From positions 4,526,001 through 4,590,000 of the forward strand of contig NZ_CP055153.1 of the NCBI RefSeq assembly GCF_014075995.1: a stretch of DNA of 64,000 nucleotides, read 5' to 3'. A program made the translations under genes and the position numbers. Under the pieces are notes generated by a model. The model saw only the letters and a list, made by a program, of their open reading frames with translations, was not told the origin of the DNA and ran no database searches. The stretch is from Adhaeribacter radiodurans (GTDB taxonomy: Bacteria > Bacteroidota > Bacteroidia > Cytophagales > Hymenobacteraceae). Positions within the stretch are counted from its first letter, which is position 1; each line of letters starts with the position of its first letter. Below, one piece after another: positions 1 to 64,000 of the stretch.

Positions 1-154
1 CCAGGATCATTTCGAGTACCATGGGAATGGCGAGCAATATAACCGACCGACGAATACTACCAATAGTATAATCTATTTCGCCCCCGTATAAAGATTCTTT
101 AAGTAAGGAATAGAAAGCAGACTGCTTTCTCTGGGTTTTGACAGTTTGCGACAT
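1..154 (-). CDS. MATE family efflux transporter, N-terminal fragment
   Basis: Only the first 51 codons lie in the window; the gene continues beyond base 1. The translation starts MSQTVKTQ and contains DYTIGSIRRSVILLAIPMV followed by LEMIL, which is the characteristic opening of Bacteroidota MATE exporters: a short cytoplasmic tail, then the conserved stretch leading into transmembrane helix 1. MATE proteins are inner-membrane Na+ or H+ antiporters that expel cationic drugs or metabolites. The ATG lies at 154-152 and faces an AT-rich gap shared with the divergent gene at 572. Substrate cannot be judged from this fragment. Confidence 0.8.
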   Translation of the reverse strand, partial: MSQTVKTQRKQSAFYSLLKESLYGGEIDYTIGSIRRSVILLAIPMVLEMIL

Positions 155-571
155 GTTAAAAAGAAAAAATGATTGAATAAAATAAGGAGGCACAATGCTA
201 AAGCATGGCCTTACAGATTAACTAAGAAAGGAATGGAGCCCTATAGAAAAGGGAGGGCTGCTAAAACAATCATCGTTCTTCGCATTTGACGCGCAAATAT
301 ATGTTTTTTAAATACTTACGCGCAAGATAATTCTTTAAAATTTTTTATTGGATACATCTAATAGTAACAATAAGGGTATAAAAAATAGCCTTACGGCATC
401 TTATTTACCGTAAAAATCCGGCGCTCGAACAATAGAACTATCCGCCACTTCAAACGTAAAAGCAGGAACTTTTAACTTTTAAATCAAATAATTTACCTAC
501 ACATCAGGCAGATTCAAAAACTAATTTACAATATTCTAAGTGTCTAAAAAGAACCTGAAAAAGTAATTACC
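155..571. other. Intergenic gap, divergent promoter region
   Basis: This 417-base AT-rich gap separates the minus-strand MATE gene from the plus-strand gene at 572. It must hold promoters for both, but no clear TTTG / TAnnTTTG pair was fixed. No ORF, hairpin or RNA gene is supported. Confidence 0.4.
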
Positions 572-1063
572 ATGACGACCAAGGCAATTTTAAATGGACT
601 AGCAGCAGGGTTAGTGGGGGTAGCAGCCATGACCCTGGCCGAAAAAATAGAGCAATTAATTACTAAACGGCCCAACTCTTACGTACCTGCACATACTTTA
701 GAGCGATTACTCAATTTACCGCCTAAACCCGACGAAGAACGACTTGCCTTAAATTGGACCATGCACTGGGGTCAAGGTATACTCATGGGCATTGTACGGG
801 GTATAATGGCCGAGTCAGGGGTACGAGGACCGGTAGGTTCGTTTTTGTTTATGAATGTACGTTTGCTTAACGATCAAACCTTAGAGAATGCTACCGGTGT
901 TGGTGCCCTACCCTGGACCTGGCCAAAAGACGAACAAGTGATAGATTTAGTACATAAAGGAATTTATGCGTTTACCACCGGCGCGGTTGCCGATCTGCTC
1001 ATTTCCGGTCCAGCCAGCGAACCGGTACTTCGCGAAGGTTGGACTGTTGGGGAAAAGCCATAA
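572..1063 (+). CDS. Conserved hypothetical membrane-associated protein
   Basis: 163 residues, starting at ATG 572. Residues about 5-22 form a glycine/alanine-rich hydrophobic segment (ILNGLAAGLVGVAAMTLAE). A second weakly hydrophobic glycine-rich region lies around 70-100, and a third near the C-terminus (AFTTGAVADLLI). It resembles small inner-membrane proteins of unknown function with several re-entrant or membrane helices. I do not recognise the family with confidence and assign no function. The gene stands alone, and a long hairpin follows it at 1104-1150. Confidence 0.6.
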   Translation: MTTKAILNGLAAGLVGVAAMTLAEKIEQLITKRPNSYVPAHTLERLLNLPPKPDEERLALNWTMHWGQGILMGIVRGIMAESGVRGPVGSFLFMNVRLLNDQTLENATGVGALPWTWPKDEQVIDLVHKGIYAFTTGAVADLLISGPASEPVLREGWTVGEKP

Positions 1064-1103
1064 TTATTCTTTTTTTTTATAATGAAAGCCCTTTAGGCAA
1101 CAA

Positions 1104-1150
1104 AATACTATTCAGGGGCAAGTTCAAAGAGCTTGCCCTTGAATAGTATT
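1104..1150. terminator. Long near-perfect hairpin, probable transcript end
   Basis: Two 19-base arms (1104-1122 and 1132-1150) pair with a single mismatch around a 9-base loop. The core is GGGCAAG/CTTGCCC, and the outer arms are A/T-rich and end in TATT. It starts 41 bases after the stop of the 572 gene. There is no long T tract after the right arm, so it may protect an mRNA 3' end or be a repeat rather than a classical intrinsic terminator. Confidence 0.5.
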
Positions 1151-1592
1151 CATGTTCCTTTACACATCCACGTTTATTTTAAAATCCAACTAAACTTACC
1201 CAGCCGCTTTTTCCATTGCGTTCTTTTACTTAAGCTTTCCAAATAAGCAGCATTAACCTTTGCTACCAAAATGTACTTCTATTAGGTTAGATTTGATTTA
1301 ATTTGCTTGATTACTACCCACCTTATTAATTCAGTTTGCCTCCCACTACTGTAGAGTATTCTTTTTTAACCAACTAGAAATCAATCTGCCTCATCTGTAA
1401 ACTTAAAAGTATGTAGCTGTTAGTATTTCTTCTTTATATACTTAAAATCAGTTAGTTTAAGTTGAGCCGCTGGCATTTACAATCCATCAAATTTCCACGG
1501 AAAACCTCAGTTTCTTGCAGCTTGGCAAAAAAAGGTTTACTTTGATTGCTTTATTTACGAATTACAAACAAAAAAGCATTATCAACATCAAC
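1151..1592. other. Intergenic gap before the MFS gene
   Basis: About 440 bases of AT-rich DNA leading to the MFS start. A TTG codon at 1515 would open the frame 26 codons earlier. The added residues are polar and lysine/asparagine-rich and unlike the family, so they are treated as leader. Nothing else is supported here. Confidence 0.4.
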
Positions 1593-2870
1593 ATGGAAAA
1601 AACATTGGCTGCTTCGCGGTGGTATCGCTTAATTCCAATAGCTTTTATTACGTATAGTCTGGCTTACCTCGACCGGGCTAATTTTGGATTTGGCGCTGCC
1701 AGCGGCATGGCCGCTGATTTAAACATTACTCCTGCTACTTCTTCGTTGTTAGGTTCTTTGTTTTTTTTAGGCTACTTCTTTTTTCAAGTTCCGGGAGCAC
1801 ATTATGCGGCCCATAACAGCGCCAAAAAGTTAATTTTTTGGTCTTTAATCTTCTGGGGAGGTTTAGCTACAGCTACTGGTTTAGTTAGCGATGTCCGGCT
1901 CTTAATTGTGATTCGGTTTATGTTAGGGGTAGTGGAAAGCGCAGTAATGCCCGCCATGCTCATTTTATTAAGTAATTGGTTTACTAAAACTGAACGTTCC
2001 CGGGCCAACACTTTTTTAATTTTAGGAAATCCGGCTACTATTCTTTGGATGTCGATCTTATCTGGGTATTTAATAAATAGTGTTGGCTGGCGCTGGATGT
2101 TTATTATTGAAGGACTGCCGGCAGTAGTTTGGGCTTTCTTCTGGTGGCGATTAGTAGACGATAAACCTACTACCGCTAAATGGTTATCAGAACCGGAAAA
2201 ACAAGCTTTAGCCGAACAATTACAAGCCGAACAGCAAGGTATTAAACCGGTTAAAAATTACGCCGAAGCTTTTAAATCCCGCACGGTTATTCTGCTAAGT
2301 CTACAATATGCCTTTTGGAGCATTGGCGTTTATGGCTTTGTGATGTGGCTACCTTCTATTATAAAAGCGGCTCCCAACATGGATATTGTTAAAACCGGTT
2401 GGCTTTCTTCGGTACCCTATGTGCTGGCTATTATTGGCATGTTCAGTGCTTCTTATTTTTCCGATAAAACCTTAAACCGCAAAGCATTTGTGTGGCCGTT
2501 TTTACTAATTGGAGCTTTAGCTTTTTATGGTTCTTACGCTATAGGGTCCGATAACTTTTGGTTATCGTTTATCTTATTGGTTTTAGCGGGTGGTGCCATG
2601 TATGCTCCTTATGGTCCGTTTTTCGCGATTATCCCCGAAATATTACCTCGGAATGTGGCGGGGGGAGCAATGGCTTTAATAAACAGTATGGGGGCATTGG
2701 GTTCGTTTGCAGGGGCCTATATTGTAGGTTACCTCAATAGTGCTACCAATGGTTTTGGAACCTCCTACCTTTTTATGGCTGGTTCGTTACTAGTGTCTGC
2801 TATAATAACTTTATACGCTGTAAAAGGCAAACCTACCCAAACACCTGTTCCTGTAAAGCAGGCAGTTTAA
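1593..2870 (+). CDS. MFS transporter, anion:cation symporter (ACS)-like
   Basis: 425 residues from ATG 1593 (MEKTLAASRWYRLIPIAFI). The protein has about 12 hydrophobic segments in two halves. SLAYLDRANFGFGA in the first helix matches the YLDRxNxGxA signature of the ACS family (glucarate, phthalate, hexuronate and related carriers), and RFMLGVVESAVMPAM is the conserved helix 4 motif. ACS carriers are inner-membrane proton symporters for organic anions. The specific substrate is not visible from sequence and no catabolic genes adjoin. The gene converges on the SDR gene with a shared hairpin between them. The ATG start is preferred to the upstream TTG because family members begin just before the RWYRLIP-type sequence. 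Confidence 0.85.
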   Translation: MEKTLAASRWYRLIPIAFITYSLAYLDRANFGFGAASGMAADLNITPATSSLLGSLFFLGYFFFQVPGAHYAAHNSAKKLIFWSLIFWGGLATATGLVSDVRLLIVIRFMLGVVESAVMPAMLILLSNWFTKTERSRANTFLILGNPATILWMSILSGYLINSVGWRWMFIIEGLPAVVWAFFWWRLVDDKPTTAKWLSEPEKQALAEQLQAEQQGIKPVKNYAEAFKSRTVILLSLQYAFWSIGVYGFVMWLPSIIKAAPNMDIVKTGWLSSVPYVLAIIGMFSASYFSDKTLNRKAFVWPFLLIGALAFYGSYAIGSDNFWLSFILLVLAGGAMYAPYGPFFAIIPEILPRNVAGGAMALINSMGALGSFAGAYIVGYLNSATNGFGTSYLFMAGSLLVSAIITLYAVKGKPTQTPVPVKQAV

Positions 2871-2924
2871 AATTTCAGTAAACAGATTAAGGAAAAGAGT
2901 ACTGAGTAAGTTTATTATTTAGGT

Positions 2925-2965
2925 AATTGAGCAATAATCAGGTTTAATCCTGTTATTGCTCAATT
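2925..2965. terminator. Bidirectional hairpin between convergent genes
   Basis: AATTGAGCAATAA...CAGG (2925-2942) pairs with CCTG.TTATTGCTCAATT (2949-2965), with a one-base bulge and a short TTTAAT-type loop. It sits between the stops of the convergent MFS and SDR genes. The right arm overlaps the last codons of the SDR gene, so part of the terminator is coding. Confidence 0.6.
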
Positions 2966-3684
2966 GCTTCAATCCGGAAAACCACCTCTTTATATTGCTG
3001 GTAATTATCTAAAAAGCGTTTCATTTTTTCGGCAACCTCTTCCGGCGGCCTTAAAGTACCCGAACTTTTATACTTCTTAAACTTTTCAACTTCGCTGAAC
3101 TGGCTTTCATCTACGTCCCGGATGTGGTCTTGCATGGCGGTATCTACCACGCCGGGGGCTAAGGAAAAAACCCGCACATTATTATTTAGCAGCAATTGTT
3201 CTTGTTGCACCGTTAACGAAAGCATATCCAAAGCCGCTTTAGAAGCACAATAAGCCGACCAGCCATCTACGGGCCGTTTACCCGCGCCCGAAGTAATATT
3301 TAATATAATTTTGGGGCATTTTTCAGAATGATAGGCACTTAGAAAGGTATTTATTAGAATAGCCGGTGCCATTACGTTTACATCAAACACGTAAGAAAAA
3401 TTATGCGTGGCCTGACTACCCATATACGCCACCTCCCCTACTACGCCTGCATTATTAACCAGCACAATTTTTTCTGCATCTTTCAAAACTGGAAATACTT
3501 TGTGCAAGTTATTTTCTAAAGCTACAATATCTGATAAATTTAAAGGCTGATGGTGGTAACGCTGATGGGAAATAGAGCAATTACGCGATACTCCGTACAC
3601 GTAGTTATGTTCCTCCTGCAACAAGGCTTCGGCTAAAGCTTTGCCAATGCCTTTACTCGTTCCCGTAATGATGTAGTAGTTCAT
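2953..3684 (-). CDS. SDR family oxidoreductase, YueD/sepiapterin-reductase-like
   Basis: 243 residues from ATG 3684 (MNYYIITGTSKGIGKAL). The N-terminal TGTSKGIG matches the TGxxxGxG NADP(H) loop. NNAG at about residue 87 and YCASKAALDML supply the Asn and the Tyr-x-x-x-Lys catalytic residues, with an upstream SG for the catalytic serine. The overall form (immediate YIITG start, LAPGVVDTAMQ late in the chain) is like Bacillus YueD, described as a benzil reductase, and sepiapterin reductase. Its natural substrate is unknown. A 21-codon upstream extension to 3747 was rejected because it adds residues before the usual first beta strand. Confidence 0.85.
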   Translation of the reverse strand: MNYYIITGTSKGIGKALAEALLQEEHNYVYGVSRNCSISHQRYHHQPLNLSDIVALENNLHKVFPVLKDAEKIVLVNNAGVVGEVAYMGSQATHNFSYVFDVNVMAPAILINTFLSAYHSEKCPKIILNITSGAGKRPVDGWSAYCASKAALDMLSLTVQQEQLLLNNNVRVFSLAPGVVDTAMQDHIRDVDESQFSEVEKFKKYKSSGTLRPPEEVAEKMKRFLDNYQQYKEVVFRIEAIEQ

Positions 3685-3869
3685 AGTTTTCCTGATGATT
3701 GCTCGGATTATATACGCAAACATTCTTATTTCATGCAGATTTAACAAGCTACACGAAGTAATTAGTGGTTTAATAAATTAAAATATTCCGGAAGTAGTTT
3801 AAACAAACTTCAGAATATTTTTACGCACCTTATTATTAAATAACTATAATAGGCTTTAACAAAGCGTTA

Positions 3870-5582
3870 CTATTTTTTCAGGGTAAGCACTTGTTGCTTT
3901 TGATTTAGGAACACCTGAATAATCAGTCCAAAAATTATTACTAAACCGCAGCCAATAGGGTTCCACCACAAATACGCTATTTTAGTGGTTATGGAAATTA
4001 TTATAACGGCCGCTTGCGCTAATAAAGCTCCCCAAAAAGCAGCATTAGATTGAATATATTTCACGTAAAAAGCAACTATAAAAATTCCTAAAATTGGTCC
4101 GTAAAAGTAAGACCCTAAAAGATTAACAGCCTGAATTAAGTTTTCTAACTGAGAAGCCAGCGTCGCAAATAAAACCCCGGTAATCGCCCACCCAATTGTA
4201 AAAATTTTCGACATAAACACATAATGCCGGGAAGAAGCCTCGGGCCGGATGGTGCGTTTATAAAAATCAATAACGGTAGTGGAGCCTAAAGAATTAAGGC
4301 CAGCCGCTGTTGACGACATACCCGCACTAAAAATAACGGCAATTAATAATCCTATAAGTCCGTGGGGCAAGTAGGTAATAATAAAAGTAATGAAAACATA
4401 ATCCGTATCGCGGGTTTCGCCTTTGGGGTCTACTTTCTGCAGCAAACTGCTTACTTGTTTGCGGAGGTCTTTTCCTTGCGTTTCGGTTGTTGTTAGCGCT
4501 TGTTGAACGGCATTTATCTGAGCTTCATCCTCTGTTTTTAGAGCTTCTACTAATTGGTTTACCTGTTGCTGCTTTTGCCGGAAATTACTGGAATACTCGG
4601 TTTCTAATTGCTTTAGAGCCGGAGCATGCTCCGAATCAATTAATTTATTTTTTTCTACCTGATTAAAGAATATGGGCGGTTGATGAAATTGATAAAATAG
4701 AAATACCAGCACTCCAATAAATAAAATCAGGAATTGCATGGGAATCTTTAATAAGCCATTAAACAATACACTTAATCGGCTTTGAGAAATAGATTCCCCG
4801 GATAAATAACGCCCTACCTGCGACTGGTCGGCCCCAAAATAAGACAAGGCCACAAACAAGCCGCCCAACATTCCCGACCAGAAATTATACCGGTCATCCC
4901 AATCAAAATTAAAATCAATCAGATTGAGTTTGCCCATTTTACCTGCCACCTGAATGGCCTGGCCAAAAGAAATATCGGCTGGTAACATATACATTACGGT
5001 AATACCCGCCATTACCATGCCGCATAACATAATGGCCATTTGTTGCTGGTGGGTAACACTTACCGCCCGGGTACCGCCCGAAACCGTATAAATAGTTACT
5101 AACAAGCCCATTACTAAAATAGTAATTTGTAAGCTCCAGCCCAGGATAGTAGACAAAATAATAGAAGGCGCGTAAATGGTTATACCCGTAGATAAGCCCC
5201 GTTGCACCAAAAACAGGAAAGCGGCTAATAAACGACATTTTAAATCAAAGCGGCTCTCCAGGTATTCGTAGGCCGTGTATACTTTTAACCGGTAATAATT
5301 CGGGATTATAGTAGCGGCAATAATGATCATGGCGAGCGGCAAGCCCAGATAAAACTGAATAAACCGCATGCCGTCTTCATAGGCTTGCCCTGGGGTAGAT
5401 AAAAAGGTAATGGCGCTGGCCTGGGTAGCCATAATGGAAAGTCCCATCATCCACCAGCGTTCCTTATTATCTCCTTTCAGGTAACCTTCAATATTTTTAT
5501 CGGCCAGCCGGGTTTTCCAAACTCCGTAAGAAACAATAAAAGCCAGGGTTCCAATGAGTACTACCCAATCTATAGTACTCAT
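3870..5582 (-). CDS. Sodium:solute symporter with a coiled-coil insertion
   Basis: 570 residues with the SSS (SLC5-like) fold: TQASAITFLSTPGQAY and RGLSTGITIYAPSIIL are typical of helices 1-4, and GADQSQVGRYLSG follows the central helices. The protein is an inner-membrane Na+-coupled importer. Residues about 305-393 form a charged, Gln/Glu/Lys-rich insertion (LETEYSSNFRQKQQQVNQLV and onward) of clear heptad character between two membrane segments. A long soluble coiled coil here is not part of minimal SSS carriers such as PutP. The ATG overlaps the stop of a 46-codon membrane-protein gene by four bases (ATGA), so the two are likely translationally coupled. The substrate is unknown; sugars or sialic-acid-like compounds are possible. 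Confidence 0.85.
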   Translation of the reverse strand: MSTIDWVVLIGTLAFIVSYGVWKTRLADKNIEGYLKGDNKERWWMMGLSIMATQASAITFLSTPGQAYEDGMRFIQFYLGLPLAMIIIAATIIPNYYRLKVYTAYEYLESRFDLKCRLLAAFLFLVQRGLSTGITIYAPSIILSTILGWSLQITILVMGLLVTIYTVSGGTRAVSVTHQQQMAIMLCGMVMAGITVMYMLPADISFGQAIQVAGKMGKLNLIDFNFDWDDRYNFWSGMLGGLFVALSYFGADQSQVGRYLSGESISQSRLSVLFNGLLKIPMQFLILFIGVLVFLFYQFHQPPIFFNQVEKNKLIDSEHAPALKQLETEYSSNFRQKQQQVNQLVEALKTEDEAQINAVQQALTTTETQGKDLRKQVSSLLQKVDPKGETRDTDYVFITFIITYLPHGLIGLLIAVIFSAGMSSTAAGLNSLGSTTVIDFYKRTIRPEASSRHYVFMSKIFTIGWAITGVLFATLASQLENLIQAVNLLGSYFYGPILGIFIVAFYVKYIQSNAAFWGALLAQAAVIIISITTKIAYLWWNPIGCGLVIIFGLIIQVFLNQKQQVLTLKK

Positions 5583-5719
5583 TTATAAGCTTGGGTTATA
5601 AGATAAAATACCAGTACCTGCACCGCTAAACTTACTATTACCAGCCAATACATTCTGTTCCAGGATTTAAAAAAAGGCGGTTTTCCAATGTTAGTTTCTT
5701 CGGGTGATGGCTCAAACAT
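5579..5719 (-). CDS. 46-residue single-span membrane protein coupled to symporter
   Basis: An ATG at 5719 opens a 46-codon frame starting MFEPSPEETNIGKPPFFKSW, then NRMYWLVIVSLAVQVLVFYL and ITQAYK. It has a soluble acidic N-terminus, one clear transmembrane helix at about residues 24-42 and a short tail. Its TGA overlaps the ATG of the symporter in an ATGA arrangement. Overlap, direction and membrane character all argue that it is real and may act as a symporter subunit, as small partners such as YhdT do for PanF. It has no recognisable sequence relation to those. No function is claimed. Confidence 0.65.
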   Translation of the reverse strand: MFEPSPEETNIGKPPFFKSWNRMYWLVIVSLAVQVLVFYLITQAYK

Positions 5720-5823
5720 GTATTTTATATTTGGGAAATTTTTGAGTAGTTAATTATGTAAGTACAGTTTAAAAACAGTCTTTTAAGGATGATGTTGTTC
5801 AGGTAACGTCAGAAACCGGATGC

Positions 5824-8319
5824 TTATTTCTTTCCGAGGGCTAGTAAATTACTAAATATGCGGTAAGCCCCAGGTACGCCCGCCGGTAATTGCCGGAACC
5901 AGGCATAACCTGTATAAACATAATAGCCTTTTCCGTATTTAGCTACTAATAAACCCCCATTTTGTGCGGGTTCGCCTGGGTCTTGGGCTGCTAAAATGGC
6001 CTCGTAGTTTTTATCCCAGCTATCCGGAAAATAAAGGCCTCTTTCCTGCACCCAACCTTCAAAATCTTTCGGGGTGATTTTGTTGGGTGAATTTAAAACC
6101 GGATGTTCCGGATGTAGGAATTGTATCGGGGCTGTTTCATCGGTAATGCGGTCGCGCGATATGTTTAGCGGATAAGGTCCGAGTTGCTTGGTTACTAAAC
6201 CATTATTGACGTTATATTGAACGACCAATGTACCCCCGTTTTTAACATAATCCATTAACTGCGCTTGCAAAAATCTTAGTTGATCGTGTGTATTGTACGC
6301 CCGTACTCCCACTACTACAGCATCAAACTTAGCTAAATCTTTTGCATTTATATCTTTGTCGTCGAGCATAGTTATCTGGTAGCCGATTTGTGCCAGACTG
6401 GCTGCTACTTCGTCGCCGGCCCCCATGAGGTAAGCTATTTGTTGCCCTTTTATTTTTAAGTCGAGCTTGGTTGCGCGGGCCGAGGCAATTGGCAGTAAAG
6501 TTTGTGTAGGAATATGCGGATAGTTAATCGTTATTAAACTTTGCTGGTAAACTTTACTATTTACAATAGCCGTTGCTTTTAATTCGCCGTCGCTTTGGTT
6601 TTTGCTGGGGTAAACGGTGAAGGTGTAGCTGGCTTCTTCTCCTTTTTGAGTTAATTGGAAAGGAATACGTTGAGGTTCTACACGCCAGCCCTCCGGAACC
6701 GTTAAGGTAGCATCGCCGGCTACATTAGCCTGCCCTGCTTTTACCCGCACCGTAATGGGCTTGGGTTGATCATCAGCAAAAACAAACACTTTTTCGCGCA
6801 TGCTTACAAAAACCGGCGGAGTAATTTCAAATGGCCGGTAAACTTCGCCTGCCACGGGATCGGTTCGTTTATACACCACCGGAATGGTAAAAGAAAAAGG
6901 CTGCTTATTAATAAGCAAGTCACAAACTACGGAGGCGGCTGGTGCGTTTTCCGGACGACCAATTAAATTTCGATCTTCTACCGTAAACATGCCCGTTGTG
7001 CCAGGTTTTTGAAGCCAATAAGGTTGGGAATAAGGCGTATTTACCGGTACTATTAACTTTCTTTTAATAAGTAAGGACTGGTTGTTCGGCAAGGCCGCCT
7101 GCAAAGTAGAATCCTGATTAACGGGTAAAAAAGATATTTTCTGCCATTGTACCGGAATCTCGGAGCGGTTAATTCCTTCTATTGTTAACTGCATAGCAGT
7201 GCCGGGAGTACTCGTTGGTTCGGCCGCAACTGCTTCCAAATAAAGGCCCAGGCAAGCCTTAATAATAGTATCTAATTCGGTAAGTTTCAGATCGCGGTAA
7301 TACGATCCGGGTAATGCTTGCAAGGCTAACCGCAGGGTTAACAAATCGGGTATGATCGCGGCCGGTTTCGCCGGATTAAAGCCTGTAGTTACTTTAGAGA
7401 GTAATTTACTTACTTTGTCGCTGTTTTTTACTCGTTTCCAAGAAGTATCTACTCCTTCAAATAAATCAGAAGTTGCTTTATCGCCGTTTAAATTTTCGAA
7501 ATATTCTTTAGCTGTGCCCCGGGAACCACTACTACCAAAGCCCTGACTTTTGTGCATACTACGGCTTTCGGCGGCTAGTTCCCCGTAAGATTTTCCGAGT
7601 AGCGCATTATAGCCTCCTACATCCACAATTACTTTACCCGTTTCATCGAATTTTTGCCCTTGACCGAAAAAAAATGTAGACGTATTCCAGAGAATTCGTT
7701 TAGGTTGCCATACTTCTACTGTTTTTAATTGTTCCGGGAACCGGTTTTTATCGCCGGCTGCCGTAAAAGCTTCTACTGCCAAAATAGCCGAAGTAGTATG
7801 ATGCCCGTGCGTGCCGCCGGGTTTAGGTGAAAAGCGGGTTATCAGCACATCAGGTTTAAATTTGCGGATGGTCCAAACCATATCTGCTAGTACCTGCTCT
7901 TTGTCCCAGATGCGCACGGTTTCCTGCCAATCTTTTGAAAAACCAAAATCGTTGGCCCGCGAAAAAAATTGCTTTCCACCGTCTATCCGGCGGGCCTGCA
8001 ATAATTCCTGCGTGCGAATTACGCCTAATTGTTCTCGTATTTCCGGTCCAATTAAGTTTTGTCCGCCGTCGCCCCGGGTTAAAGACAAATAACCGGTATT
8101 TAGTAACTTTTCGTTGGAGAGCCAGCCAATCAACCGGGTATTCTCATCATCGGGATGGGCCGCTACGTAAAGAGCGGTTCCGAGTACATTTAATTTGCTA
8201 ATAGCCCGTTGAATATCGGAGCCAGTATATTGCGCAGGAGCCTGCGCTTGCGCGAGAATTGTAAGTAAATAAAAAAGAAAACCAGTACCAATGTAACGTA
8301 ACGAAAAACGATTTAGCAT
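5824..8319 (-). CDS. Secreted PIG-L family deacetylase, large form
   Basis: 831 residues. Residues 1-26 form a signal peptide (hydrophobic IGTGFLFYLLTIL, then AQAQA). The PIG-L/LmbE domain follows: HPDDE at residues 55-59 supplies the zinc ligands and catalytic Asp, and a second His cluster GGTHGHH lies near residue 172. This family removes N-acetyl groups from GlcNAc-type sugars. A long middle section of beta-sandwich character (about 330-610) precedes a C-terminal Rossmann-like region (about 625-830) with FDAVVVGVRAYNT and NGGTLVVQYNVNNG, which resembles glutamine-amidotransferase-like folds. The protein is therefore a multi-domain periplasmic or surface enzyme, much longer than the 230-residue minimal family. 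The substrate is unknown. Confidence 0.88.
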   Translation of the reverse strand: MLNRFSLRYIGTGFLFYLLTILAQAQAPAQYTGSDIQRAISKLNVLGTALYVAAHPDDENTRLIGWLSNEKLLNTGYLSLTRGDGGQNLIGPEIREQLGVIRTQELLQARRIDGGKQFFSRANDFGFSKDWQETVRIWDKEQVLADMVWTIRKFKPDVLITRFSPKPGGTHGHHTTSAILAVEAFTAAGDKNRFPEQLKTVEVWQPKRILWNTSTFFFGQGQKFDETGKVIVDVGGYNALLGKSYGELAAESRSMHKSQGFGSSGSRGTAKEYFENLNGDKATSDLFEGVDTSWKRVKNSDKVSKLLSKVTTGFNPAKPAAIIPDLLTLRLALQALPGSYYRDLKLTELDTIIKACLGLYLEAVAAEPTSTPGTAMQLTIEGINRSEIPVQWQKISFLPVNQDSTLQAALPNNQSLLIKRKLIVPVNTPYSQPYWLQKPGTTGMFTVEDRNLIGRPENAPAASVVCDLLINKQPFSFTIPVVYKRTDPVAGEVYRPFEITPPVFVSMREKVFVFADDQPKPITVRVKAGQANVAGDATLTVPEGWRVEPQRIPFQLTQKGEEASYTFTVYPSKNQSDGELKATAIVNSKVYQQSLITINYPHIPTQTLLPIASARATKLDLKIKGQQIAYLMGAGDEVAASLAQIGYQITMLDDKDINAKDLAKFDAVVVGVRAYNTHDQLRFLQAQLMDYVKNGGTLVVQYNVNNGLVTKQLGPYPLNISRDRITDETAPIQFLHPEHPVLNSPNKITPKDFEGWVQERGLYFPDSWDKNYEAILAAQDPGEPAQNGGLLVAKYGKGYYVYTGYAWFRQLPAGVPGAYRIFSNLLALGKK

Positions 8320-8470
8320 ATAATAAGTTGAGATAGAGATATCCGGGTTTGTAAAAATGCCAAATTTACAAGATTCTTACACTCTCCTAGAATACCTGTT
8401 AAAATGAGTCGTTAACGACTACTGTAAAACTACCTAAATAAATGAAAAAAGTAGAAGCTCCACAGATTAA

Positions 8471-8497
8471 AAAAGCCTGGAGAATTTCCAGGCTTTT
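8471..8497 (-). terminator. Intrinsic terminator after the DUF3140 gene
   Basis: AAAAGCCTGG and CCAGGCTTTT form a perfect 10-bp stem with a 7-base loop, followed on the minus strand by a T-rich run. It lies 24 bases beyond the stop of the minus-strand DUF3140 gene. Confidence 0.85.
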
Positions 8498-8520
8498 GCT
8501 AAAGTAAATTTTTTATCATG

Positions 8521-8895
8521 TTATTTTGATTTAGTTTCTTTTAATGGATCGTAGCCCCAGCTCATAAGAGTATAGCGCCAAATAGAGTTAGTAATATCAC
8601 CTTCCGGACGTTCTTCTATTTTATTAGGAAGATAAGCAATAACCCGCTCCATGTGGTCGAAATTACTTTTAGTTAGCTCAAATCTTTTTTTACGTAAAAT
8701 CTTTATGGTGCGATCGCCGGCTTTACGGGCCGGAATATCCGTTTCCATTGGCTCCTCGTCAACTAATTTTGACTCTTTGGAATAAAGCCATTTCCCCAGT
8801 TCACCAGATCCCATGTTTATCAACTCACGAAACTCCGTGTAAATCTGATCTTTTGTTTTAACAACCGTTTTAGAAAGTTTTAGTAGATGTAACAT
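8521..8895 (-). CDS. DUF3140 domain-containing protein
   Basis: 124 residues. The chain runs EFRELINMGSGELGKWLYSK, then RTIKILRKKRFELTKSNFDH and the C-terminal GDITNSIWRYTLMSWGYDPL, matching the DUF3140 pattern (EFxxxVNMxxxELxxWL...WRYSLMxWGHDPLK). These are short soluble proteins of unknown biochemical role, often charged and possibly nucleic-acid associated. Family members usually start a few residues before the EFRE motif; here an extra stretch of about 18 residues precedes it, so a later start is possible. The gene is monocistronic and ends at the terminator at 8471-8497. Confidence 0.8.
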   Translation of the reverse strand: MLHLLKLSKTVVKTKDQIYTEFRELINMGSGELGKWLYSKESKLVDEEPMETDIPARKAGDRTIKILRKKRFELTKSNFDHMERVIAYLPNKIEERPEGDITNSIWRYTLMSWGYDPLKETKSK

Positions 8896-9589
8896 ATTGC
8901 GTTGATTAATTTACCTAAATGAAATTTATAAAAAAGAAAATTACCAGGATATAAAGCAAATTCTAATTTTCACTTAATAGTTCAATTTTACAAATAAAAT
9001 TTTAGTTTGTATTTATGGCAACGTTAATTAATATGCTTATTTTTAAGTATTCTAGGGAAAATACTACTCTATCTATTATCTATAATATATTCAATTTTTT
9101 TATAAATCTTTTTCTAGCATTTTTACGAGTTCCATTGCTATCAGGTTTATATTAAGAAATAGGACTGATATTGCTACTACATTGTTCCTATTCACCTAAA
9201 ATGAAGTTACTTGGGATATTAGGGTAGAGAGTTAAAGTTGAGCTGAACTTTATGTAGATATTTGGAGCAGATAATAAGAAAAATCAACTGAGTTATTTAA
9301 CGGATAGCAGTTGTAATCAGGCAGAAAATTTACTTAAAACAATTAATTATCAACTACATTCCGCAATAAAATCAAACCATTTTCTTTACACCTGTTCCCA
9401 GAATTTTTCCAGTGCTGGTGGCTATAATTCTGCGGATAAGCCAACCGCTACCTAAACATCTAGTAAGAAGTTTGCTTTTGCAGTTTCTGTTAGAACATAA
9501 AACTTAAAAGCACAAAATTTATAATTATTCGTACTACTTTCTACCCTTAAAATGAATTAATAACCTTGTCATTTACCAGCTAGCTATAC
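8896..9589. other. Long gene-free AT-rich gap
   Basis: About 690 bases between divergent genes. It is strongly AT-rich, with homopolymer runs near 9050-9120. I see no credible ORF, tRNA or strong hairpin. Promoters of both flanking genes must lie here. It could include a decayed gene, but no family similarity is visible. Confidence 0.4.
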
Positions 9590-10600
9590 GTGAGTACTTC
9601 CCAACCGAACATCCGTTATTTGCGCAACGAGCACCTGAAAACCATTAAGCCTAATTATCCGGGCAATAAAGTTATAAACGGCCAATTTGCTAATGGCGAC
9701 GAATTGTATACACCTTCGCTTCAAACTGTACTGAAATGGCAACTTTCCCGTAATCCGCAAAAAGAAGAAAAAGAGAAAGACACTTTTGTTCCACCGGTTA
9801 TTCCGGATGCTCAACTATTTACTTCTAACCACGATTTGTTGGTGTGGCTAGGTCATGCTTCCTTTCTCCTGCAATTAAACGGGATTTCGTTTCTCATAGA
9901 TCCGGTTTTAGTAGATTCGCCTTTTCTCCGGCGAAGACATCCCTTACCTTGTTCTTTGGGAGACATCCGGCATATTGATTACTTGGTTCTCTCGCATGGG
10001 CACCGCGACCATCTGGACGAGAAATCTATTAAATTATTGGCAAAAAATAACCCGCAGGTAAAAGCTCTTATTCCGTTGGCCATGGGACCGTTGCTGCACC
10101 AAATGGCACCCGGAATTACGTACCAGGAAGCCGGTTGGTACCAGCAATACGCCCTGCCAGAAAATTTAGGGGTAGCGGTTTACTATTTACCCGCCGCTCA
10201 CTGGCATCGTAGGGGCTTAACCGACATGAACAAAATTTTATGGGGAAGTTTTTTATTTAAAACTAATTCTAATCTTATTTATTTTGGCGGCGACAGCGCT
10301 TACGAAAAACACTTTTCTGACATTAAGGATTTTTTTGGTCCTCCGGATATGGCCATTTTACCGATTGGGGCTTATAAACCACCTTATATGATGCAGCTTA
10401 GCCACATGAATCCGCCGGAAGCCGTGCAAGCTTGTAACGATTTAGGAGCCAAAACTTTTATTCCCATGCATTACGGCACTTTCGACCTTTCCGACGAGCC
10501 TGCCGGCGAACCTATCCGGTGGATGCAGGAACTAGCCGCCGCCGGTAAATTAAACGGTAAACTTAAAATTCCGGCCGTTGGCGAGCGGGTGCTTTTGTAG
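9590..10600 (+). CDS. MBL-fold metallohydrolase (UlaG / NAPE-PLD-like)
   Basis: 336 residues from a GTG start at 9590 (GTGAGTACTTCC). LVWLGHASFLLQLNG and SFLIDPVL are typical of the COG2220 branch, and the metal motif HGHRDH follows LVLSH. Later elements include AAHWHRRG, FGGDSAYEKHF and PMHYGTFDLSDEP, matching the zinc-binding His and Asp positions of NAPE-PLD/RomA-like lipid or lactone hydrolases. The protein has no clear signal peptide and is probably cytoplasmic. The physiological substrate is unknown. It is isolated, with a gene-free gap upstream and a palindromic repeat directly after its stop. Confidence 0.85.
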   Translation: MSTSQPNIRYLRNEHLKTIKPNYPGNKVINGQFANGDELYTPSLQTVLKWQLSRNPQKEEKEKDTFVPPVIPDAQLFTSNHDLLVWLGHASFLLQLNGISFLIDPVLVDSPFLRRRHPLPCSLGDIRHIDYLVLSHGHRDHLDEKSIKLLAKNNPQVKALIPLAMGPLLHQMAPGITYQEAGWYQQYALPENLGVAVYYLPAAHWHRRGLTDMNKILWGSFLFKTNSNLIYFGGDSAYEKHFSDIKDFFGPPDMAILPIGAYKPPYMMQLSHMNPPEAVQACNDLGAKTFIPMHYGTFDLSDEPAGEPIRWMQELAAAGKLNGKLKIPAVGERVLL

Positions 10601-10605
10601 TTGCA

Positions 10606-10872
10606 GGTTGAAAGGTTTTAAAGTTGAAGGTTAAACGATGATTAATCAATCTATTGTTCTCTGCCGCGAGCGTCCTCGCTCGTGGCTAATTATTTGGTAG
10701 GCAGTTGGGCGCGCAAACTGATAGGGCTTGGCTACGAGAATGTGAGTAATTCTATCATCGGCCAGAGGCCGGACGATAAACAACACGAGCGAGGACGCTC
10801 GCGTTAGACACATTTATTTTAACTTTCTAACCATTCGACTTTACAACATTTCAACTTTAAAATCTTCCAACC
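10606..10872. repeat. REP-like element with nested inverted repeats
   Basis: A perfect 20-base inverted repeat at 10665-10684 (CGCGAGCGTCCTCGCTCGTG) and 10784-10803 encloses about 100 bases that include a small hairpin CGGCC-AGA-GGCCG. Each 20-base arm is also a hairpin by itself (CGAGCG-TCCT-CGCTCG). An outer, imperfect inverted repeat of about 28 bases (10606-10634 with 10844-10872) surrounds the whole. Its GC-rich arms stand out from AT-rich flanks. Downstream, degenerate AACTTTTCAACC-like units run to about 10942. This organisation resembles REP/BIME elements or a short MITE; no transposase is nearby. Confidence 0.7.
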
Positions 10873-10954
10873 AAAATAACTTTTCAACCTTTTAACTTTC
10901 CAACCATAAAACCAAAAAACTTGTAACTTGCAGCCAGTAACCTTCTGATATTAT

Positions 10955-12439
10955 ATGTCGCCTATCATTATTATCTGCATTATTGCGGCTTATTTTTGCG
11001 TATTAATTCTGATCTCCTTCCTTACCAGTAGCAAGTCTGATAACACCGATTCGTTTTTCCTGGCCAACCGGAAGTCGCCTTGGTTTGTGGTAGCTTTTGG
11101 TATGATTGGCACCTCGTTGTCTGGGGTTACCTTTATATCTATTCCGGGTATGGTAAATAAGGCCGAGTTTTCGTACCTGCAATTTGTGTTTGGGTATTTA
11201 TTAGGCTATCTGGTTATTGCTACCATTTTAATGCCGTTGTACTACCGCTTAAATTTAATTTCTATTTATGCATACCTGGAGCAGCGCTTTGGTTATTGGT
11301 CGTATAAAACCGGTGCGTTTTTCTTTTTGCTGGCGCGTACCATTGGGGCGGCTTTGCGCTTGTACGTAGTGGCAGGAGTGTTGCAATTAGCCGTTTTCGA
11401 TGCGTTAGGAGTTCCTTTTTACATTTCGGTGTTTATTACCATTGCGCTTATTTGGGTGTATACTTTTAGAGGCGGGATGAAAACCATTATCTGGACCGAT
11501 ACTTTTCAAACGCTAGCCATGCTCATCTGCGTGGGAGCCAGTATAGCCTTGATTTCGGATGAACTGAATTTATCGTTTCAGGGATTAGTAAAAACCGTAG
11601 AAGAAAGCAGCTTTTCCAAAGTATTTTTCTGGGATGTAAAAGACAGCCGTTACTTCTTGAAACAATTTTTCTCCGGCGCTTTTATTACCATTGTTATGAC
11701 TGGTCTGGACCAGGACATGATGCAGAAAAATCTGAGCTGTAAAAACCTCGGCGAAGCTCAGAAAAACATGTTTACTTTTAGTATTATCCTGGTTTTAGTA
11801 AATATTTTGTTTTTATCCTTGGGAGCTTTGCTGTATATTTTTGCTCAAGCCAAAGGCATTACCTTACCCACCAAAGGCGACGATGTTTTTCCGTTTTTAG
11901 CGCTTAACTACTTTCCGGCATTTGCGGCTATAGCATTTATTCTGGGTATTGTAGCCATAACTTACGCCAGCGCCGATTCGGCTCTTACGGCGCTTACCAC
12001 TTCGTTTTGCGTCGATTTTCTGGAATTTAAAAACCGGCCCGAAACCGAGCGGCAGAAGCTCAAATTCTACGTGCACATTGGTTTTTCGCTGTTGCTAATG
12101 CTGGTTATTGTCATTTTTAAAATAATTAACGACGAAAGTGTAGTAACTGCGGTATTTAAAATTGCCGGTTACACCTACGGACCTTTGTTGGGTTTATATG
12201 CTTTTGGTTTGTTTATCCGACGGAACTTACAGGATAAATTAGTTCCGGTAGTTTGCTTTTTAGCGCCTATTCTTACTTACATCATCAACATAAATTCTAA
12301 AGAATGGTTTTGGGGCTACGAGTTCGGTTTCGAAATACTAATACTAAATGGCTTTATTACTATTCTAGGCTTACTCAGTATTTCCCGTCCTGCAACGGAG
12401 GTGCTGGAGCCAGCAACTGGCGAAATGGTAAACACTTAA
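10955..12439 (+). CDS. Sodium:solute symporter family protein
   Basis: 494 residues from ATG 10955. It is hydrophobic throughout, with about 13 membrane segments. FGMIGTSLSGVTFISIPGMV lies in helix 1 and FRGGMKTIIWTDTFQT is the classic SSS motif between helices 5 and 6; TGLDQDMMQKNLSCKN and ITYASADSALTALTTSF (the latter containing the helix 8 Ser/Thr cluster for Na+) follow. The carrier imports a small solute with Na+ across the inner membrane. Unlike the symporter at 3870 it lacks the long coiled-coil insertion. The substrate is not deducible. The ABC exporter gene follows after 139 bases and probably has its own promoter. Confidence 0.88.
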   Translation: MSPIIIICIIAAYFCVLILISFLTSSKSDNTDSFFLANRKSPWFVVAFGMIGTSLSGVTFISIPGMVNKAEFSYLQFVFGYLLGYLVIATILMPLYYRLNLISIYAYLEQRFGYWSYKTGAFFFLLARTIGAALRLYVVAGVLQLAVFDALGVPFYISVFITIALIWVYTFRGGMKTIIWTDTFQTLAMLICVGASIALISDELNLSFQGLVKTVEESSFSKVFFWDVKDSRYFLKQFFSGAFITIVMTGLDQDMMQKNLSCKNLGEAQKNMFTFSIILVLVNILFLSLGALLYIFAQAKGITLPTKGDDVFPFLALNYFPAFAAIAFILGIVAITYASADSALTALTTSFCVDFLEFKNRPETERQKLKFYVHIGFSLLLMLVIVIFKIINDESVVTAVFKIAGYTYGPLLGLYAFGLFIRRNLQDKLVPVVCFLAPILTYIININSKEWFWGYEFGFEILILNGFITILGLLSISRPATEVLEPATGEMVNT

Positions 12440-12508
12440 AAAGTAAAAACTAATTAACTAATAATTGGAATTCCGACGGTTAAAACCAGCTATCTGGTTT
12501 AGATTACC

Positions 12509-12516
12509 TACCTTTG
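12509..12516 (+). promoter_or_regulatory. Possible -7 element of the ABC exporter promoter
   Basis: TACCTTTG fits the Bacteroidota -7 consensus TAnnTTTG, 63 bases before the ATG of the ABC gene. A clear TTTG at the -33 position was not found, so the call is tentative. Confidence 0.3.
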
Positions 12517-12578
12517 CAAACGATTTATACTTACTTTGTGTTTATCAGAAAACACTACTACCAGCATAACATTATTTA

Positions 12579-14414
12579 ATGGCGAAACGCGGATTCGGGG
12601 GAAGAAATACTAGTGCAGACGACTTAGCCTCCGGCAAAAAACCACTAACCAAAGAAAACTTTCAGAAAGGCCTTCGAATTTTTCGATACACCCTTCCTTA
12701 CAAAGTTAAATTTATTATTGGGCTTATATTTCTGGCCTTATCGAGTTCTACCTTTATGGTATTCCCGGCGCTCACGGGCCAACTCGTAGATTCGGCAACA
12801 GGAGCCGCTACGGGTACAGGTATTGCTTTCCTGAAAAACATTAACCTGATTGCTCTGGGTTTATTCGGCGTAATTTTATTGCAGGGAATATTTTCCTTCT
12901 TTCGGATTTACTTTTTTGCCCAGGTAAGCGAATACGCCGTAGCCGACATTCGGCGGTCGTTATATGCTAAATTTGTGGTGTTACCTATTCCGTTTTTCGA
13001 GCAGAAACGAGTTGGCGAAATTACCAGTCGTATTACCTCCGATGTATCGCAACTGCAGGATACATTTTCTATTACGCTGGCCGAGCTGTTCCGGCAATTG
13101 GTTACTTTAATTGTAGGAGTAGTCATTATTATGGTTACATCGGTAAAATTGTCCTTATTTATGCTGGGCACTTTTCCGGTATTAGTATTACTGGCTTTTG
13201 TGTTTGGAAAAAGGATTAAAAAGCTAGCAAAAGCTACCCAGGAAGAAATTGGTAAAACCAACGTAATTGTTGAAGAAACGCTGCAAGCCATTAATGTGGT
13301 AAAAGCTTTTACGAACGAGCTTTTTGAAATTGGGCGTTATAACCGTACCTTATCTAATGCTGTAAAGAATGCTTTAAAAGCTTCTTACTTCCGGGGTGCT
13401 TTTGTTTCGTTTATTATTGTGGGCCTTTTTGGCGGTATTATTCTGGTTTTGTGGTTTGGTGCCTCACTCGTAGAAAGCGGAGAATTAACTATTGGGCAGT
13501 TAGTACAATTTATTATTTATACCACTTTTATTGGCGCTTCGGTAGGTGGTTTGGGCGATATGTACGGTAGAGTGCAAACTTCTCTGGGCGCAGCCGACCG
13601 GGTATTAGAAATATTAGACGAACCAGAAGAACCTACTAATTTAACTAACCAGATAGGGACTGCTTTAAAGGTGAGCGGAAACATTGAATACGATCAGGTT
13701 GCCTTCTCCTATCCTACCCGGCCCGATATTGCGGTGCTTAAAGATATTTCCTTTCAAATTCAGTCCGGCGAAAAAGTGGCTTTAGTGGGACCTAGTGGAG
13801 CCGGAAAATCAACCATTGTAGCTTTGCTCATGAAGTTTTACAACCTGAAAGGTGGTCAGATTTGTATTGATGGACAGGATATAAATCATATTAATTTAAC
13901 CGAGTTACGCCGCAACATAGGTATTGTGCCGCAGGAGGTATTATTATTTGGCGGTACCATCCGCGAAAATATTGCCTATGGCAAGCCCGATGCTACCGAA
14001 GAAGAAATTTTACAAGCAGCTAAAAAAGCAAATGCCTATCAGTTTATACAATCGTTCCCTGAAAAACTAGAAACTGTAGTAGGCGAACGCGGTATTAAAT
14101 TGTCGGGAGGTCAACGGCAACGTGTTGCTATTGCCCGGGCTATTTTAAAGAACCCTGCCATTCTTATTCTCGACGAAGCGACTAGTTCCTTAGATTCCGA
14201 GTCGGAAAAATTGGTACAGCAAGCCATGGACGAATTGATGAAAGGCCGCACCAGCATTATTATTGCGCACCGCTTATCAACCATCCGGAAAGCCGATAAA
14301 ATTTTAGTAATTGAAAACGGTCAGATTGCCGAGCAAGGTACCCACGAAGAACTGTCGTTGAACGAAGCCGGCTTATACGCCAATTTGCTTCGGCTTCAGT
14401 TTGAATTAAGTTAA
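12579..14414 (+). CDS. ABC exporter, fused membrane and ATPase domains (MsbA/ABCB-like)
   Basis: 611 residues, one half-transporter that should work as a homodimer. A six-helix exporter domain spans about 45-340; EQKRVGEITSRITSDVSQLQ is typical of coupling-helix regions of type IV exporters. The ATPase domain has Walker A GPSGAGKST, signature LSGGQRQRVAIARAI, Walker B ILILDEATSSLD and the switch His in IIAHRLSTIRKAD. Related proteins flip lipid A precursors, lipids or drugs out of the inner membrane. The N-terminal 40 residues are polar and Gly/Lys-rich, as in Bacteroidota homologues. Substrate is not determined. Confidence 0.9.
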   Translation: MAKRGFGGRNTSADDLASGKKPLTKENFQKGLRIFRYTLPYKVKFIIGLIFLALSSSTFMVFPALTGQLVDSATGAATGTGIAFLKNINLIALGLFGVILLQGIFSFFRIYFFAQVSEYAVADIRRSLYAKFVVLPIPFFEQKRVGEITSRITSDVSQLQDTFSITLAELFRQLVTLIVGVVIIMVTSVKLSLFMLGTFPVLVLLAFVFGKRIKKLAKATQEEIGKTNVIVEETLQAINVVKAFTNELFEIGRYNRTLSNAVKNALKASYFRGAFVSFIIVGLFGGIILVLWFGASLVESGELTIGQLVQFIIYTTFIGASVGGLGDMYGRVQTSLGAADRVLEILDEPEEPTNLTNQIGTALKVSGNIEYDQVAFSYPTRPDIAVLKDISFQIQSGEKVALVGPSGAGKSTIVALLMKFYNLKGGQICIDGQDINHINLTELRRNIGIVPQEVLLFGGTIRENIAYGKPDATEEEILQAAKKANAYQFIQSFPEKLETVVGERGIKLSGGQRQRVAIARAILKNPAILILDEATSSLDSESEKLVQQAMDELMKGRTSIIIAHRLSTIRKADKILVIENGQIAEQGTHEELSLNEAGLYANLLRLQFELS

Positions 14415-14604
14415 TTATTCATCTAATTATTTAGTAATTTATTCCCCGATGTTTCTTTTCGATTTAGCAAAGAGGCAGCGGGGTATTTAATTTTAGTCAT
14501 CTTTAATTTAGGTAACCACCCTTTTTAAAATTACTTCGGTTGAATGGTAGGTTTTTCTTATTTTTACGGATAGCATTTATTTACCAAACCAATAAACTGT
14601 TTAT

Positions 14605-15471
14605 ATGAAAAAATTTATTACAGGTAGTGCAGCTGTTATTTTAGCTTTTTTCCTTTCTACCGGTGTTACCTTTGCTCAATTAGAAACTCCTCAAGCTAGT
14701 CCGCTAGCCACCGTTACTCAAAAAGTTGGCCTTACTACTATTTCAGTGGAATATTCCCGTCCCAGTGCCAGAGGACGTAAGGTTTTTGGCGGTATTCGGC
14801 CATTTGGGCAGGCTTGGCGGACGGGTGCCAACGGAACTACTAAAATTACTTTTAAAGACGATGTAACGGTACAAGGCAACAAAGTACCGGCCGGTGAATA
14901 CGCTCTTTATACCATTCCGAATGAAAATGAATGGACAATAGTAATAAACAAAAATTTAACTCTGGGCGGCAATACCGAAGGGTATAAAACCACTGAAGAT
15001 GTGACTCGTTTTACTGTAAAGCCTATAAGACTGACCAATAGAACCGAAACATTTACTATTAATTTCTCTGACTTAACCCCGGCAACCGCTAACGTGGAAT
15101 TACTGTGGGAAAATACCTCGGTTAAATTTAAAGTAGTAACCGAAGTAGAAAGCAAAGTAATGAAGCAAATTCAGGATCAGGTAATTAATGGTCAAAACGT
15201 GAGCGCTGATATGTACGCTGCCGCCGCCAGCTATTACTACGAAAACAACAAGGATAATAATTTGGCCTTACAATGGATGAAAAAAGCCAACGAAAAAGAT
15301 CCAAAATTCTGGAACATGCACACGCAAGCTAAAATCCAGGCCCGGGCCAAAGATTTTAAAGGTGCTACTGCCTCTGCCCAAAAATCCATAGAATTAGCTA
15401 AAGCCGCCAAAAACGACGATTACGTACGGATGAACGAGCAAGTTATTGCCGAGTGGGCAAAAGCAAAGTAA
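14605..15471 (+). CDS. Exported DUF2911 domain protein
   Basis: 288 residues. Residues 1-24 are a signal peptide (KKFITGSAAVILAFFLSTG, cleavage near TFAQ). The DUF2911 domain fills about 30-180, with SVEYSRPSARGRKVFGG, GQAWRTGANGTTKITF and VPAGEYALYTIP as diagnostic blocks. The C-terminal 100 residues are helical with TPR-like features (ALQWMKKANEKDPKFWNMH). DUF2911 proteins are abundant and uncharacterised in Bacteroidota and are expected in the periplasm. The gene is monocistronic and ends at a strong terminator at 15532-15564. Confidence 0.88.
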   Translation: MKKFITGSAAVILAFFLSTGVTFAQLETPQASPLATVTQKVGLTTISVEYSRPSARGRKVFGGIRPFGQAWRTGANGTTKITFKDDVTVQGNKVPAGEYALYTIPNENEWTIVINKNLTLGGNTEGYKTTEDVTRFTVKPIRLTNRTETFTINFSDLTPATANVELLWENTSVKFKVVTEVESKVMKQIQDQVINGQNVSADMYAAAASYYYENNKDNNLALQWMKKANEKDPKFWNMHTQAKIQARAKDFKGATASAQKSIELAKAAKNDDYVRMNEQVIAEWAKAK

Positions 15472-15531
15472 CTTGGAGTGTATCCACTTCAAATAGTAAA
15501 TTGATAAAAGAATTTAATTATTGCATTAAAG

Positions 15532-15564
15532 AAAAAGCCGCTGAATACATCAGCGGCTTTTTTT
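15532..15564 (+). terminator. Intrinsic terminator after DUF2911 gene
   Basis: AGCCGCTG and CAGCGGCT form a perfect 8-bp GC-rich core, extended by A/T pairs, around a 7-base loop and followed by eight or nine T residues. It is 60 bases after the stop. Confidence 0.92.
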
Positions 15565-15596
15565 TAGTCTTTTAATAAAATTAAATTATACCCATT

Positions 15597-15660
15597 AGTA
15601 AGAAGTAGTTGCTCTAATAGACTTTGATATTGTTCTTTGGAGTCTTTGCAAGGCTCCAAA
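15597..15660. repeat. Dispersed repeat, partial copy
   Basis: AGTAAGAAGTAGTTGC and TGTTCTTTGGAGTCTTT recur with few changes at 45541-45602, in the same order and spacing, and the second block recurs near 49815. The piece lies in the gap between DUF2911 and the 3' end of hslU. It also contains TTTGGAG...CTCCAAA, a small inverted repeat. Confidence 0.6.
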
Positions 15661-15713
15661 GAAAACCCTTAGTACCAAACAAAATCTATGGTACTTTTTG
15701 ATACGATTTTATA

Positions 15714-17123
15714 TTATAAAATATACTGGCTTAGATCACGGTTTTTAACCATGTTGGTCAAGCGCTCATCTACCATTTCGGGGGTAATCAGAATGTGCGC
15801 ATTCGCCCCGATTTTATCGGGCACATCAAATAATATTTCGTTGAGTAGTTGACTCACTACCGTTTGCAGCCGACGTGCGCCAATATTTTCTACCTCGGCA
15901 TTTACTTCAAAAGCAATTTCGGCAATTTTGTGCAAGGCATCGTCGGAAAAAGTAAGTTCTACGTCTTCGGCTTGCAACAACGCTTCGTACTGCTTGGTTA
16001 AAGCATTTTTAGGAAATTTAAGAATCCGGTAAAAGTCTTCTTTGGTTAAACTTTGCAATTCTACCCGAATTGGAAAACGGCCCTGTAATTCCGGAATTAA
16101 ATCGGATGGTTTGGCAACGTGAAAAGCACCGGCAGCCACAAACAAAATATGATCAGTTTTAATTACGCCGTACTTGGTATTTACGGTACTACCTTCTACA
16201 ATAGGCAATAAATCGCGTTGCACTCCTTCGCGGCTTACATCCGGTCCACCGCCGCCTTTGTTACTGGCCGAAGCAATTTTATCTATTTCATCAATAAAAA
16301 TTACCCCCGCATTTTCCGCTTTCCGAATGGCTTCTTCTTTTACTTCGTCCATGTCGATCAGCTTCACGGCTTCTTCTTCCAGTAATATTTTACGGGCTTC
16401 GGCAATCGTTACTTTCCGTTTGCGGGTTTTCTTGGGCATCATGCCGCTAATCATTTCCTGAATATTCATCATGGAAGCTTCGTCGATGCCGGGACCTAAT
16501 ACCCCTACTCCAGTAGAACTGTTTTGCTGCACTTTAATTTCAATTTTCCGCTCATCGAGTTCCCCATTGCGGATTTTAACCCTAAACTTCTCGCGGGTAC
16601 GTTCATTTAGCTCCTGGTCGTTATCCGGCATTGTACCTTCATTAGCGGACGTAGCAAAGCCCGCGTAAGGTTTAGTTGGGGTTGGTGTAGTGGTAATAGG
16701 CGGAATTAACGCATCCAGAATGATATCTTCTACTACCTGGGCAGCCTGCACTTTTACTTCTTCTTTGCGGCGCATTTTCACCATATTCACCGATTGTTCT
16801 ACCAAATCACGAACCATACTTTCCACATCGCGGCCTACGTAACCTACTTCGGTAAATTTAGAGGCTTCTACTTTGGTAAAAGGAGCATCGGCAATACTGG
16901 CCAGCCGACGGGCAATTTCAGTTTTACCTACTCCGGTAGCGCCAATCATTAATATATTATTGGGTACAATTTCGTTTTGCATGTCTGGGTCAGCGTGCAT
17001 GCGGCGCCAGCGATTGCGTAAAGCAATAGCAACATTCCGCTTGGCATCATGTTGCCCGATAATGTATTTATCTAGTTCGGTTACAATTTGAACCGGCGTT
17101 AAATAATGGGAGGTATCTAGCAT
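15714..17123 (-). CDS. hslU: HslU, ATPase subunit of the HslUV protease
   Basis: 469 residues, the normal HslU length. LTPVQIVTELDKYIIGQHDA opens the protein. Walker A GATGVGKT occupies residues 61-68, FTEVGYVGRDVESMVRDLVE is diagnostic of HslU/ClpY, and Walker B reads VIFIDEIDK. The I-domain lies between about 110 and 245. The C-terminus ends DLSQYIL, a hydrophobic tail like the one that docks in HslV. HslU is a hexameric AAA+ unfoldase feeding the HslV peptidase in the cytoplasm. No hslV is found in this window, so it must be elsewhere or absent. porQ lies 105 bases upstream on the same strand. Confidence 0.95.
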   Translation of the reverse strand: MLDTSHYLTPVQIVTELDKYIIGQHDAKRNVAIALRNRWRRMHADPDMQNEIVPNNILMIGATGVGKTEIARRLASIADAPFTKVEASKFTEVGYVGRDVESMVRDLVEQSVNMVKMRRKEEVKVQAAQVVEDIILDALIPPITTTPTPTKPYAGFATSANEGTMPDNDQELNERTREKFRVKIRNGELDERKIEIKVQQNSSTGVGVLGPGIDEASMMNIQEMISGMMPKKTRKRKVTIAEARKILLEEEAVKLIDMDEVKEEAIRKAENAGVIFIDEIDKIASASNKGGGGPDVSREGVQRDLLPIVEGSTVNTKYGVIKTDHILFVAAGAFHVAKPSDLIPELQGRFPIRVELQSLTKEDFYRILKFPKNALTKQYEALLQAEDVELTFSDDALHKIAEIAFEVNAEVENIGARRLQTVVSQLLNEILFDVPDKIGANAHILITPEMVDERLTNMVKNRDLSQYIL

Positions 17124-17228
17124 ATTAAGATCAATATGGATTGCCTATAAGGGCAAAAATTTGAATTTTATCAGATTATAAACAATAGTAAAAAGAATTT
17201 CATACGATTAAAAGAAAAATAAGCCCGA

Positions 17229-18272
17229 TTATACCCGCGACTTTTTTCTAAAAACCTGGGAAACCTGCGTAACAACCGTTAATGTATTGCTTGCTCCTGC
17301 TACGTGGTAATAAGCCCGGGTAAAAGCTAACTCAAACGCTTTTATTCGTATAGCGGTACCTAAAGAAAAGCCTGCTCCGCCGGCTTTTGTTTCCAGGCGC
17401 AACTCCCGGTTACGCAAATGGTTATATCCCAACATAACGCTAAAGTTCTTACTTAGTATAAATTGCCCGCCAACAACAAAATGACGGGCCAGTTTATCGC
17501 CAAATGTTTTCTGCTGGGAGCCGGAATTAAAACTTCCGGTTTGGGTAGTATCCTGGTAGCTGATATCAAATTGCTGCAAGTGGTGGGCTGTAATGGAAAA
17601 CTGCAAGGGCATGTGTTCGGGCTTGTAGGTCATACCAATTTGCGCATCGAAGGGCATGCTTTCCCGCGGGCCGCCAGCAAAGGTTTTTATTTGGTAACCA
17701 ATATTTTTGAGCACCAAACCTACGTAAAAATCTTTATCCGAATGTTTATACACGCCCCCTAGGTCTATTAAAGCCGCCGAAGACTTGTACTCGGCAATGC
17801 CCGATAAAGCAAATTTTAGGGTAGCGCCTAAAGTAAATGGCTTTATAACCGAAGCATGGGTTACACTTACTACGTAATCGTGCACCGAAAACGTACCAGT
17901 TGCCTGACCAGTTGGGTCGGTTTGCGTAAAATCACCGTAACTTAAATACTGCACTCCTGCTCCCCACTGGCCATACTTCGTATGGTCTATAGCATAAAAC
18001 ACCGAGCTTAAAGAAATATCAGCCAGGTAATCGGAGTAACTTAAGGCCAAGTGCTTTTGCATTCCTGATTGCAAAAGTGCCGGGTTTGCCTGCATCATAG
18101 TGGCATCTGAACTCGGCGATGAAAGGTTTACCCCACCCAGAGCCGCTAACCGGGCACCCGCTTGCAAATCTAAAAAATCAAAAGTATGCCGGCCACCAAT
18201 CTGCGCCTCGGCTCTAAATGCATTTATCAGAAAAAAAAATATTAAAATGGCCTTTACTTTTATTAATTGCAT
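17229..18272 (-). CDS. porQ: Type IX secretion system protein PorQ
   Basis: 347 residues with a signal peptide (AILIFFFLINAFRAEAQ). The mature start GGRHTFDFLDLQAGARLAAL followed by GGVNLSSPSSDATMMQANPA is the diagnostic PorQ/PorV-type opening. The rest alternates short beta strands (VSVTHASVIKPFTLGATLKF, FSVMLGYNHLRN), consistent with an outer-membrane beta barrel. In Porphyromonas, PorQ works with PorU, PorV and PorZ in the attachment complex of type IX secretion. It starts only 30 bases after lon ends, so lon and porQ are probably co-transcribed. Confidence 0.85.
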   Translation of the reverse strand: MQLIKVKAILIFFFLINAFRAEAQIGGRHTFDFLDLQAGARLAALGGVNLSSPSSDATMMQANPALLQSGMQKHLALSYSDYLADISLSSVFYAIDHTKYGQWGAGVQYLSYGDFTQTDPTGQATGTFSVHDYVVSVTHASVIKPFTLGATLKFALSGIAEYKSSAALIDLGGVYKHSDKDFYVGLVLKNIGYQIKTFAGGPRESMPFDAQIGMTYKPEHMPLQFSITAHHLQQFDISYQDTTQTGSFNSGSQQKTFGDKLARHFVVGGQFILSKNFSVMLGYNHLRNRELRLETKAGGAGFSLGTAIRIKAFELAFTRAYYHVAGASNTLTVVTQVSQVFRKKSRV

Positions 18273-18302
18273 GCACTCCAGATTTCGGCCATTTCTCCTT
18301 TT

Positions 18303-20801
18303 TTAAGCAACAACCGAAATAGGTGACACTGTTTCTGAAACATCGAGCTGAAGCGGTTTTTCTACTTTCTCGTTCAGCAAAGCAATTTTAAGCACTTCCG
18401 AGGCTTTATCTACAAAATGAATTTGTAAATCCTTAATGTAGTCGGCCGGAATTTCGTTAATATCTTTCCGGTTTTTCTGGCATAGAATCACATCTTTAAT
18501 GCCTGCCCGTTTAGCTGCCAGTATTTTTTCTTTAATACCACCAACCGGTAAAACTTTACCCCGCAAAGTAATTTCGCCGGTCATGGCCAGGTGCGAACGT
18601 ATTTTGCGTTGCGTAAATACCGAAGCAATAGAAGTAAATATAGCAATACCCGCCGATGGACCATCTTTTGGCACGGCGCCTTCCGGAAAGTGAATATGTA
18701 AATCGTACTGATCGAAAATCCGGTAGTCAATATCCAGATCGGAGGCATGCGCTTTTAAGTAAGAAAGAGCCGTAATAGCCGATTCTTTCATTACATCGCC
18801 CAGTTGACCGGATAAAGTTAATTTTCCTTTGCCCCTACTCAGGATAGATTCAATAAATAAAATATCGCCGCCCACCGAGGTCCAGGCCAAGCCGGTAACT
18901 ACCCCAGCCGTGTCGTTATCTTGGTACATTTCCTTATCAAAAATTTCTGGTCCCAGAATCTTTACCACATCGGCGGGATCAATTACTTTTTTAAATTCTT
19001 CTTCCAGGGCTTTAGCTTTGGCAATGTTGCGGGTAACCGCACCAATCTTTCTTTCTAAGCTTCGAACACCTGATTCCCGGGTATAATCCTCAATAATTTT
19101 TTGAATGGCCGCCGTTGAAAAAGTTACATCTTTGGGCTCCAGGCCGTGTTCGGCTTTTTGCTTCGGAACCAAATGTTTTTTAGCAATTTCTATTTTTTCC
19201 TCGATGGTATATCCGGTAATATCAATAATTTCCATACGGTCGCGCAATGCCGGTTGAATGGTATCCAGCGCATTAGCCGTGGCAATGAATAATACTTTAG
19301 AAAGATCGTACTCTACTTCCAGGTAATTATCCACGAACGTACTGTTCTGTTCCGGATCGAGTACTTCGAGTAAAGCCGATGAAGGATCGCCGCGGAAATC
19401 AGAACTAATTTTATCAATTTCGTCGAGAACAATTACCGGGTTAGCCGACCCTATTTTCTTTATCTGGCTCACAATTTTACCTGGCATGGCGCCCACGTAT
19501 GTTTTCCGATGGCCCCGGATTTCGGCTTCGTCGCGCACGCCACCCAATGACATCCTGACATATTTACGACCTAGCGATTTAGCTATGGAACGCCCCAGCG
19601 AAGTTTTCCCAACTCCCGGAGGACCATACAAGCATAAAATAGGCGCTTTCATGTCGTTCTTGAGTTTTAGAACGGCTAAATACTCAATAATGCGTTCTTT
19701 TACTTTCTCCAGACCGTAATGATCAGCGTCCAGAATTTTTTTAGTACGCTTTAAATTAAAATTATCTTTCGTGTATTCGCCCCAGGGCAGATCCAGCAGA
19801 AATTCCACGTAATTAACCGAAACCGGATATTCAGCAGCAGCTGGGTTTAGCCGCGCTAATTTTTCTACTTCTTTCTGAAAATGTTTGGCAACTGCTTCCG
19901 GCCATTTTTTCTTTTTAGCGGCTTCCCGGAAACGTTCAATTTCCTGATCCGGACCATCAAACCCGAGTTCGTCTTGCAGTACTTTTATTTGCTGGCGCAG
20001 AAAATAATCGCGTTGCTGCTGGTCAATATCGGTGTGTACCTTTGTATGAATTTCGTGCTTAATTTCCAGTAGTTGTATCTCGCGTAGCATGAGTTGCAGC
20101 AAGGTAGTGCCGCGCTCTACCCCATCGTTAATTTCGAGCAACGATTGTTTTTGCTGCACTTCTACGTTTATGTTCGACGACAGGAAATGCGTTAAAAAAC
20201 TGGGAGAATCAATATTATCTAAAGCTACCTGCGCCTCCTGCGGAATTTCTGGATTGAGTTTCAGCATTTTAGCGGCGGCATCTTTTAACGATTGCACCAA
20301 AGCTTTTACTTCTTTGCTGGGCTTAGCCGGAAAAGATTCGGGACAGTAACTTACTTTAGCCGTTAAAAAAGGCAATTCCTGAATTACCTCCTGGATTTGA
20401 AAACGTGTTTGTCCTTGAATAATAATGGTAGTGTTACCATCGGGCAACACCAGCATTTTTAAGATTTTAGCCATGGTACCTACGGTATATAAATCATCGC
20501 GCGTAGGATCATCGCTGTTGGTATTCTTTTGAGCTATCACGCCCACAATTTTGTTACTCCGGTAGGCTTTCCGCACCAGCCGGATTGATTTTTTACGGGT
20601 GACTGTAATGGGCAATACCACTCCCGGAAATAAAACGGTATTACGCACAGGTAATATGGGTAATACTTCAGGCACTTTTTTATTGTTAAATTCACCGTTT
20701 TCAGGTTCAGTGGTAATAATGGAAATCATTTCTTCATTATCATCGCTCATTAAATCGGTGAGAAACAATTGCTGAAGAATAGTAGCGGAGTTATAGTTCA
20801 T
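18303..20801 (-). CDS. lon: Lon protease (endopeptidase La)
   Basis: 832 residues. The LON substrate-recognition domain covers about 45-245 (LPILPVRNTVLFPGVVLPI). The AAA+ domain has Walker A GPPGVGKTS and Walker B VIVLDEIDK. The protease domain carries the catalytic serine in PKDGPSAGIAIFTS and the lysine in the following GKVLPVGGIKEK. Lon degrades damaged and regulatory proteins in the cytoplasm. The first 17 residues (MNYNSATILQQLFLTDL) precede a second Met; a start at 20750 (MSDDNEEM) is also possible. porQ follows 30 bases downstream. Confidence 0.95.
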   Translation of the reverse strand: MNYNSATILQQLFLTDLMSDDNEEMISIITTEPENGEFNNKKVPEVLPILPVRNTVLFPGVVLPITVTRKKSIRLVRKAYRSNKIVGVIAQKNTNSDDPTRDDLYTVGTMAKILKMLVLPDGNTTIIIQGQTRFQIQEVIQELPFLTAKVSYCPESFPAKPSKEVKALVQSLKDAAAKMLKLNPEIPQEAQVALDNIDSPSFLTHFLSSNINVEVQQKQSLLEINDGVERGTTLLQLMLREIQLLEIKHEIHTKVHTDIDQQQRDYFLRQQIKVLQDELGFDGPDQEIERFREAAKKKKWPEAVAKHFQKEVEKLARLNPAAAEYPVSVNYVEFLLDLPWGEYTKDNFNLKRTKKILDADHYGLEKVKERIIEYLAVLKLKNDMKAPILCLYGPPGVGKTSLGRSIAKSLGRKYVRMSLGGVRDEAEIRGHRKTYVGAMPGKIVSQIKKIGSANPVIVLDEIDKISSDFRGDPSSALLEVLDPEQNSTFVDNYLEVEYDLSKVLFIATANALDTIQPALRDRMEIIDITGYTIEEKIEIAKKHLVPKQKAEHGLEPKDVTFSTAAIQKIIEDYTRESGVRSLERKIGAVTRNIAKAKALEEEFKKVIDPADVVKILGPEIFDKEMYQDNDTAGVVTGLAWTSVGGDILFIESILSRGKGKLTLSGQLGDVMKESAITALSYLKAHASDLDIDYRIFDQYDLHIHFPEGAVPKDGPSAGIAIFTSIASVFTQRKIRSHLAMTGEITLRGKVLPVGGIKEKILAAKRAGIKDVILCQKNRKDINEIPADYIKDLQIHFVDKASEVLKIALLNEKVEKPLQLDVSETVSPISVVA

Positions 20802-21231
20802 AGCGTACAGGGCCGCGCCAAATTGACAGCGGCTGGCGAAGTAATTCGTTATTTTTAATCAATATAAGTATTTGTCAACTCCTATGCCAATACAAGCGCT
20901 GCCATTTTTCAAAACTTCAGATAAAAAGTATTTTCAATTGGCCTTTTCTGTATTTAGTTAATTTAAAACCAAGATTAACCGGTATATTTTATTTAAACGA
21001 AAAAAATTTTAAATAAGGAGAAGTAAAATTAAATTTAAATATAGTCAGTACGGGTACTCTTACTATTGGTAAAAATGTTAATCAGATAAATTAAATTGTA
21101 TTATTTAGAAAGTGTAAAGAAGCCTTTTCTTGGAATAAGTGCCTGATTTATTGTAGTTCTTGCAGTTTTGAAATATTTTAAGGTATATTTGAATTGTCGA
21201 ATATCCTCTCGGATAATGCTGATTTGGTTGT
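20802..21231. other. Divergent intergenic region between lon and the PorE-like gene
   Basis: 430 AT-rich bases between two divergent genes. It should contain both promoters; TATTTGAATTGTCG-like and other T-rich stretches occur near 21180, but no complete -33/-7 pair or heat-shock operator was recognised. No ORF is credible. Confidence 0.4.
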
Positions 21232-23220
21232 ATGCGTCGTTTTCTTTTAGTTAGCTTATTTTTAGCCTTACTTTTTAACACTCTGGAACCACTAAAAGCG
21301 CAGACTAAACTTTCGCTTAAAAGAAAAGTAGTAAACGACAGTATTCAGCATCAAGGGCAGCCAAAAGCCGAAGTAGCTATTGATTTCCCGAATATCAATA
21401 AAATTCCGTACTACCAAGACCGGGGTAAACTTAGAGAAATAAACCGGTTGGAACGTCGGCGCGACTACAATAAAGCCTTGCCTCTACTGCAGGAATACGT
21501 AAATAATTTCGGAATTGAGAATTTTTACCGGAATACACCCATGCTTTGGCGTCTGGCTCAATTATATGAGCGTAAAAACGATATGGCGCACGCGAAAGGT
21601 TATTACCGCCTTGCTATAAAACACCATCGCTCTGATATTGAAAAAGTTAAGCTATACTACGACTCCCTGGAAGCAAAAACGAAATCGTTTTACGTACCAT
21701 TAAATTATTATTACGAACTCGTAGAATACCGGAAAGCTGTTAATACTTTTCAACCCCCCAAAGGAGTATACACTAACATGGGGCCGGATATTAACTCTAA
21801 GTACGAAGACTACGGCCCTACTATAAACGCCAATACCGAACGTTTAATTTTTACTTCGCGTCGCAACCGCGGGCCTTCCATTAACTCGGGATACAACGAA
21901 GATTTATTTTACGCCGAAAATAATAATGGCACCTGGAACCAGGCTAAGTCGTTTGGGAAACCCATTAATAGCGTATACAACGAGGGCTCTGCTTGCCTCA
22001 GCAAAGATGGCCAAACTTTGTATTTTGCCCGTTGCGACTGCCCCGACTCTTTTGGCAACTGTGATTTATACACGGCTAAAAAAATGAAAAACGGTACCTG
22101 GGGCAACATTAAAAACTTGGGTTTACAGGTAAATAGTCCTTCCTGGGATTCGCAACCTGCCCTTTCGCAGAACGAAGATACCTTGTACTTTGCCTCCGAC
22201 CGTTTGGGTGGTTTTGGCACTTCTGATATTTACTTTACTTTTAAACAAAAAAATGGCCGCTGGGCACCCGCCCAGAACATGGGCCCGGTAATAAACACCC
22301 GCGAAAACGAGGTAAGTCCGTTCTTTCATCCTAAATACCAGGTACTTTATTTTAGTTCGAGGGGGCAATTACTCAACAACGGCGACTACGATATTTATAA
22401 AACTTACCGCGTTAACGGGCGCTGGCAAGAACCGCGTAACATTGGCCCGCTCGTAAACGGCAAAGGCAGCGAATATTACTTTACCATCGACGGTAAATCG
22501 GAAAATTTGTATTATGCCCGTTCTGAGGAAAATGATTTAAAAAACTTGGATTTGTTTTCCTTTCCCTTGCCCATGGAAGCACATCCGCTGGCCGTAACCC
22601 GACTCGAAGGCACCTTACTAGATTCTGTTACGAATAAACCCCTGACCGGCATTGTATCGGTTATTGATCTTACCAGCGGCATTGAAGTAGCTTCTAAGTA
22701 CATCCGGAAAGACGGCTCCTTTGATTTTGATTTAATCGACCAAAGCCGCTATATGCTTTTAATTCAAAGCCCGGATTTTTTTAGCGTAGAGAAAGAGATT
22801 GACTTAAAGCAGGATACTATTTTTAAGATTATGACTACGGCTATTGATTATAAAATACCGCTCATTTTCAAAAATATTGAATTCGACGAAGGAAGATCCA
22901 ATATAAAACCTGTTATGGAGCCTATTCTTGACCGGATTGTTTTATTTATGGCCGATCACCCAACGTTTAAACTTAAAATTGGCGGCCACACCGATAGCAG
23001 CGGGGATGTTGACTTTAATACCGAACTTTCGCAAAAAAGGGCTGATTCTATAAAAAAATACATTGAGCAAAAAGGCAAAATCCCCGAAGGCCGCATTGAG
23101 GCGTGGGGCTACGGCAGTTCGGAACAATTACGCGAAGAAATAACTGAAGAAGATCGCCGCATTAACCGCCGCGTAGAATTTAAGTTAATAAAACCAGAAC
23201 CCGCCAACCTAAAGGAGTAA
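21232..23220 (+). CDS. PorE-like protein: TPR, PD40 propeller, CRD and OmpA domains
   Basis: 662 residues with a signal peptide (1-23, ending PLKAQ). Domains in order: TPR-like helices about 80-135; a beta-propeller of PD40/WD40-like repeats about 200-430 (FTSRRNRGPSINSGYNEDLF, LYFASDRLGGFGTSDIYF); a carboxypeptidase-regulatory-like domain about 455-535 (RLEGTLLDSVTNKPLTGIVS); and an OmpA peptidoglycan-binding domain about 545-655 (GGHTDSSGDVDFNTELSQKR). Order and length match PorE of Porphyromonas, a type IX secretion component tying the system to peptidoglycan. PorE is a lipoprotein, whereas no lipobox Cys is seen here, so it could be a paralogue such as a gliding or general OmpA-like protein. 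Confidence 0.82.
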   Translation: MRRFLLVSLFLALLFNTLEPLKAQTKLSLKRKVVNDSIQHQGQPKAEVAIDFPNINKIPYYQDRGKLREINRLERRRDYNKALPLLQEYVNNFGIENFYRNTPMLWRLAQLYERKNDMAHAKGYYRLAIKHHRSDIEKVKLYYDSLEAKTKSFYVPLNYYYELVEYRKAVNTFQPPKGVYTNMGPDINSKYEDYGPTINANTERLIFTSRRNRGPSINSGYNEDLFYAENNNGTWNQAKSFGKPINSVYNEGSACLSKDGQTLYFARCDCPDSFGNCDLYTAKKMKNGTWGNIKNLGLQVNSPSWDSQPALSQNEDTLYFASDRLGGFGTSDIYFTFKQKNGRWAPAQNMGPVINTRENEVSPFFHPKYQVLYFSSRGQLLNNGDYDIYKTYRVNGRWQEPRNIGPLVNGKGSEYYFTIDGKSENLYYARSEENDLKNLDLFSFPLPMEAHPLAVTRLEGTLLDSVTNKPLTGIVSVIDLTSGIEVASKYIRKDGSFDFDLIDQSRYMLLIQSPDFFSVEKEIDLKQDTIFKIMTTAIDYKIPLIFKNIEFDEGRSNIKPVMEPILDRIVLFMADHPTFKLKIGGHTDSSGDVDFNTELSQKRADSIKKYIEQKGKIPEGRIEAWGYGSSEQLREEITEEDRRINRRVEFKLIKPEPANLKE

Positions 23221-23279
23221 ATTTTACTCTTTAATTTTTTGTGTGTACAAATTTTTAATCTGGCTTATATAAGCTCTTT

Positions 23280-24461
23280 CTAATTCTGAGCGGCCTCAGA
23301 ACTTGGAACTTGCGGATTAGGTAAATCGGCCAGAATGCGCTGCGCGATTTTGCTTAGATTGTCCCGCACAATTTTATTAATTTCATTCACATTTGAGACG
23401 TACGGTATTTTTACTTTATTGCCCGCAATTAGCTCACCTTGAGAATCGAAGATGGTATAATGAACTAGAAATTCACGAATAAAATTTTGAGTGGTTCGGT
23501 CGATGCAATTCGTGTAATCCGTGTGAATTTCGAACTGGTTTATGAAAATGTAATAATCCAGGTTATAACGTTGGTTAAAGTGTCGGTAAAAATCCGGCGA
23601 TTTTACTTTTACCCCGTAATACTTTTCGCCTTCGGCCGCCACACTCGCCTCCTCGGGGCTTGGGCTTGCTAAACCAGCTTTCTCCTTTTGCTTCCGGAAC
23701 CAGGATTCGGGGCCGCTAAAAAAAGATTTTTGTTTTCGGGGTACGAGATGAAAGCGTGAGGTAGTAACATCCTGATAGCTGTAAGCCAAAGATTTATAAG
23801 CATTTTTTAATTCTTCGGAGGTAGGTGAATGATTTCCGTCGAGTAAATTAATTATTTCAAAACCGTTTGGGTCCAGAAAAGCATTCAGGCGGGAGCGGAA
23901 AATATACCGGATATTTTGCTTAGGCAAATCCGATTGTCGGGCAATATCTTCGTCGGCATCCGAAAAATACAAGTAAGGATCAAACGGAATTACCAATACC
24001 CGTTGCATCATTTTATCCGAACCCGCCCCTTCTTCCGGTTCTTCGTACGCCGATTGAGTAGTGGTTGATTTTTCTACCGCTTGCCCAGAAATCTCAGGTG
24101 AATGACTAGGTCTTTGTTCCGGTATAACTTTTTCAGATGGCGGAGCTACCTGGATTAAGGTATCCAGATCCGTAGTGTTTATTGCTAATGATTCAGCGGC
24201 AATCCGGATAAGTTTACCAATTGGCAGATCTGAGCCATTCCATTTTATTAAAGAATCTACCGGGATCTGGTATTTTTTAGATAAGCTGTAATACGTATCA
24301 CCGGGTTGTACCTGGTGCACATTTTTAATCGATTCCAGCTTTTCTTTTTTACTAAAAACATTGGTATCGGGAGGAAGAGTAGTTTGTGCCCAGCCAGAGA
24401 AACTATTGCTTAACAATAGCCAGAAAACCAACCCAATCCACCCAACCAATCGTTTTATCAT
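23280..24461 (-). CDS. LysM domain-containing exported protein
   Basis: 393 residues with an N-terminal hydrophobic signal (LVGWIGLVFWLLLSNSFSG, cleavage near GWAQ). A LysM motif occupies about residues 48-92: VQPGDTYYSLSKKYQIPVDS, then GKLIRIAA. LysM binds peptidoglycan glycan strands. After a Ser/Pro/Glu-rich linker (about 100-150), the C-terminal half (about 150-385) is a mixed alpha/beta region I do not recognise (VLVIPFDPYLYFSDADEDIA). The start lies two bases after the rseP stop, so it is co-transcribed with rseP and dxr. This suggests an envelope-stress or cell-wall role, by position only. Confidence 0.8.
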   Translation of the reverse strand: MIKRLVGWIGLVFWLLLSNSFSGWAQTTLPPDTNVFSKKEKLESIKNVHQVQPGDTYYSLSKKYQIPVDSLIKWNGSDLPIGKLIRIAAESLAINTTDLDTLIQVAPPSEKVIPEQRPSHSPEISGQAVEKSTTTQSAYEEPEEGAGSDKMMQRVLVIPFDPYLYFSDADEDIARQSDLPKQNIRYIFRSRLNAFLDPNGFEIINLLDGNHSPTSEELKNAYKSLAYSYQDVTTSRFHLVPRKQKSFFSGPESWFRKQKEKAGLASPSPEEASVAAEGEKYYGVKVKSPDFYRHFNQRYNLDYYIFINQFEIHTDYTNCIDRTTQNFIREFLVHYTIFDSQGELIAGNKVKIPYVSNVNEINKIVRDNLSKIAQRILADLPNPQVPSSEAAQN

Positions 24462-24463
24462 CC

Positions 24464-25801
24464 TTATTTTACTAATGAATCCGGCAACAACCGGTAATAA
24501 ATATCATTACCAAAGGCAAATATCATTAAGCCAATTAATAGAACCATACCCACTAATTGCGCTTTTTCTAAAAATTTATCTGATGGTTTTTGCCCGGTTA
24601 CCATTTCGTAAGTTAGGAACATAACATGACCACCATCTAAGGCCGGAATGGGCAGAAAATTCATGAAAGCCAGAATAATGGATAATACACCCGTTAAAGT
24701 CCAAAACTTAAACCAATCAAAAGTACTGCCATAGGTTTGGGCAATCATTATCGGGCCACCTAAAGACTTTGACGACATTTCGCCGGAAACTAATTTTTTA
24801 AGGCCTTTCATGTGGGTCACTAACACAGAAAATGCCTGCTCCGTACCTTTGGGAATAGAGTTTAAAAATGAAAAATAGCGCGTGTTATAATTTATAAGAA
24901 TGTTCGGGTAAAAGCCCAAAGTACCCTCTTTTTCAATTGTAGTTTTAGCAGTTAAAAACTGATTTCCCCGCTGAATTCCTAAAGTAACCGGTTTTTCTGC
25001 TCTCGCGGCTAAAGCAGCTTGTAGTTCATGGAAATAGTGAATAGGCTGATTATCTATTTGAACAATCCGGTCTCCGGGCTGTAATTTAGCTTTGGCGGCT
25101 GCCGTGTTTTTCTCCACCCTTGCTACTGTAAAAGGTATTCTGGGTTCAGCAAAGCGTTGTTGTCTCTGCTTATTTTTAGGGGCAGATATAGTTTCAATTA
25201 AGTTAGCCGGTATTTTAACATCTACTAACTGACCATTGCGATTAACAGTATAATAACTGTTAGAACCCATTAAAGCATCTATATCATATATTTCTTCGAA
25301 CTCCTTAATTGTCTTACCATTTACTTTTACTATTTTATCGCCATCTCTTAATCCCATTTTCCGGCCATCTTCGTTCACTACAATCCCGTATTTGGCTTCT
25401 GAGATTGACAGATAACTTTCTCCATAGATATAAATAAGAAAAATGAATATAAAAATACCAGTGATAACGTTCACGATAATTCCACCCATCATTACAATCA
25501 GGCGCTGCCAAGCGGGCTTAGAACGGAATTCGTAAGGTTTAGGAGGTTCGGCCATAGTAGCCGTATCCATCGACTCATCAATCATTCCGGAAATTTTAAC
25601 AAATCCGCCGAGTGGTACTGCTCCAATCATGTATTCCGTTTCGCCAATTTGCTTACTGAGTATTTTAGGCGGAAATCCAATGGCGTATTTTTCAACGCGC
25701 ATGCCAAACCACTTGGCTGATAGCATATGTCCTAATTCGTGTAATCCAACTAAAATTGTTAGGCCTAGAATTAACTGACCCACCATTATTAATGCTTCCA
25801 T
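24464..25801 (-). CDS. rseP: RIP metalloprotease RseP (site-2 protease)
   Basis: 445 residues. The zinc motif HELGH is at 21-25 in the first membrane helix and the third zinc ligand is in PIPALDGGH near residue 390. Two PDZ-like regions lie between (GIVVNEDGRKMGLRDGDKIV and TAAAKAKLQPGDRIVQIDNQ). S2P proteases cut membrane-embedded anti-sigma factors or remnant signal peptides. In this window the FecR protein is a conceivable client, but this is inference. It sits between dxr (96 bases upstream) and the LysM gene (2 bases downstream), the usual dxr-rseP order in Bacteroidota. Confidence 0.93.
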   Translation of the reverse strand: MEALIMVGQLILGLTILVGLHELGHMLSAKWFGMRVEKYAIGFPPKILSKQIGETEYMIGAVPLGGFVKISGMIDESMDTATMAEPPKPYEFRSKPAWQRLIVMMGGIIVNVITGIFIFIFLIYIYGESYLSISEAKYGIVVNEDGRKMGLRDGDKIVKVNGKTIKEFEEIYDIDALMGSNSYYTVNRNGQLVDVKIPANLIETISAPKNKQRQQRFAEPRIPFTVARVEKNTAAAKAKLQPGDRIVQIDNQPIHYFHELQAALAARAEKPVTLGIQRGNQFLTAKTTIEKEGTLGFYPNILINYNTRYFSFLNSIPKGTEQAFSVLVTHMKGLKKLVSGEMSSKSLGGPIMIAQTYGSTFDWFKFWTLTGVLSIILAFMNFLPIPALDGGHVMFLTYEMVTGQKPSDKFLEKAQLVGMVLLIGLMIFAFGNDIYYRLLPDSLVK

Positions 25802-25897
25802 TAAAAAAATAAAAATTTAAAATTTAGAGTTAAAAATCAGAAATAGATTTTTCTATTTATTCTTTACTACCTGCACTCAGATTACCACAGAAATTAG

Positions 25898-27052
25898 TTA
25901 TTCTTTTATAAATTCCTGAGCTACCCGCCTGGTTTCCTGGTCGGTGGCAATGTAATCGGAAAGTGCCGGTCCGGCAATATACGCAACTTTTGCCAGACAG
26001 CTTTCGATTATGTCCGACATCTGCAAAAAACCTATCTTATTGTGCAGAAAAGCATTCACTACAACTTCGTTAGCGGCATTCAAGATGCAGGGTGCGTTAC
26101 CGCCCCGCTCCATTGCCGAAAATGCCAGGGCCAGGTTACGGAACGTCTCTAAATCGGGCTTCTCAAAAGTAAGCTGCGGATAATCCATGAAGCTAAAACG
26201 CGGAAAGCTGTTTTTTAGTCTGTACGGATAACTTAAGGCGTATTGAATAGGTAATTTCATGTCGGGCAAACCTAGTTGCGCTTTTAAAGAACCGTCTTTA
26301 AATTGTACCAGCGAATGCACAATGGATTGCGGATGAACAATTACCTCGATCTGGCTATTTGTTAAATCAAACAACCATTTAGCTTCAATTACTTCCAGGC
26401 CTTTGTTCATGAGCGAGGCCGAATCAATAGTAATTTTAGCCCCCATCTCCCAGTTAGGATGCTTTAATGCCTGTTCCCTGGTTACGGAACTCAAGTATTG
26501 ACGGTCTTTGCCCCGGAAAGGGCCACCTGAAGCAGTTAAAATTACTTTTTCGATTGGATTATGAAATTCACCGGTTAAACACTGAAAAATAGCGCTGTGT
26601 TCGGAGTCTACTGGGTAAATACTAACGCCTTTATCGCGGGCTAATTCTGTAATTAATTGCCCGGCTACCACCAAGGTTTCTTTATTGGCCAGCGCAATAT
26701 TTTTACCGGCTTCAATGGCTTTAATGGTTGGTTCTAAACCCGAATACCCTACCATTGCCGTTAATACCAGATCAACGGTTTCCATTTGCACCACGCTGTT
26801 TAAGGCATTTTTACCCGCGTAAACTTTTATGTGGTGTGAGTCGAGGGCATCAAAAACTTTATCGTACAACTCTTCGCGGCAAATTACTACCACGTTGGGT
26901 TTCACCGCTAATGCTTGCTGTATAAGCAAATCGGCGTTGTAATTAGCCGTAAGTACTTCTACTTCAAAAGCATCGGGTTGCGATTGAATAACCTCTAACG
27001 CCTGCGTACCAATGGAACCGGTAGAACCTAAAAGGGCAATTCTTTTCTTCAA
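25898..27052 (-). CDS. dxr: 1-deoxy-D-xylulose-5-phosphate reductoisomerase
   Basis: 384 residues. ALLGSTGSIGTQALEV is the NADPH-binding loop, NIALANKETLVVAG and PVDSEHSAIFQCL are the catalytic and metal-binding segments, and ASGGPFRG plus HPNWEMGAKITIDSASLMNK are family signatures. The enzyme converts DXP to MEP in the non-mevalonate isoprenoid pathway, using NADPH and a divalent metal. The frame opens at TTG 27052, preceded in frame by a TAA six codons earlier with no ATG between, so TTG appears to be the true start. It is the first gene of a dxr-rseP-LysM group. Confidence 0.95.
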   Translation of the reverse strand: MKKRIALLGSTGSIGTQALEVIQSQPDAFEVEVLTANYNADLLIQQALAVKPNVVVICREELYDKVFDALDSHHIKVYAGKNALNSVVQMETVDLVLTAMVGYSGLEPTIKAIEAGKNIALANKETLVVAGQLITELARDKGVSIYPVDSEHSAIFQCLTGEFHNPIEKVILTASGGPFRGKDRQYLSSVTREQALKHPNWEMGAKITIDSASLMNKGLEVIEAKWLFDLTNSQIEVIVHPQSIVHSLVQFKDGSLKAQLGLPDMKLPIQYALSYPYRLKNSFPRFSFMDYPQLTFEKPDLETFRNLALAFSAMERGGNAPCILNAANEVVVNAFLHNKIGFLQMSDIIESCLAKVAYIAGPALSDYIATDQETRRVAQEFIKE

Positions 27053-27306
27053 GTTATTATCTCTTCTTTAGTAAATAATAAGACACAAGTATCAAGCTAT
27101 TAGACACCCGGCCTATTTTTATTAAATTTTTATTAAATAAGCACTTCAACGAAATTACTGGAGATTATTATTTATGATAAGTTGTTGCTTATCATAAATT
27201 TACCAACCTAACAACGACAACTAATAACCAACAATTACACAGGCAATTTCAATTTTGTTAATTTAGTAAATTAATATTTTAGCAATTCTTAGTAAACTTA
27301 TAATTC

Positions 27307-28809
27307 CTAACTTTTAACTTTTAACTCCAGTAAAGCGTCGGCAATAATCCGGTCGTTACTTAAGCGAGGTACTTTGTTTTGTCCGCCTAACTTACCCTGT
27401 GATTTCATGTATTGTTGAAAAGCGTCGGGTAAAAGCGGGGTCAGTTTTAATGGGGCTAATATATTACCAGTAATTAAATCGTCGTAGTACACGTTTAGCT
27501 GCCTCAATTGTTGATCTAATTCTTGTCGAAAAGCCATTTCATCTTGCGGCGGTTGCCCAAAAGCTACCAGCCACTCGTGGTAGGATTGTCCTGCTGATTG
27601 ACTCACGAAAGGTGCTACGGTAAACTCAATTACTTCTACTTCCGGAAATAATTGCATGGTTTGGCGCATGGCTTTTTCTACTTCTTCGCTGATAACGTGT
27701 TCTCCAAACGCCGAAATAAAATGTTTAATGCGGCCGCTTACTACTACTTTATACGGGCTGGTAGAAGTAAACTTAACCGTATCTCCAATAGAGTAGGCCC
27801 ACAAGCCCGCATTGCTGCTAATAACCAACGCATAATTCTCCCCTACTTCTACTTCTTCAATCTGCAACCGGCGCGGCTTTTCGTTGTAATACTCATTTAC
27901 CGGAATAAACTCGTAAAAAATGCCGCTATTTAATAACAACAATAAACCCGGATCTTCCTGCTCGTCCTGGTAAGCAAAAAAGCCTTCGGAAGCCGGAAAT
28001 AATTCTATGGAATCGACGGGTTTACCAATGCTCTCGAACAGTTTGGCCCGGTACGGTTCAAAGTTTACGCCCCCGTAAACAAACAGTGAGAAATCCGGAA
28101 ATACATCTTTTATCTTTTTCCCAGTTTTAGTCGTAATCCGGTCGAAATACATTTGTACCCAGGGCGGAATACCCGAAATAAGAGTCATGGGTTGATGCAG
28201 GGTTTCGGTAATAATAGCCTCTAATTTTTCTTCCCAATCGTCGATGCAGTTGGTTTGATAACTGGGCAGTTGGTTGCGCCGCAGATAAGCTGGTACATGG
28301 TGATTGGCAATACCGGATAATCGCCCAGTTTTAATGCCGCTTACTTCGTCTAATTCTGGGCTACCCGATAAAAAAATAAGTTTACCGTCTAAAAAAGCAG
28401 ATTTACCCGTTTGGTGCACGTAGGCTAACAAAGCATTGCGCGCGCCGTTAATGTGGTTCGAGATAGAATCAGCGGTAATAGGAATATATTTAGTGCCCGA
28501 CGTAGTGCCCGACGTTTTAGCAAAGTAAATAGGTTTACCCGGCCATAGTACGTTGGGCTCCCCTTTTTTTACTTTTTCAAAATAGGGCTTTAAACCTTCG
28601 TAGTCGCGTATAGGTACGGCCTGGGTAAAATCCGAGTGATTGCGAATATCTTTAAACCCGTGGTCCCGGCCGAATGCTGTAGAAGTTCCTTTTTGAATTA
28701 AGGAAGTAAATACTTTTTGCTGCGTTTGGACGGGTTGCTGCATCCAGGCTTGGTTACGCTGATGTACGTAGGCAGCAAATGGTTTACTTAAAGCAGCTTT
28801 TATCCCCAT
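27307..28809 (-). CDS. GH3 auxin-responsive-promoter family protein
   Basis: 500 residues. The ATP-binding signature FAKTSGTTSGTKYIPIT lies near residue 95, VYGGVNFEPYRAKLFESIG and ELFPASEGFFAYQDE in the middle, and EHVISEEVEKAM toward the end. GH3 proteins belong to the adenylating enzyme superfamily; plant members conjugate amino acids to acyl hormones. Bacterial versions are widespread in Bacteroidota and their substrates are mostly unknown. The protein is full length and cytoplasmic. It is monocistronic, with 55 bases to the divergent OsmC region. Confidence 0.9.
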   Translation of the reverse strand: MGIKAALSKPFAAYVHQRNQAWMQQPVQTQQKVFTSLIQKGTSTAFGRDHGFKDIRNHSDFTQAVPIRDYEGLKPYFEKVKKGEPNVLWPGKPIYFAKTSGTTSGTKYIPITADSISNHINGARNALLAYVHQTGKSAFLDGKLIFLSGSPELDEVSGIKTGRLSGIANHHVPAYLRRNQLPSYQTNCIDDWEEKLEAIITETLHQPMTLISGIPPWVQMYFDRITTKTGKKIKDVFPDFSLFVYGGVNFEPYRAKLFESIGKPVDSIELFPASEGFFAYQDEQEDPGLLLLLNSGIFYEFIPVNEYYNEKPRRLQIEEVEVGENYALVISSNAGLWAYSIGDTVKFTSTSPYKVVVSGRIKHFISAFGEHVISEEVEKAMRQTMQLFPEVEVIEFTVAPFVSQSAGQSYHEWLVAFGQPPQDEMAFRQELDQQLRQLNVYYDDLITGNILAPLKLTPLLPDAFQQYMKSQGKLGGQNKVPRLSNDRIIADALLELKVKS

Positions 28810-29032
28810 ATTTTACTATTAAACACTTTGCGGTTAGTAAAGGTAGGTATATTCGCTATTAGTTGTGATGTTCATAGATAGTTTTTGCGAAAGAGAAAGG
28901 TATCCTTCAAGGCATTCATCTTTTACTCAAAACTTGTTACCAAAACAAAACCATCTTATCTCTGCATTGTTTTCTTATCTTATTTTACTTAAATCGCGTA
29001 TTCAAGCATTCGAAAGATCTAAACTTAAAACA

Positions 29033-29470
29033 ATGGCATTTACAACAGGAAACGCTGTCTGGAACGGCGGTTTAAAAAACGGTAATGGCACCGTATCTAC
29101 CGAAAGCGGCGCATTAAATACTGCTTATACTTTTCGTACCCGCTTCGAAAACGATCCGAACGGTACCAACCCGGAAGAATTAATTGGGGCGGCTTTAGCA
29201 AGCTGTTACTCCATGTTTCTGAGCAGTTTACTCGAACAAGCCGGCCATCCGGCCGATAGCATCCGCACTTCGGCTAAAGTGCATTTAGGCCGCAAAGGCG
29301 AAGGTCCGTTTATTGACCGGATTGATGTTACCACTGAAGTACAGGTAGCTGGTCTGAGTGAAGAAGATTTACAACAACACGCCCAAACCGCTAAAAAAGG
29401 CTGCCCAGTTTCGCAGGCCTTAGGGGGCGTGCCCGAAATTACCTTGCAGGCATCGCTTAAAAATGCGTAA
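29033..29470 (+). CDS. OsmC family peroxiredoxin
   Basis: 145 residues from ATG 29033 (MAFTTGNAVWNGGLKNGNG). The redox cysteines appear in AALASCYSMFLSSLLEQAGH and KKGCPVSQALGGVPEI, spaced as in OsmC. These enzymes use two cysteines to reduce organic hydroperoxides and act in the cytoplasm. A longer frame starting at 28865 adds 56 residues unlike the family (Lys/Arg/His-rich and hydrophobic mix) and is rejected. A hairpin follows the stop. Confidence 0.92.
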   Translation: MAFTTGNAVWNGGLKNGNGTVSTESGALNTAYTFRTRFENDPNGTNPEELIGAALASCYSMFLSSLLEQAGHPADSIRTSAKVHLGRKGEGPFIDRIDVTTEVQVAGLSEEDLQQHAQTAKKGCPVSQALGGVPEITLQASLKNA

Positions 29471-29480
29471 ATTAGCAGTT

Positions 29481-29501
29481 AGCGGCCAAAACCTGGCCGC
29501 T
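29481..29501 (+). terminator. Short GC-rich hairpin after osmC-like gene
   Basis: AGCGGCCA and TGGCCGCT form a perfect 8-bp stem with a 5-base loop. The following ATGCTTTTA is only weakly T-rich, so termination may be partial. Confidence 0.5.
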
Positions 29502-29542
29502 ATGCTTTTACTTACTAAATCATTATTACCAAATCTTTGTCT

Positions 29543-30040
29543 ATGAAATCACTGGTACGCGTCGGCCTGCGGCCATCCCGGAATGCCCGGGTTTCGTTTG
29601 GAGTACAGTTAGCATTGGCGTTTTTTTTACTAATTTACGCCATTTTCTTTCTTTTCACCGATAACCCTACCAACGACAGCCACTTCGTAAATTACGTTTT
29701 CTTAATTTTTGCCATTGGTTATTTAATTTATATTCTGTCCCAGAACACTCCGATTTTTGGCACTCAATCTTATTTTGAAATTACCCCGGCCTATATTGTT
29801 TTAAAACGGGGTCATTTTCGGCCTAAATCGGTTTATTCTTTCGAGGATGTAACTCACCTGCATATTGCTCCGCTGTCTTTGCGGTTAAATTATAAAAACG
29901 GAGAAAACCATCTGATTGATTTAAGAATTATTAGCCGCCGTAAAAACTTAAAAAAGATTAAAGAACAACTGCGCTTAATGGCCTTGAAATTTGATTTTGA
30001 GTTAACTGAAGGCCAACCCTCCGCTAATAACCGTTCGTAA
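29543..30040 (+). CDS. Hypothetical membrane protein with PH-like C-terminal half
   Basis: 165 residues from ATG 29543 (MKSLVRVGLRPSRNARVSF); a TTG two codons upstream is less likely. Two transmembrane helices occupy about 20-42 and 52-72. The C-terminal half (75-160) reads as beta strands and a final helix (YFEITPAYIVLKRGHFRPKS, LHIAPLSLRLNYKNGENHLI), a layout like bacterial PH or GRAM-like cytoplasmic domains. I do not recognise a named family. It lies 72 bases after the OsmC gene and could be part of the same unit. Confidence 0.65.
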   Translation: MKSLVRVGLRPSRNARVSFGVQLALAFFLLIYAIFFLFTDNPTNDSHFVNYVFLIFAIGYLIYILSQNTPIFGTQSYFEITPAYIVLKRGHFRPKSVYSFEDVTHLHIAPLSLRLNYKNGENHLIDLRIISRRKNLKKIKEQLRLMALKFDFELTEGQPSANNRS

Positions 30041-30075
30041 GTTTAACTTTCTATTTTTTAATAGTTTAAACGAAA

Positions 30076-30786
30076 TTATACATTCAAGTATTTGGGTAGC
30101 AAACTAATATCGGGCAGTTCTATGTAAGTTAGGAGGTGGTCCTCATTTAAATTTACCTGCTCGTGCACCCAAGTTGTATGAAATGGAATATAAATGGCGC
30201 GCGCTCCTAAGTTACAAACGGGTAGCACATCCGATTTTAAAGAATTACCGACCATCAGAAATTCTTCTACTGCAATAGTATTTCGTTTTAATATACGCCG
30301 GTAGGCCTCTTCGTTTTTCTCACTCAGAATTTCTAATTTACTAAAATAATCGCCTAAGCCGGAACGGGCAATTTTGCTTTCCTGGTCAAATAAATCGCCT
30401 TTAGTAATAAGAATAAGGGTGTATTTATCCTGTAGTACTTCCAGGGTTTCTTGCACGTTTGGTAAAACTTCTACCGGATGATCCAGCATTACTTTACCCA
30501 GATTAATAATTTGCTGCACTTCGTGGCCGGAAATTTTACCTGCGGTAAGCTCAATGGCCGTTTCGATCATAGATAAAATAAAACCTTTTATGCCGTAACC
30601 AAAAAGGCTTAAGTTGCGGATTTCAATTTCGTACAATTTAGCTTCAAGGATTTTTGAATCTACGTAAGGCGCCAGCACTTCCATAAACCGCTCCTGGGTA
30701 AAAGTAAAAATAGGTTCATTTACCCAAAGCGTATCATCGGCATCAAAAGCAATTACTTTTATATCTCTTGATTCGTTCTTTTCCAT
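30076..30786 (-). CDS. HAD family hydrolase
   Basis: 236 residues from ATG 30786. IAFDADDTLWVNE carries the DxDxT nucleophile motif, LILITKGD supplies the Thr of motif II, the Lys of motif III falls in the helix after SKLEIL, and FLMVGNSLKSDV holds the acidic motif IV. Members are phosphatases or dehalogenases on small metabolites; the cap domain is of the helical subclass I type. The ATG overlaps the stop codon of the upstream CAT-like gene by one base (TAATG), implying translational coupling. A longer reading starting at 30885 overlaps that gene and is rejected. The substrate is unknown. Confidence 0.88.
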   Translation of the reverse strand: MEKNESRDIKVIAFDADDTLWVNEPIFTFTQERFMEVLAPYVDSKILEAKLYEIEIRNLSLFGYGIKGFILSMIETAIELTAGKISGHEVQQIINLGKVMLDHPVEVLPNVQETLEVLQDKYTLILITKGDLFDQESKIARSGLGDYFSKLEILSEKNEEAYRRILKRNTIAVEEFLMVGNSLKSDVLPVCNLGARAIYIPFHTTWVHEQVNLNEDHLLTYIELPDISLLPKYLNV

Positions 30787-31418
30787 TATGCTTGATTTAA
30801 CAATTCTTGAAAAGTAGTCAGGTATTCGCCTACGTGGTAACCATCCATTAAACCATGATGCACCGTAATGGAAACCGGCAACCAAAGTTTATCTTGCTCC
30901 CAAAAGTATTTACCAAAAGAAATTTTGGGTACACTATCTTTAAACGTAAAACTGCGGGCGTGCGTTAGACCCGTAAAACTAACCCAGGGAATAGAAGAAA
31001 AATGAATCACATCTACCCGGCCCGTATTATCGGTTAAGCATAAACCACTAGTGGCTTTTACAATTTGGATGGCTTGGTTGGCGAATGTTAAAAATTCGCC
31101 AAACGTAGGTTGATAGGGCAAAAAAGCAAATCCAAAAGTTTTATCGTCGCGCAAAACCGTAGGAGAAGCATGAATGGTATCGTAGCAAATTACTTTATCT
31201 TCCTCAATCCGGTACCGGAAAGACTCCATTTCATTCACCGCCTTTAACGACAGGTATAAGTAATACAAATAAAAAGGCAGATTTTCGGCTTTGGCTTTTT
31301 TGTAGGCCTTCGCGCAGTCCATGTTCACTACCAAACCAAAGAAAGGCTCCTCAAAGCGAGAAAAAAACTGAAAATGTTCTTTACGGTTCCAGTTATCCAG
31401 GGCAAGTTCTTTTTTCAT
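30786..31418 (-). CDS. Chloramphenicol-acetyltransferase-like protein
   Basis: 210 residues from ATG 31418 (MKKELALDNWNRKEHFQFF). The chain follows the CAT fold: RKEHFQFFSRFEEPFFGL at the N-terminus and the catalytic HHGLMDGYHVGEY near residue 190, matching the HHxxxDG acyltransferase motif. Classical CAT is a trimer acetylating chloramphenicol with acetyl-CoA, but many chromosomal Bacteroidota homologues have unknown substrates, and resistance cannot be claimed. It is translationally coupled to the HAD gene at 30076, which suggests joint action on one metabolite. The strong terminator at 31564 lies upstream. Confidence 0.85.
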   Translation of the reverse strand: MKKELALDNWNRKEHFQFFSRFEEPFFGLVVNMDCAKAYKKAKAENLPFYLYYLYLSLKAVNEMESFRYRIEEDKVICYDTIHASPTVLRDDKTFGFAFLPYQPTFGEFLTFANQAIQIVKATSGLCLTDNTGRVDVIHFSSIPWVSFTGLTHARSFTFKDSVPKISFGKYFWEQDKLWLPVSITVHHGLMDGYHVGEYLTTFQELLNQA

Positions 31419-31563
31419 AGTTTTTGAAAGAAGCCGCAAATATAAAAACATAAGTATTTGTTCGATATTAGTTGTTCGTTGTTAGTTTAATAAACTCCCA
31501 ATTATCAGAAATTTACTAAAACCAAAGTTTAAGCTAATTTTGTTGAGGTACTGATACAAAGCA

Positions 31564-31591
31564 AAAAGCCCTTGCTGCGGCAAGGGCTTTT
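31564..31591 (-). terminator. Strong intrinsic terminator
   Basis: AAAAGCCCTTGC and GCAAGGGCTTTT form a perfect 12-bp stem with a four-base loop (TGCG). It lies 22 bases past the stop of the minus-strand M16 gene and separates it from the CAT-like gene. Confidence 0.92.
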
Positions 31592-31613
31592 AAACTTAAT
31601 TTTTTTAATAGAA

Positions 31614-34580
31614 TTACGATGTCCGGATTTCCGGAACCGATTTACGGGGTTTGGCCGGAGTTTTTTTACTTTTTTTGGTAGGTGCGGGTGTAGCTGGTGT
31701 TACCGGAGCTTCGGGAGTAGCCGTTTGTTTCACCTGATTACCTTCGGTGTCCAGTTCTACTACTTCGTAGCCTAATTTTTCGAGACCGGGTTTTATTAAA
31801 GCTTTATCGCCTACCAGCATAATATTCATTTTTTCCAGTGGCAGATTTTTCTTAGCCAAAGCATTAATTTCTTCTTTGGTGATGTTCTGTAAAATTTCGT
31901 TTTGCTTTTTCACAAAGTCGGCTTCCAGGTTGTATTTAATAATATTATTCAGGAAAATGGCTTTCTGATAAGGGGTTTCGTATTTTAAAGCATCCCGCTG
32001 CCCTACCGAGCTTTTCAGGAAAGTTAATTCATCGTCTTTAATTCCTTCGTTGCGGAAAGCTTTTATTTCTTTCAGAAACTCCACTACTGCGCTATCCGAT
32101 ACGTTGGCACGTACACCGGCTTGGGCGGTAAATGGCCCTACCAACTCGGTACCCGAAAAAGCCGAACGAGCCCCGTAGGTATAGCCTTTTGCTTCGCGCA
32201 GATTTAAATTAATCCGGCTGTTAAAATTACCACCCAGCGTATAGTTCATTAACCCCGATTTGTAATAATCGCCGGTGGCATCAAAAGGCAAGGCCAAATA
32301 ACCAATTCTAATTTCAGATTGGGCCGCTTTTTCTTTATCTACCAGGTAAATTTTGGATTTATCTACGGAAGGCATGGGAGGTAAAACCGGCATGGTAACT
32401 GTTTTAGCGGTCCATCTATCTAGAAATGCCAGCTTGGACATAACATCTTGCTGCTTAATATCCCCTACAATTACCAGGTTCGTAACCGAAGGCGAGAAAT
32501 TTTCTCGGTAGAACTTCTTAATATCGTCTAGGGTAATATTGGTTACGGTAGCAGTAGTACCAATGGAAGGCACCGCTAGAATGTTGCCTTCGCCGTAAAG
32601 CAATTTATTGTACACGTTATCGGCAATAACGGTAGGCTGGGTAGCCTGATTGGCAATCGCCTCTAAACGTTGTTTCTTCAATCGCTCAAAATCCGTTACA
32701 TCAAACCGCGGGCGCAGCATTCTTTCCTCGAGTAAAGCTAAAGTAGCATCTAAATTTTTTACCTGCGATTCAACCGAAACGTTAATAGCCTCCGTTCCAC
32801 CCGAAATAAAAATACTACTGCCTAATTTTTCGAGCTCGCTATTGAGGTCTTCGGCCGTATATTTCTCGGTAGATTCGTTGAGCATCGCCGCCGTTAATGA
32901 GGCAATACCCGCCCGCGAAGGATCTTTAGCCGATAACTTATGCCCACCCTGCACGCTGAATAAAAGCGTAGCCATTGGAACCTCTTTGTTTTCGGTACCA
33001 ATTATTTTTATCCCGTTCGGCAAGTTATCGCGGTAAAAAGGAGGCACATTTACTACCGGGTTTTTACCAGCTCCGGGCCGCTGGCTCCGGTCGAAATTAT
33101 CTTTCGGTTTTACGTATTTAAGGCCCGCGTATTGGTTAGCCGGTGCTTTATAACCATCTGTAGTAGGTTTAAAATTATCGGGTTTGGCTACAGCCTGCGA
33201 TTGCCCTTTGGGAACTACACTTAAAATTACGGCATGTTTGTTCTTAATATACTGGTTGTACACCCGCATTACATCGGCTTTGGTTACGGCCATGTGTACT
33301 TTGTAGTCGGTAGGCAAGTAATTAGGACTTCCGGTATAAGTTTGATAGGACGCTAATTGCGTCACCTTACCCGCTACACTCTCCAGACTGTTAATAATAT
33401 TCGATTCGTATTTAGCTTTAAAGCGGGCTATAGCATCGTCAGTAACGCCGGCTTTCTCAAACTCACTTAGAGAAGCCCGCACAATTTTCTCCATGTCGGC
33501 TAAAGTCTGGCCCGGAAATGGCCGTACCTGGATGGTAAATTCGCCGGCAAGTTCAAAAGCCGGATGGGAGGCACTTGCTTGTATTGCTTTCTGTGCTTTT
33601 ATTAAATTTTTATACAAAATAGAGTTTTTACCACCGCCTAAAATTTCAGCTAAACAATCCAATGGCGCTTCATCTGGGTGGCGGTTAGGTACGGTTGGAA
33701 ATACCATTTGCAAAAGCGGAAAACGAACATTGTCTTCGTAAGAAACATAACGGTCTTGCGGTAAAGTAACTGCGGCTAATTTCATGTTTTTAACTTCCGG
33801 ACCGCGCGGAATAGAGCCAAAATATTTCTCTACCATTTTCAGCACATCTTTGGGGTTAACGTCGCCGCCCACGGTTACGGTGGCATTATTGGGGCCATAC
33901 CAGCGCAGGAAAAAGTTCTTCAGGTCGTCAACATTTACCCGGTTCAGGTCTTCGATGTAGCCAATGGTTAACCACGAATACGGGTGACCATACGGATATA
34001 AAGTACGGGCATTAGTTTCGCCTACTAAGCCATAAGGGCGGTTATCGTAATTCTGGCCCCGCTCGTTTTTAACGGTAGAGCGTTGAATTTCAAATTTTTT
34101 CTGGGTTACTACATCGAGCAAAAAGCCCATCCGGTCGGCTTCCAGCCACAAAGCCGTTTCGAGTTGGTTACTGGGAATAGTTTCGTAATAATTAGTACGA
34201 TCTTTATTAGTAGAACCATTTAGGGTACCGCCGGCCTGGCTTACTAACTTAAAATGCTCCTCATCTGCTACGTGTTCAGAGCCCTGGAACATCATGTGTT
34301 CAAAAAAGTGCGCAAAGCCAGATTTACCTACTTCTTCGCGCGCGGAGCCTACGTGGTAAGTTACATCTACGTGCACAATTGGGTCGGAATGGTCTTCGTG
34401 TACTACTAAGGTAAGGCCATTGGGTAACACGTATTTTTCGAAGGGAATAACTAATTCGCTGCCTTTACGGGTAACTTTTTCTATTGGTTTAGAAGATGAA
34501 CCCGTTTTTTGAGCGCTAATTGGCAAGGATAAGGCTAGCATCGCCCAACCACAAAGCACTAATTTTGCTTTCTGAAACAT
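31614..34580 (-). CDS. Exported M16 family zinc peptidase, two fused units
   Basis: 988 residues from ATG 34580. Signal peptide 1-23 (LCGWAMLALSLPISAQ). The first M16 unit holds HFFEH at 91-95, the inverted zinc motif HxxEH, with the distal Glu further along (ERGQNYDNRPYGL region). The second unit (about 530-930) lacks any HxxEH and should be the inactive partner half that closes the chamber. M16 peptidases degrade peptides inside a clam-shell. The C-terminal 50 residues are a Pro/Thr/Lys-rich tail (TPATPAPTKKSKKTPAKPRK). It is probably periplasmic. An upstream start at 34661 adds 27 non-signal residues and is rejected. Confidence 0.92.
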   Translation of the reverse strand: MFQKAKLVLCGWAMLALSLPISAQKTGSSSKPIEKVTRKGSELVIPFEKYVLPNGLTLVVHEDHSDPIVHVDVTYHVGSAREEVGKSGFAHFFEHMMFQGSEHVADEEHFKLVSQAGGTLNGSTNKDRTNYYETIPSNQLETALWLEADRMGFLLDVVTQKKFEIQRSTVKNERGQNYDNRPYGLVGETNARTLYPYGHPYSWLTIGYIEDLNRVNVDDLKNFFLRWYGPNNATVTVGGDVNPKDVLKMVEKYFGSIPRGPEVKNMKLAAVTLPQDRYVSYEDNVRFPLLQMVFPTVPNRHPDEAPLDCLAEILGGGKNSILYKNLIKAQKAIQASASHPAFELAGEFTIQVRPFPGQTLADMEKIVRASLSEFEKAGVTDDAIARFKAKYESNIINSLESVAGKVTQLASYQTYTGSPNYLPTDYKVHMAVTKADVMRVYNQYIKNKHAVILSVVPKGQSQAVAKPDNFKPTTDGYKAPANQYAGLKYVKPKDNFDRSQRPGAGKNPVVNVPPFYRDNLPNGIKIIGTENKEVPMATLLFSVQGGHKLSAKDPSRAGIASLTAAMLNESTEKYTAEDLNSELEKLGSSIFISGGTEAINVSVESQVKNLDATLALLEERMLRPRFDVTDFERLKKQRLEAIANQATQPTVIADNVYNKLLYGEGNILAVPSIGTTATVTNITLDDIKKFYRENFSPSVTNLVIVGDIKQQDVMSKLAFLDRWTAKTVTMPVLPPMPSVDKSKIYLVDKEKAAQSEIRIGYLALPFDATGDYYKSGLMNYTLGGNFNSRINLNLREAKGYTYGARSAFSGTELVGPFTAQAGVRANVSDSAVVEFLKEIKAFRNEGIKDDELTFLKSSVGQRDALKYETPYQKAIFLNNIIKYNLEADFVKKQNEILQNITKEEINALAKKNLPLEKMNIMLVGDKALIKPGLEKLGYEVVELDTEGNQVKQTATPEAPVTPATPAPTKKSKKTPAKPRKSVPEIRTS

Positions 34581-34894
34581 AAAATTTGAAAAAATAATCT
34601 TTCTGTAAGTATAAAAAATCTTTATCAAATTAATACGATACCAAAAATTAAAACCCCCCAACCTGACTAGTTTAGATTAACTGCGCTATTTTTTAATTCA
34701 TGCTGAAGTAAAAACAGGTTGCGGTAAAAGAGTAGCGTTTTTAGAAAAAGTAATTAGCTGGAGTCTATAAAACAGCTCTTACCCACCTTACTTACACTTT
34801 TTTAACCGGGTTTATAGACTTAAGGCGTAAATGTTCGTAAGAAAAATTCCGGCACTGTTGCCGGTGTTTTTGTTTCATCCTTAAAACCTAACCT
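34581..34894. other. Divergent intergenic region with a small hairpin
   Basis: 314 bases between the M16 gene and the small acidic-protein gene. At 34849-34864 CCGGCA-CTGT-TGCCGG forms a 6-bp stem followed by TGTTTTTGTTTC, a terminator-like element just 30 bases before the ATG at 34895. It could attenuate transcription into that gene. Nothing else is evident. Confidence 0.45.
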
Positions 34895-35113
34895 ATGGAA
34901 AATAAAGAACAGAAATCATCTGATAATGATCAAGAAATTATTGCTGCTCCCGATCAACAAAATATAAACACCAAAAACCACGAAGAAGAAGGTGGTAATG
35001 ATTATTCCCAGCACGGCCAGGGTGGCCAGGGTGCTAAATCGACGGACAGCGACCAGAACAGCACTCACGACAAAGGAAACGAAGAAAGTATTGCCGGCCG
35101 GGAAGACAGCTAA
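34895..35113 (+). CDS. Small acidic disordered protein
   Basis: 72 residues starting MENKEQKSSDNDQEIIAA. The composition is Glu, Asp, Gln, Gly and Ser; QHGQGGQGAKSTDSDQNSTH is low complexity. It has no hydrophobic core, signal or Cys. It reads like stress-associated, intrinsically disordered small proteins found in Bacteroidota, but no family is assigned. The stop is 17 bases from the MBL gene at 35131, so both are probably co-transcribed. Confidence 0.65.
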   Translation: MENKEQKSSDNDQEIIAAPDQQNINTKNHEEEGGNDYSQHGQGGQGAKSTDSDQNSTHDKGNEESIAGREDS

Positions 35114-35130
35114 TCATCTTAATTTATATT

Positions 35131-36165
35131 ATGGAAACAACAACAGGTAAATTATCCACAAAGGATAAAAATCATTTTCCGGTAGCACCTGGCGTAACCG
35201 GAGTTAAAATTGTGTTCGTGAACCTGTTTCTGGTAAGCAATTCCGATGGTTCCTGGGTATTGGTAGATGCCGGTTTGTACGGTTCAGCCGGTAAAATTAA
35301 ACATATCGCCGAAGGTTTGTATGGGAAAGGAACCCGACCTTCTGCCATCATTTTAACGCACGGCCACTTCGACCACGTGGGTGCTTTAAAGGAGTTAGCC
35401 GCCGAGTGGCAGGTTCCTATTTATGCACATCCTTTGGAAATGCCTTATTTAACGGGTTTGTCCTCGTATCCTCCCCCCGATTCTTCTGTTGGCGGAGGAG
35501 CTATGGCTTATATGGCTTGGCTGTATCCGAAAAAGCCTATTGATGTAACCGGTCAGGTACAAGCTTTACCTTCGGATGGCTCGGTACCAAGTTTACCCGG
35601 CTGGCGTTGGTTGCACACGCCTGGCCATACGGCGGGCCACGTATCCTTGTTCCGCGACAGCGACCGCACTTTAATTGTAGGCGATGCTTTTAGTACCCGA
35701 GAGCCCGAATCGGCGATTGCCGTGGTAACCGACCGTAAAGAAATTCATGGACCGCCCGCGTATTATACCAGCGATTGGGAAGCTGCCAGGAGTTCGGTAG
35801 AAAAACTGGCTGATTTACGCCCGGAAACTGTAGCTAGCGGACATGGTATGCCCATGCAAGGTGAAACCATGTTATTTGAACTCGATGAATTAGTTCATTA
35901 TTTCGATCAGTTAGCAGTGCCTACTACGGGCCGTTACGTAAACGAACCTGCGGTAACCGATGAGCGGGGCGTAGTAAAATTGCCGCCCCCGGTAACTAAT
36001 CCGGTGGTGCCTAAAGCTTTAGTAACGGCCGGTTTAGTAGCGTTAGCTGGCATGGCAGTTATTGCCATTAGCCGCCGCAAAAAGCCCGCCCGTTATTTAG
36101 ATACCCTCGAAGAGGATCCTAGTTACCCAACCTACTCCGAAGAAACTACCAATAATTATCCGTGA
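35131..36165 (+). CDS. MBL-fold hydrolase with C-terminal membrane anchor
   Basis: 344 residues. The metal motif HGHFDHVGAL lies near residue 72, followed by HTPGHTAGHVSL, GDAFSTRE and the later SGHGMPM, so all expected zinc ligands are present; it is of the glyoxalase II-like MBL branch. After about residue 285 a linker leads to a transmembrane helix (ALVTAGLVALAGMAVIAI) followed by RRKK and a charged tail. By the positive-inside rule the tail is cytoplasmic, which would place the catalytic domain outside, but no signal peptide is visible, so topology is open. The substrate is unknown. Confidence 0.85.
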   Translation: METTTGKLSTKDKNHFPVAPGVTGVKIVFVNLFLVSNSDGSWVLVDAGLYGSAGKIKHIAEGLYGKGTRPSAIILTHGHFDHVGALKELAAEWQVPIYAHPLEMPYLTGLSSYPPPDSSVGGGAMAYMAWLYPKKPIDVTGQVQALPSDGSVPSLPGWRWLHTPGHTAGHVSLFRDSDRTLIVGDAFSTREPESAIAVVTDRKEIHGPPAYYTSDWEAARSSVEKLADLRPETVASGHGMPMQGETMLFELDELVHYFDQLAVPTTGRYVNEPAVTDERGVVKLPPPVTNPVVPKALVTAGLVALAGMAVIAISRRKKPARYLDTLEEDPSYPTYSEETTNNYP

Positions 36166-36210
36166 AAGTAGGTAAGCGAATACGCTTTCGCAGCTAGTCA
36201 AGAATTATAA

Positions 36211-36238
36211 AAAAGCAGGCCATTGAGCCTGCTTTTTT
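36211..36238 (+). terminator. Intrinsic terminator after MBL gene
   Basis: AAAAGCAGGC and GCCTGCTTTT form a perfect 10-bp stem with a 6-base loop and extra T residues, 46 bases after the MBL stop. Confidence 0.92.
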
Positions 36239-36616
36239 AATTTTAATTAAAAACAAAAGGTAGTTTTTCGACTTTTTACCTTAACGAACAAGTCTGATTT
36301 TAACAGTATAAATAAAATTTTTAAAATATGTAACTGGTAGCAGATACAGGTGCAAGCACATAAAGAAAATAAAGCTATTTCTGATGAAAGTGTCATTCAA
36401 AAGAATTTAGTACTTTTAGTATCTTACTTTGTTTAGCTTATTACAACCAACGACAAAGGAACTGAGGCACCAGACAACAGCTTATGTACTCCCGTGGCGC
36501 CTATTACTAATCATACTGGATTACAGCAACTGTAAAAAATTTTAATGTCAGTTGTATATTTTTTGGTTGTTTAAAAATTTAAGTAGATGGTTTGGTTAAT
36601 TTACTATTTCCGTTAA
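36239..36616. other. Intergenic gap before the Crp/Fnr gene
   Basis: 378 AT-rich bases. It probably holds the promoter of the regulator at 36617. I see no confident operator, ORF or RNA. Confidence 0.4.
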
Positions 36617-37204
36617 ATGAAGCAGGAAGGCTTAATTCAATTTCTTCAGAGTAATAAGCTTATTTCAACAACTAAGGCAACCGAAATAGCTGGTAAATTC
36701 ACGCAAAAAATTATTCCTAAAAATGAATTTTATTTAAAGCAGGAGCAGGTTTGCAACGAATACCTTTTCCTGGAAAAAGGCTTTATGCGGGCTTTTGCCT
36801 ACGACACAAACGGCCTTGATGTAACAACTAGCTTTTATTCTAACTCACAGGTTGTTTTTGAAGTTTCTTCTTTTTTTAACCGAACTGCCTCTAAAGAAAA
36901 TATCCAGGCTTTAACCGATTGCGCAGGTTGGTTTATTACCTACGAACAATTAAATCATTTATTTCACGCCTTACCCGAATTCAGGGAGTTTGGGCGCTCT
37001 ATTCTGGTAAAAGGCCTTACCCAGCTTAAAACCAGAATGCTTTCAACCATTACCGAAACAGCCGAAGAACGATACGGGCACATACTTACATCAAATCCGG
37101 AAATCTTTCAATACGCCCCCTTAAAACACATTGCTTCTTACCTGGGATTAACAGATACCTCTTTAAGTCGCATTCGCAAAGAATATGTAAAAAATAAGCA
37201 ATAA
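36617..37204 (+). CDS. Crp/Fnr family transcriptional regulator
   Basis: 195 residues. An N-terminal cupin-like cyclic-nucleotide-binding domain fills about 20-130 (FYLKQEQVCNEYLFLEKGFM, TTSFYSNSQVVFEVSSFF). The C-terminal helix-turn-helix is PLKHIASYLGLTDTSLSRIR. No Fnr-type Cys cluster is present, and the phosphate-binding Arg-Ser signature for cAMP is not evident, so the ligand is uncertain. This short form is common in Bacteroidota and often controls an adjacent gene. The neighbour at 37288, 83 bases downstream, is the obvious candidate. Confidence 0.9.
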   Translation: MKQEGLIQFLQSNKLISTTKATEIAGKFTQKIIPKNEFYLKQEQVCNEYLFLEKGFMRAFAYDTNGLDVTTSFYSNSQVVFEVSSFFNRTASKENIQALTDCAGWFITYEQLNHLFHALPEFREFGRSILVKGLTQLKTRMLSTITETAEERYGHILTSNPEIFQYAPLKHIASYLGLTDTSLSRIRKEYVKNKQ

Positions 37205-37287
37205 ATGGATTTCTTGTCATTTGGCAAGAGAGAAAACCTACAACAGCATTTCCTTTGTTTTATTCTAAAACCTTAATTATTAACACT

Positions 37288-38022
37288 ATGGGAAATCTAC
37301 CTGCTTACATTAGTATTTTATTTGGATGCACTACGGCACTTACTCTTTGGTTCTTTTATCGGGCTGCTAACCAATCTAAAACAATTATTCTTGTAATAAT
37401 TTTATGGCTTGGTATTCAAAGTATTCTGGGCATTTCGCAGTTTTATTTCAATACGCATTCCCTGCCACCTCGATTTATCTTTCTGGTACTACCGCCTTTG
37501 TTTTTAATTATTACTTTATTTTTAACCCAAAAAGGCCGGTATTTCTTGAAGGGTTTAAATTTAAAATGGCTTACCTTATTGCATGTAGTTAGAATACCTG
37601 TAGAGTTGGTTCTTTTTAGTTTGGCGCTACACCAGGTAGTTCCTGATTTAATGACGTTTGAAGGTCGTAACCTGGATATCCTATCCGGAATAACGGCACC
37701 AATTGTTTATTACTTTGGCTTTGTGAAGCACCACTTATCTCCTAAACTACTTTTAATTTGGAATTTTGCTTGTTTGGGGCTTTTACTAAATATTGTGGTA
37801 AATGCTATTTTATCCGTACCAACGCCTTTTCAGCAGTTTGCCTTCGACCAGCCAAATATTGCTTTGTTGTATTTCCCGTTTGTTTGGTTACCCTGCTTTA
37901 TAGTTCCAGTAGTTTTAATGTCTCATTTAGCAAGTATCCGGCAACTTATAACACAGAGTAGGAACACGAATGTTATTTGCTCCAACTTTAACCAAAAATT
38001 TACTATAGAGAAATCCTTTTAA
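37288..38022 (+). CDS. Hypothetical multi-pass membrane protein
   Basis: 244 residues from ATG 37288 (MGNLPAYISILFGCTTALTL); a TTG start at 37255 is considered spurious. It has about seven hydrophobic helices (IIILVIILW, FIFLVLPPLFLIITLFLT, ALLYFPFVWLPCFIVPVVLM) with short polar loops. No transport or enzyme motif is recognised. Pairs of a short Crp/Fnr regulator with a seven-helix membrane protein recur in Bacteroidota, so a regulated membrane or sensory function is conceivable. Confidence 0.75.
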   Translation: MGNLPAYISILFGCTTALTLWFFYRAANQSKTIILVIILWLGIQSILGISQFYFNTHSLPPRFIFLVLPPLFLIITLFLTQKGRYFLKGLNLKWLTLLHVVRIPVELVLFSLALHQVVPDLMTFEGRNLDILSGITAPIVYYFGFVKHHLSPKLLLIWNFACLGLLLNIVVNAILSVPTPFQQFAFDQPNIALLYFPFVWLPCFIVPVVLMSHLASIRQLITQSRNTNVICSNFNQKFTIEKSF

Positions 38023-38024
38023 AA

Positions 38025-38086
38025 AAAGCCGAACCGAAATTTTATCTATCTAACTTCATTGCCAACAACTTAACTGGTTCGGCTTT
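38025..38086. terminator. Long-loop hairpin between convergent genes
   Basis: AAAGCCGAACC (38025-38035) pairs perfectly with GGTTCGGCTTT (38076-38086), 11 bp, around a 40-base AT-rich loop. It sits between convergent stops. The loop is unusually long for a terminator, yet A and T tracts flank both arms as expected for a bidirectional one. Confidence 0.55.
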
Positions 38087-38107
38087 CAATTACAAATGAT
38101 GAATTAG

Positions 38108-38290
38108 CTAATCTAAATCAAAATTGGCTTGCCGTTCTTCGTCGGTTACGGTACCGCCCTTTTTCTCTTCTTCATCGGTTACATCCAAAACCTGCAGATC
38201 ACCTTCATTTGATTCGGCTGTTTCGTCGAATGTAAATTCATGACCTTCGTCGTCTTTTATTGTTTTACCTTTTTTATTTTCTTCTGCCAT
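38108..38290 (-). CDS. Small acidic protein, unknown function
   Basis: 60 residues starting MAEENKKGKTIKDDEGHEFT and ending in a very acidic segment (VTDEEEKKGGTVTDEERQAN). It is rich in Asp/Glu/Lys with no hydrophobic core. It is likely disordered and soluble. It is the second small acidic protein in this region (see 34895) but the sequences do not align. No family is assigned. Confidence 0.6.
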   Translation of the reverse strand: MAEENKKGKTIKDDEGHEFTFDETAESNEGDLQVLDVTDEEEKKGGTVTDEERQANFDLD

Positions 38291-38390
38291 GGAATTATTT
38301 GTTAGTAAATGAATGAGTCGTTTTACAAAAGTTTACTAAAAACCCCGATAAAAGTTGAGTTCGGTGCTATTATTTTCTGTTTTCGTACAG

Positions 38391-38476
38391 GTATTTAATA
38401 TGGAACATTACTAATTTCTCCGGAATTAGTAATGCTCCATATTAAATACTCTAGGCAAAAAATACTCTAGGCAAAG
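38391..38476. repeat. 26-bp near-perfect hairpin followed by tandem repeat
   Basis: Arms 38391-38416 and 38424-38449 pair over 26 bases with one mismatch around a 7-base loop. Directly after, AATACTCTAGGCAAA occurs twice in tandem (38445-38460 and 38461-38476). The first unit overlaps the right arm. The surrounding gap, 38291-38772, has no gene; the rest of it is AT-rich promoter-like DNA upstream of the small lipoprotein. Confidence 0.65.
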
Positions 38477-38772
38477 TAGGAAACGGAAAATCAATTGGTT
38501 TTTGAAGCGTTTTTGTGACTTTAACTTTACAAAATTAATGAGGAAATAAGGGAACAATCTAAAAGGCTTTAATTTAATAATTCCCGTGGCTACAGCGTTA
38601 CCATTTCCGGGAGATAAAAAAGAAGAAAAACATAATTTTAGCGTTTCCAGCGCTATTTATCCAACCTTTTTTTCTGGCTATAGTATTACTTCTATATACT
38701 GGTTTATTCTGTTATTTTTATTAGAATCGCCGGAAATCAACTTTATTTATCAAGCTTTATAACCAACTAACT

Positions 38773-38952
38773 ATGAAAAATTTTAGATACTTTTTTCCGA
38801 TATTTATTATGTTTCTGGCCCTCACTGTAACTAGTTGTGAGGTAATCGGCGACATTTTTAAAGCTGGCATGTGGACTGCCGTTATTGGGATAGTAGTAGT
38901 AGTATTGTTCATTCTCTGGATTTTACGCAAAATACGCGGACCTAGAGTGTAA
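38773..38952 (+). CDS. Small lipoprotein-like membrane protein
   Basis: 59 residues, with ATG at 38773 and TAA at 38950-38952. Residues 1-22 form a lipoprotein-type signal (FFPIFIMFLALTVTSC, Cys at 22). Then EVIGDIFKAGMWTAVIGIVV and VVLFILWILRK give a transmembrane helix with a basic tail. Short proteins of this SCEVxGDIFKAG type are widespread in Bacteroidota and uncharacterised. A strong bidirectional terminator follows at 38965. Confidence 0.75.
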   Translation: MKNFRYFFPIFIMFLALTVTSCEVIGDIFKAGMWTAVIGIVVVVLFILWILRKIRGPRV

Positions 38953-38964
38953 AACGAATAACCC

Positions 38965-39006
38965 CTAAAAACAAAAAGCTCCTTTTCGGGAGCTTTTTGT
39001 TTTTAG
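38965..39006. terminator. Bidirectional intrinsic terminator
   Basis: CTAAAAACAAAAAGCTCC and GGGAGCTTTTTGTTTTTAG give an extended stem of about 18 bp around a TTTTC-type loop, with A and T tracts on either side. It lies between convergent genes, the small lipoprotein and the hydroxylase-like gene. Confidence 0.92.
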
Positions 39007-39042
39007 AAAAGTTTAATCTGATTAAAACTTAATAACCTGAAA

Positions 39043-39654
39043 TTACTTAGACTTTTCGGGTGGCATAGTTCCCAAAATCCAATCCCACAGCGGCGACGAA
39101 ACGCCATAAGCTTTATCATCGTGCTTGTAATGGTGAATGCTATGGTGAACCCATAGAATTTTTAAGAAGTTTTTAGGTGGCGCGTAGGCATGCACAGCAT
39201 AATGCACGAACAAATAAACCGCGTAGCCAAATAAAAAGCCAGATAAAATACCGAATACCGCCGAACCAAAAATTAGCTTAAATACAAAAAAGAAAAACGA
39301 TGATATAAACAAACTAACAATGGGGGGCATGGCTAACCGCGATTTATCTTTGGGATAATCGTGGTGATTGCCATGAAAAGTGTACTGAATGTTTTTCTTA
39401 ACTTCCGTATCGGTATCCATGTGAAAAACATGCCGGTGGGCCATATACTCCACAAAAGTGAAGATAAACCAACCTACCATAAAAAGTCCGAGAGCCGATA
39501 AAACCGTTATAAATCCGTGGGTTAAACCGTAATAAATAAGACCGGTAGCAATTACTATGAATATGGAAATAGGCAACGCAATATGCGTATGCGTTAGTTT
39601 TTCCAGAACCGGATTTTTAAAAAGTTGTGCCGAGCCTTTGTGATTTGGTTTCAT
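39043..39654 (-). CDS. Fatty acid hydroxylase / sterol desaturase superfamily protein
   Basis: 203 residues with four membrane helices. Histidine clusters HRHVFH, HGNHHDYP, HYAVH and HHSIHHYKHDD match the di-iron site of the superfamily, and the spacing resembles fatty-acid 2-hydroxylases (Scs7/FAH type). The reaction would be O2-dependent hydroxylation of an acyl chain, which fits the 2-hydroxy fatty acids in Bacteroidota sphingolipids and aminolipids. The precise substrate is inferred, not shown. It lies 77 bases downstream of the shikimate kinase gene in the same direction. Confidence 0.85.
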   Translation of the reverse strand: MKPNHKGSAQLFKNPVLEKLTHTHIALPISIFIVIATGLIYYGLTHGFITVLSALGLFMVGWFIFTFVEYMAHRHVFHMDTDTEVKKNIQYTFHGNHHDYPKDKSRLAMPPIVSLFISSFFFFVFKLIFGSAVFGILSGFLFGYAVYLFVHYAVHAYAPPKNFLKILWVHHSIHHYKHDDKAYGVSSPLWDWILGTMPPEKSK

Positions 39655-39730
39655 CTCTTTAACAAACGATTAATTAAACGTACTTATAAAGTAAAAAAGA
39701 TTCATTTTATAAAAAGGGTAAAGCACACCG

Positions 39731-40264
39731 CTATACCTTTTTTAGTCGCCAGTTATCTACCAACTGAAACAATTCGGCAACAGTAGGATTTAAACTGGCA
39801 TAGGTTAAAGTTGCCTTCGAGTAAAACTGTTGACGGTTGGCTAATGTTTCGGAAAAAAACTGATGCAATTCGGCATCCGTCTTTCCGGCCAGCAAAGGCC
39901 GGACCGCAATACCTTCGGCTTTCATCCGGGATAAAATTTCAATTACCGGTACCTGCAGGTAAATACTTAACCCGTGCCGATTAATAAAATCCATGTTTCC
40001 TTCAAAACAAGGAGTGCCACCTCCGGTAGCAATTACTGCTTGGTCGTTTTCTTCGGTAGCTTGCCGCAATGCCAACGCTTCGGTTTTCCGAAACCACCAC
40101 TCACCGGTTTTTTCAAATATCTTCCGGACACTTTTGCCTTCTTTCCTTTCTATGTAATGATCTAAATCGATAAAAGGCAAATGTAAGTGCGTGGCTAGTT
40201 GACGGCCTAAAGTAGTTTTACCCGACCCTGGCATACCTACCAAATAAATACGGCTTTCTGTCAC
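39731..40264 (-). CDS. aroK: Shikimate kinase
   Basis: 177 residues from a GTG start at 40264. The Walker A motif is in YLVGMPGSGKTTLG, LPFIDLDHYIE holds the Mg/shikimate Asp, EKTGEWWFRKTE the substrate Arg, VIATGGGTPC the GGG shikimate loop, and VRPLLAG the lid Arg. It phosphorylates shikimate in aromatic amino acid synthesis. A longer reading from 40360 adds 32 residues including a hydrophobic run (YLLLSSLLMKLLILLQPYLI) not found in this soluble family, so the GTG is preferred. No other aro genes are near. Confidence 0.9.
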   Translation of the reverse strand: MTESRIYLVGMPGSGKTTLGRQLATHLHLPFIDLDHYIERKEGKSVRKIFEKTGEWWFRKTEALALRQATEENDQAVIATGGGTPCFEGNMDFINRHGLSIYLQVPVIEILSRMKAEGIAVRPLLAGKTDAELHQFFSETLANRQQFYSKATLTYASLNPTVAELFQLVDNWRLKKV

Positions 40265-40683
40265 AAATATTATTAAATATGGCTGTAAAAGTATTAAGAG
40301 TTTCATTAGCAAGCTAGAAAGAAGGAGATAAGTTTTACTTACTCGCCTTAACTTGTTCACTAAGTAGCATTTATATCTTGGTTATAGCTCTTAATATTAC
40401 CCCTCGGCTTGCGACACCTCTCCTAAGAACAAGGGAGAAGAAGCTGTTCATTTGCATTAAACTCCGTTAATCTTACTTCTTCCTGTATTAAAAACAATTT
40501 TTCTCTATACCCCTATGCGCGCACTAACCCTAATAATCAGTTAAACTACTCACCTCTCATTAAGTTTAAAATAATTAAAATAGTAATGATATACTCTAGT
40601 AAATTCTTTTATCAAGGCACTAAGAAGGTTATACGGCCTCTTCGTCCCTGTTTTTATGGGAGGTGCCCTTTAGGGCGGAAGAG
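40265..40683. other. Intergenic gap
   Basis: About 420 bases between the permease end and shikimate kinase. It is AT-rich in the middle. GCCCT-TT-AGGGC at 40665-40676, just after the permease stop, is a small palindrome, and GGGACGAAGAGG-like sequence lies beside it. No T tract follows, so termination there is uncertain. No gene is seen. Confidence 0.4.
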
Positions 40684-41742
40684 TTACAACTTTACCCGCG
40701 GATCTACTACGGCGTAAAGCAAGTCAACGAGGATATTAATTAAGATAAATAAGAAGGCTATAAGCAGAGTGGCGCCAATTACTACTGGAAAATCCAGATT
40801 TTCGACGGCGTGCAAAGTAACGGAACCCAGGCCTTTCCAGTTAAAAATATATTCGATAAAAAAGGCTCCGGCCATTAGCGAAGCTAACCAACCTGAAACT
40901 GCCGTAATTACCGGATTTAACGCATTTTTTAAAGCATGCCGCCAGACAACCTGGTAGTAAGACAAGCCTTTGGCCCGGGCAGTACGAATAAAGTCCTGGG
41001 TTAGAACATCAATCATCGAAGCCCGGGTAAGCTGCATAATTACGGCTAATGGTCGAATACCCAAAGCTAAGGCGGGTAATATTAAATTTTGCCAAACTAA
41101 ATGCCGGCCTGTAAAAGCATTGGTTTCGTAAAGCTGCCCGGTAAGACTCAGGCTAGTAAAATTACTCCAGTAAAAGCCAAACGTAAGGGCAATTATAATA
41201 GCGGCCACAAACGAAGGCACCGAAATTCCTAACACTGAAGTTGTAATTAAGAAATGGTCGAGGAAGCTATGCGGTTTAAGAGCGGCTGCAATGCCTAAAA
41301 ATACGCCGAAGAGAGTAGCTACTACCATAGCGGCACCCGCTAACCAAATTGTACCTACTAAATGCTCCAGTAAAATTTCGGTAACGGGTCGGTTACTTTG
41401 AAATGACCGCCGTAAGTAAGGTTGTTTTAAAACGAATGCTTTATTAGTAATAAAAAAAAGCCGCTGATATTTATATTTCTGTTGATTATCGGGTGTATCC
41501 GGATGCACCGAAACCGGTGAGATGTCGTTGAGATAGTATAACAATTGCGCGGGTAAAGGTTTATCTAACCCTAAATCGGCCGTAATGGCCGCTCGGGTAG
41601 CAATATCATTCCGCTGGCCAGCTAGCATGGCTACCGGATCGCCGGGCAAAACGTTGAACAAAAAAAAGACGGCTATTACTACTCCCACCATAATCAGCAG
41701 GCCATGTACTAATCTTTGCCCGACGAAGCGCAGCCAATTCAT
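40684..41742 (-). CDS. OppB/DppB-type ABC transporter permease
   Basis: 352 residues. The N-terminal GVVIAVFFLFNVLPGDPVAM and the EAA-like loop TQDFIRTARAKGLSYYQVVW are signatures of the peptide/nickel permease family. Six membrane helices are visible, with a soluble section of about 60 residues between helices 1 and 2 that is longer than usual in the family. Such permeases need a partner permease, two ATPases and a binding protein; none is present next door. The ATG overlaps the BT_3928-like gene by four bases, so it is the last gene of a chain. The substrate is unknown. Confidence 0.88.
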   Translation of the reverse strand: MNWLRFVGQRLVHGLLIMVGVVIAVFFLFNVLPGDPVAMLAGQRNDIATRAAITADLGLDKPLPAQLLYYLNDISPVSVHPDTPDNQQKYKYQRLFFITNKAFVLKQPYLRRSFQSNRPVTEILLEHLVGTIWLAGAAMVVATLFGVFLGIAAALKPHSFLDHFLITTSVLGISVPSFVAAIIIALTFGFYWSNFTSLSLTGQLYETNAFTGRHLVWQNLILPALALGIRPLAVIMQLTRASMIDVLTQDFIRTARAKGLSYYQVVWRHALKNALNPVITAVSGWLASLMAGAFFIEYIFNWKGLGSVTLHAVENLDFPVVIGATLLIAFLFILINILVDLLYAVVDPRVKL

Positions 41743-42836
41743 AGCTTTTGGTCTACCGTTTGAATATCTGGGGTGTCGTTATAATGCCATTTACCGGCTA
41801 CTTGTCCGTTTTTCAATAACATAATACCCGGGTTCGCACGCATCATGGTTTTAAGAACAGTAGCATCGCCGTAATAGTAAGGCGCGCTTATATTAGTCTC
41901 GTGCCGGAATACATCAAAATCCTGGCTGCTGCTCGCCGTAAGTATTATTGGTTTAATATTCTTATTCGACTTTTCGGCTGCCGCAATCAATTTATTAATT
42001 TCTGCAAAACTCTTAGTATTGGCTTTAGTTACATCCTGCACCAGAATCAGTAATTTATTACCGTTAAAAATTTCCTGGGTAAAATCGCCTTGATCGTTCC
42101 AAACGTTAAAATCGGTAATCTTAGGACCATCTTCCGGATTTATAGCTATCATCTGTTTAAACTTCCAGGTCGAGTCTGTAGGATAATCGGCAAATTCTTT
42201 TTCCTCCCCGTTTTTCGCCATAATGTATTTGTAACGCAACGGCGAAGAAGGTTTCATTAAAGCCGGAATATTATTACCTACTTTGTACGCCCGGAAATCA
42301 ATAAACGGCTCGTGGTTATAAGCGTAGATTCCAATGCCAAACGAAAAAATAGCCGTAAGAGCTACTAATGCACCTGCTACTCTGGCCGTTTTGGTTTCGG
42401 GCAGATAGCGACGGGTGGCCAGCAATATTATAATTAAAATTAACAATACTATATCTTTCGAGAACGACTGCCAGGGAGTTAGTTTAATAGCATCGCCGAA
42501 ACAACCGCAATCGGTTACCTTGTTAAAATAAGCCGAGTAAAAAGTAAGAAACGTAAAGAAGATTATTAATACCAGTAAGCCTCTTAAAATCGGGCGCAAA
42601 CGCCAGCGCAGCAGCAAAGCCACACCTAAAATTATCTCCAGCGCACTTAAAAAAATAGAGAAATAAAGCGCATAAGGTTTAAAAAATAAAAAAAATGAAG
42701 CAAAATCGGCCGCAAATACGTCAAAGTATTCTTCCAATTTAATGGCTGTGCCAACGGGATCGTTTATTTTAATTAAACCCGAAAAAATAAACAGGCCGCC
42801 TACAAAAAGCCAACTTAGTTTGCTAATTAATTTCAT
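41739..42836 (-). CDS. BT_3928-like protein: DoxX/MauE membrane domain plus thioredoxin-like domain
   Basis: 365 residues from ATG 42836. Four membrane helices at about 5-150 include FIFSGLIKINDPVGTAIKLE and the TDCGCFGDAIKLTPW motif, like the DoxX/MauE quinone- or disulfide-related family. The C-terminal half (about 210-365) is thioredoxin-like in shape (KLLILVQDVTKANTKSFAEI, PGIMLLKNGQVAGKWHYND) but has no CxxC, so it is not a standard thioredoxin. The start overlaps the DUF1599 gene by 14 bases and its end overlaps the permease by four, a tight operon. A redox or respiratory role is likely but not proved. Confidence 0.85.
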   Translation of the reverse strand: MKLISKLSWLFVGGLFIFSGLIKINDPVGTAIKLEEYFDVFAADFASFFLFFKPYALYFSIFLSALEIILGVALLLRWRLRPILRGLLVLIIFFTFLTFYSAYFNKVTDCGCFGDAIKLTPWQSFSKDIVLLILIIILLATRRYLPETKTARVAGALVALTAIFSFGIGIYAYNHEPFIDFRAYKVGNNIPALMKPSSPLRYKYIMAKNGEEKEFADYPTDSTWKFKQMIAINPEDGPKITDFNVWNDQGDFTQEIFNGNKLLILVQDVTKANTKSFAEINKLIAAAEKSNKNIKPIILTASSSQDFDVFRHETNISAPYYYGDATVLKTMMRANPGIMLLKNGQVAGKWHYNDTPDIQTVDQKL

Positions 42837-43380
42837 GGCTGCCAAAATTTAATTTTATAAGTGCAAATACGGCATAGTTAATCATGTCGCGGTAATTGGC
42901 TTCTACCCCTTCCGAGATCAAGGTTTGTCCCTGATTATCTTCTATTTGCTTTGTGCGGTAAAGCTTCATTAAAATAATATCGGTTATAGACGAAACTCGC
43001 ATATCGCGCCAGGCCTCGCCGTAATCGTGGTTTTTTGCCAATAATAACTGAATATTCTTTTCGATGTGCGCCTCGTACCAGGCGGCTACTTTAGCAGAAG
43101 GAATTTCCAGTTCTGTTTCGCCTACCAAATCCATTTGCATGAGCGCAATCACGCAATAATTAATAATTCCCACAAATTCCGAGGTAATATCCTCGGGTAC
43201 TTTCTGTACGCCTTTTTCCTGGATAGATCGGACGCGCTGGGCTTTGATAAATATTTGATCGGTGATGGAAGGCAAGCGCAAAATGCGCCAGGCAGTACCG
43301 TAATCAATAGTTTTTTTAATAAAAATTTCCTGACAGGCCTGAATAACCCGTTTATATTCGGACAGCGTTTGATTAATCAA
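42823..43380 (-). CDS. DUF1599 protein with two internal repeats
   Basis: 185 residues from a TTG start at 43380; an in-frame TAA lies just upstream, with no ATG between. The protein holds two copies of the same unit: KKTIDYGTAWRILRLPSITD (about residues 22-41) and AKNHDYGEAWRDMRVSSITD (about 114-133), each followed by a hydrophobic INYCVIAL or INYAVFAL helix. Function is unknown. The family is nearly always next to folP in Bacteroidota, as here (43 bases, divergent). It may bind a nucleotide or pterin-related ligand, which is inference only. Confidence 0.85.
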   Translation of the reverse strand: MINQTLSEYKRVIQACQEIFIKKTIDYGTAWRILRLPSITDQIFIKAQRVRSIQEKGVQKVPEDITSEFVGIINYCVIALMQMDLVGETELEIPSAKVAAWYEAHIEKNIQLLLAKNHDYGEAWRDMRVSSITDIILMKLYRTKQIEDNQGQTLISEGVEANYRDMINYAVFALIKLNFGSHEIN

Positions 43381-43423
43381 CTTTTTCGGCTTATTTTAGA
43401 GAATCGTAAACAGATATCCCGGT

Positions 43424-44278
43424 TTGAAGGCGAAAGATACGTTTTTTTACAAAAAGAGTACGCTTAACTGCCACGGAAAAATCCTTTCTTTGGCTTCCCC
43501 TATAGTAATGGGGATATTAAATGTAACGCCCGATTCTTTTTACGAGGGCAGTCGGCACACTACCACCGATGAGGTAGTAGCACAAGCCGAAAAAATGTTG
43601 GCAGAGGGAGCCGATATATTGGATATTGGAGGTTATTCGTCGCGGCCCGGCGCCACCGATATTTCGGTAGATGAAGAAAAGGCGCGGGTGATACCCGCCA
43701 TTGAAGCCATCCGGAGGGCCTTTCCGGGTACTTTTATTTCAATTGATACCTTTCGTTCCGAGATAGCCCAAGCCGCCGTACAAGCCGGAGCTTCTATTAT
43801 TAATGACATCTCCGGAGGCAGTCTGGATGATAAAATGTTTGCCACTGCTGCTACATTAAAAGTACCGTATATTTTAATGCACATGCGGGGTACGCCCCAA
43901 ACCATGAAGCAGTTAACCAGTTACGATAATTTAATAGTAGAGCTGGTAACGTATTTTGAACACAAAGTAGCTCAACTACGCGCCGCCGGAGTAGTAGATA
44001 TTATTATAGATCCAGGCTTTGGCTTCGCCAAAACCGTAGAGCAAAACTTTACGTTACTGCGAAACTTAAACGAATTTAGCTTGTTTGAATTACCGATTTT
44101 GGTTGGTTTATCGCGCAAATCGATGACTTACAAAACCCTGGGCATTGAAGCTTCGGAGGCTCTGCCGGGCACCATTGCTTTAAATACGGTTGCTTTGTTA
44201 CAAGGTGCCAGCATTCTACGGGTACACGACGTAAAAGAGGCCGTACAAACCATAAAATTGGTAAGCAGGTTGATCTAA
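43424..44278 (+). CDS. folP: Dihydropteroate synthase
   Basis: 284 residues. MGILNVTPDSFYEGSR is the first signature loop, NDISGG, LMHMRGTPQTM and IIDPGFGFAKT follow, and VGLSRKSM carries the pABA/pterin Lys/Ser region. The enzyme joins p-aminobenzoate and 6-hydroxymethyl-dihydropterin pyrophosphate in folate synthesis. The frame opens at TTG 43424, nine codons after an in-frame TAG, with no ATG before the conserved strand, so TTG is probably the start. It is divergent from DUF1599 and the two must share a 43-base promoter region. Confidence 0.94.
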   Translation: MKAKDTFFYKKSTLNCHGKILSLASPIVMGILNVTPDSFYEGSRHTTTDEVVAQAEKMLAEGADILDIGGYSSRPGATDISVDEEKARVIPAIEAIRRAFPGTFISIDTFRSEIAQAAVQAGASIINDISGGSLDDKMFATAATLKVPYILMHMRGTPQTMKQLTSYDNLIVELVTYFEHKVAQLRAAGVVDIIIDPGFGFAKTVEQNFTLLRNLNEFSLFELPILVGLSRKSMTYKTLGIEASEALPGTIALNTVALLQGASILRVHDVKEAVQTIKLVSRLI

Positions 44279-44513
44279 GTTACAGGTTGCAGGTTTCATG
44301 TTATTAAATGATTCATAGCATGATTACGGCATCTCGGTTGATAGCAACTTGTATTGGTTTTATTACTAGTTAAAATTTAAAAAAGAAGTGGCAACATAAT
44401 TCGGAAATAAATATTAAAAATAGACGTTACCTAATTTTTTAACTAAAACCTAAACAGAATAAATAATTTAAGATAAACTTATAACCTGCAACTTGCAACC
44501 TCTAACCTGTAAC
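44279..44513. repeat. Inverted repeat of GTTACAGGTTGCAGG units
   Basis: GTTACAGGTTGCAGGTTT begins at the folP stop (44279-44296), and its degenerate reverse complement, AACCTGCAACTTGC followed by AACCTCTAACCTGTAAC, lies at 44483-44513. About 190 AT-rich bases separate them. Similar units (TTGCAGGTTGAAAGG; AACTTGTAACTTGCAGCC) flank the element at 10606-10942, so the motif is dispersed in the genome. Confidence 0.6.
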
Positions 44514-44535
44514 TTTATATAAACTGAATTTAATT

Positions 44536-45384
44536 TTGATACCGTTATTTACCATTGGTTTTTTAGAAATAAACTGGCTCGATATAGCAGATATCTTGCT
44601 CGTAACGGTATTGCTTTATCAGTTATATAAAGTGCTAACCGGTAGTGTAGCCCTTAAAATATTTGTGGGTTTGCTTTCTATTTACCTGTTGTACCTGGTT
44701 GTAAAAGCCGCCGGTATGGAATTGCTCACTATTATCTTAGGGCAATTTATGGGAGTTGGGGTACTCGCCATGATTATTTTGTTTCAGCAGGAAATCCGGC
44801 GCTTTTTAATGATGATTGGCAAAAGTACGCCTTTTAACAGCGATAAATTTTTCCTGGGTTTTCCGTGGCGCAAATCCGAAAACGAGAACCGTATTAATCT
44901 TACTCCTTTTATTGAAGCGGCCAAATCGTTGGCTGGTAAAAATATTGGAGCCTTAATTGTATTTGCCCGCAGCTCCGAACTAAAATTTTACGCCGAATCC
45001 GGCGATTTAATTGATGCAGTGGTATCGAAACGTTTATTGCTTTCTATTTTTAATAAAACTAGTCCATTGCACGATGGAGCAGTAATTATTGCCAATAATC
45101 GCATTAAAGCGGCCCGCTGTATTTTACCGGTTACCGAAAACAACGATGTACCTGCCTCCATGGGTTTGCGGCACCGGGCCGCTATTGGATTAAGCGAAGT
45201 AACAGATAGCGTAGTATTGGTAGTATCGGAAGAAACCGGCCAAATTGCGCTGGTACGCAACGGCGAAGTGTACCGTAACCTGGCTGCAGCCGATCTTCGT
45301 TCTAAACTCAACCACTTCCTCTTCGACATAGAACCTAAGTCGACCACTGCCCCCGCCGGCGAAAAATCGGTAAGCATCGCTTAA
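44536..45384 (+). CDS. cdaA: Diadenylate cyclase CdaA
   Basis: 282 residues. Three N-terminal membrane helices (about 10-95) precede the DAC domain. LHDGAVIIANNRIKAARC includes the DGA motif and GLRHRAAIGLSEVTDSVVLV the RHR motif, both needed to make c-di-AMP from two ATP. It is an inner-membrane enzyme whose product regulates osmolyte and potassium balance. The frame opens at TTG 44536 (ATACCGTTATTT follows) and this start fits the hydrophobic beginning of homologues. folP precedes it, a gene order that is common in Bacteroidota. Confidence 0.93.
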   Translation: MIPLFTIGFLEINWLDIADILLVTVLLYQLYKVLTGSVALKIFVGLLSIYLLYLVVKAAGMELLTIILGQFMGVGVLAMIILFQQEIRRFLMMIGKSTPFNSDKFFLGFPWRKSENENRINLTPFIEAAKSLAGKNIGALIVFARSSELKFYAESGDLIDAVVSKRLLLSIFNKTSPLHDGAVIIANNRIKAARCILPVTENNDVPASMGLRHRAAIGLSEVTDSVVLVVSEETGQIALVRNGEVYRNLAAADLRSKLNHFLFDIEPKSTTAPAGEKSVSIA

Positions 45385-45540
45385 GCTTTATCTACTTATC
45401 TTTGAGTTGGGTTTGGTAATTCTACTAGTTATCAACTCTTGAATTTAGCTAAAGCTTCACTTAAAAAGGCTTCTATAACATCTGATAATTTTAACGTTGC
45501 TTTTTCATTCGTGATTTAGTGCACCTGAATAATACCAAAT

Positions 45541-45671
45541 AGTTAGAAGTAGTTGCAATAACGCACTTTGAGGTTGTTCTTTGGAGCCTTTCCAATTCTC
45601 CATGTACTGGTTCCATCTTATTAGATACAACTGAGTTTGCCTCGTGGCCGGCGGGCCTCGTTTGGCTGTTG
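45541..45671. repeat. Dispersed repeat, copy truncated at its right end
   Basis: The left part (45541-45602) matches 15597-15660. The right part (45633-45671, TTTGCCTCGTGGCCGGCGGG then CCTCGTTTGGCTGTTG) matches 49876-49915 nearly base for base, after which similarity stops. The wider gap 45385-46196 carries no gene; apart from this and the next repeat it is AT-rich DNA. Confidence 0.65.
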
Positions 45672-45872
45672 CTTATAGCTACAGCTTTTCTTTTACATCT
45701 TGTATCATTAAGGAAAAGAATAATGATTTTAATGAGCTGCTACTAATGACAAGGATTAACGGAATTAAACTTCCTGATTCTGCTTCCCCTCTCAGCAAAT
45801 TCTAATAAATTTGGCTTCATACCATCTAATTATACTAAAAAAAAGTAAAAACCTTAGCTAAGTACACTTTAC

Positions 45873-46003
45873 ACCAGTTTGGCTGTGGAGGGTCTTTTAG
45901 AGTTCCGGTGCTACGCAGTAGCATGGCGCAGTGCGACAAGCCAGGGTTCGCTAAACCGCCCGAGAGAGCCAAACGAAGCCCGCTGGCAACGAGGCAAACT
46001 GGT
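45873..46003 (-). repeat. 131-bp MITE-like repeat, complete copy in inverse orientation
   Basis: It is bounded by ACCAGTTTG and its reverse complement CAAACTGGT (9-base terminal inverted repeats), with TAC directly outside both ends, a possible 3-base target duplication. Its sequence is the reverse complement of 49873-50002 with scattered differences. Internal hairpins such as GTGCTACGCAGTAGCAT are present. It is GC-rich relative to the flanking DNA and encodes no protein. Confidence 0.7.
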
Positions 46004-46196
46004 TACTTGTCAAGCTAGATAGCCCCACAAAATGGTGACTTATCCTATTAACCACTTAGATACCACAGCTTCAATCACTAGCTCCAGAAGCAAACTTTCG
46101 GAAAACATTTTAACCCACACGCGAACCTAACGTAAAGCAAAATTCTTAATTTAACTTTTTAAACAGCTCAACATTTTGACAAAAACTCCGAAAGCT

Positions 46197-46979
46197 ATGT
46201 CGCCCAGACCTTATATTCTTTCCGAAACCAACTGGAAAACCGTTAAAGAGAATCGCTATAAAGTAGCAATATTGCCTTGGGGAGCTACCGAAGCCCATAA
46301 TTACCATATGCCATACGCCACCGATACTATTCTGGCCGAACACGTAGCGGCTGAGGCAGCCCGGTTGGCCTGGGGACAAGATACTAAAGTAATGGTGCTG
46401 CCTTCTATTGCGTTTGGCGTTAATACGGGCCAGTTAGATATTCCATTTACCATAAATATGAACCCGGCTACTCAGGCCTTGGTACTGCGCGATATTGTTG
46501 ATTCGCTCTCGGGGCAAAACATTAAAAAACTGGTTATTCTAAATGCCCATGGTGGCAACGATTTCCGGCAGATAATCCGGGAATTGCAGGGTAGCCATCC
46601 GGATATGTTTATTTCTACGGTTAATTGGTGGCGAACTGCAAAGGATACCGATTTTTTTGATGAACCCGGCGACCATGCCGGCGAACTCGAAACCAGTGCG
46701 GTAATGCATGTGACTCCCGATTGGGTATTGCCCTTATCGGAAGCTGGCTTAGGAAAAAGTAATAAATTAAAATTAAAGGCGCATCAGGAAGGTTGGGCCT
46801 GGACTCCCCGCGCCTGGACCAAAGCTACCAACGATACTGGTGTTGGTAATCCGGCTCGCTCCACCCCCGAAAAAGGTCAAAGATTTCTGGAAGCTACCTC
46901 AACCAATATTGCAGGGTATCTGGTAGAATTGGCTCAGGCCGATTTAAATAATTTGTACGAAAGAAATCAGAGTATTTAA
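46197..46979 (+). CDS. Creatininase family protein
   Basis: 260 residues from ATG 46197 (MSPRPYILSETNWKTVKENR); a TTG seven codons earlier is less likely. LPWGATEAHNYHMPYATDTI, LNAHGGNDFRQI and GDHAGELETSAVMH supply the metal-binding Glu, His and Asp residues of the creatininase/MftE/ArfB family. Members are amidohydrolases acting on creatinine, formamide pyrimidines or peptide precursors; the specific substrate here is unknown. It ends four bases inside the convergent LytTR gene. Confidence 0.88.
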   Translation: MSPRPYILSETNWKTVKENRYKVAILPWGATEAHNYHMPYATDTILAEHVAAEAARLAWGQDTKVMVLPSIAFGVNTGQLDIPFTINMNPATQALVLRDIVDSLSGQNIKKLVILNAHGGNDFRQIIRELQGSHPDMFISTVNWWRTAKDTDFFDEPGDHAGELETSAVMHVTPDWVLPLSEAGLGKSNKLKLKAHQEGWAWTPRAWTKATNDTGVGNPARSTPEKGQRFLEATSTNIAGYLVELAQADLNNLYERNQSI

Positions 46980-47704
46980 AATTTACTGAGCAGTTGTAAT
47001 ACGCCTTTGGCATAAGTAGCCCCAATTGGAATAAATTTAGAGCCGATGGTTACGTTATTATCTTCTACTGCTGTAATGGCATCTAAATTAACGATAAAAG
47101 AACGGTGCACCCGGATAAATTTATTAACCGGGAAACGATTGGCAATCGCTTTCATGGTGGTATACACAATGGTTTTCTTGTTATGAGAAACAATGTGTAC
47201 GTAATCCCCGAGAGCTTCTATGTATTGAATATCAGCAAAATATATCTTTACAAGCTTCTGCTCAACTTTCACAAAGGTAAAATCGGCGACCGGTGTATTG
47301 GTAAACTGGCGCTGGCTTAATCTGTCGTACGCTTTTTGGGCAGCAATGAGAAACCGTGGATAGGTAATGGGTTTTACCAGGTAATCAATCACGTTTTTTT
47401 CGAAAGCTTCTACGGCGTATTCCCGGCTGGCACTAGTTACAATCACAAGGAAATCTTTGTTGCTGATTGTACTTAGTAAATCCAGCCCCGACATATCCGG
47501 CATTTCCATATCCAAAAACAGAATATCTACCGGAGTATCTCTTAGCATTCGGGCAGCTTCAATTCCTCCATTCGCCGTACCCATCAGATCTAAAAAATCG
47601 GTATTAGATACAAATTTCTGAATAATCTTTGTCGAAAAAATATCGTCGTCTATAATTAAGCATTTACATTTAATAGGAGAATGAACAACCAATGGAGCGA
47701 GCAT
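46976..47704 (-). CDS. LytTR family response regulator
   Basis: 242 residues from ATG 47704. The receiver domain is at about 10-125: CLIIDDDIFSTKIIQKF has the acidic pair and VDILFLDMEMPDMSGLDLL the phosphoacceptor Asp. The C-terminal LytTR DNA-binding domain follows, about 145-240 (IQYIEALGDYVHIVSHNKKT, FIRVHRSFIVNLDAITAVED). Such regulators normally pair with a LytS/YehU-type histidine kinase, but none is encoded here, so it is an orphan or works with a distant kinase. A TTG start at 47743 would add 13 residues and is less likely. Confidence 0.9.
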   Translation of the reverse strand: MLAPLVVHSPIKCKCLIIDDDIFSTKIIQKFVSNTDFLDLMGTANGGIEAARMLRDTPVDILFLDMEMPDMSGLDLLSTISNKDFLVIVTSASREYAVEAFEKNVIDYLVKPITYPRFLIAAQKAYDRLSQRQFTNTPVADFTFVKVEQKLVKIYFADIQYIEALGDYVHIVSHNKKTIVYTTMKAIANRFPVNKFIRVHRSFIVNLDAITAVEDNNVTIGSKFIPIGATYAKGVLQLLSKF

Positions 47705-48003
47705 GAACGTAGATTTTAATTCGGTACTAAGTACTACTATCAAGGGAGCTAATTACCTGATAAGTACTTACTTTTCAGATAAAACACCTCCTTTATTAAT
47801 TACATAAACTATTTAACTATTTTTTTGTTCCCGGAGACTCTTTTCTTAATAAACCTCCAAGTTAAAATTTTTCCGAACAGCAAATTTGTTTTGTACAAAA
47901 AAAGAATCAAATTCAGGATTCTGCTACCACTATTGCTTTACAGGATAGTGCTGGCTTAACAGATAAAAGTAATTTTGTAAAACTATTATTTTATACATAT
48001 TAT
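47705..48003. other. Divergent promoter region
   Basis: This 299-base gap contains promoters for the LytTR and SGNH genes. TAATTTTG at 47970-47977 fits the Bacteroidota -7 motif TAnnTTTG, 27 bases before the SGNH ATG; no good -33 TTTG was found at the right spacing. No operator or gene is seen. Confidence 0.35.
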
Positions 48004-48696
48004 ATGAAACACACCCGCTTTTTGGCACTTCCTTTTTTCCTGCTCCTAGGTCTTATTTGGGCATTTACCTCCGCACCTAAAGCCAAAACCGTTGTTTTTT
48101 TTGGTGATTCCATTACCCAGGCAGCCGTACAACCCGGCGGTTATATTGATATATTAAATCAGGAATTAGCAAAGAAAGGTAAATCAGATGAATATAACTT
48201 GGTTGGAGCAGGAATAAGCGGCAACAAAGTACCCGATTTACAAAAACGAATTGCTACCGATGTCCTCGCCAAAAATCCAGACTTAGTTTTTATTTACATT
48301 GGCATTAACGATGTGTGGCATTTTACCCATCCGTGCTGCAAAGATAAAGCCGGAGGAACCGCCGTTGAACCGTACGAAGCCGGTTTAAAAGATATTATTA
48401 ACCAAATTAAAGCCAGCGGCGCAAAAGTAATTTTGTGTACCCCCAGCGTAATCGGAGAAAAAACCGATGGCGGCAACGCCGAAGATGCTATGCTGGACCA
48501 ATATGCCGCTATCAGCCGGAAAGTAGCCCGCGATACTAAAGTAAAACTCTGTGATTTACGTAAGGCATTTACTGCCCACCTAAAAGAACGGAACACTGAA
48601 AATGCCGAACAAGGTATTTTAACCACTGACCGGGTACATTTAAATGCCGCCGGAAACCGCTTTGTTGCGGAACAAATGCTGACTTACTTAAAATAA
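48004..48696 (+). CDS. Exported SGNH/GDSL hydrolase
   Basis: 230 residues with a signal peptide at 1-24 (FLALPFFLLLGLIWAFTSAP). Block I is VVFFGDSITQ (catalytic Ser), block II has the Gly in GAGISGNKV, block III the Asn in IYIGINDVW, and block V TTDRVHLNAAG holds the catalytic Asp and His. These are esterases or acetyl-esterases of lipids or polysaccharides, here probably periplasmic. The natural substrate is unknown. The NIPSNAP gene follows 113 bases downstream. Confidence 0.92.
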   Translation: MKHTRFLALPFFLLLGLIWAFTSAPKAKTVVFFGDSITQAAVQPGGYIDILNQELAKKGKSDEYNLVGAGISGNKVPDLQKRIATDVLAKNPDLVFIYIGINDVWHFTHPCCKDKAGGTAVEPYEAGLKDIINQIKASGAKVILCTPSVIGEKTDGGNAEDAMLDQYAAISRKVARDTKVKLCDLRKAFTAHLKERNTENAEQGILTTDRVHLNAAGNRFVAEQMLTYLK

Positions 48697-48809
48697 AGTA
48701 AATTTACTAATAACCAGAACCTAGTAACTAGTTGTTTTTTCTTGCGATATTGTGATTTGCTTTGATTTAAACTCGCTATAACTTACCATTTACATAATTT
48801 TTTTACTTT

Positions 48810-49610
48810 ATGATGAAACGACGGACTTTCGTAAAAGCTTCGCTCCTGAGCGGCTGCCTTACTAGTGCTGTTCCATTTTTAAACCCTGCTATGGCTTCGG
48901 TAAAACAAAAAGCCAATAAACCTGAATACTACGAACTGCGGGTATACACCTTAAAAAACGAAACTCAGCAAAAACTAGTCGAAGATTATTTTCAAAATGC
49001 GGCTATCCCGGCGCTTAATCGTTTGGGCAGTAAAAATGTGGGCGTTTTTACGGAACAACAACCTACTGGCCAAACCAAAATTTACGCTATTATTCCGTAC
49101 AAGTCGCTGGATGATTTTAGTAAATCTAACGAACGGCTGCTGGCCGATGCCACTTTTCAACAAAAAGGGGCCGCTTATTTAAACGCTCCGGCAACTGAAC
49201 CGGCTTACGAGCGCATTGAAAGCTCATTGCTGGAGGCTTTTTCCGGAATGCCTAAAATGGAAATACCTGCCAACAAACCTCGTATTTTTGAACTTCGCCG
49301 TTACGAAAGCGCCAGCGAAGCCGCCGGTAAAAAGAAGATTGAAATGTTTAACATTGGCGAAATTGCCATATTTAAGCGGGTAGGTTTAACCCCGGTATTT
49401 TTTGGCGAAGCCTTAATTGGCGAAATGCGTCCTAACTTAACATATTTGCTTACTTTCGACGACATGGCCGAACACGACCGTAACTGGAAAGCCTTTGGAG
49501 GCGACCAAGAATGGAAAAAAATAAGCGGTATGCCCGAGTACGCCGACGCTAAAATTGTATCGAATATTACCCGTACTTTTTTAACACCTACCTCCTACTC
49601 GCAGATTTAA
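48810..49610 (+). CDS. Tat-exported NIPSNAP family protein
   Basis: 266 residues. The N-terminal MMKRRTFVKASLLSGCLT carries an RR-x-F-x-K twin-arginine signal followed by a hydrophobic stretch and a cleavage region near MASVKQ. Two NIPSNAP units follow: YYELRVYTLKNETQQKLVED at about 40-140 and FELRRYESASEAAGKKKIEM at about 155-265. NIPSNAP proteins have ferredoxin-like folds; those in Bacteroidota are uncharacterised. Export through Tat means it folds in the cytoplasm, perhaps with a cofactor. Confidence 0.88.
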   Translation: MMKRRTFVKASLLSGCLTSAVPFLNPAMASVKQKANKPEYYELRVYTLKNETQQKLVEDYFQNAAIPALNRLGSKNVGVFTEQQPTGQTKIYAIIPYKSLDDFSKSNERLLADATFQQKGAAYLNAPATEPAYERIESSLLEAFSGMPKMEIPANKPRIFELRRYESASEAAGKKKIEMFNIGEIAIFKRVGLTPVFFGEALIGEMRPNLTYLLTFDDMAEHDRNWKAFGGDQEWKKISGMPEYADAKIVSNITRTFLTPTSYSQI

Positions 49611-49727
49611 AAATTAAATCTAATTTTTTGAAGAAGCTGATTAGACTATGCAATAAGATTGAAGTACGTCGCCATTAATGGTGTCTTCACCACTAATTCC
49701 GGATAGCAGCTTCGATACTTTGATTCT

Positions 49728-49771
49728 AAAAATAAAGGCAGTACCTGTAAGCGGGTACTGCCTTTATTTTT
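49728..49771 (+). terminator. Strong intrinsic terminator after NIPSNAP gene
   Basis: AAAAATAAAGGCAGTACC pairs perfectly with GGTACTGCCTTTATTTTT (18 bp) around an 8-base loop (TGTAAGCG). It lies about 120 bases after the stop. Confidence 0.9.
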
Positions 49772-49814
49772 AAAGCCTTTTTCTTTTACCAAATCTAATT
49801 ATAAAGACTTATGA

Positions 49815-50002
49815 AAGGCTTGTGTTTGGAGCCTTTTCAAGTCTCCAGGTAATAGTTCTATCTATTATACTTCAAGTTTGCCTTGTGGCCGGCGGGCCTC
49901 GTTTGGCTGTTGAGGGCGGTTTAGCGAACCTTGGCTCACTCCGTTGCGCCATGCTGCTTTGCAGCACCGGAACGCTAAAAGGCCCGAGAGAGCCAAACTG
50001 GT
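49815..50002 (+). repeat. Dispersed MITE-like repeat with left extension
   Basis: The core, 49873-50002, is the inverse of 45873-46003 (GGCGGTTTAGCGAACCTTGG matched by its complement there, and AGAGAGCCAAACTGGT at the end). The left extension 49815-49872 has TTTGGAGCCTTTTCAAGTCTCC, matching 45590-45602 and 15640-15657. GCTGC-TTT-GCAGC is an internal hairpin. A spurious 64-codon frame crosses it. The remaining gap to 50290 shows nothing further. Confidence 0.7.
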
Positions 50003-50290
50003 ATCTTTGTAATTAGCTAACTGGTTCTACCTTATAAAGAAAATACCAGCAAATCAGCAAATAAATAGTCATTATTTCTATTTAACGAGCGTTCGAGATA
50101 AGAAAAGAATTAAAGCGCCTTCATCTTTAATTACGTCATTCTGTAGGAATATAATCGGTTACCTGCTGGTTATATCCTTAAAGGATGACTAAAATGGAAA
50201 GGAAAAACCCGCAAACAAAATTTTATCTTTCATGCTAGCACTTTTAGTTATTATTAGTGCAGACAAGTCTTGATCTCGAACGCACTTTAA

Positions 50291-53200
50291 TTAAAGTTTA
50301 ATCTGCCGTTGCTTGCCGCTAAAATCTGTGATGGCTACTGTGGCAAGTTCAGCACTTACAATTGCGCGGCTGGACTGAGAGAGATAACCTGCTCCGTAAA
50401 AGAATTCTTCCCGCCTTTTTTTTCCGTTTTTAAATACCAGATCCGCATAGGCATCCATGGGACTTAAACGGATAACCTGGTTTTTGCCAACTGGATTTAG
50501 TGCCTGTAGCACCTGTAAACTATCGGCATTACAAGTAATTACTTCTAAGGGCTGATTTTTACTATTTAATACCCGGGCGATGGCCTTTGCATCACCGGAA
50601 ACTTTCAGGCCGGCTGCTTTAGGGAGTATTGTTTTAAATGTGCCATTGCCGTTACCCAACAAACAAGTACCATTCGAGGCATCGTAATACCCCAATGCTG
50701 TTTCAGTCGCAAAAGAATTCCCGACTAATAAAATATCCAGGTTACCATCGTAATTAAAATCGGCAACGTTCATTCCAAAAACCGGTGCATACTGGGTATT
50801 TATGGGTAAAGGCTGCAGGGTAAATTTTCCGTTGCCGTTGTTTTGGATATAACTGCTGGCAAAGGTGTAGCTCTTATACTTAGTAGCATCTTTTAATTCT
50901 TCGTCGGTAAAAAGTGCATCCATAGAACTGGTGCCATAATCAGAGTACCGGGGAAAACGGCGGCGCATGGCTACTATCTGGTCGGTAAGAGCATCACGCG
51001 GCGGGGCTGGGTAGTTGGTATTCTGAATAAAATAACTTATTACCGGATCAATGCTGCCGTTTTTATCAAAATCTTTGGCGTACACGCTAACGGGTTGCTC
51101 CGGACTGGCTTTGTACTTGGAGTTAAGTCCTAAGTTACCGGCTACGTAGTCCATGTCGCCATCATTATCAAAATCACCGGCCATCAGGCTGTTCCACCAG
51201 CCATTGGAATTTTGCAAACCCATAGAGGCGGTAACATTGGTAAAATTCCCTTTATTGTTCTTGTAAAAGCAAATCGGCATCCACTCGCCGGTTACCAATA
51301 AATCAATTTGGTTATCGTTATCAAAATCTGTCCAAAGGGCAGAAGTTACCATTCCGGCACGTTCTAATTCTGGACATACCTGTTTTGTTACATTGGAGAA
51401 ACGGCCACCCTGGTTACGCAAAATACAGCTCTGACCTGGCAACGGATATTTTTGTGGTTCGTTTCGGCCGCCTATAAATAAATCAAGGTCTCCGTCTTTA
51501 TCAAAATCAGCCGCAGTTACGCACGAACCACTGGCAACTATACGGGGCAAAGCCAGGCTATCGAGCATAAAATTTCCTTTTCCATCATTCTGGTACAAGC
51601 GATGGCGGTATTGGTTGGCGTCGGTTCTAAATTCATTTCCTCCACTTACAACGTATAAATCCAGATCTGCATCTCCGTCGGCATCAAAGAACAAAGCTCC
51701 TGTGTCGTCTGCCTTATTAGGAATATGGCTTAGTGGTTTATTAGTAAAGCGGCCTTGTTTAGTTTGATAAAAGATAGTACCCGTGTAATTGCCCGAACCG
51801 CCCACGTAAAAATCATCCAGGCCATCGCCATTCACGTCGCCCACGGTCAATCCTGGGCCGGTTTGCGAGTACTTGTGCGGCAGCAAAGGCTGGTTTTTAA
51901 AATCAACGTAATCGTTTTCCTCGTGTTTAAAGGCAATTCCGTACTCGGCGTTTACTTTCCGGAAAAGCGGCGCTGGCTCGGGTTCAACTTTAAGCTTCCG
52001 GAAAACCGCATTTTCCTGATTTAATTTAAGGGTTTGATTAGCGGGTACGTTTGTTAGCAACTGAAACCGGCCATCCGGCCAATTTATTTCCAGCGAATCA
52101 ACGGTAGTTACTTTGCCTAAACCAAAGTGAATGTTTTTACTCTGAGAAGACTGATAACCGCGCGTCAGGTAATGTTCGTAGAATTGCTGCTGGCCTTTAC
52201 TTTTTAATTTTACAGTAGCTCCTATACCTTCCTGGTTTGGTTTCTGCCCCTGCAAATTCAGCTTTATAAAATTTGCAGGTTGTACCGTTTCGGTGTTGTT
52301 GCGGTATACAAAAGCAGCACTGTTTAAATTATTAATTACTAAATCTAAATCACCATCGTTATCTAAATCGGCGTAAGCGGCCCCATTAGAGGTAGAAGGC
52401 TTTTCTAAGCCCCATTTAGTAGTTTTATTTTCAAAAGTTAAATCATGCTTATTTTGGTAGATATAATTAGGCACAATAACGCTTTGCAATTTATTAAATT
52501 CTTTTTTTAGCTTCGCTTCCATGGCTTCCTGCGTACCAAACATCGATTGTTGGGATTGGTAATGTATATAATCCAAGTTGATCATGTCTTTTAAGTAGCC
52601 ATTCGTAATAAATAAATCGCGCCAGCCATCATTATCGTAGTCAGCCAGGAGGGCACTCCAGCTCCAATCGGTGGCGTAAACACCTGCCAGTTGACCAATT
52701 TCACTGAAAGTACCGTTGCCGTTATTTAATTGCAGGGTATTACGCACGTATTGATATTCGTAACCCAGGCGCTTGGTTAAACTAAAACGTTCGTAATTGG
52801 GCGCTTCCATGGTTAATTTTTGCCGTTTGTTGTCTTCCGGCAGCATGTCCATTTCGATGATATCGGGCAAACCATCATTGTTATAATCGGCAATGTCGGT
52901 GCCCATGCCGTTGTAGCTGGTATGTTTTAAGTACTGGCTGATTTTATTCGTAAAGGTGCCATCCTGATTATTAATCCAAAGCAAATCATTACTTAAAAAA
53001 TCATTGGCCGCGTAAACATCGGGCCAACCATCCTGGTTAATATCACTCACAGCAATACCCAATCCCCGGCCTTCTATCAGAATACCGGCTTCTTTAGACA
53101 CATCCGTAAACGTGTTATTACCATTGTTGCGAAACAATTTATCCGTACTCCGGGAAGTACCATTAGTAATTTTAGGGCGGGAAACATTCGGATTATCAAA

Positions 53201-53803
53201 ATTGTCGGTGGCATTCCGCAACAGATACATATCTAAATCCTGGTCTTTGTCATAATCAAAGAACGCCGCCTGGGTACTATTTCCTTCATCGGCCAGATTA
53301 TAGGCTTTTCCTTCTTCTTTAAAAACCGGCTTGCCGGCAGCATCCATACCTTTATTTACAAATAACAGATTGGGCGTGTACGTGGTATCTGCGGCCGGAT
53401 TAACGGTACAGGCGTAAATATCCAGCAAGCCGTCCTGGTTAATATCGATCATGGTTACCCCGTTCACCCATAAGTTAGTTGTGGTACCCGATTGGGCCGT
53501 AATATCTTCGAATTTAAAATTGCCTTTGTTCAGGTACAGCTTGCCCGAAACCATATTACCCGAAAAGTAAAGATCCGGTAAGCCATCGTTGTTCACGTCG
53601 CCAACGGCCACTCCTCCCCCATTATACATGTACCCGTAGGTTAATATGTTTAAAGAATCGGTTTCAGTTATCGTATTCTTAAAAGCAATTCCGGTATCCT
53701 GCGGGGCAAGCAAGGTAAATAAGACTGGTTCTTTTTTAAAAAACTGGCAATTGGTTAATAGAAAAATACAAGCAGAAACAAATAGTACACGTATGGGCTT
53801 CAT
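50291..53803 (-). CDS. FG-GAP/VCBS repeat lipoprotein with central ASPIC/UnbV domain
   Basis: 1170 residues. Lipoprotein signal ends LLTNC with Cys at 19. Two beta-propeller blocks of FG-GAP/VCBS repeats (calcium-binding DxNxDGxxD forms such as DVNNDGLPDLYF, DFDKDGDLDLFIGG, DFNYDGNLDILLVG) flank a central ASPIC/UnbV domain at about 525-600 (GYQSSQSKNIHFGLGKV, LEINWPDGR). This CRTAC1-like class is frequent beside SusC/SusD genes in Bacteroidota, yet its biochemical role is not established. It is probably anchored on the outer membrane surface. It ends the minus-strand group; 182 bases separate it from the related gene upstream. Confidence 0.88.
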   Translation of the reverse strand: MKPIRVLFVSACIFLLTNCQFFKKEPVLFTLLAPQDTGIAFKNTITETDSLNILTYGYMYNGGGVAVGDVNNDGLPDLYFSGNMVSGKLYLNKGNFKFEDITAQSGTTTNLWVNGVTMIDINQDGLLDIYACTVNPAADTTYTPNLLFVNKGMDAAGKPVFKEEGKAYNLADEGNSTQAAFFDYDKDQDLDMYLLRNATDNFDNPNVSRPKITNGTSRSTDKLFRNNGNNTFTDVSKEAGILIEGRGLGIAVSDINQDGWPDVYAANDFLSNDLLWINNQDGTFTNKISQYLKHTSYNGMGTDIADYNNDGLPDIIEMDMLPEDNKRQKLTMEAPNYERFSLTKRLGYEYQYVRNTLQLNNGNGTFSEIGQLAGVYATDWSWSALLADYDNDGWRDLFITNGYLKDMINLDYIHYQSQQSMFGTQEAMEAKLKKEFNKLQSVIVPNYIYQNKHDLTFENKTTKWGLEKPSTSNGAAYADLDNDGDLDLVINNLNSAAFVYRNNTETVQPANFIKLNLQGQKPNQEGIGATVKLKSKGQQQFYEHYLTRGYQSSQSKNIHFGLGKVTTVDSLEINWPDGRFQLLTNVPANQTLKLNQENAVFRKLKVEPEPAPLFRKVNAEYGIAFKHEENDYVDFKNQPLLPHKYSQTGPGLTVGDVNGDGLDDFYVGGSGNYTGTIFYQTKQGRFTNKPLSHIPNKADDTGALFFDADGDADLDLYVVSGGNEFRTDANQYRHRLYQNDGKGNFMLDSLALPRIVASGSCVTAADFDKDGDLDLFIGGRNEPQKYPLPGQSCILRNQGGRFSNVTKQVCPELERAGMVTSALWTDFDNDNQIDLLVTGEWMPICFYKNNKGNFTNVTASMGLQNSNGWWNSLMAGDFDNDGDMDYVAGNLGLNSKYKASPEQPVSVYAKDFDKNGSIDPVISYFIQNTNYPAPPRDALTDQIVAMRRRFPRYSDYGTSSMDALFTDEELKDATKYKSYTFASSYIQNNGNGKFTLQPLPINTQYAPVFGMNVADFNYDGNLDILLVGNSFATETALGYYDASNGTCLLGNGNGTFKTILPKAAGLKVSGDAKAIARVLNSKNQPLEVITCNADSLQVLQALNPVGKNQVIRLSPMDAYADLVFKNGKKRREEFFYGAGYLSQSSRAIVSAELATVAITDFSGKQRQIKL

Positions 53804-53985
53804 TAGGGAAAGATCAATGTATTTAGAAAAAGTTAATGAGTAATGTAATGATTTCCGCTGGATAATAATAATCCCTGATTAGTAAGCAGTAGGAAGTTTG
53901 CCCCTTTACAAAATACCAGTGGTTTAAACTCGATTAATAATTAAGCTGCTGCCCCGCTTTAAATTTGGCAACCTGGGCATATTGA

Positions 53986-56220
53986 TTATTTAAGTTGGGT
54001 TAAACTAGGCAGCTTAACTGCTTCGAAGCTTATTTTATTTAATGGTATAACTTCAGGTTTGGCCTCACCTTCTTTTATCCGAAGTAACTGATTGGGTTGG
54101 ATGTTTCGGAAAACTTGTTTTTGATTGGTGCCGGACCACTGAATTACTATTTCGTCAATCACGTTGGCCTGGCCAATACCAATTTCCCGTCTTAAAGGAG
54201 AGGCACCAAAACTGCCGCCGGAATTAACGTCGCGGTAAACACTCCGGGCAATGCCGTTTTCCCGGAAAGTAACTTTAATGCGCGACCCAATAGCACTGCG
54301 GTTTGCTTTAACACCTACTAAATCAAGATAAATCCAACGGTTATTGTTCTGGCCGGGGTTCAGGAAAAAAGAATTCTGGTATGCATCACCGATATAAGCG
54401 CCACCCATTTCAGTGTAAATATCCTGGTCGCCATCATTATCCATATCGGCAAAAGATACGCCGTGGCCTTTTTGCAAATGCCCCACCCGGGCTGCGGTAG
54501 TTACATCCGCAAATTTTTGCCCGCCTAAGTTTTTAAACATTTTGTTAGGCACCAACGATTCGTAATCGGGGTTACCTGTGGCCAAGTACATATCTAAAAA
54601 ACCATCGTTATCTATATCGCCAAAGTTAGAACCCATGGCAAAAGCAACTTTATCTAAGCCTACTTGCTCCGAAATATTAGTAAATGTGCCATTCCGGTTA
54701 TTTTTATACAGGTAAACAATGCCGGCATTTTTAACTGGTTTTTTCATGGCTTCGGCCGCCGCGTAATGGGCCAAAGGAGCTTCAAAATTATAGTCGCACA
54801 CTACAATATCTAACCAACCATCGTTATCAAAATCCCAGAAACAAGTCGGGAAGGTATGCCCTTTATCTTTATCCAGGTTTGCCGAAGCGGTAACATTTTT
54901 AAAAATGGGCGTTTTGCCTTTGATAGATGTGTTTTTCAATAAATACCGGTCGCCGTTCATGGTAGAGATAAAAATATCCTGGCGTCCGTCGTTGTCGTAA
55001 TCGCCGGAAGTTACCCCTTTTACGAAGGCAACCAGCTGCACATTCGCTTCTTTGGTTACATTGGTAAAGGTGCCATCCTGATTATTCAGGTACATTTCGC
55101 AGGGATTGATAAATTTACTATTACCCGGCCGGGATTCGTTGCCAATAAAAACATCCAACCAACCATCGTTATTGAAATCGTTCCAAGTAGCGGTTTGGGT
55201 CGGATAAAACGAGAGCAGACCACTAATAGTCGTCACATCGGTAAAGGTGCCGTCGCCATTATTCTTGATTAAAGAATTGGGTTGCCGACCAAACTCGTCT
55301 TCTACCCAGCCGCCGCGCGTAACAAAAATATCTTTATAACCGTCGTTATTGTAGTCGGTTTGCATCATGTTTAGCCCACCCACCAATGGTTTTAAACCTG
55401 ATTTTTCCGAAAGATCGGAGAAAGTGCCATGGCCATTATTTTTAAAATAATGCATTTCGTCGGCTAATCCCCAGCCAGAAGTAACCAGGTCTATATAGCC
55501 ATCATTATCAAAATCTTCGGCAATGCTGCCGCCGGCCATATTATTTATGTCTAATTTTAAATTCTTAGCAATATTCCGAAATGGTTTTACTAAAGTAGAA
55601 GTATCTACATCTAAGTCCGGTAAATAGTAAGACACGTTTTTTACCTGCTGGTATTCCCCCAAAGTCATGTAAGATAGATTAAGCAGCCACCGGTAAGTTA
55701 AGTTGGCAGGATGAGCGGCCACTAATTGCTGGTACAATTCAATTGCTTTTTGCGAGCCCACTTGCTTCGTGTGAATGCCAGTGCCCCGGATGGGAAAAAT
55801 ACAGGTTTCTGAAGAATGGTGCATCACACAATTACTTCTTTCGCCGAGCCGCAGGTAAGCTAAGGCTAATTTAGGTCCCAGGATGCTAAAAGCTTTATTA
55901 CCTAGCCCCATTGCTTCCAATTTTAACTGGGCATCGTGCAGTAAATTAACGGCTTCCTGTTCTTTGCCCACCATTAATAAAGCGTGCGCCCTGGAAGCGC
56001 TTAGCATTATCTTATCCTGTTCTGAGGTAGAGTGTTGGTATAAAGAATCGTAATGCGCTAGAATGGCACTGGAAGCAAACTTATTCTGATGATGATTGTA
56101 TTGCTTTGCGGTTTTTTGCAGTAATAGAAGCATCTCTTCGTGCGCTGCCCGTTCTTTATTTTGGCAAGACCAGAGAGAACTAGTAAATAATAACAGTAAA
56201 AAAAGGGTAATTCTTGACAT
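53986..56220 (-). CDS. CRTAC1-like lipoprotein: TPR, FG-GAP repeats and ASPIC/UnbV
   Basis: 744 residues from ATG 56220; a TTG four codons upstream is not needed. The signal peptide ends LWSC, with Cys at 19. An N-terminal helical TPR-like region (about 30-185, with ALLMVGKEQEAVNLLHDAQL) is followed by FG-GAP/VCBS repeats (about 195-630; DFDNDGYIDLVTSG, DYDNDGRQDIFIST) and a C-terminal ASPIC/UnbV domain at about 640-715 (GASPLRREIGIGQANVIDEI). It differs from the 50291 protein in having TPRs and only one propeller. It lies downstream of susD but after a terminator, so it is probably expressed separately. Confidence 0.88.
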   Translation of the reverse strand: MSRITLFLLLLFTSSLWSCQNKERAAHEEMLLLLQKTAKQYNHHQNKFASSAILAHYDSLYQHSTSEQDKIMLSASRAHALLMVGKEQEAVNLLHDAQLKLEAMGLGNKAFSILGPKLALAYLRLGERSNCVMHHSSETCIFPIRGTGIHTKQVGSQKAIELYQQLVAAHPANLTYRWLLNLSYMTLGEYQQVKNVSYYLPDLDVDTSTLVKPFRNIAKNLKLDINNMAGGSIAEDFDNDGYIDLVTSGWGLADEMHYFKNNGHGTFSDLSEKSGLKPLVGGLNMMQTDYNNDGYKDIFVTRGGWVEDEFGRQPNSLIKNNGDGTFTDVTTISGLLSFYPTQTATWNDFNNDGWLDVFIGNESRPGNSKFINPCEMYLNNQDGTFTNVTKEANVQLVAFVKGVTSGDYDNDGRQDIFISTMNGDRYLLKNTSIKGKTPIFKNVTASANLDKDKGHTFPTCFWDFDNDGWLDIVVCDYNFEAPLAHYAAAEAMKKPVKNAGIVYLYKNNRNGTFTNISEQVGLDKVAFAMGSNFGDIDNDGFLDMYLATGNPDYESLVPNKMFKNLGGQKFADVTTAARVGHLQKGHGVSFADMDNDGDQDIYTEMGGAYIGDAYQNSFFLNPGQNNNRWIYLDLVGVKANRSAIGSRIKVTFRENGIARSVYRDVNSGGSFGASPLRREIGIGQANVIDEIVIQWSGTNQKQVFRNIQPNQLLRIKEGEAKPEVIPLNKISFEAVKLPSLTQLK

Positions 56221-56567
56221 GGACAAAAACAAAACACTTACTCTAAAATACTAAATTTCAATTTTATACACTAATAACTTTTATTAAACTACAGCAATGG
56301 CAGCAATTATGATGTAATGTAAACTAACGATTAAGATTTAATTAAACAGGATTCACTTGGTATTGGTAATTAGTAAAGTAGACTGACCAGTATGTTTTCT
56401 TGATATGTTATACCCCATTGTATTTAGCGGTTTCCTATTAAAAGGAGGGTTAAACCATAGTGGCATAAACCTGGCCGCGTTTAAAAACCGGCTGAATTTG
56501 AACTATAGAATAATTATAACTATTCGGGATTAAATATTGAAAAGTATTTTTTTAAAATAAGTATAGC

Positions 56568-56599
56568 AAAAAACCCCTAGCTAAGGCTAAGGGTTTTTA
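56568..56599 (-). terminator. Intrinsic terminator after susD
   Basis: AAAAACCCCTAG and CTAAGGGTTTTT pair over 12 positions with one mismatch around a 6-base loop (CTAAGG), 22 bases beyond the SusD stop on the minus strand. The rest of the gap 56221-56620 is AT-rich and probably carries the promoter of the CRTAC1-like gene. Confidence 0.75.
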
Positions 56600-56620
56600 C
56601 TTCAAACAATTTCAGGAAAA

Positions 56621-58216
56621 TTAATAATTAGGGTTTTGAGCCGGTAAGCCGCTTGAAGATAACTCAGGATTCCTGTTTACTTCATCCGATGGAATGGGCA
56701 ATACATAATCCCGGGCCGGATTAAAGGTAAAGAGCGTGTAAGGCGAAGTTATCACCCCTTTTTTCATCCAACGCATGATGTCGAAGTCACGGCCTTCTTC
56801 ACCGCCTCTTTCCACTGCACTTTCGTGCACAATGGCCTGATAAACCTGTTCTTTTGACCCGGTTGGGAATTGCGCATTCGGATAATCCGGCATCATTACA
56901 TCGGCCCGGTTACGTAACTGGTTTAAGTAAGCCACCGCAGCTGCCTGGGTACCAACTTCATTCTCACATTCGGCCAATAATAATAATACTTCGGCGTACC
57001 GGATTACCCGGGTGTTAATACCACCCGGATGGAAACCTGGATCTAGTAAATTGGTTTCGGTAGGCTGGCTTCTTAGCTTCTGGTAAATAACGGTGTATTT
57101 TTCCCAACTGGCTTTTAAAGTTTTACCATGGAAATTAGTAGTCTCCCCGTTTTGTTGGGCATCGGTTAAAGTTTTAGTTCCAGCATCGTAAAGATCTCCG
57201 GTAAAATATACCGTATAATCTAAACGCGGGTCTCTTTTGGGAGAACCAGTTTCCGGCACCTCGTACTCATTTATTAAATACTCCGCCGGGATCAGGTTCC
57301 GCCAGGCAATCGGGCTGGTTTCCTGGCTCCGAACCGTAGATTGGGCAGCCGTTTGTCCATTACCTTCTCCATCCCAGTTATAACCGTTATCGCTGGGGCG
57401 TCCTACATAATTAATTTCCCAGATGGACTCCGAGTTAAATTCATTTTCTTCTCTGAAGTTGTGGTTATAAACCGGGGTTAAGCTATATCTACCTACTAAC
57501 TTTTCCAGTTCTACCTTTGCTTTGGCGTAATCGCCCTGCTGGATATAAGCTTTACCTAACATGGCAGTAGCTGCATCCGCCGTTGCCCGGCCTTTGCTAT
57601 CGCTAGGTTGGTTAGCCATGGTTTGACCCGCTGTCAGATTAGTTTGGGCATCTATTAAATCTTGTACTACTAGTTTGTATACCTCTTCTGGAGTTGATCG
57701 GGGGGCAAAAGCATCCACACCCGCAACCGGAGCGGTATATACCGGAACCCCACCAAAGAAATTTACTAATTCGTAATACGCCCAGGCCCGCAGAAACTTA
57801 GCCTCCCCCAAGCTTTGCTTTATAGAAGCAGCATCACCTTCTGCCGTGGCGGCGTTGGCAATTACGGTATTCGCCCGATGAATTAAGGTATAAAACCCAT
57901 TCCAAATTTCGGTACCTACGCCATTACCTGGAGCTACCGTACCTTCAATTACTGCCCGGCGATGCGTTTCCAGCTGCCCCCCGCCTGGTTTATGGTCCGG
58001 GCTACGAAGTGAATGCGCAAAAAACCACTCCCGGGAAGCTAACCGGTTAGAGTGAGCTACGGCATATATACTGTTAACTGCTTCGCGTAATTCGCTGGCA
58101 TTTTTAAAATAAGTAGCAGAGGTAAGGTTATTGGGGTTAACCGTGTTTAAATCATCGTGGCAGTTTGTTAAGAGTAGTACTCCTACAAAACAGGCCGATA
58201 AATATATTTTTCTCAT
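56621..58216 (-). CDS. RagB/SusD family outer-membrane lipoprotein
   Basis: 531 residues. The signal ends LLTNC, with Cys at 19, then HDDLNTVNPNNLTSATYFKN, typical of SusD starts. The helical TPR core (about 60-300) includes EAKFLRAWAYYELVNFFGGV, and the C-terminal part contains VIRYAEVLLLLAECENEVG and EGRDFDIMRWMKKG. SusD proteins are surface lids that bind the ligand and hinge over the SusC barrel. The gene follows susC after 48 bases in one transcript and is followed by a terminator. Confidence 0.94.
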   Translation of the reverse strand: MRKIYLSACFVGVLLLTNCHDDLNTVNPNNLTSATYFKNASELREAVNSIYAVAHSNRLASREWFFAHSLRSPDHKPGGGQLETHRRAVIEGTVAPGNGVGTEIWNGFYTLIHRANTVIANAATAEGDAASIKQSLGEAKFLRAWAYYELVNFFGGVPVYTAPVAGVDAFAPRSTPEEVYKLVVQDLIDAQTNLTAGQTMANQPSDSKGRATADAATAMLGKAYIQQGDYAKAKVELEKLVGRYSLTPVYNHNFREENEFNSESIWEINYVGRPSDNGYNWDGEGNGQTAAQSTVRSQETSPIAWRNLIPAEYLINEYEVPETGSPKRDPRLDYTVYFTGDLYDAGTKTLTDAQQNGETTNFHGKTLKASWEKYTVIYQKLRSQPTETNLLDPGFHPGGINTRVIRYAEVLLLLAECENEVGTQAAAVAYLNQLRNRADVMMPDYPNAQFPTGSKEQVYQAIVHESAVERGGEEGRDFDIMRWMKKGVITSPYTLFTFNPARDYVLPIPSDEVNRNPELSSSGLPAQNPNY

Positions 58217-58264
58217 TATAATAATGTTAAAAACTGTTTATAATTTTTAAATAATAGGTATTAA

Positions 58265-61200
58265 TTAAAAATTTAATTGAATACCACCCAGGAAAGTTCT
58301 TGGCTGCGGATAAGTACCAAAATCAATACCATTGGTTAAAAGCGATCCACGGGCCTGGCCAACTTCCGGATCTAAACCTGAGTATTTAGTGATTGTAAAC
58401 AGGTTTTGAGAAGTTATATAAATTCTTAGGCCGCTTACTTTGCCATTAGAGAAAGAGGTAAGGGCAGCTGTAGGAATGGTATAACCAAGCGTGATGTTTC
58501 TTAATCTGGTGAAAGCGCCATTTTCTAAGAACCGGCCGGAAGGACGGGTGTTTTGGTTTGGATCGCCGTTTACCATTCTTGGCACATCAGTGTTGGTATT
58601 AGTAGGAGTCCAGGCATCTAAAACGGCTGTACCGGCGCCAAATAAACGCAAACCACCTTCTAAAGCTGCTCTGGTAGCATTATAAACTTTATTACCCGTT
58701 ACACCCTGTACAAATAAGCTTAAATCAAAGTTTTTGTAGTTAGCCGAAGCATTAACCCCGTAAGAAACTTTAGGTAAATAACTACCTAAGAATTGCCGGT
58801 CGTCGCTGTTAACTACACCATCATTGTTTAAATCTTTAAACCGGATATCGCCGGCAGCTGTTTTTTCTGTTTGATAGAAGGCGCCTGCTCCTTTTTTAGC
58901 TACAGCAGCGGCATTGTCGGCTTTTACTTCTTCCTCGTTTTGGTAAATTTTATCAATTACCCAGCCGTAGAAAGATTGGATTGGCTGACCTTGTTGCGTA
59001 CGGGTAATGGCATAACCAGCGGCAAAGTCCTGATCGGTACCTTCATCCAGGGTAGCCGTAGGAGAACTGAATTTTACTACTTCATTTTTTAAGGTAGTTA
59101 AGTTCGCGTTAACGCTCCATTTAAAGGCTCCCTCGTTTTGGTTATAGCCCGCCGTAAATTCAAATCCTGAGTTTTTCATTTGGCCCACGTTGGCGTTAAC
59201 GCCACCACCACCAAATCCAAAGGAGTTAGGTGTTGGAATGCTCAAAATTAAACCATTCTTTTCATCGGTTAATCTTTGGTAATACTCCGCAGAGAATACA
59301 ATTTTGTTATTGAATAAACCAAAGTCGAAACCATAGTTTTGCATGGTGGTAATTTCCCATTTAAGATCTGGATTAGCTAAACCATTGGTATAAGTACCTA
59401 ATGATCTGGCATCACCAAACGGATAAAGAGTGGCATTTAAGTTAGCGTTTACTACGTAGTCGTAGTTACCAATGCCATTAAAACCAATTTTACCGTAACT
59501 AGCTCTTAATTTTAAATCCGAAAGTTGCGAAACACCTTTTAAGAAAGGTTCTTCGGAAACGCGCCAGCCAACAGAAGCACCCGGAAAGTTACCCCATTTG
59601 TTGCCTGGTGCAAAACCCGAAAAACCATCGCGCCGGAACGAAGCGCTCAGTAAATATTTGCCTTTGAATTCATAATTTAACCGGCCTAAGTAAGAAAGTA
59701 AAACATTCTCTCCGATGGTTTGGCTTAAACCTGGGTTAAGCGGCTGATTTAAAGTAACAACCACTGAGTTTGGTTGATTACCATTCATGTTCTCCTGTAT
59801 GTTTCTACGGTCGGTACGTTCTTGCACCGCAGTAAAGTTGATATAATGGTTATTAAACGTTTTATCAACTGTTAACTGATTAGTTAAAACAAAAGTACGG
59901 CCAGTGCCTCTGTTATTATTAATGGTAGAAGCCGGTCTGGAGCCAGAAGATAAATCGTTAAAAATCGGGAGATAAATAGCCTGCAGGTTGTTGTAATAGT
60001 CAAGCCCACCGGTAGATCTGAATTTTAACCATTTAGTAATATTAGCTTCGGCAAAAATATTCCCTAAAATTTTAAAATTACGGTTCTCATTCTGATCTAA
60101 CTCGGCTAACCGGATAGGGTTGAAAGGGTCAGAACCATCAATGGAGTTTTGGGCCGCTCTAAAACCACCTAATAAGGTTGGGTCATGCACTGGTAAATAA
60201 GGTAAAGAACGAATGGCGTGAATAATCCGGGTTCTGTTATCAGCGGGTTCATATTGCTGCGTAGTATAAGAACCCATTAAGTTCTCGCCCACGGTAAATA
60301 TGCTATTTAGTTTATGGGTAGAGTTCAGCCGGTAGCTATAGCGGTCGAAACCGGTACCTACTGTAATCCCATCTTGCTTAAAGTAACCACCGCTGGTATA
60401 AAACTGCGATTTATCTGTTCCGCCCGAAATGGTTATGTTATTTTGGGAAAGCACCGCGGTCCGGAAAAGCGCATCCTGCCAGTTTGTATTGGTTTGAGCA
60501 TAGGTCTGCGTAGCCCCCGGGTAAATGGGTTGGTTAAAGTTGTCGGGCTGTAAACGGGGAGGAAGTGCTCCATTTAATAAAGTATTGGCATATTGCAGGT
60601 ACTGCTGGGTATTTAAAGTTTCTATCTGGTTCCAGGCAGTTTGGGCACCGTAGTTAGCATCTACTGTCACTCTTATTTTACCGTCTTTGCCGCCGGTTTT
60701 AGTAGTTATCAGAATAACGCCGTTCGCCGCTCGGGAGCCGTAAACTGCCGTTGCTGCCGCATCTTTTAACACCTCCACTGATTGAATATCTTTGGTATCG
60801 ATGTTAGATAAACCACCGGTTGGAACCCCATCTACTATGTACAGCGGATCGGCCGCAAAGTTTATGGAACCCACGCCTCTTACCCGTACAATTGGGTTAG
60901 AACCCGGAGTACCCGTATTTACGACGCTTACACCGGCAGCCCTACCTTGGATGGCTTGCGCCACGCTAGGTACCGGCAACTCAGATATTTGCTTCGCCGA
61001 AACCGAACTAATGGCACCTGTTACGGATTCTTTCTTTTGCGTACCGTAACCCACTACCACTACTTCTTCCAAAGCTTGGGTATCTTCGCTGAGGGTAACG
61101 TTAACCGGGCCTGGGCCGCTTACCGGTACTTCTTTGGTAGCATAACCAATAAACGAAAACACCAAAGTGCCCGCCTGTTCCGGAATATTTAACGAAAAAG

Positions 61201-61804
61201 TACCGTTCGGACTGGTAGTAGCTCCGGTGGTAGTACCTTTTAATAAAACAGTTACGCCGGGTAAACCTTCGCCATTGGAACCGGTAACCGTACCGGTAAT
61301 TTGCCAGTCTGGGGCTTTGGTTGGTTTATAATGCGGCAACAGCGCCGGACGGCTAGCAGCTAACCATTCTATAGCCGTATTGCTTTCCGCGTTTTCGTTG
61401 GTCGCGGTAAGCGAGCCAAAGGCGCTATTTTCGCGGATTTCGGCGTTTTTTGTTCCTGGCACAATGGCGTAGGTTCGCTCGTTAATTTTAGCGTAGCGCA
61501 AATTAACAGTAGCTAATAAGTTATCTAACCCTTTTTCCATTTTGCCCGAAGGCAGCGCTCCGGCATTTACTAATTTACCCGCCAGATTCTGCGTTTCGTA
61601 AATAAAAGAAACATCGTACTGCTGCTGCAAATCTTGCAATACATCTGTTAAAAGAGCTTTTTTGGTGGAAGTAGCAACACTTTGGTTTTTACTGGGCTGA
61701 TTGTTCGCTAATAACAGATCTTGCGCGTAAGCCTCCGGTAAAGAGGCCATACAGGCCAGAATTAAGGCATTGCGGAGCAGCACTTTTTTCTTGTTAGTAA
61801 TCAT
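58265..61804 (-). CDS. SusC/RagA TonB-linked receptor with STN domain
   Basis: 1179 residues. Signal peptide 1-27 (NALILACMASLPEAYAQ). An STN domain covers about 45-115 (LLTDVLQDLQQQYDVSFIYE), then a carboxypeptidase-like domain at about 168-245 (GEGLPGVTVLLKGTTTGATT), then EEVVVVGYGTQKKESVTGAI and the TonB plug (about 250-380, with PLYIVDGVPTGG). The rest is the outer-membrane barrel, ending at the aromatic LGGIQLNF. The STN domain implies signalling to the FecR protein encoded 43 bases upstream. Ligand binding should open import driven by TonB-ExbBD and induce the locus. The ligand is unknown. Confidence 0.94.
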   Translation of the reverse strand: MITNKKKVLLRNALILACMASLPEAYAQDLLLANNQPSKNQSVATSTKKALLTDVLQDLQQQYDVSFIYETQNLAGKLVNAGALPSGKMEKGLDNLLATVNLRYAKINERTYAIVPGTKNAEIRENSAFGSLTATNENAESNTAIEWLAASRPALLPHYKPTKAPDWQITGTVTGSNGEGLPGVTVLLKGTTTGATTSPNGTFSLNIPEQAGTLVFSFIGYATKEVPVSGPGPVNVTLSEDTQALEEVVVVGYGTQKKESVTGAISSVSAKQISELPVPSVAQAIQGRAAGVSVVNTGTPGSNPIVRVRGVGSINFAADPLYIVDGVPTGGLSNIDTKDIQSVEVLKDAAATAVYGSRAANGVILITTKTGGKDGKIRVTVDANYGAQTAWNQIETLNTQQYLQYANTLLNGALPPRLQPDNFNQPIYPGATQTYAQTNTNWQDALFRTAVLSQNNITISGGTDKSQFYTSGGYFKQDGITVGTGFDRYSYRLNSTHKLNSIFTVGENLMGSYTTQQYEPADNRTRIIHAIRSLPYLPVHDPTLLGGFRAAQNSIDGSDPFNPIRLAELDQNENRNFKILGNIFAEANITKWLKFRSTGGLDYYNNLQAIYLPIFNDLSSGSRPASTINNNRGTGRTFVLTNQLTVDKTFNNHYINFTAVQERTDRRNIQENMNGNQPNSVVVTLNQPLNPGLSQTIGENVLLSYLGRLNYEFKGKYLLSASFRRDGFSGFAPGNKWGNFPGASVGWRVSEEPFLKGVSQLSDLKLRASYGKIGFNGIGNYDYVVNANLNATLYPFGDARSLGTYTNGLANPDLKWEITTMQNYGFDFGLFNNKIVFSAEYYQRLTDEKNGLILSIPTPNSFGFGGGGVNANVGQMKNSGFEFTAGYNQNEGAFKWSVNANLTTLKNEVVKFSSPTATLDEGTDQDFAAGYAITRTQQGQPIQSFYGWVIDKIYQNEEEVKADNAAAVAKKGAGAFYQTEKTAAGDIRFKDLNNDGVVNSDDRQFLGSYLPKVSYGVNASANYKNFDLSLFVQGVTGNKVYNATRAALEGGLRLFGAGTAVLDAWTPTNTNTDVPRMVNGDPNQNTRPSGRFLENGAFTRLRNITLGYTIPTAALTSFSNGKVSGLRIYITSQNLFTITKYSGLDPEVGQARGSLLTNGIDFGTYPQPRTFLGGIQLNF

Positions 61805-61847
61805 TTTTCACGAGCTTTAATTTATATTTTTTAAATTTTACAAGGCA

Positions 61848-62888
61848 TTATATAGGTGAGGTGATGCGTAATGTTCTTTGATCTTTATTTTCGAATTTTA
61901 AATTAAAAGAGGTGGATAGTGCTACCAATAAGGTATTTACATTATCAATGTAAATCTCGCCAGTTATGGTACGGCTCAATATTTTTCGATCGGTTACCTG
62001 CACCTGGTAGCCGTAGTTTTCTTCCAGCAAAGTCACAATATCGGCCAGCGGCGTAGCCTGAAAAATGAGTTTTTTGTGGGTCCAGGAAGAATATACTTCC
62101 GGATTTACCTGCCGCTTCGTAAATTTTTGCTTTGAGGGAATCAGCTCTGCCATTTCGCCGGGCTTTAAGGTTTCGGTTAAGGGTTCTTCGGCGGAGCCTT
62201 TGGCAAACAAGTTAACTTTACCGGAATTAAGTACCACCCGGGTTTTCTGGCGCCGATTGGTTACGTTAAAGCTAGTGCCTAATACCTGCACATTAACTTC
62301 GGGAGTATGCACTGTGAATTTTGCGTTTCCTTTACCCGGTTTTTTTAAAACGTTAAAAAAAGCTTCACCTTCCAGCCACACTTCCCGGCTTTCACGGGAG
62401 TTCCAGTTAGCGGGGTAACGCAAAGTGGTATTCCCATTTAGCACCACCATAGAAGAATCGGGTAAAATAAGGGTAGCGGTTTCGCCGTAGTTGGTGCGAT
62501 AGATTTGCTGCTTTTCCTTTAGGGTTGCGTAGTAAAATAAAGCACCTCCCAGGCAAAATAAAATAAAAGCAGCGGCCCATTTTGACCATTGCTGATAGGA
62601 ACGATTAGTAGTTTTACCAGGATGTAATAGTTCGGCGTTCTCCTGAAAGGCAAGCCGGTGTTTTAAGCGTTGCCAGCTTTCCTGCACTTGGCTATCCGGA
62701 ATGGGAGTTGGAACCACCGAGATACCGATAAGCATTAAAGCCGCCTGTTGGGCAACTATTTTTTTATCGGGATTTGCTTCTAGCCAAGCACTCCATCTTT
62801 GCTCTTCCACCGGATTAGTTTTATACACCCAATGCGGAAAGGTTGTATCCTGTAGAAAATCCTGAAGTGTATAGTCCGGCAAGTTCAT
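61848..62888 (-). CDS. FecR family anti-sigma regulator
   Basis: 346 residues. A cytoplasmic helical part (1-90, with YKTNPVEEQRWSAWLEANPD) precedes a transmembrane helix at about 95-113 (WAAAFILFCLGGALFYYATL). The periplasmic FecR domain spans about 125-220 (LPDSSMVVLNGNTTLRYPAN, HTPEVNVQVLGTSFNVT) and a C-terminal DUF4974-type domain about 275-345 (LIFQATPLADIVTLLEENYG). It receives the signal from the STN domain of SusC and controls the ECF sigma factor. It is divergent from the sigma gene by 468 bases. Confidence 0.93.
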   Translation of the reverse strand: MNLPDYTLQDFLQDTTFPHWVYKTNPVEEQRWSAWLEANPDKKIVAQQAALMLIGISVVPTPIPDSQVQESWQRLKHRLAFQENAELLHPGKTTNRSYQQWSKWAAAFILFCLGGALFYYATLKEKQQIYRTNYGETATLILPDSSMVVLNGNTTLRYPANWNSRESREVWLEGEAFFNVLKKPGKGNAKFTVHTPEVNVQVLGTSFNVTNRRQKTRVVLNSGKVNLFAKGSAEEPLTETLKPGEMAELIPSKQKFTKRQVNPEVYSSWTHKKLIFQATPLADIVTLLEENYGYQVQVTDRKILSRTITGEIYIDNVNTLLVALSTSFNLKFENKDQRTLRITSPI

Positions 62889-63356
62889 GTGGCGTTTATT
62901 ACCTGAATAAGTTCTCTTTAATTATTAAGAGCGAATTCGATTCATTTTCTACCCACCTGAAAGAGTGTTTTTTAAATAAATATGATTTCTACAGGTTTAA
63001 TGCAATCCTCTTTAATAATTTTCAAAAAATTAATTGTTGTTTTGACATTTTTAAATAAAATTATAGTAGTTGGTATTTCTATTATCTACTTTAATAGCTT
63101 TTATAGGGAAATTAGAGCAAGAATTTTAAAAAATTTGAATTTCAGATATTAGAATGTGTATAATTTATGTGCTGCAGAATTACCTTGTTTCAAATTTTTT
63201 TAGTAGTATTATAACTGCCTTTCATTATCCTATTGATTTTTAACCGGCTCTTGTAAAATTGGGCCGACGACGCTTTTTTAACCAGAAATGCCGGGAGATT
63301 AATGCTAAGGAATATTTATTAAAACAGAAATTGTTGTTTACCTGGTGTAATTATTT
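62889..63356. other. Divergent regulatory region of sigma and fecR genes
   Basis: 468 AT-rich bases. It should hold promoters for the sigma gene and the fecR-susCD transcript. AT tracts dominate, and no confident ECF-type promoter, operator or small RNA could be marked. ORFs here lack support. Confidence 0.4.
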
Positions 63357-63992
63357 ATGGCTTTAATATTACCCTTCCCGGCCTTACATGAAACTTCGTT
63401 TCAGCAGCATACTGATTTGCCGGAACAGGAGCTATGGGAAAGTTTACGCCAGGGAAACGAAGCAGCACTTGCCCAACTTCATAAAACGTATTATAAAAGT
63501 CTTTTCCGGTACGGAGTTAAATTAAGCCATAACCCGGACATTAGCGAAGATTGCATTCAGGACTTGTTTGCTAATTTGTGGGCTTCCCGGCAACAAATTA
63601 GCGCCGTGCAATCCATTAAATTTTATTTATTTACTTCTTACCGGCGATTGGTTTTGGTGCATTTAAAAAAGCAGCAAAAATTACTCACCCAAATTTTTAA
63701 ACCAGACGCCACAATTGTTTTCTCCGCCGAAGAAATAACGGTACAGTCGGAAGCAAATCACGAAATCGCCCAAAAATTAACATCGTTGCTTAACAATTTA
63801 CCTAAGCGGCAGCGGGAAGTGCTCTACCTGCGGTATTACGAAGATTTAAGCCTTACGGAAATAGCGCAATTAATGGATTTAAGTTACCAATCGGTGTTAA
63901 ACTATATTCAGCGCGCTTTAACCAACATCCGGCAACAGCCAGAAATAACTGTTTTGCTAAGCCGTTCTTCTCTTAAATTAGTTACTTCTTAA
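63357..63992 (+). CDS. RNA polymerase ECF sigma factor, Bacteroidota FecI-like
   Basis: 211 residues. Region 2 reads LHKTYYKSLFRYGVKLSHNP and EDCIQDLFANLWASRQQI, and region 4 is LPKRQREVLYLRYYEDLSLT followed by EIAQLMDLSYQSVLNYIQRA, a helix-turn-helix that binds the -35-like element. There is no region 1.1 or 3, as in ECF sigmas. It is divergent from fecR and is expected to direct transcription of fecR-susC-susD when released by FecR. The gene is complete, ending eight bases before the window end. Confidence 0.93.
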   Translation: MALILPFPALHETSFQQHTDLPEQELWESLRQGNEAALAQLHKTYYKSLFRYGVKLSHNPDISEDCIQDLFANLWASRQQISAVQSIKFYLFTSYRRLVLVHLKKQQKLLTQIFKPDATIVFSAEEITVQSEANHEIAQKLTSLLNNLPKRQREVLYLRYYEDLSLTEIAQLMDLSYQSVLNYIQRALTNIRQQPEITVLLSRSSLKLVTS

Positions 63993-64000
63993 CCCAGGTT

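Follow-up and report, generated by a model that had tools for sequence, protein, structure and literature searches.

A microprotein gene overlapping a sodium:solute symporter gene in Adhaeribacter radiodurans, and its probable role as an auxiliary subunit

Sodium:solute symporters (SSS) are usually regarded as single polypeptides. In the stretch of Adhaeribacter radiodurans DNA analysed here (64,000 nucleotides in all, termed the window), the start of one SSS gene is overlapped by a very short ORF, which raises the question of whether this ORF is a gene and, if it is, what its product does for the symporter. A preliminary description of the DNA had proposed a 46-residue frame with an ATGA overlap onto the symporter ATG. 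Frame and overlap were both borne out, and the ORF could be assigned to the minus strand, which had not been given; the 46 aa product of this ORF (5719..5579) is MFEPSPEETNIGKPPFFKSWNRMYWLVIVSLAVQVLVFYLITQAYK. The plus-strand reading of 5579-5719 contains 2 stops. The features of the locus are as follows.

3870..5582, minus strand: sodium:solute symporter (SSS), 570 aa; Pfam SSF (PF00474), E 6.6e-41; TIGR00813, 245.8 bits (cut-off 184)
5579..5582, minus strand: ATGA stop/start overlap; microprotein TGA at 5581-5579, symporter ATG at 5582-5580, four bases common
5579..5719, minus strand: microprotein ORF, stop codon counted; predicted single-pass membrane protein of 46 aa with an ATG start
5585..5662, minus strand: microprotein residues 20-45, predicted transmembrane helix with a conserved face (helix 20-44 by AlphaFold2)
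5663..5683, minus strand: microprotein residues 13-19, membrane-proximal motif KPPFFKS, on the predicted cytoplasmic side
5824..8319, minus strand: PIG-L family deacetylase (PF02585), 831 aa, upstream of the microprotein

The downstream gene belongs to the SSS family by both its SSF profile and its fold. The model of an orthologue (L097) matches the sialic acid symporter SiaT (5nva) with a Z score of 41.6 and an rmsd of 2.1 over 464 residues, and also resembles SGLT2; sodium-coupled transport is what this family membership would predict. Residues ~320-385 of the symporter (window 4428-4625, minus strand) form a charged insert of ~60-70 residues that is variable in sequence and length among relatives. 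The same region of the L097 model is folded as two long helices (371-400 and 404-435, in the numbering of the concatenation described below), possibly a periplasmic hairpin. The PIG-L deacetylase is probably periplasmic, as its N-terminus is, by eye, signal-peptide-like.

Matches to the microprotein were found in 29 of 39 genomes (its own included) at E ≤ 0.001, with a single copy in its own genome at this threshold, and it is present in the same-genus genome G002. At 29 of 30 microprotein loci an SSS gene is next, on the same strand and within 1.5 kb, and 25 loci show the four-base overlap. Three genomes that at first gave no match or a weak one (G015, G030 and G031) also carry the pair with a four-base overlap (E 4.5e-14, 2.5e-15 and 1.9e-4). 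With a profile made from the 30 loci, 89 of 395 genomes in the window's phylum could be matched (E ≤ 0.01). The symporter was next at all 29 further strong loci, three of which repeat earlier genomes, and at 18 of 20 additional, mostly weak loci. The other two are L069, which is the detached copy of genome G310 described below, and L085, which has no adjoining symporter and was taken as a false match.

Orthologues of the symporter are present in 143 of the 395 genomes of the window's phylum at E ≤ 1e-60. The symporter is also present in 65 of 193 genomes of the Myxococcus phylum, the phylum labels of genomes being inferred from named loci in the same groups; plasmid records gave no symporter match. 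Upstream regions were examined for all 144 symporter copies, for 80 named loci and for a set of 34 drawn from Myxococcota and a handful of other records; this set shares five loci with the 80. These 258 loci represent 251 distinct proteins (seven are duplicates), including a truncated second copy (L153, 255 aa) and L170 (478 aa). The full copy, L120, is on the same contig, L153 being near one end and L120 near the other.

The microprotein is adjacent upstream in 241 of the 251 distinct orthologous symporters. Besides Bacteroidota and Myxococcota, the 251 include a few other records, and the MAGs that fall outside these phyla (L248, L258, L293 and L310) may be misbinned. The count is supported by HMM matches at E ≤ 0.02 in 235 cases and by position and a hydrophobic stretch alone in six, these being the f51-type loci L191, L192 and L194-L197 (HMM E 0.9-3.3 or no match); the next weakest microproteins counted are those of L201 (E 0.0085) and L187 (0.0028). 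The four-base overlap occurs in 145 of the 241 adjacent pairs, with ATG (111), GTG (32) or TTG (2) as the start codon within it. In 231 the microprotein lies within -16..+4 bases of the symporter start, and the farthest that was counted as adjacent is at -190. Lengths range from 30 to 56 aa, with starts picked by a rule that preferred ATG.

In the Myxococcus phylum, the microprotein was found at all of the 30 best-scoring loci from the 65 symporter-bearing genomes, and an HMM built from 30 sequences of the window's order recognises 34 of 34 Myxococcota-and-others loci at E ≤ 2.3e-9, within a small set of candidate ORFs. A profile HMM made mainly from other loci gave matches just upstream of the symporter at 79 of the 80 named loci (E ≤ 1e-3; of the 80, three or more are from genomes examined before) and one match elsewhere among the 15,616 ORF segments of those loci, a rate far beyond chance. 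The one match elsewhere, in L242, is to an ORF ending near 801, ~1.7 kb upstream of the intact microprotein, and is apparently a partial duplicate. The comparison with relatives that the preliminary description had proposed shows the frame, the helix and the ATGA overlap to be conserved well beyond the window's own family, and on this comparative evidence the microprotein ORF is a real gene.

Judged by substitution patterns, selection on the microprotein is purifying. Fourteen close pairs of attached copies gave pN/pS values of 0.21-0.55, and four detached copies from a single genus differ with dN 0.01-0.06 and dS 0.04-0.41. Stop codons in the frame or an absence of synonymous-site bias, either of which would have spoken against a protein, were not seen in the orthologues.

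AlphaFold2 predicts one long helix for the window microprotein (residues 20-44; mean pLDDT 82.9, and 93-98 from residue 21 on), in agreement with the one clear membrane helix claimed previously. The conserved positions W20, Y24, V27, L31, V35, F38, T42 and Y45 form one face of this helix, W20 and Y24 being nearly invariant in 93 diverse sequences. Conservation over residues 20-45 has a period of 100 degrees per residue (permutation p 0.0008, 93 sequences). The same face is found in the forms with P14/P15 (p 0.0003) and without them (p 0.0008), and the periodicity is retained when W20 and Y24 are left out (residues 25-45, p 0.0070). A single conserved face is as expected of a surface that packs against a protein partner. 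P14 or P15 of the KPPFFKS motif is present in 64 of the 93 diverse members, and the 29 members without either are mostly shorter. K/R residues are in excess N-terminal to the helix in 203 of 240 sequences and C-terminal to it in 2 (35 ties), a charge bias that predicts a cytoplasmic N-terminus and a periplasmic C-terminus.

With a probability of about 0.72, the microprotein is a single-pass auxiliary subunit of the downstream sodium:solute symporter and represents a new family. The results support the accessory subunit suggested in the preliminary description. The microprotein would bind the symporter and affect its transport, and we infer that folding or transport may depend on it.

No Pfam or NCBIfam model covers the microprotein, in scans of the window protein and up to 93 members. 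Weak matches were taken as chance, both those to DUF6724 in 5 of 30 members (best E 0.0057) and others seen in one or two members (best E 0.0011 in Pfam and 0.0032 in NCBIfam). Searched against PDB sequences, the microprotein profile gave weak matches only, the best being a segment of an auxin transporter (E 0.023). A literature search of titles and abstract openings, with most subscription journals outside its coverage, found no description of the microprotein.

Small partners of SSS transporters are nevertheless known. In E. coli, the small ORFs for YhdT (DUF997) and YjcH (DUF485), the latter a membrane protein, likewise run into the starts of SSS genes, those of PanF and ActP respectively, with an overlap of four bases in the case of YjcH. 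They differ from the microprotein in length (80 and 104 aa), and comparison with the single E. coli sequences gave an hhalign probability of 4.8% (E 0.0083 over 20 columns) for YhdT and no usable alignment for YjcH. Neither DUF997 nor DUF485 is among the Pfam matches of the microprotein and the members scanned. The earlier statement that no sequence relation is seen agrees with these results, as no convincing relation to YhdT or YjcH was found. The NCBIfam family NF045580 (symport_access; in full, 'symporter small accessory protein') is likewise very short, at 33 positions. It gave no match in 30 members of the microprotein family (E ≤ 0.5) or in 93 members (E ≤ 0.01), nothing over its cut-off (35 bits) in the microprotein's own genome, the microprotein itself falling outside the family, and no match in 296 genomes of the window's phylum (E ≤ 0.001). 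The 'new example' of the preliminary description stands as far as the family is concerned, but the kind was already known from NF045580, to which no relation is detectable. It follows that the microprotein family is new although its kind is known; its association is both unusually tight and unusually wide.

In architecture the microprotein resembles the human protein MAP17 (PDZK1IP1), likewise a partner of SSS-fold transporters (SGLT2/SGLT1) with one transmembrane helix. According to PMC10803289, the single helix of MAP17 contacts TM13 of SGLT2 and the protein is termed an essential auxiliary subunit, indicating that an SSS transporter can depend on one such helix. A MAP17-type partner should have a single-pass helix with a surface for its partner, and the microprotein has a predicted single-pass helix and a conserved face (p 0.0008), which would be the face meeting the symporter. 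A difference is that alignments of the bacterial symporter model to SGLT2 end at SGLT2 residues 549-550, before TM13, so that an equivalent of TM13 seems, from the model, to be absent from the bacterial symporter.

As an auxiliary subunit, the microprotein could act as follows. The stop/start overlap would couple translation for joint synthesis of both proteins, the helix would insert in the membrane beside the nascent symporter, its conserved face would dock against the transporter, and the docked helix would stabilise the folded or active state of the symporter, as MAP17 does for SGLT2. It is speculation that the foreign helix might fill the flank where SGLT2 has TM13, and a guess that the complex may import the product of the neighbouring PIG-L deacetylase (an amino sugar or acetate). 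A stronger version, put forward tentatively and at somewhat less than even odds, is that the transporters of this whole SSS clade, in Bacteroidota and in Myxococcota, are two-protein machines, in which a separately encoded helix of ~30-55 residues is a constitutive subunit, forming a counterpart of SGLT2-MAP17 of independent origin, and transport fails without the helix. A near-constant one-helix partner that is too small for usual gene calling could account for failures to express SSS symporters heterologously. It would add a subunit to the transporters of 143/395 sampled genomes of the window's phylum and 65/193 of the Myxococcus phylum, and would make MAP17-type control of SGLT transporters open to study in a simple bacterial model.

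Contact between the two proteins was sought by mean-field DCA of 246 microprotein-symporter pairs (Neff 145.8 at 80% identity), in which the top inter-protein couplings were 42-221 (z 7.49) and 41-219 (z 5.88). The maxima in 12 within-clade permutations were z 4.98-8.85, three of the 12 being above the real maximum. After permutation, 42-221 keeps z 0.6-4.96 and 41-219 is several times in the top three, so that the top couplings are partly clade signal and no interface was derived from them. In an AlphaFold2 model of L097, microprotein and symporter were concatenated in one frame with the intervening stop read as glycine, using an alignment of 40 such rows and 69 symporter-only rows; the tether biases the placement of the helix. 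This model has a mean pLDDT of 92.0 and a pTM of 0.90, with pLDDT values of 91-93 for residues 11-30, 70 for residues 31-40 and below 50 in the linker (39-49). Nearly all of its structure matches begin at model residue 43 or beyond; that to 9f6n begins at residue 3.

Ten of the 251 symporters are without an adjacent microprotein. In five cases it is detached (G064, G076, G092, G137 and G310), and in the other five (L107, L189, L190, L193 and L269) it was not found, L269 having been searched in its own contig stretch only. Outside this count, G025 has the symporter and no detected microprotein. With five of 251 symporters lacking a partner that could be found, the microprotein is not strictly obligate, and the partnerless symporters presumably do without it. 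L189, L190 and L193 belong to one genus and represent natural loss of the microprotein: in each, an ATGA overlap joins PIG-L directly to the symporter, and searches of the genomes yielded no microprotein.

That the symporter clade is able to lose the microprotein would suit a membrane protein that regulates the symporter, helps its insertion or protects it, in place of a stable stoichiometric subunit. Small proteins act in this way on other bacterial transporters, MgtU and FeoC being reported, in PMC10710835, to protect transporters from FtsH. However, the constant gene order and the overlap fit conditional control less well than they fit a fixed stoichiometry, and a role as regulator, aid or protector is considered unlikely.

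The detached copies bear on a different alternative, a cis-acting leader or coupling ORF whose translation would merely open or time initiation at the symporter, the peptide being immaterial. The four-base overlap in 145/241 pairs and the spacing of -16..+4 in 231/241 are the layout expected of translational coupling. In G064, G076, G092 and G137, all of one genus (g85), the microprotein is nevertheless intact ~15 kb upstream of the symporter, and the 219-aa gene found ahead of it in an attached relative (G200) is still its upstream neighbour. The symporter of G310 is 108 kb from the microprotein (L312), which overlaps an upstream 172-aa gene by four bases; a homologue of this gene (80% identity) precedes the pair in the same-genus relative G318. 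The G310 overlap is the same coupling layout with another neighbour. In G027 (outside the count), the microprotein overlaps PIG-L by four bases and the symporter, which has no microprotein beside it, lies on a different contig. The three rearrangements belong to three different families and are apparently independent, and survival of the microprotein after relocation of the symporter (~15 kb, 108 kb or to another contig) argues that the product acts in trans and that the ORF is more than a leader. Amino-acid conservation on one helix face and the recognition of all 34 Myxococcota-and-others loci by the window-order profile also count against a leader, as does the Rfam scan of window 3500-8700, where no family scored over its threshold, making this explanation very improbable.

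Even less credible is that the microprotein serves the PIG-L deacetylase as an anchor or partner, with the symporter nearby through the operon alone: PIG-L is upstream at 186 of 246 microprotein loci, and in G027 the microprotein stayed with it, but 60 of the 246 have no PIG-L match in the upstream flank (many flanks are ~0.6-0.9 kb and may overstate this number, although loci with flanks of 2-4 kb are among the 60), so that linkage follows the symporter more than PIG-L, and in G310 and the four g85 genomes neither PIG-L nor the symporter lies within the 1.5 kb flanks. A reading as a toxin peptide was dropped, since the gene accompanies one symporter clade at nearly all loci.

A second SSS-family gene is present in the window (10955-12439, plus strand), ~5 kb away, and the scan showed no small ORF upstream of it. 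Six other SSS genes of the same genome were scanned for small membrane ORFs upstream, and one has such an ORF. This gene (G000:C2:2071742-2072941, locus L031) is preceded by a 104-aa ORF of the DUF485 (YjcH) type, so this genome seems to have SSS partners of two kinds.
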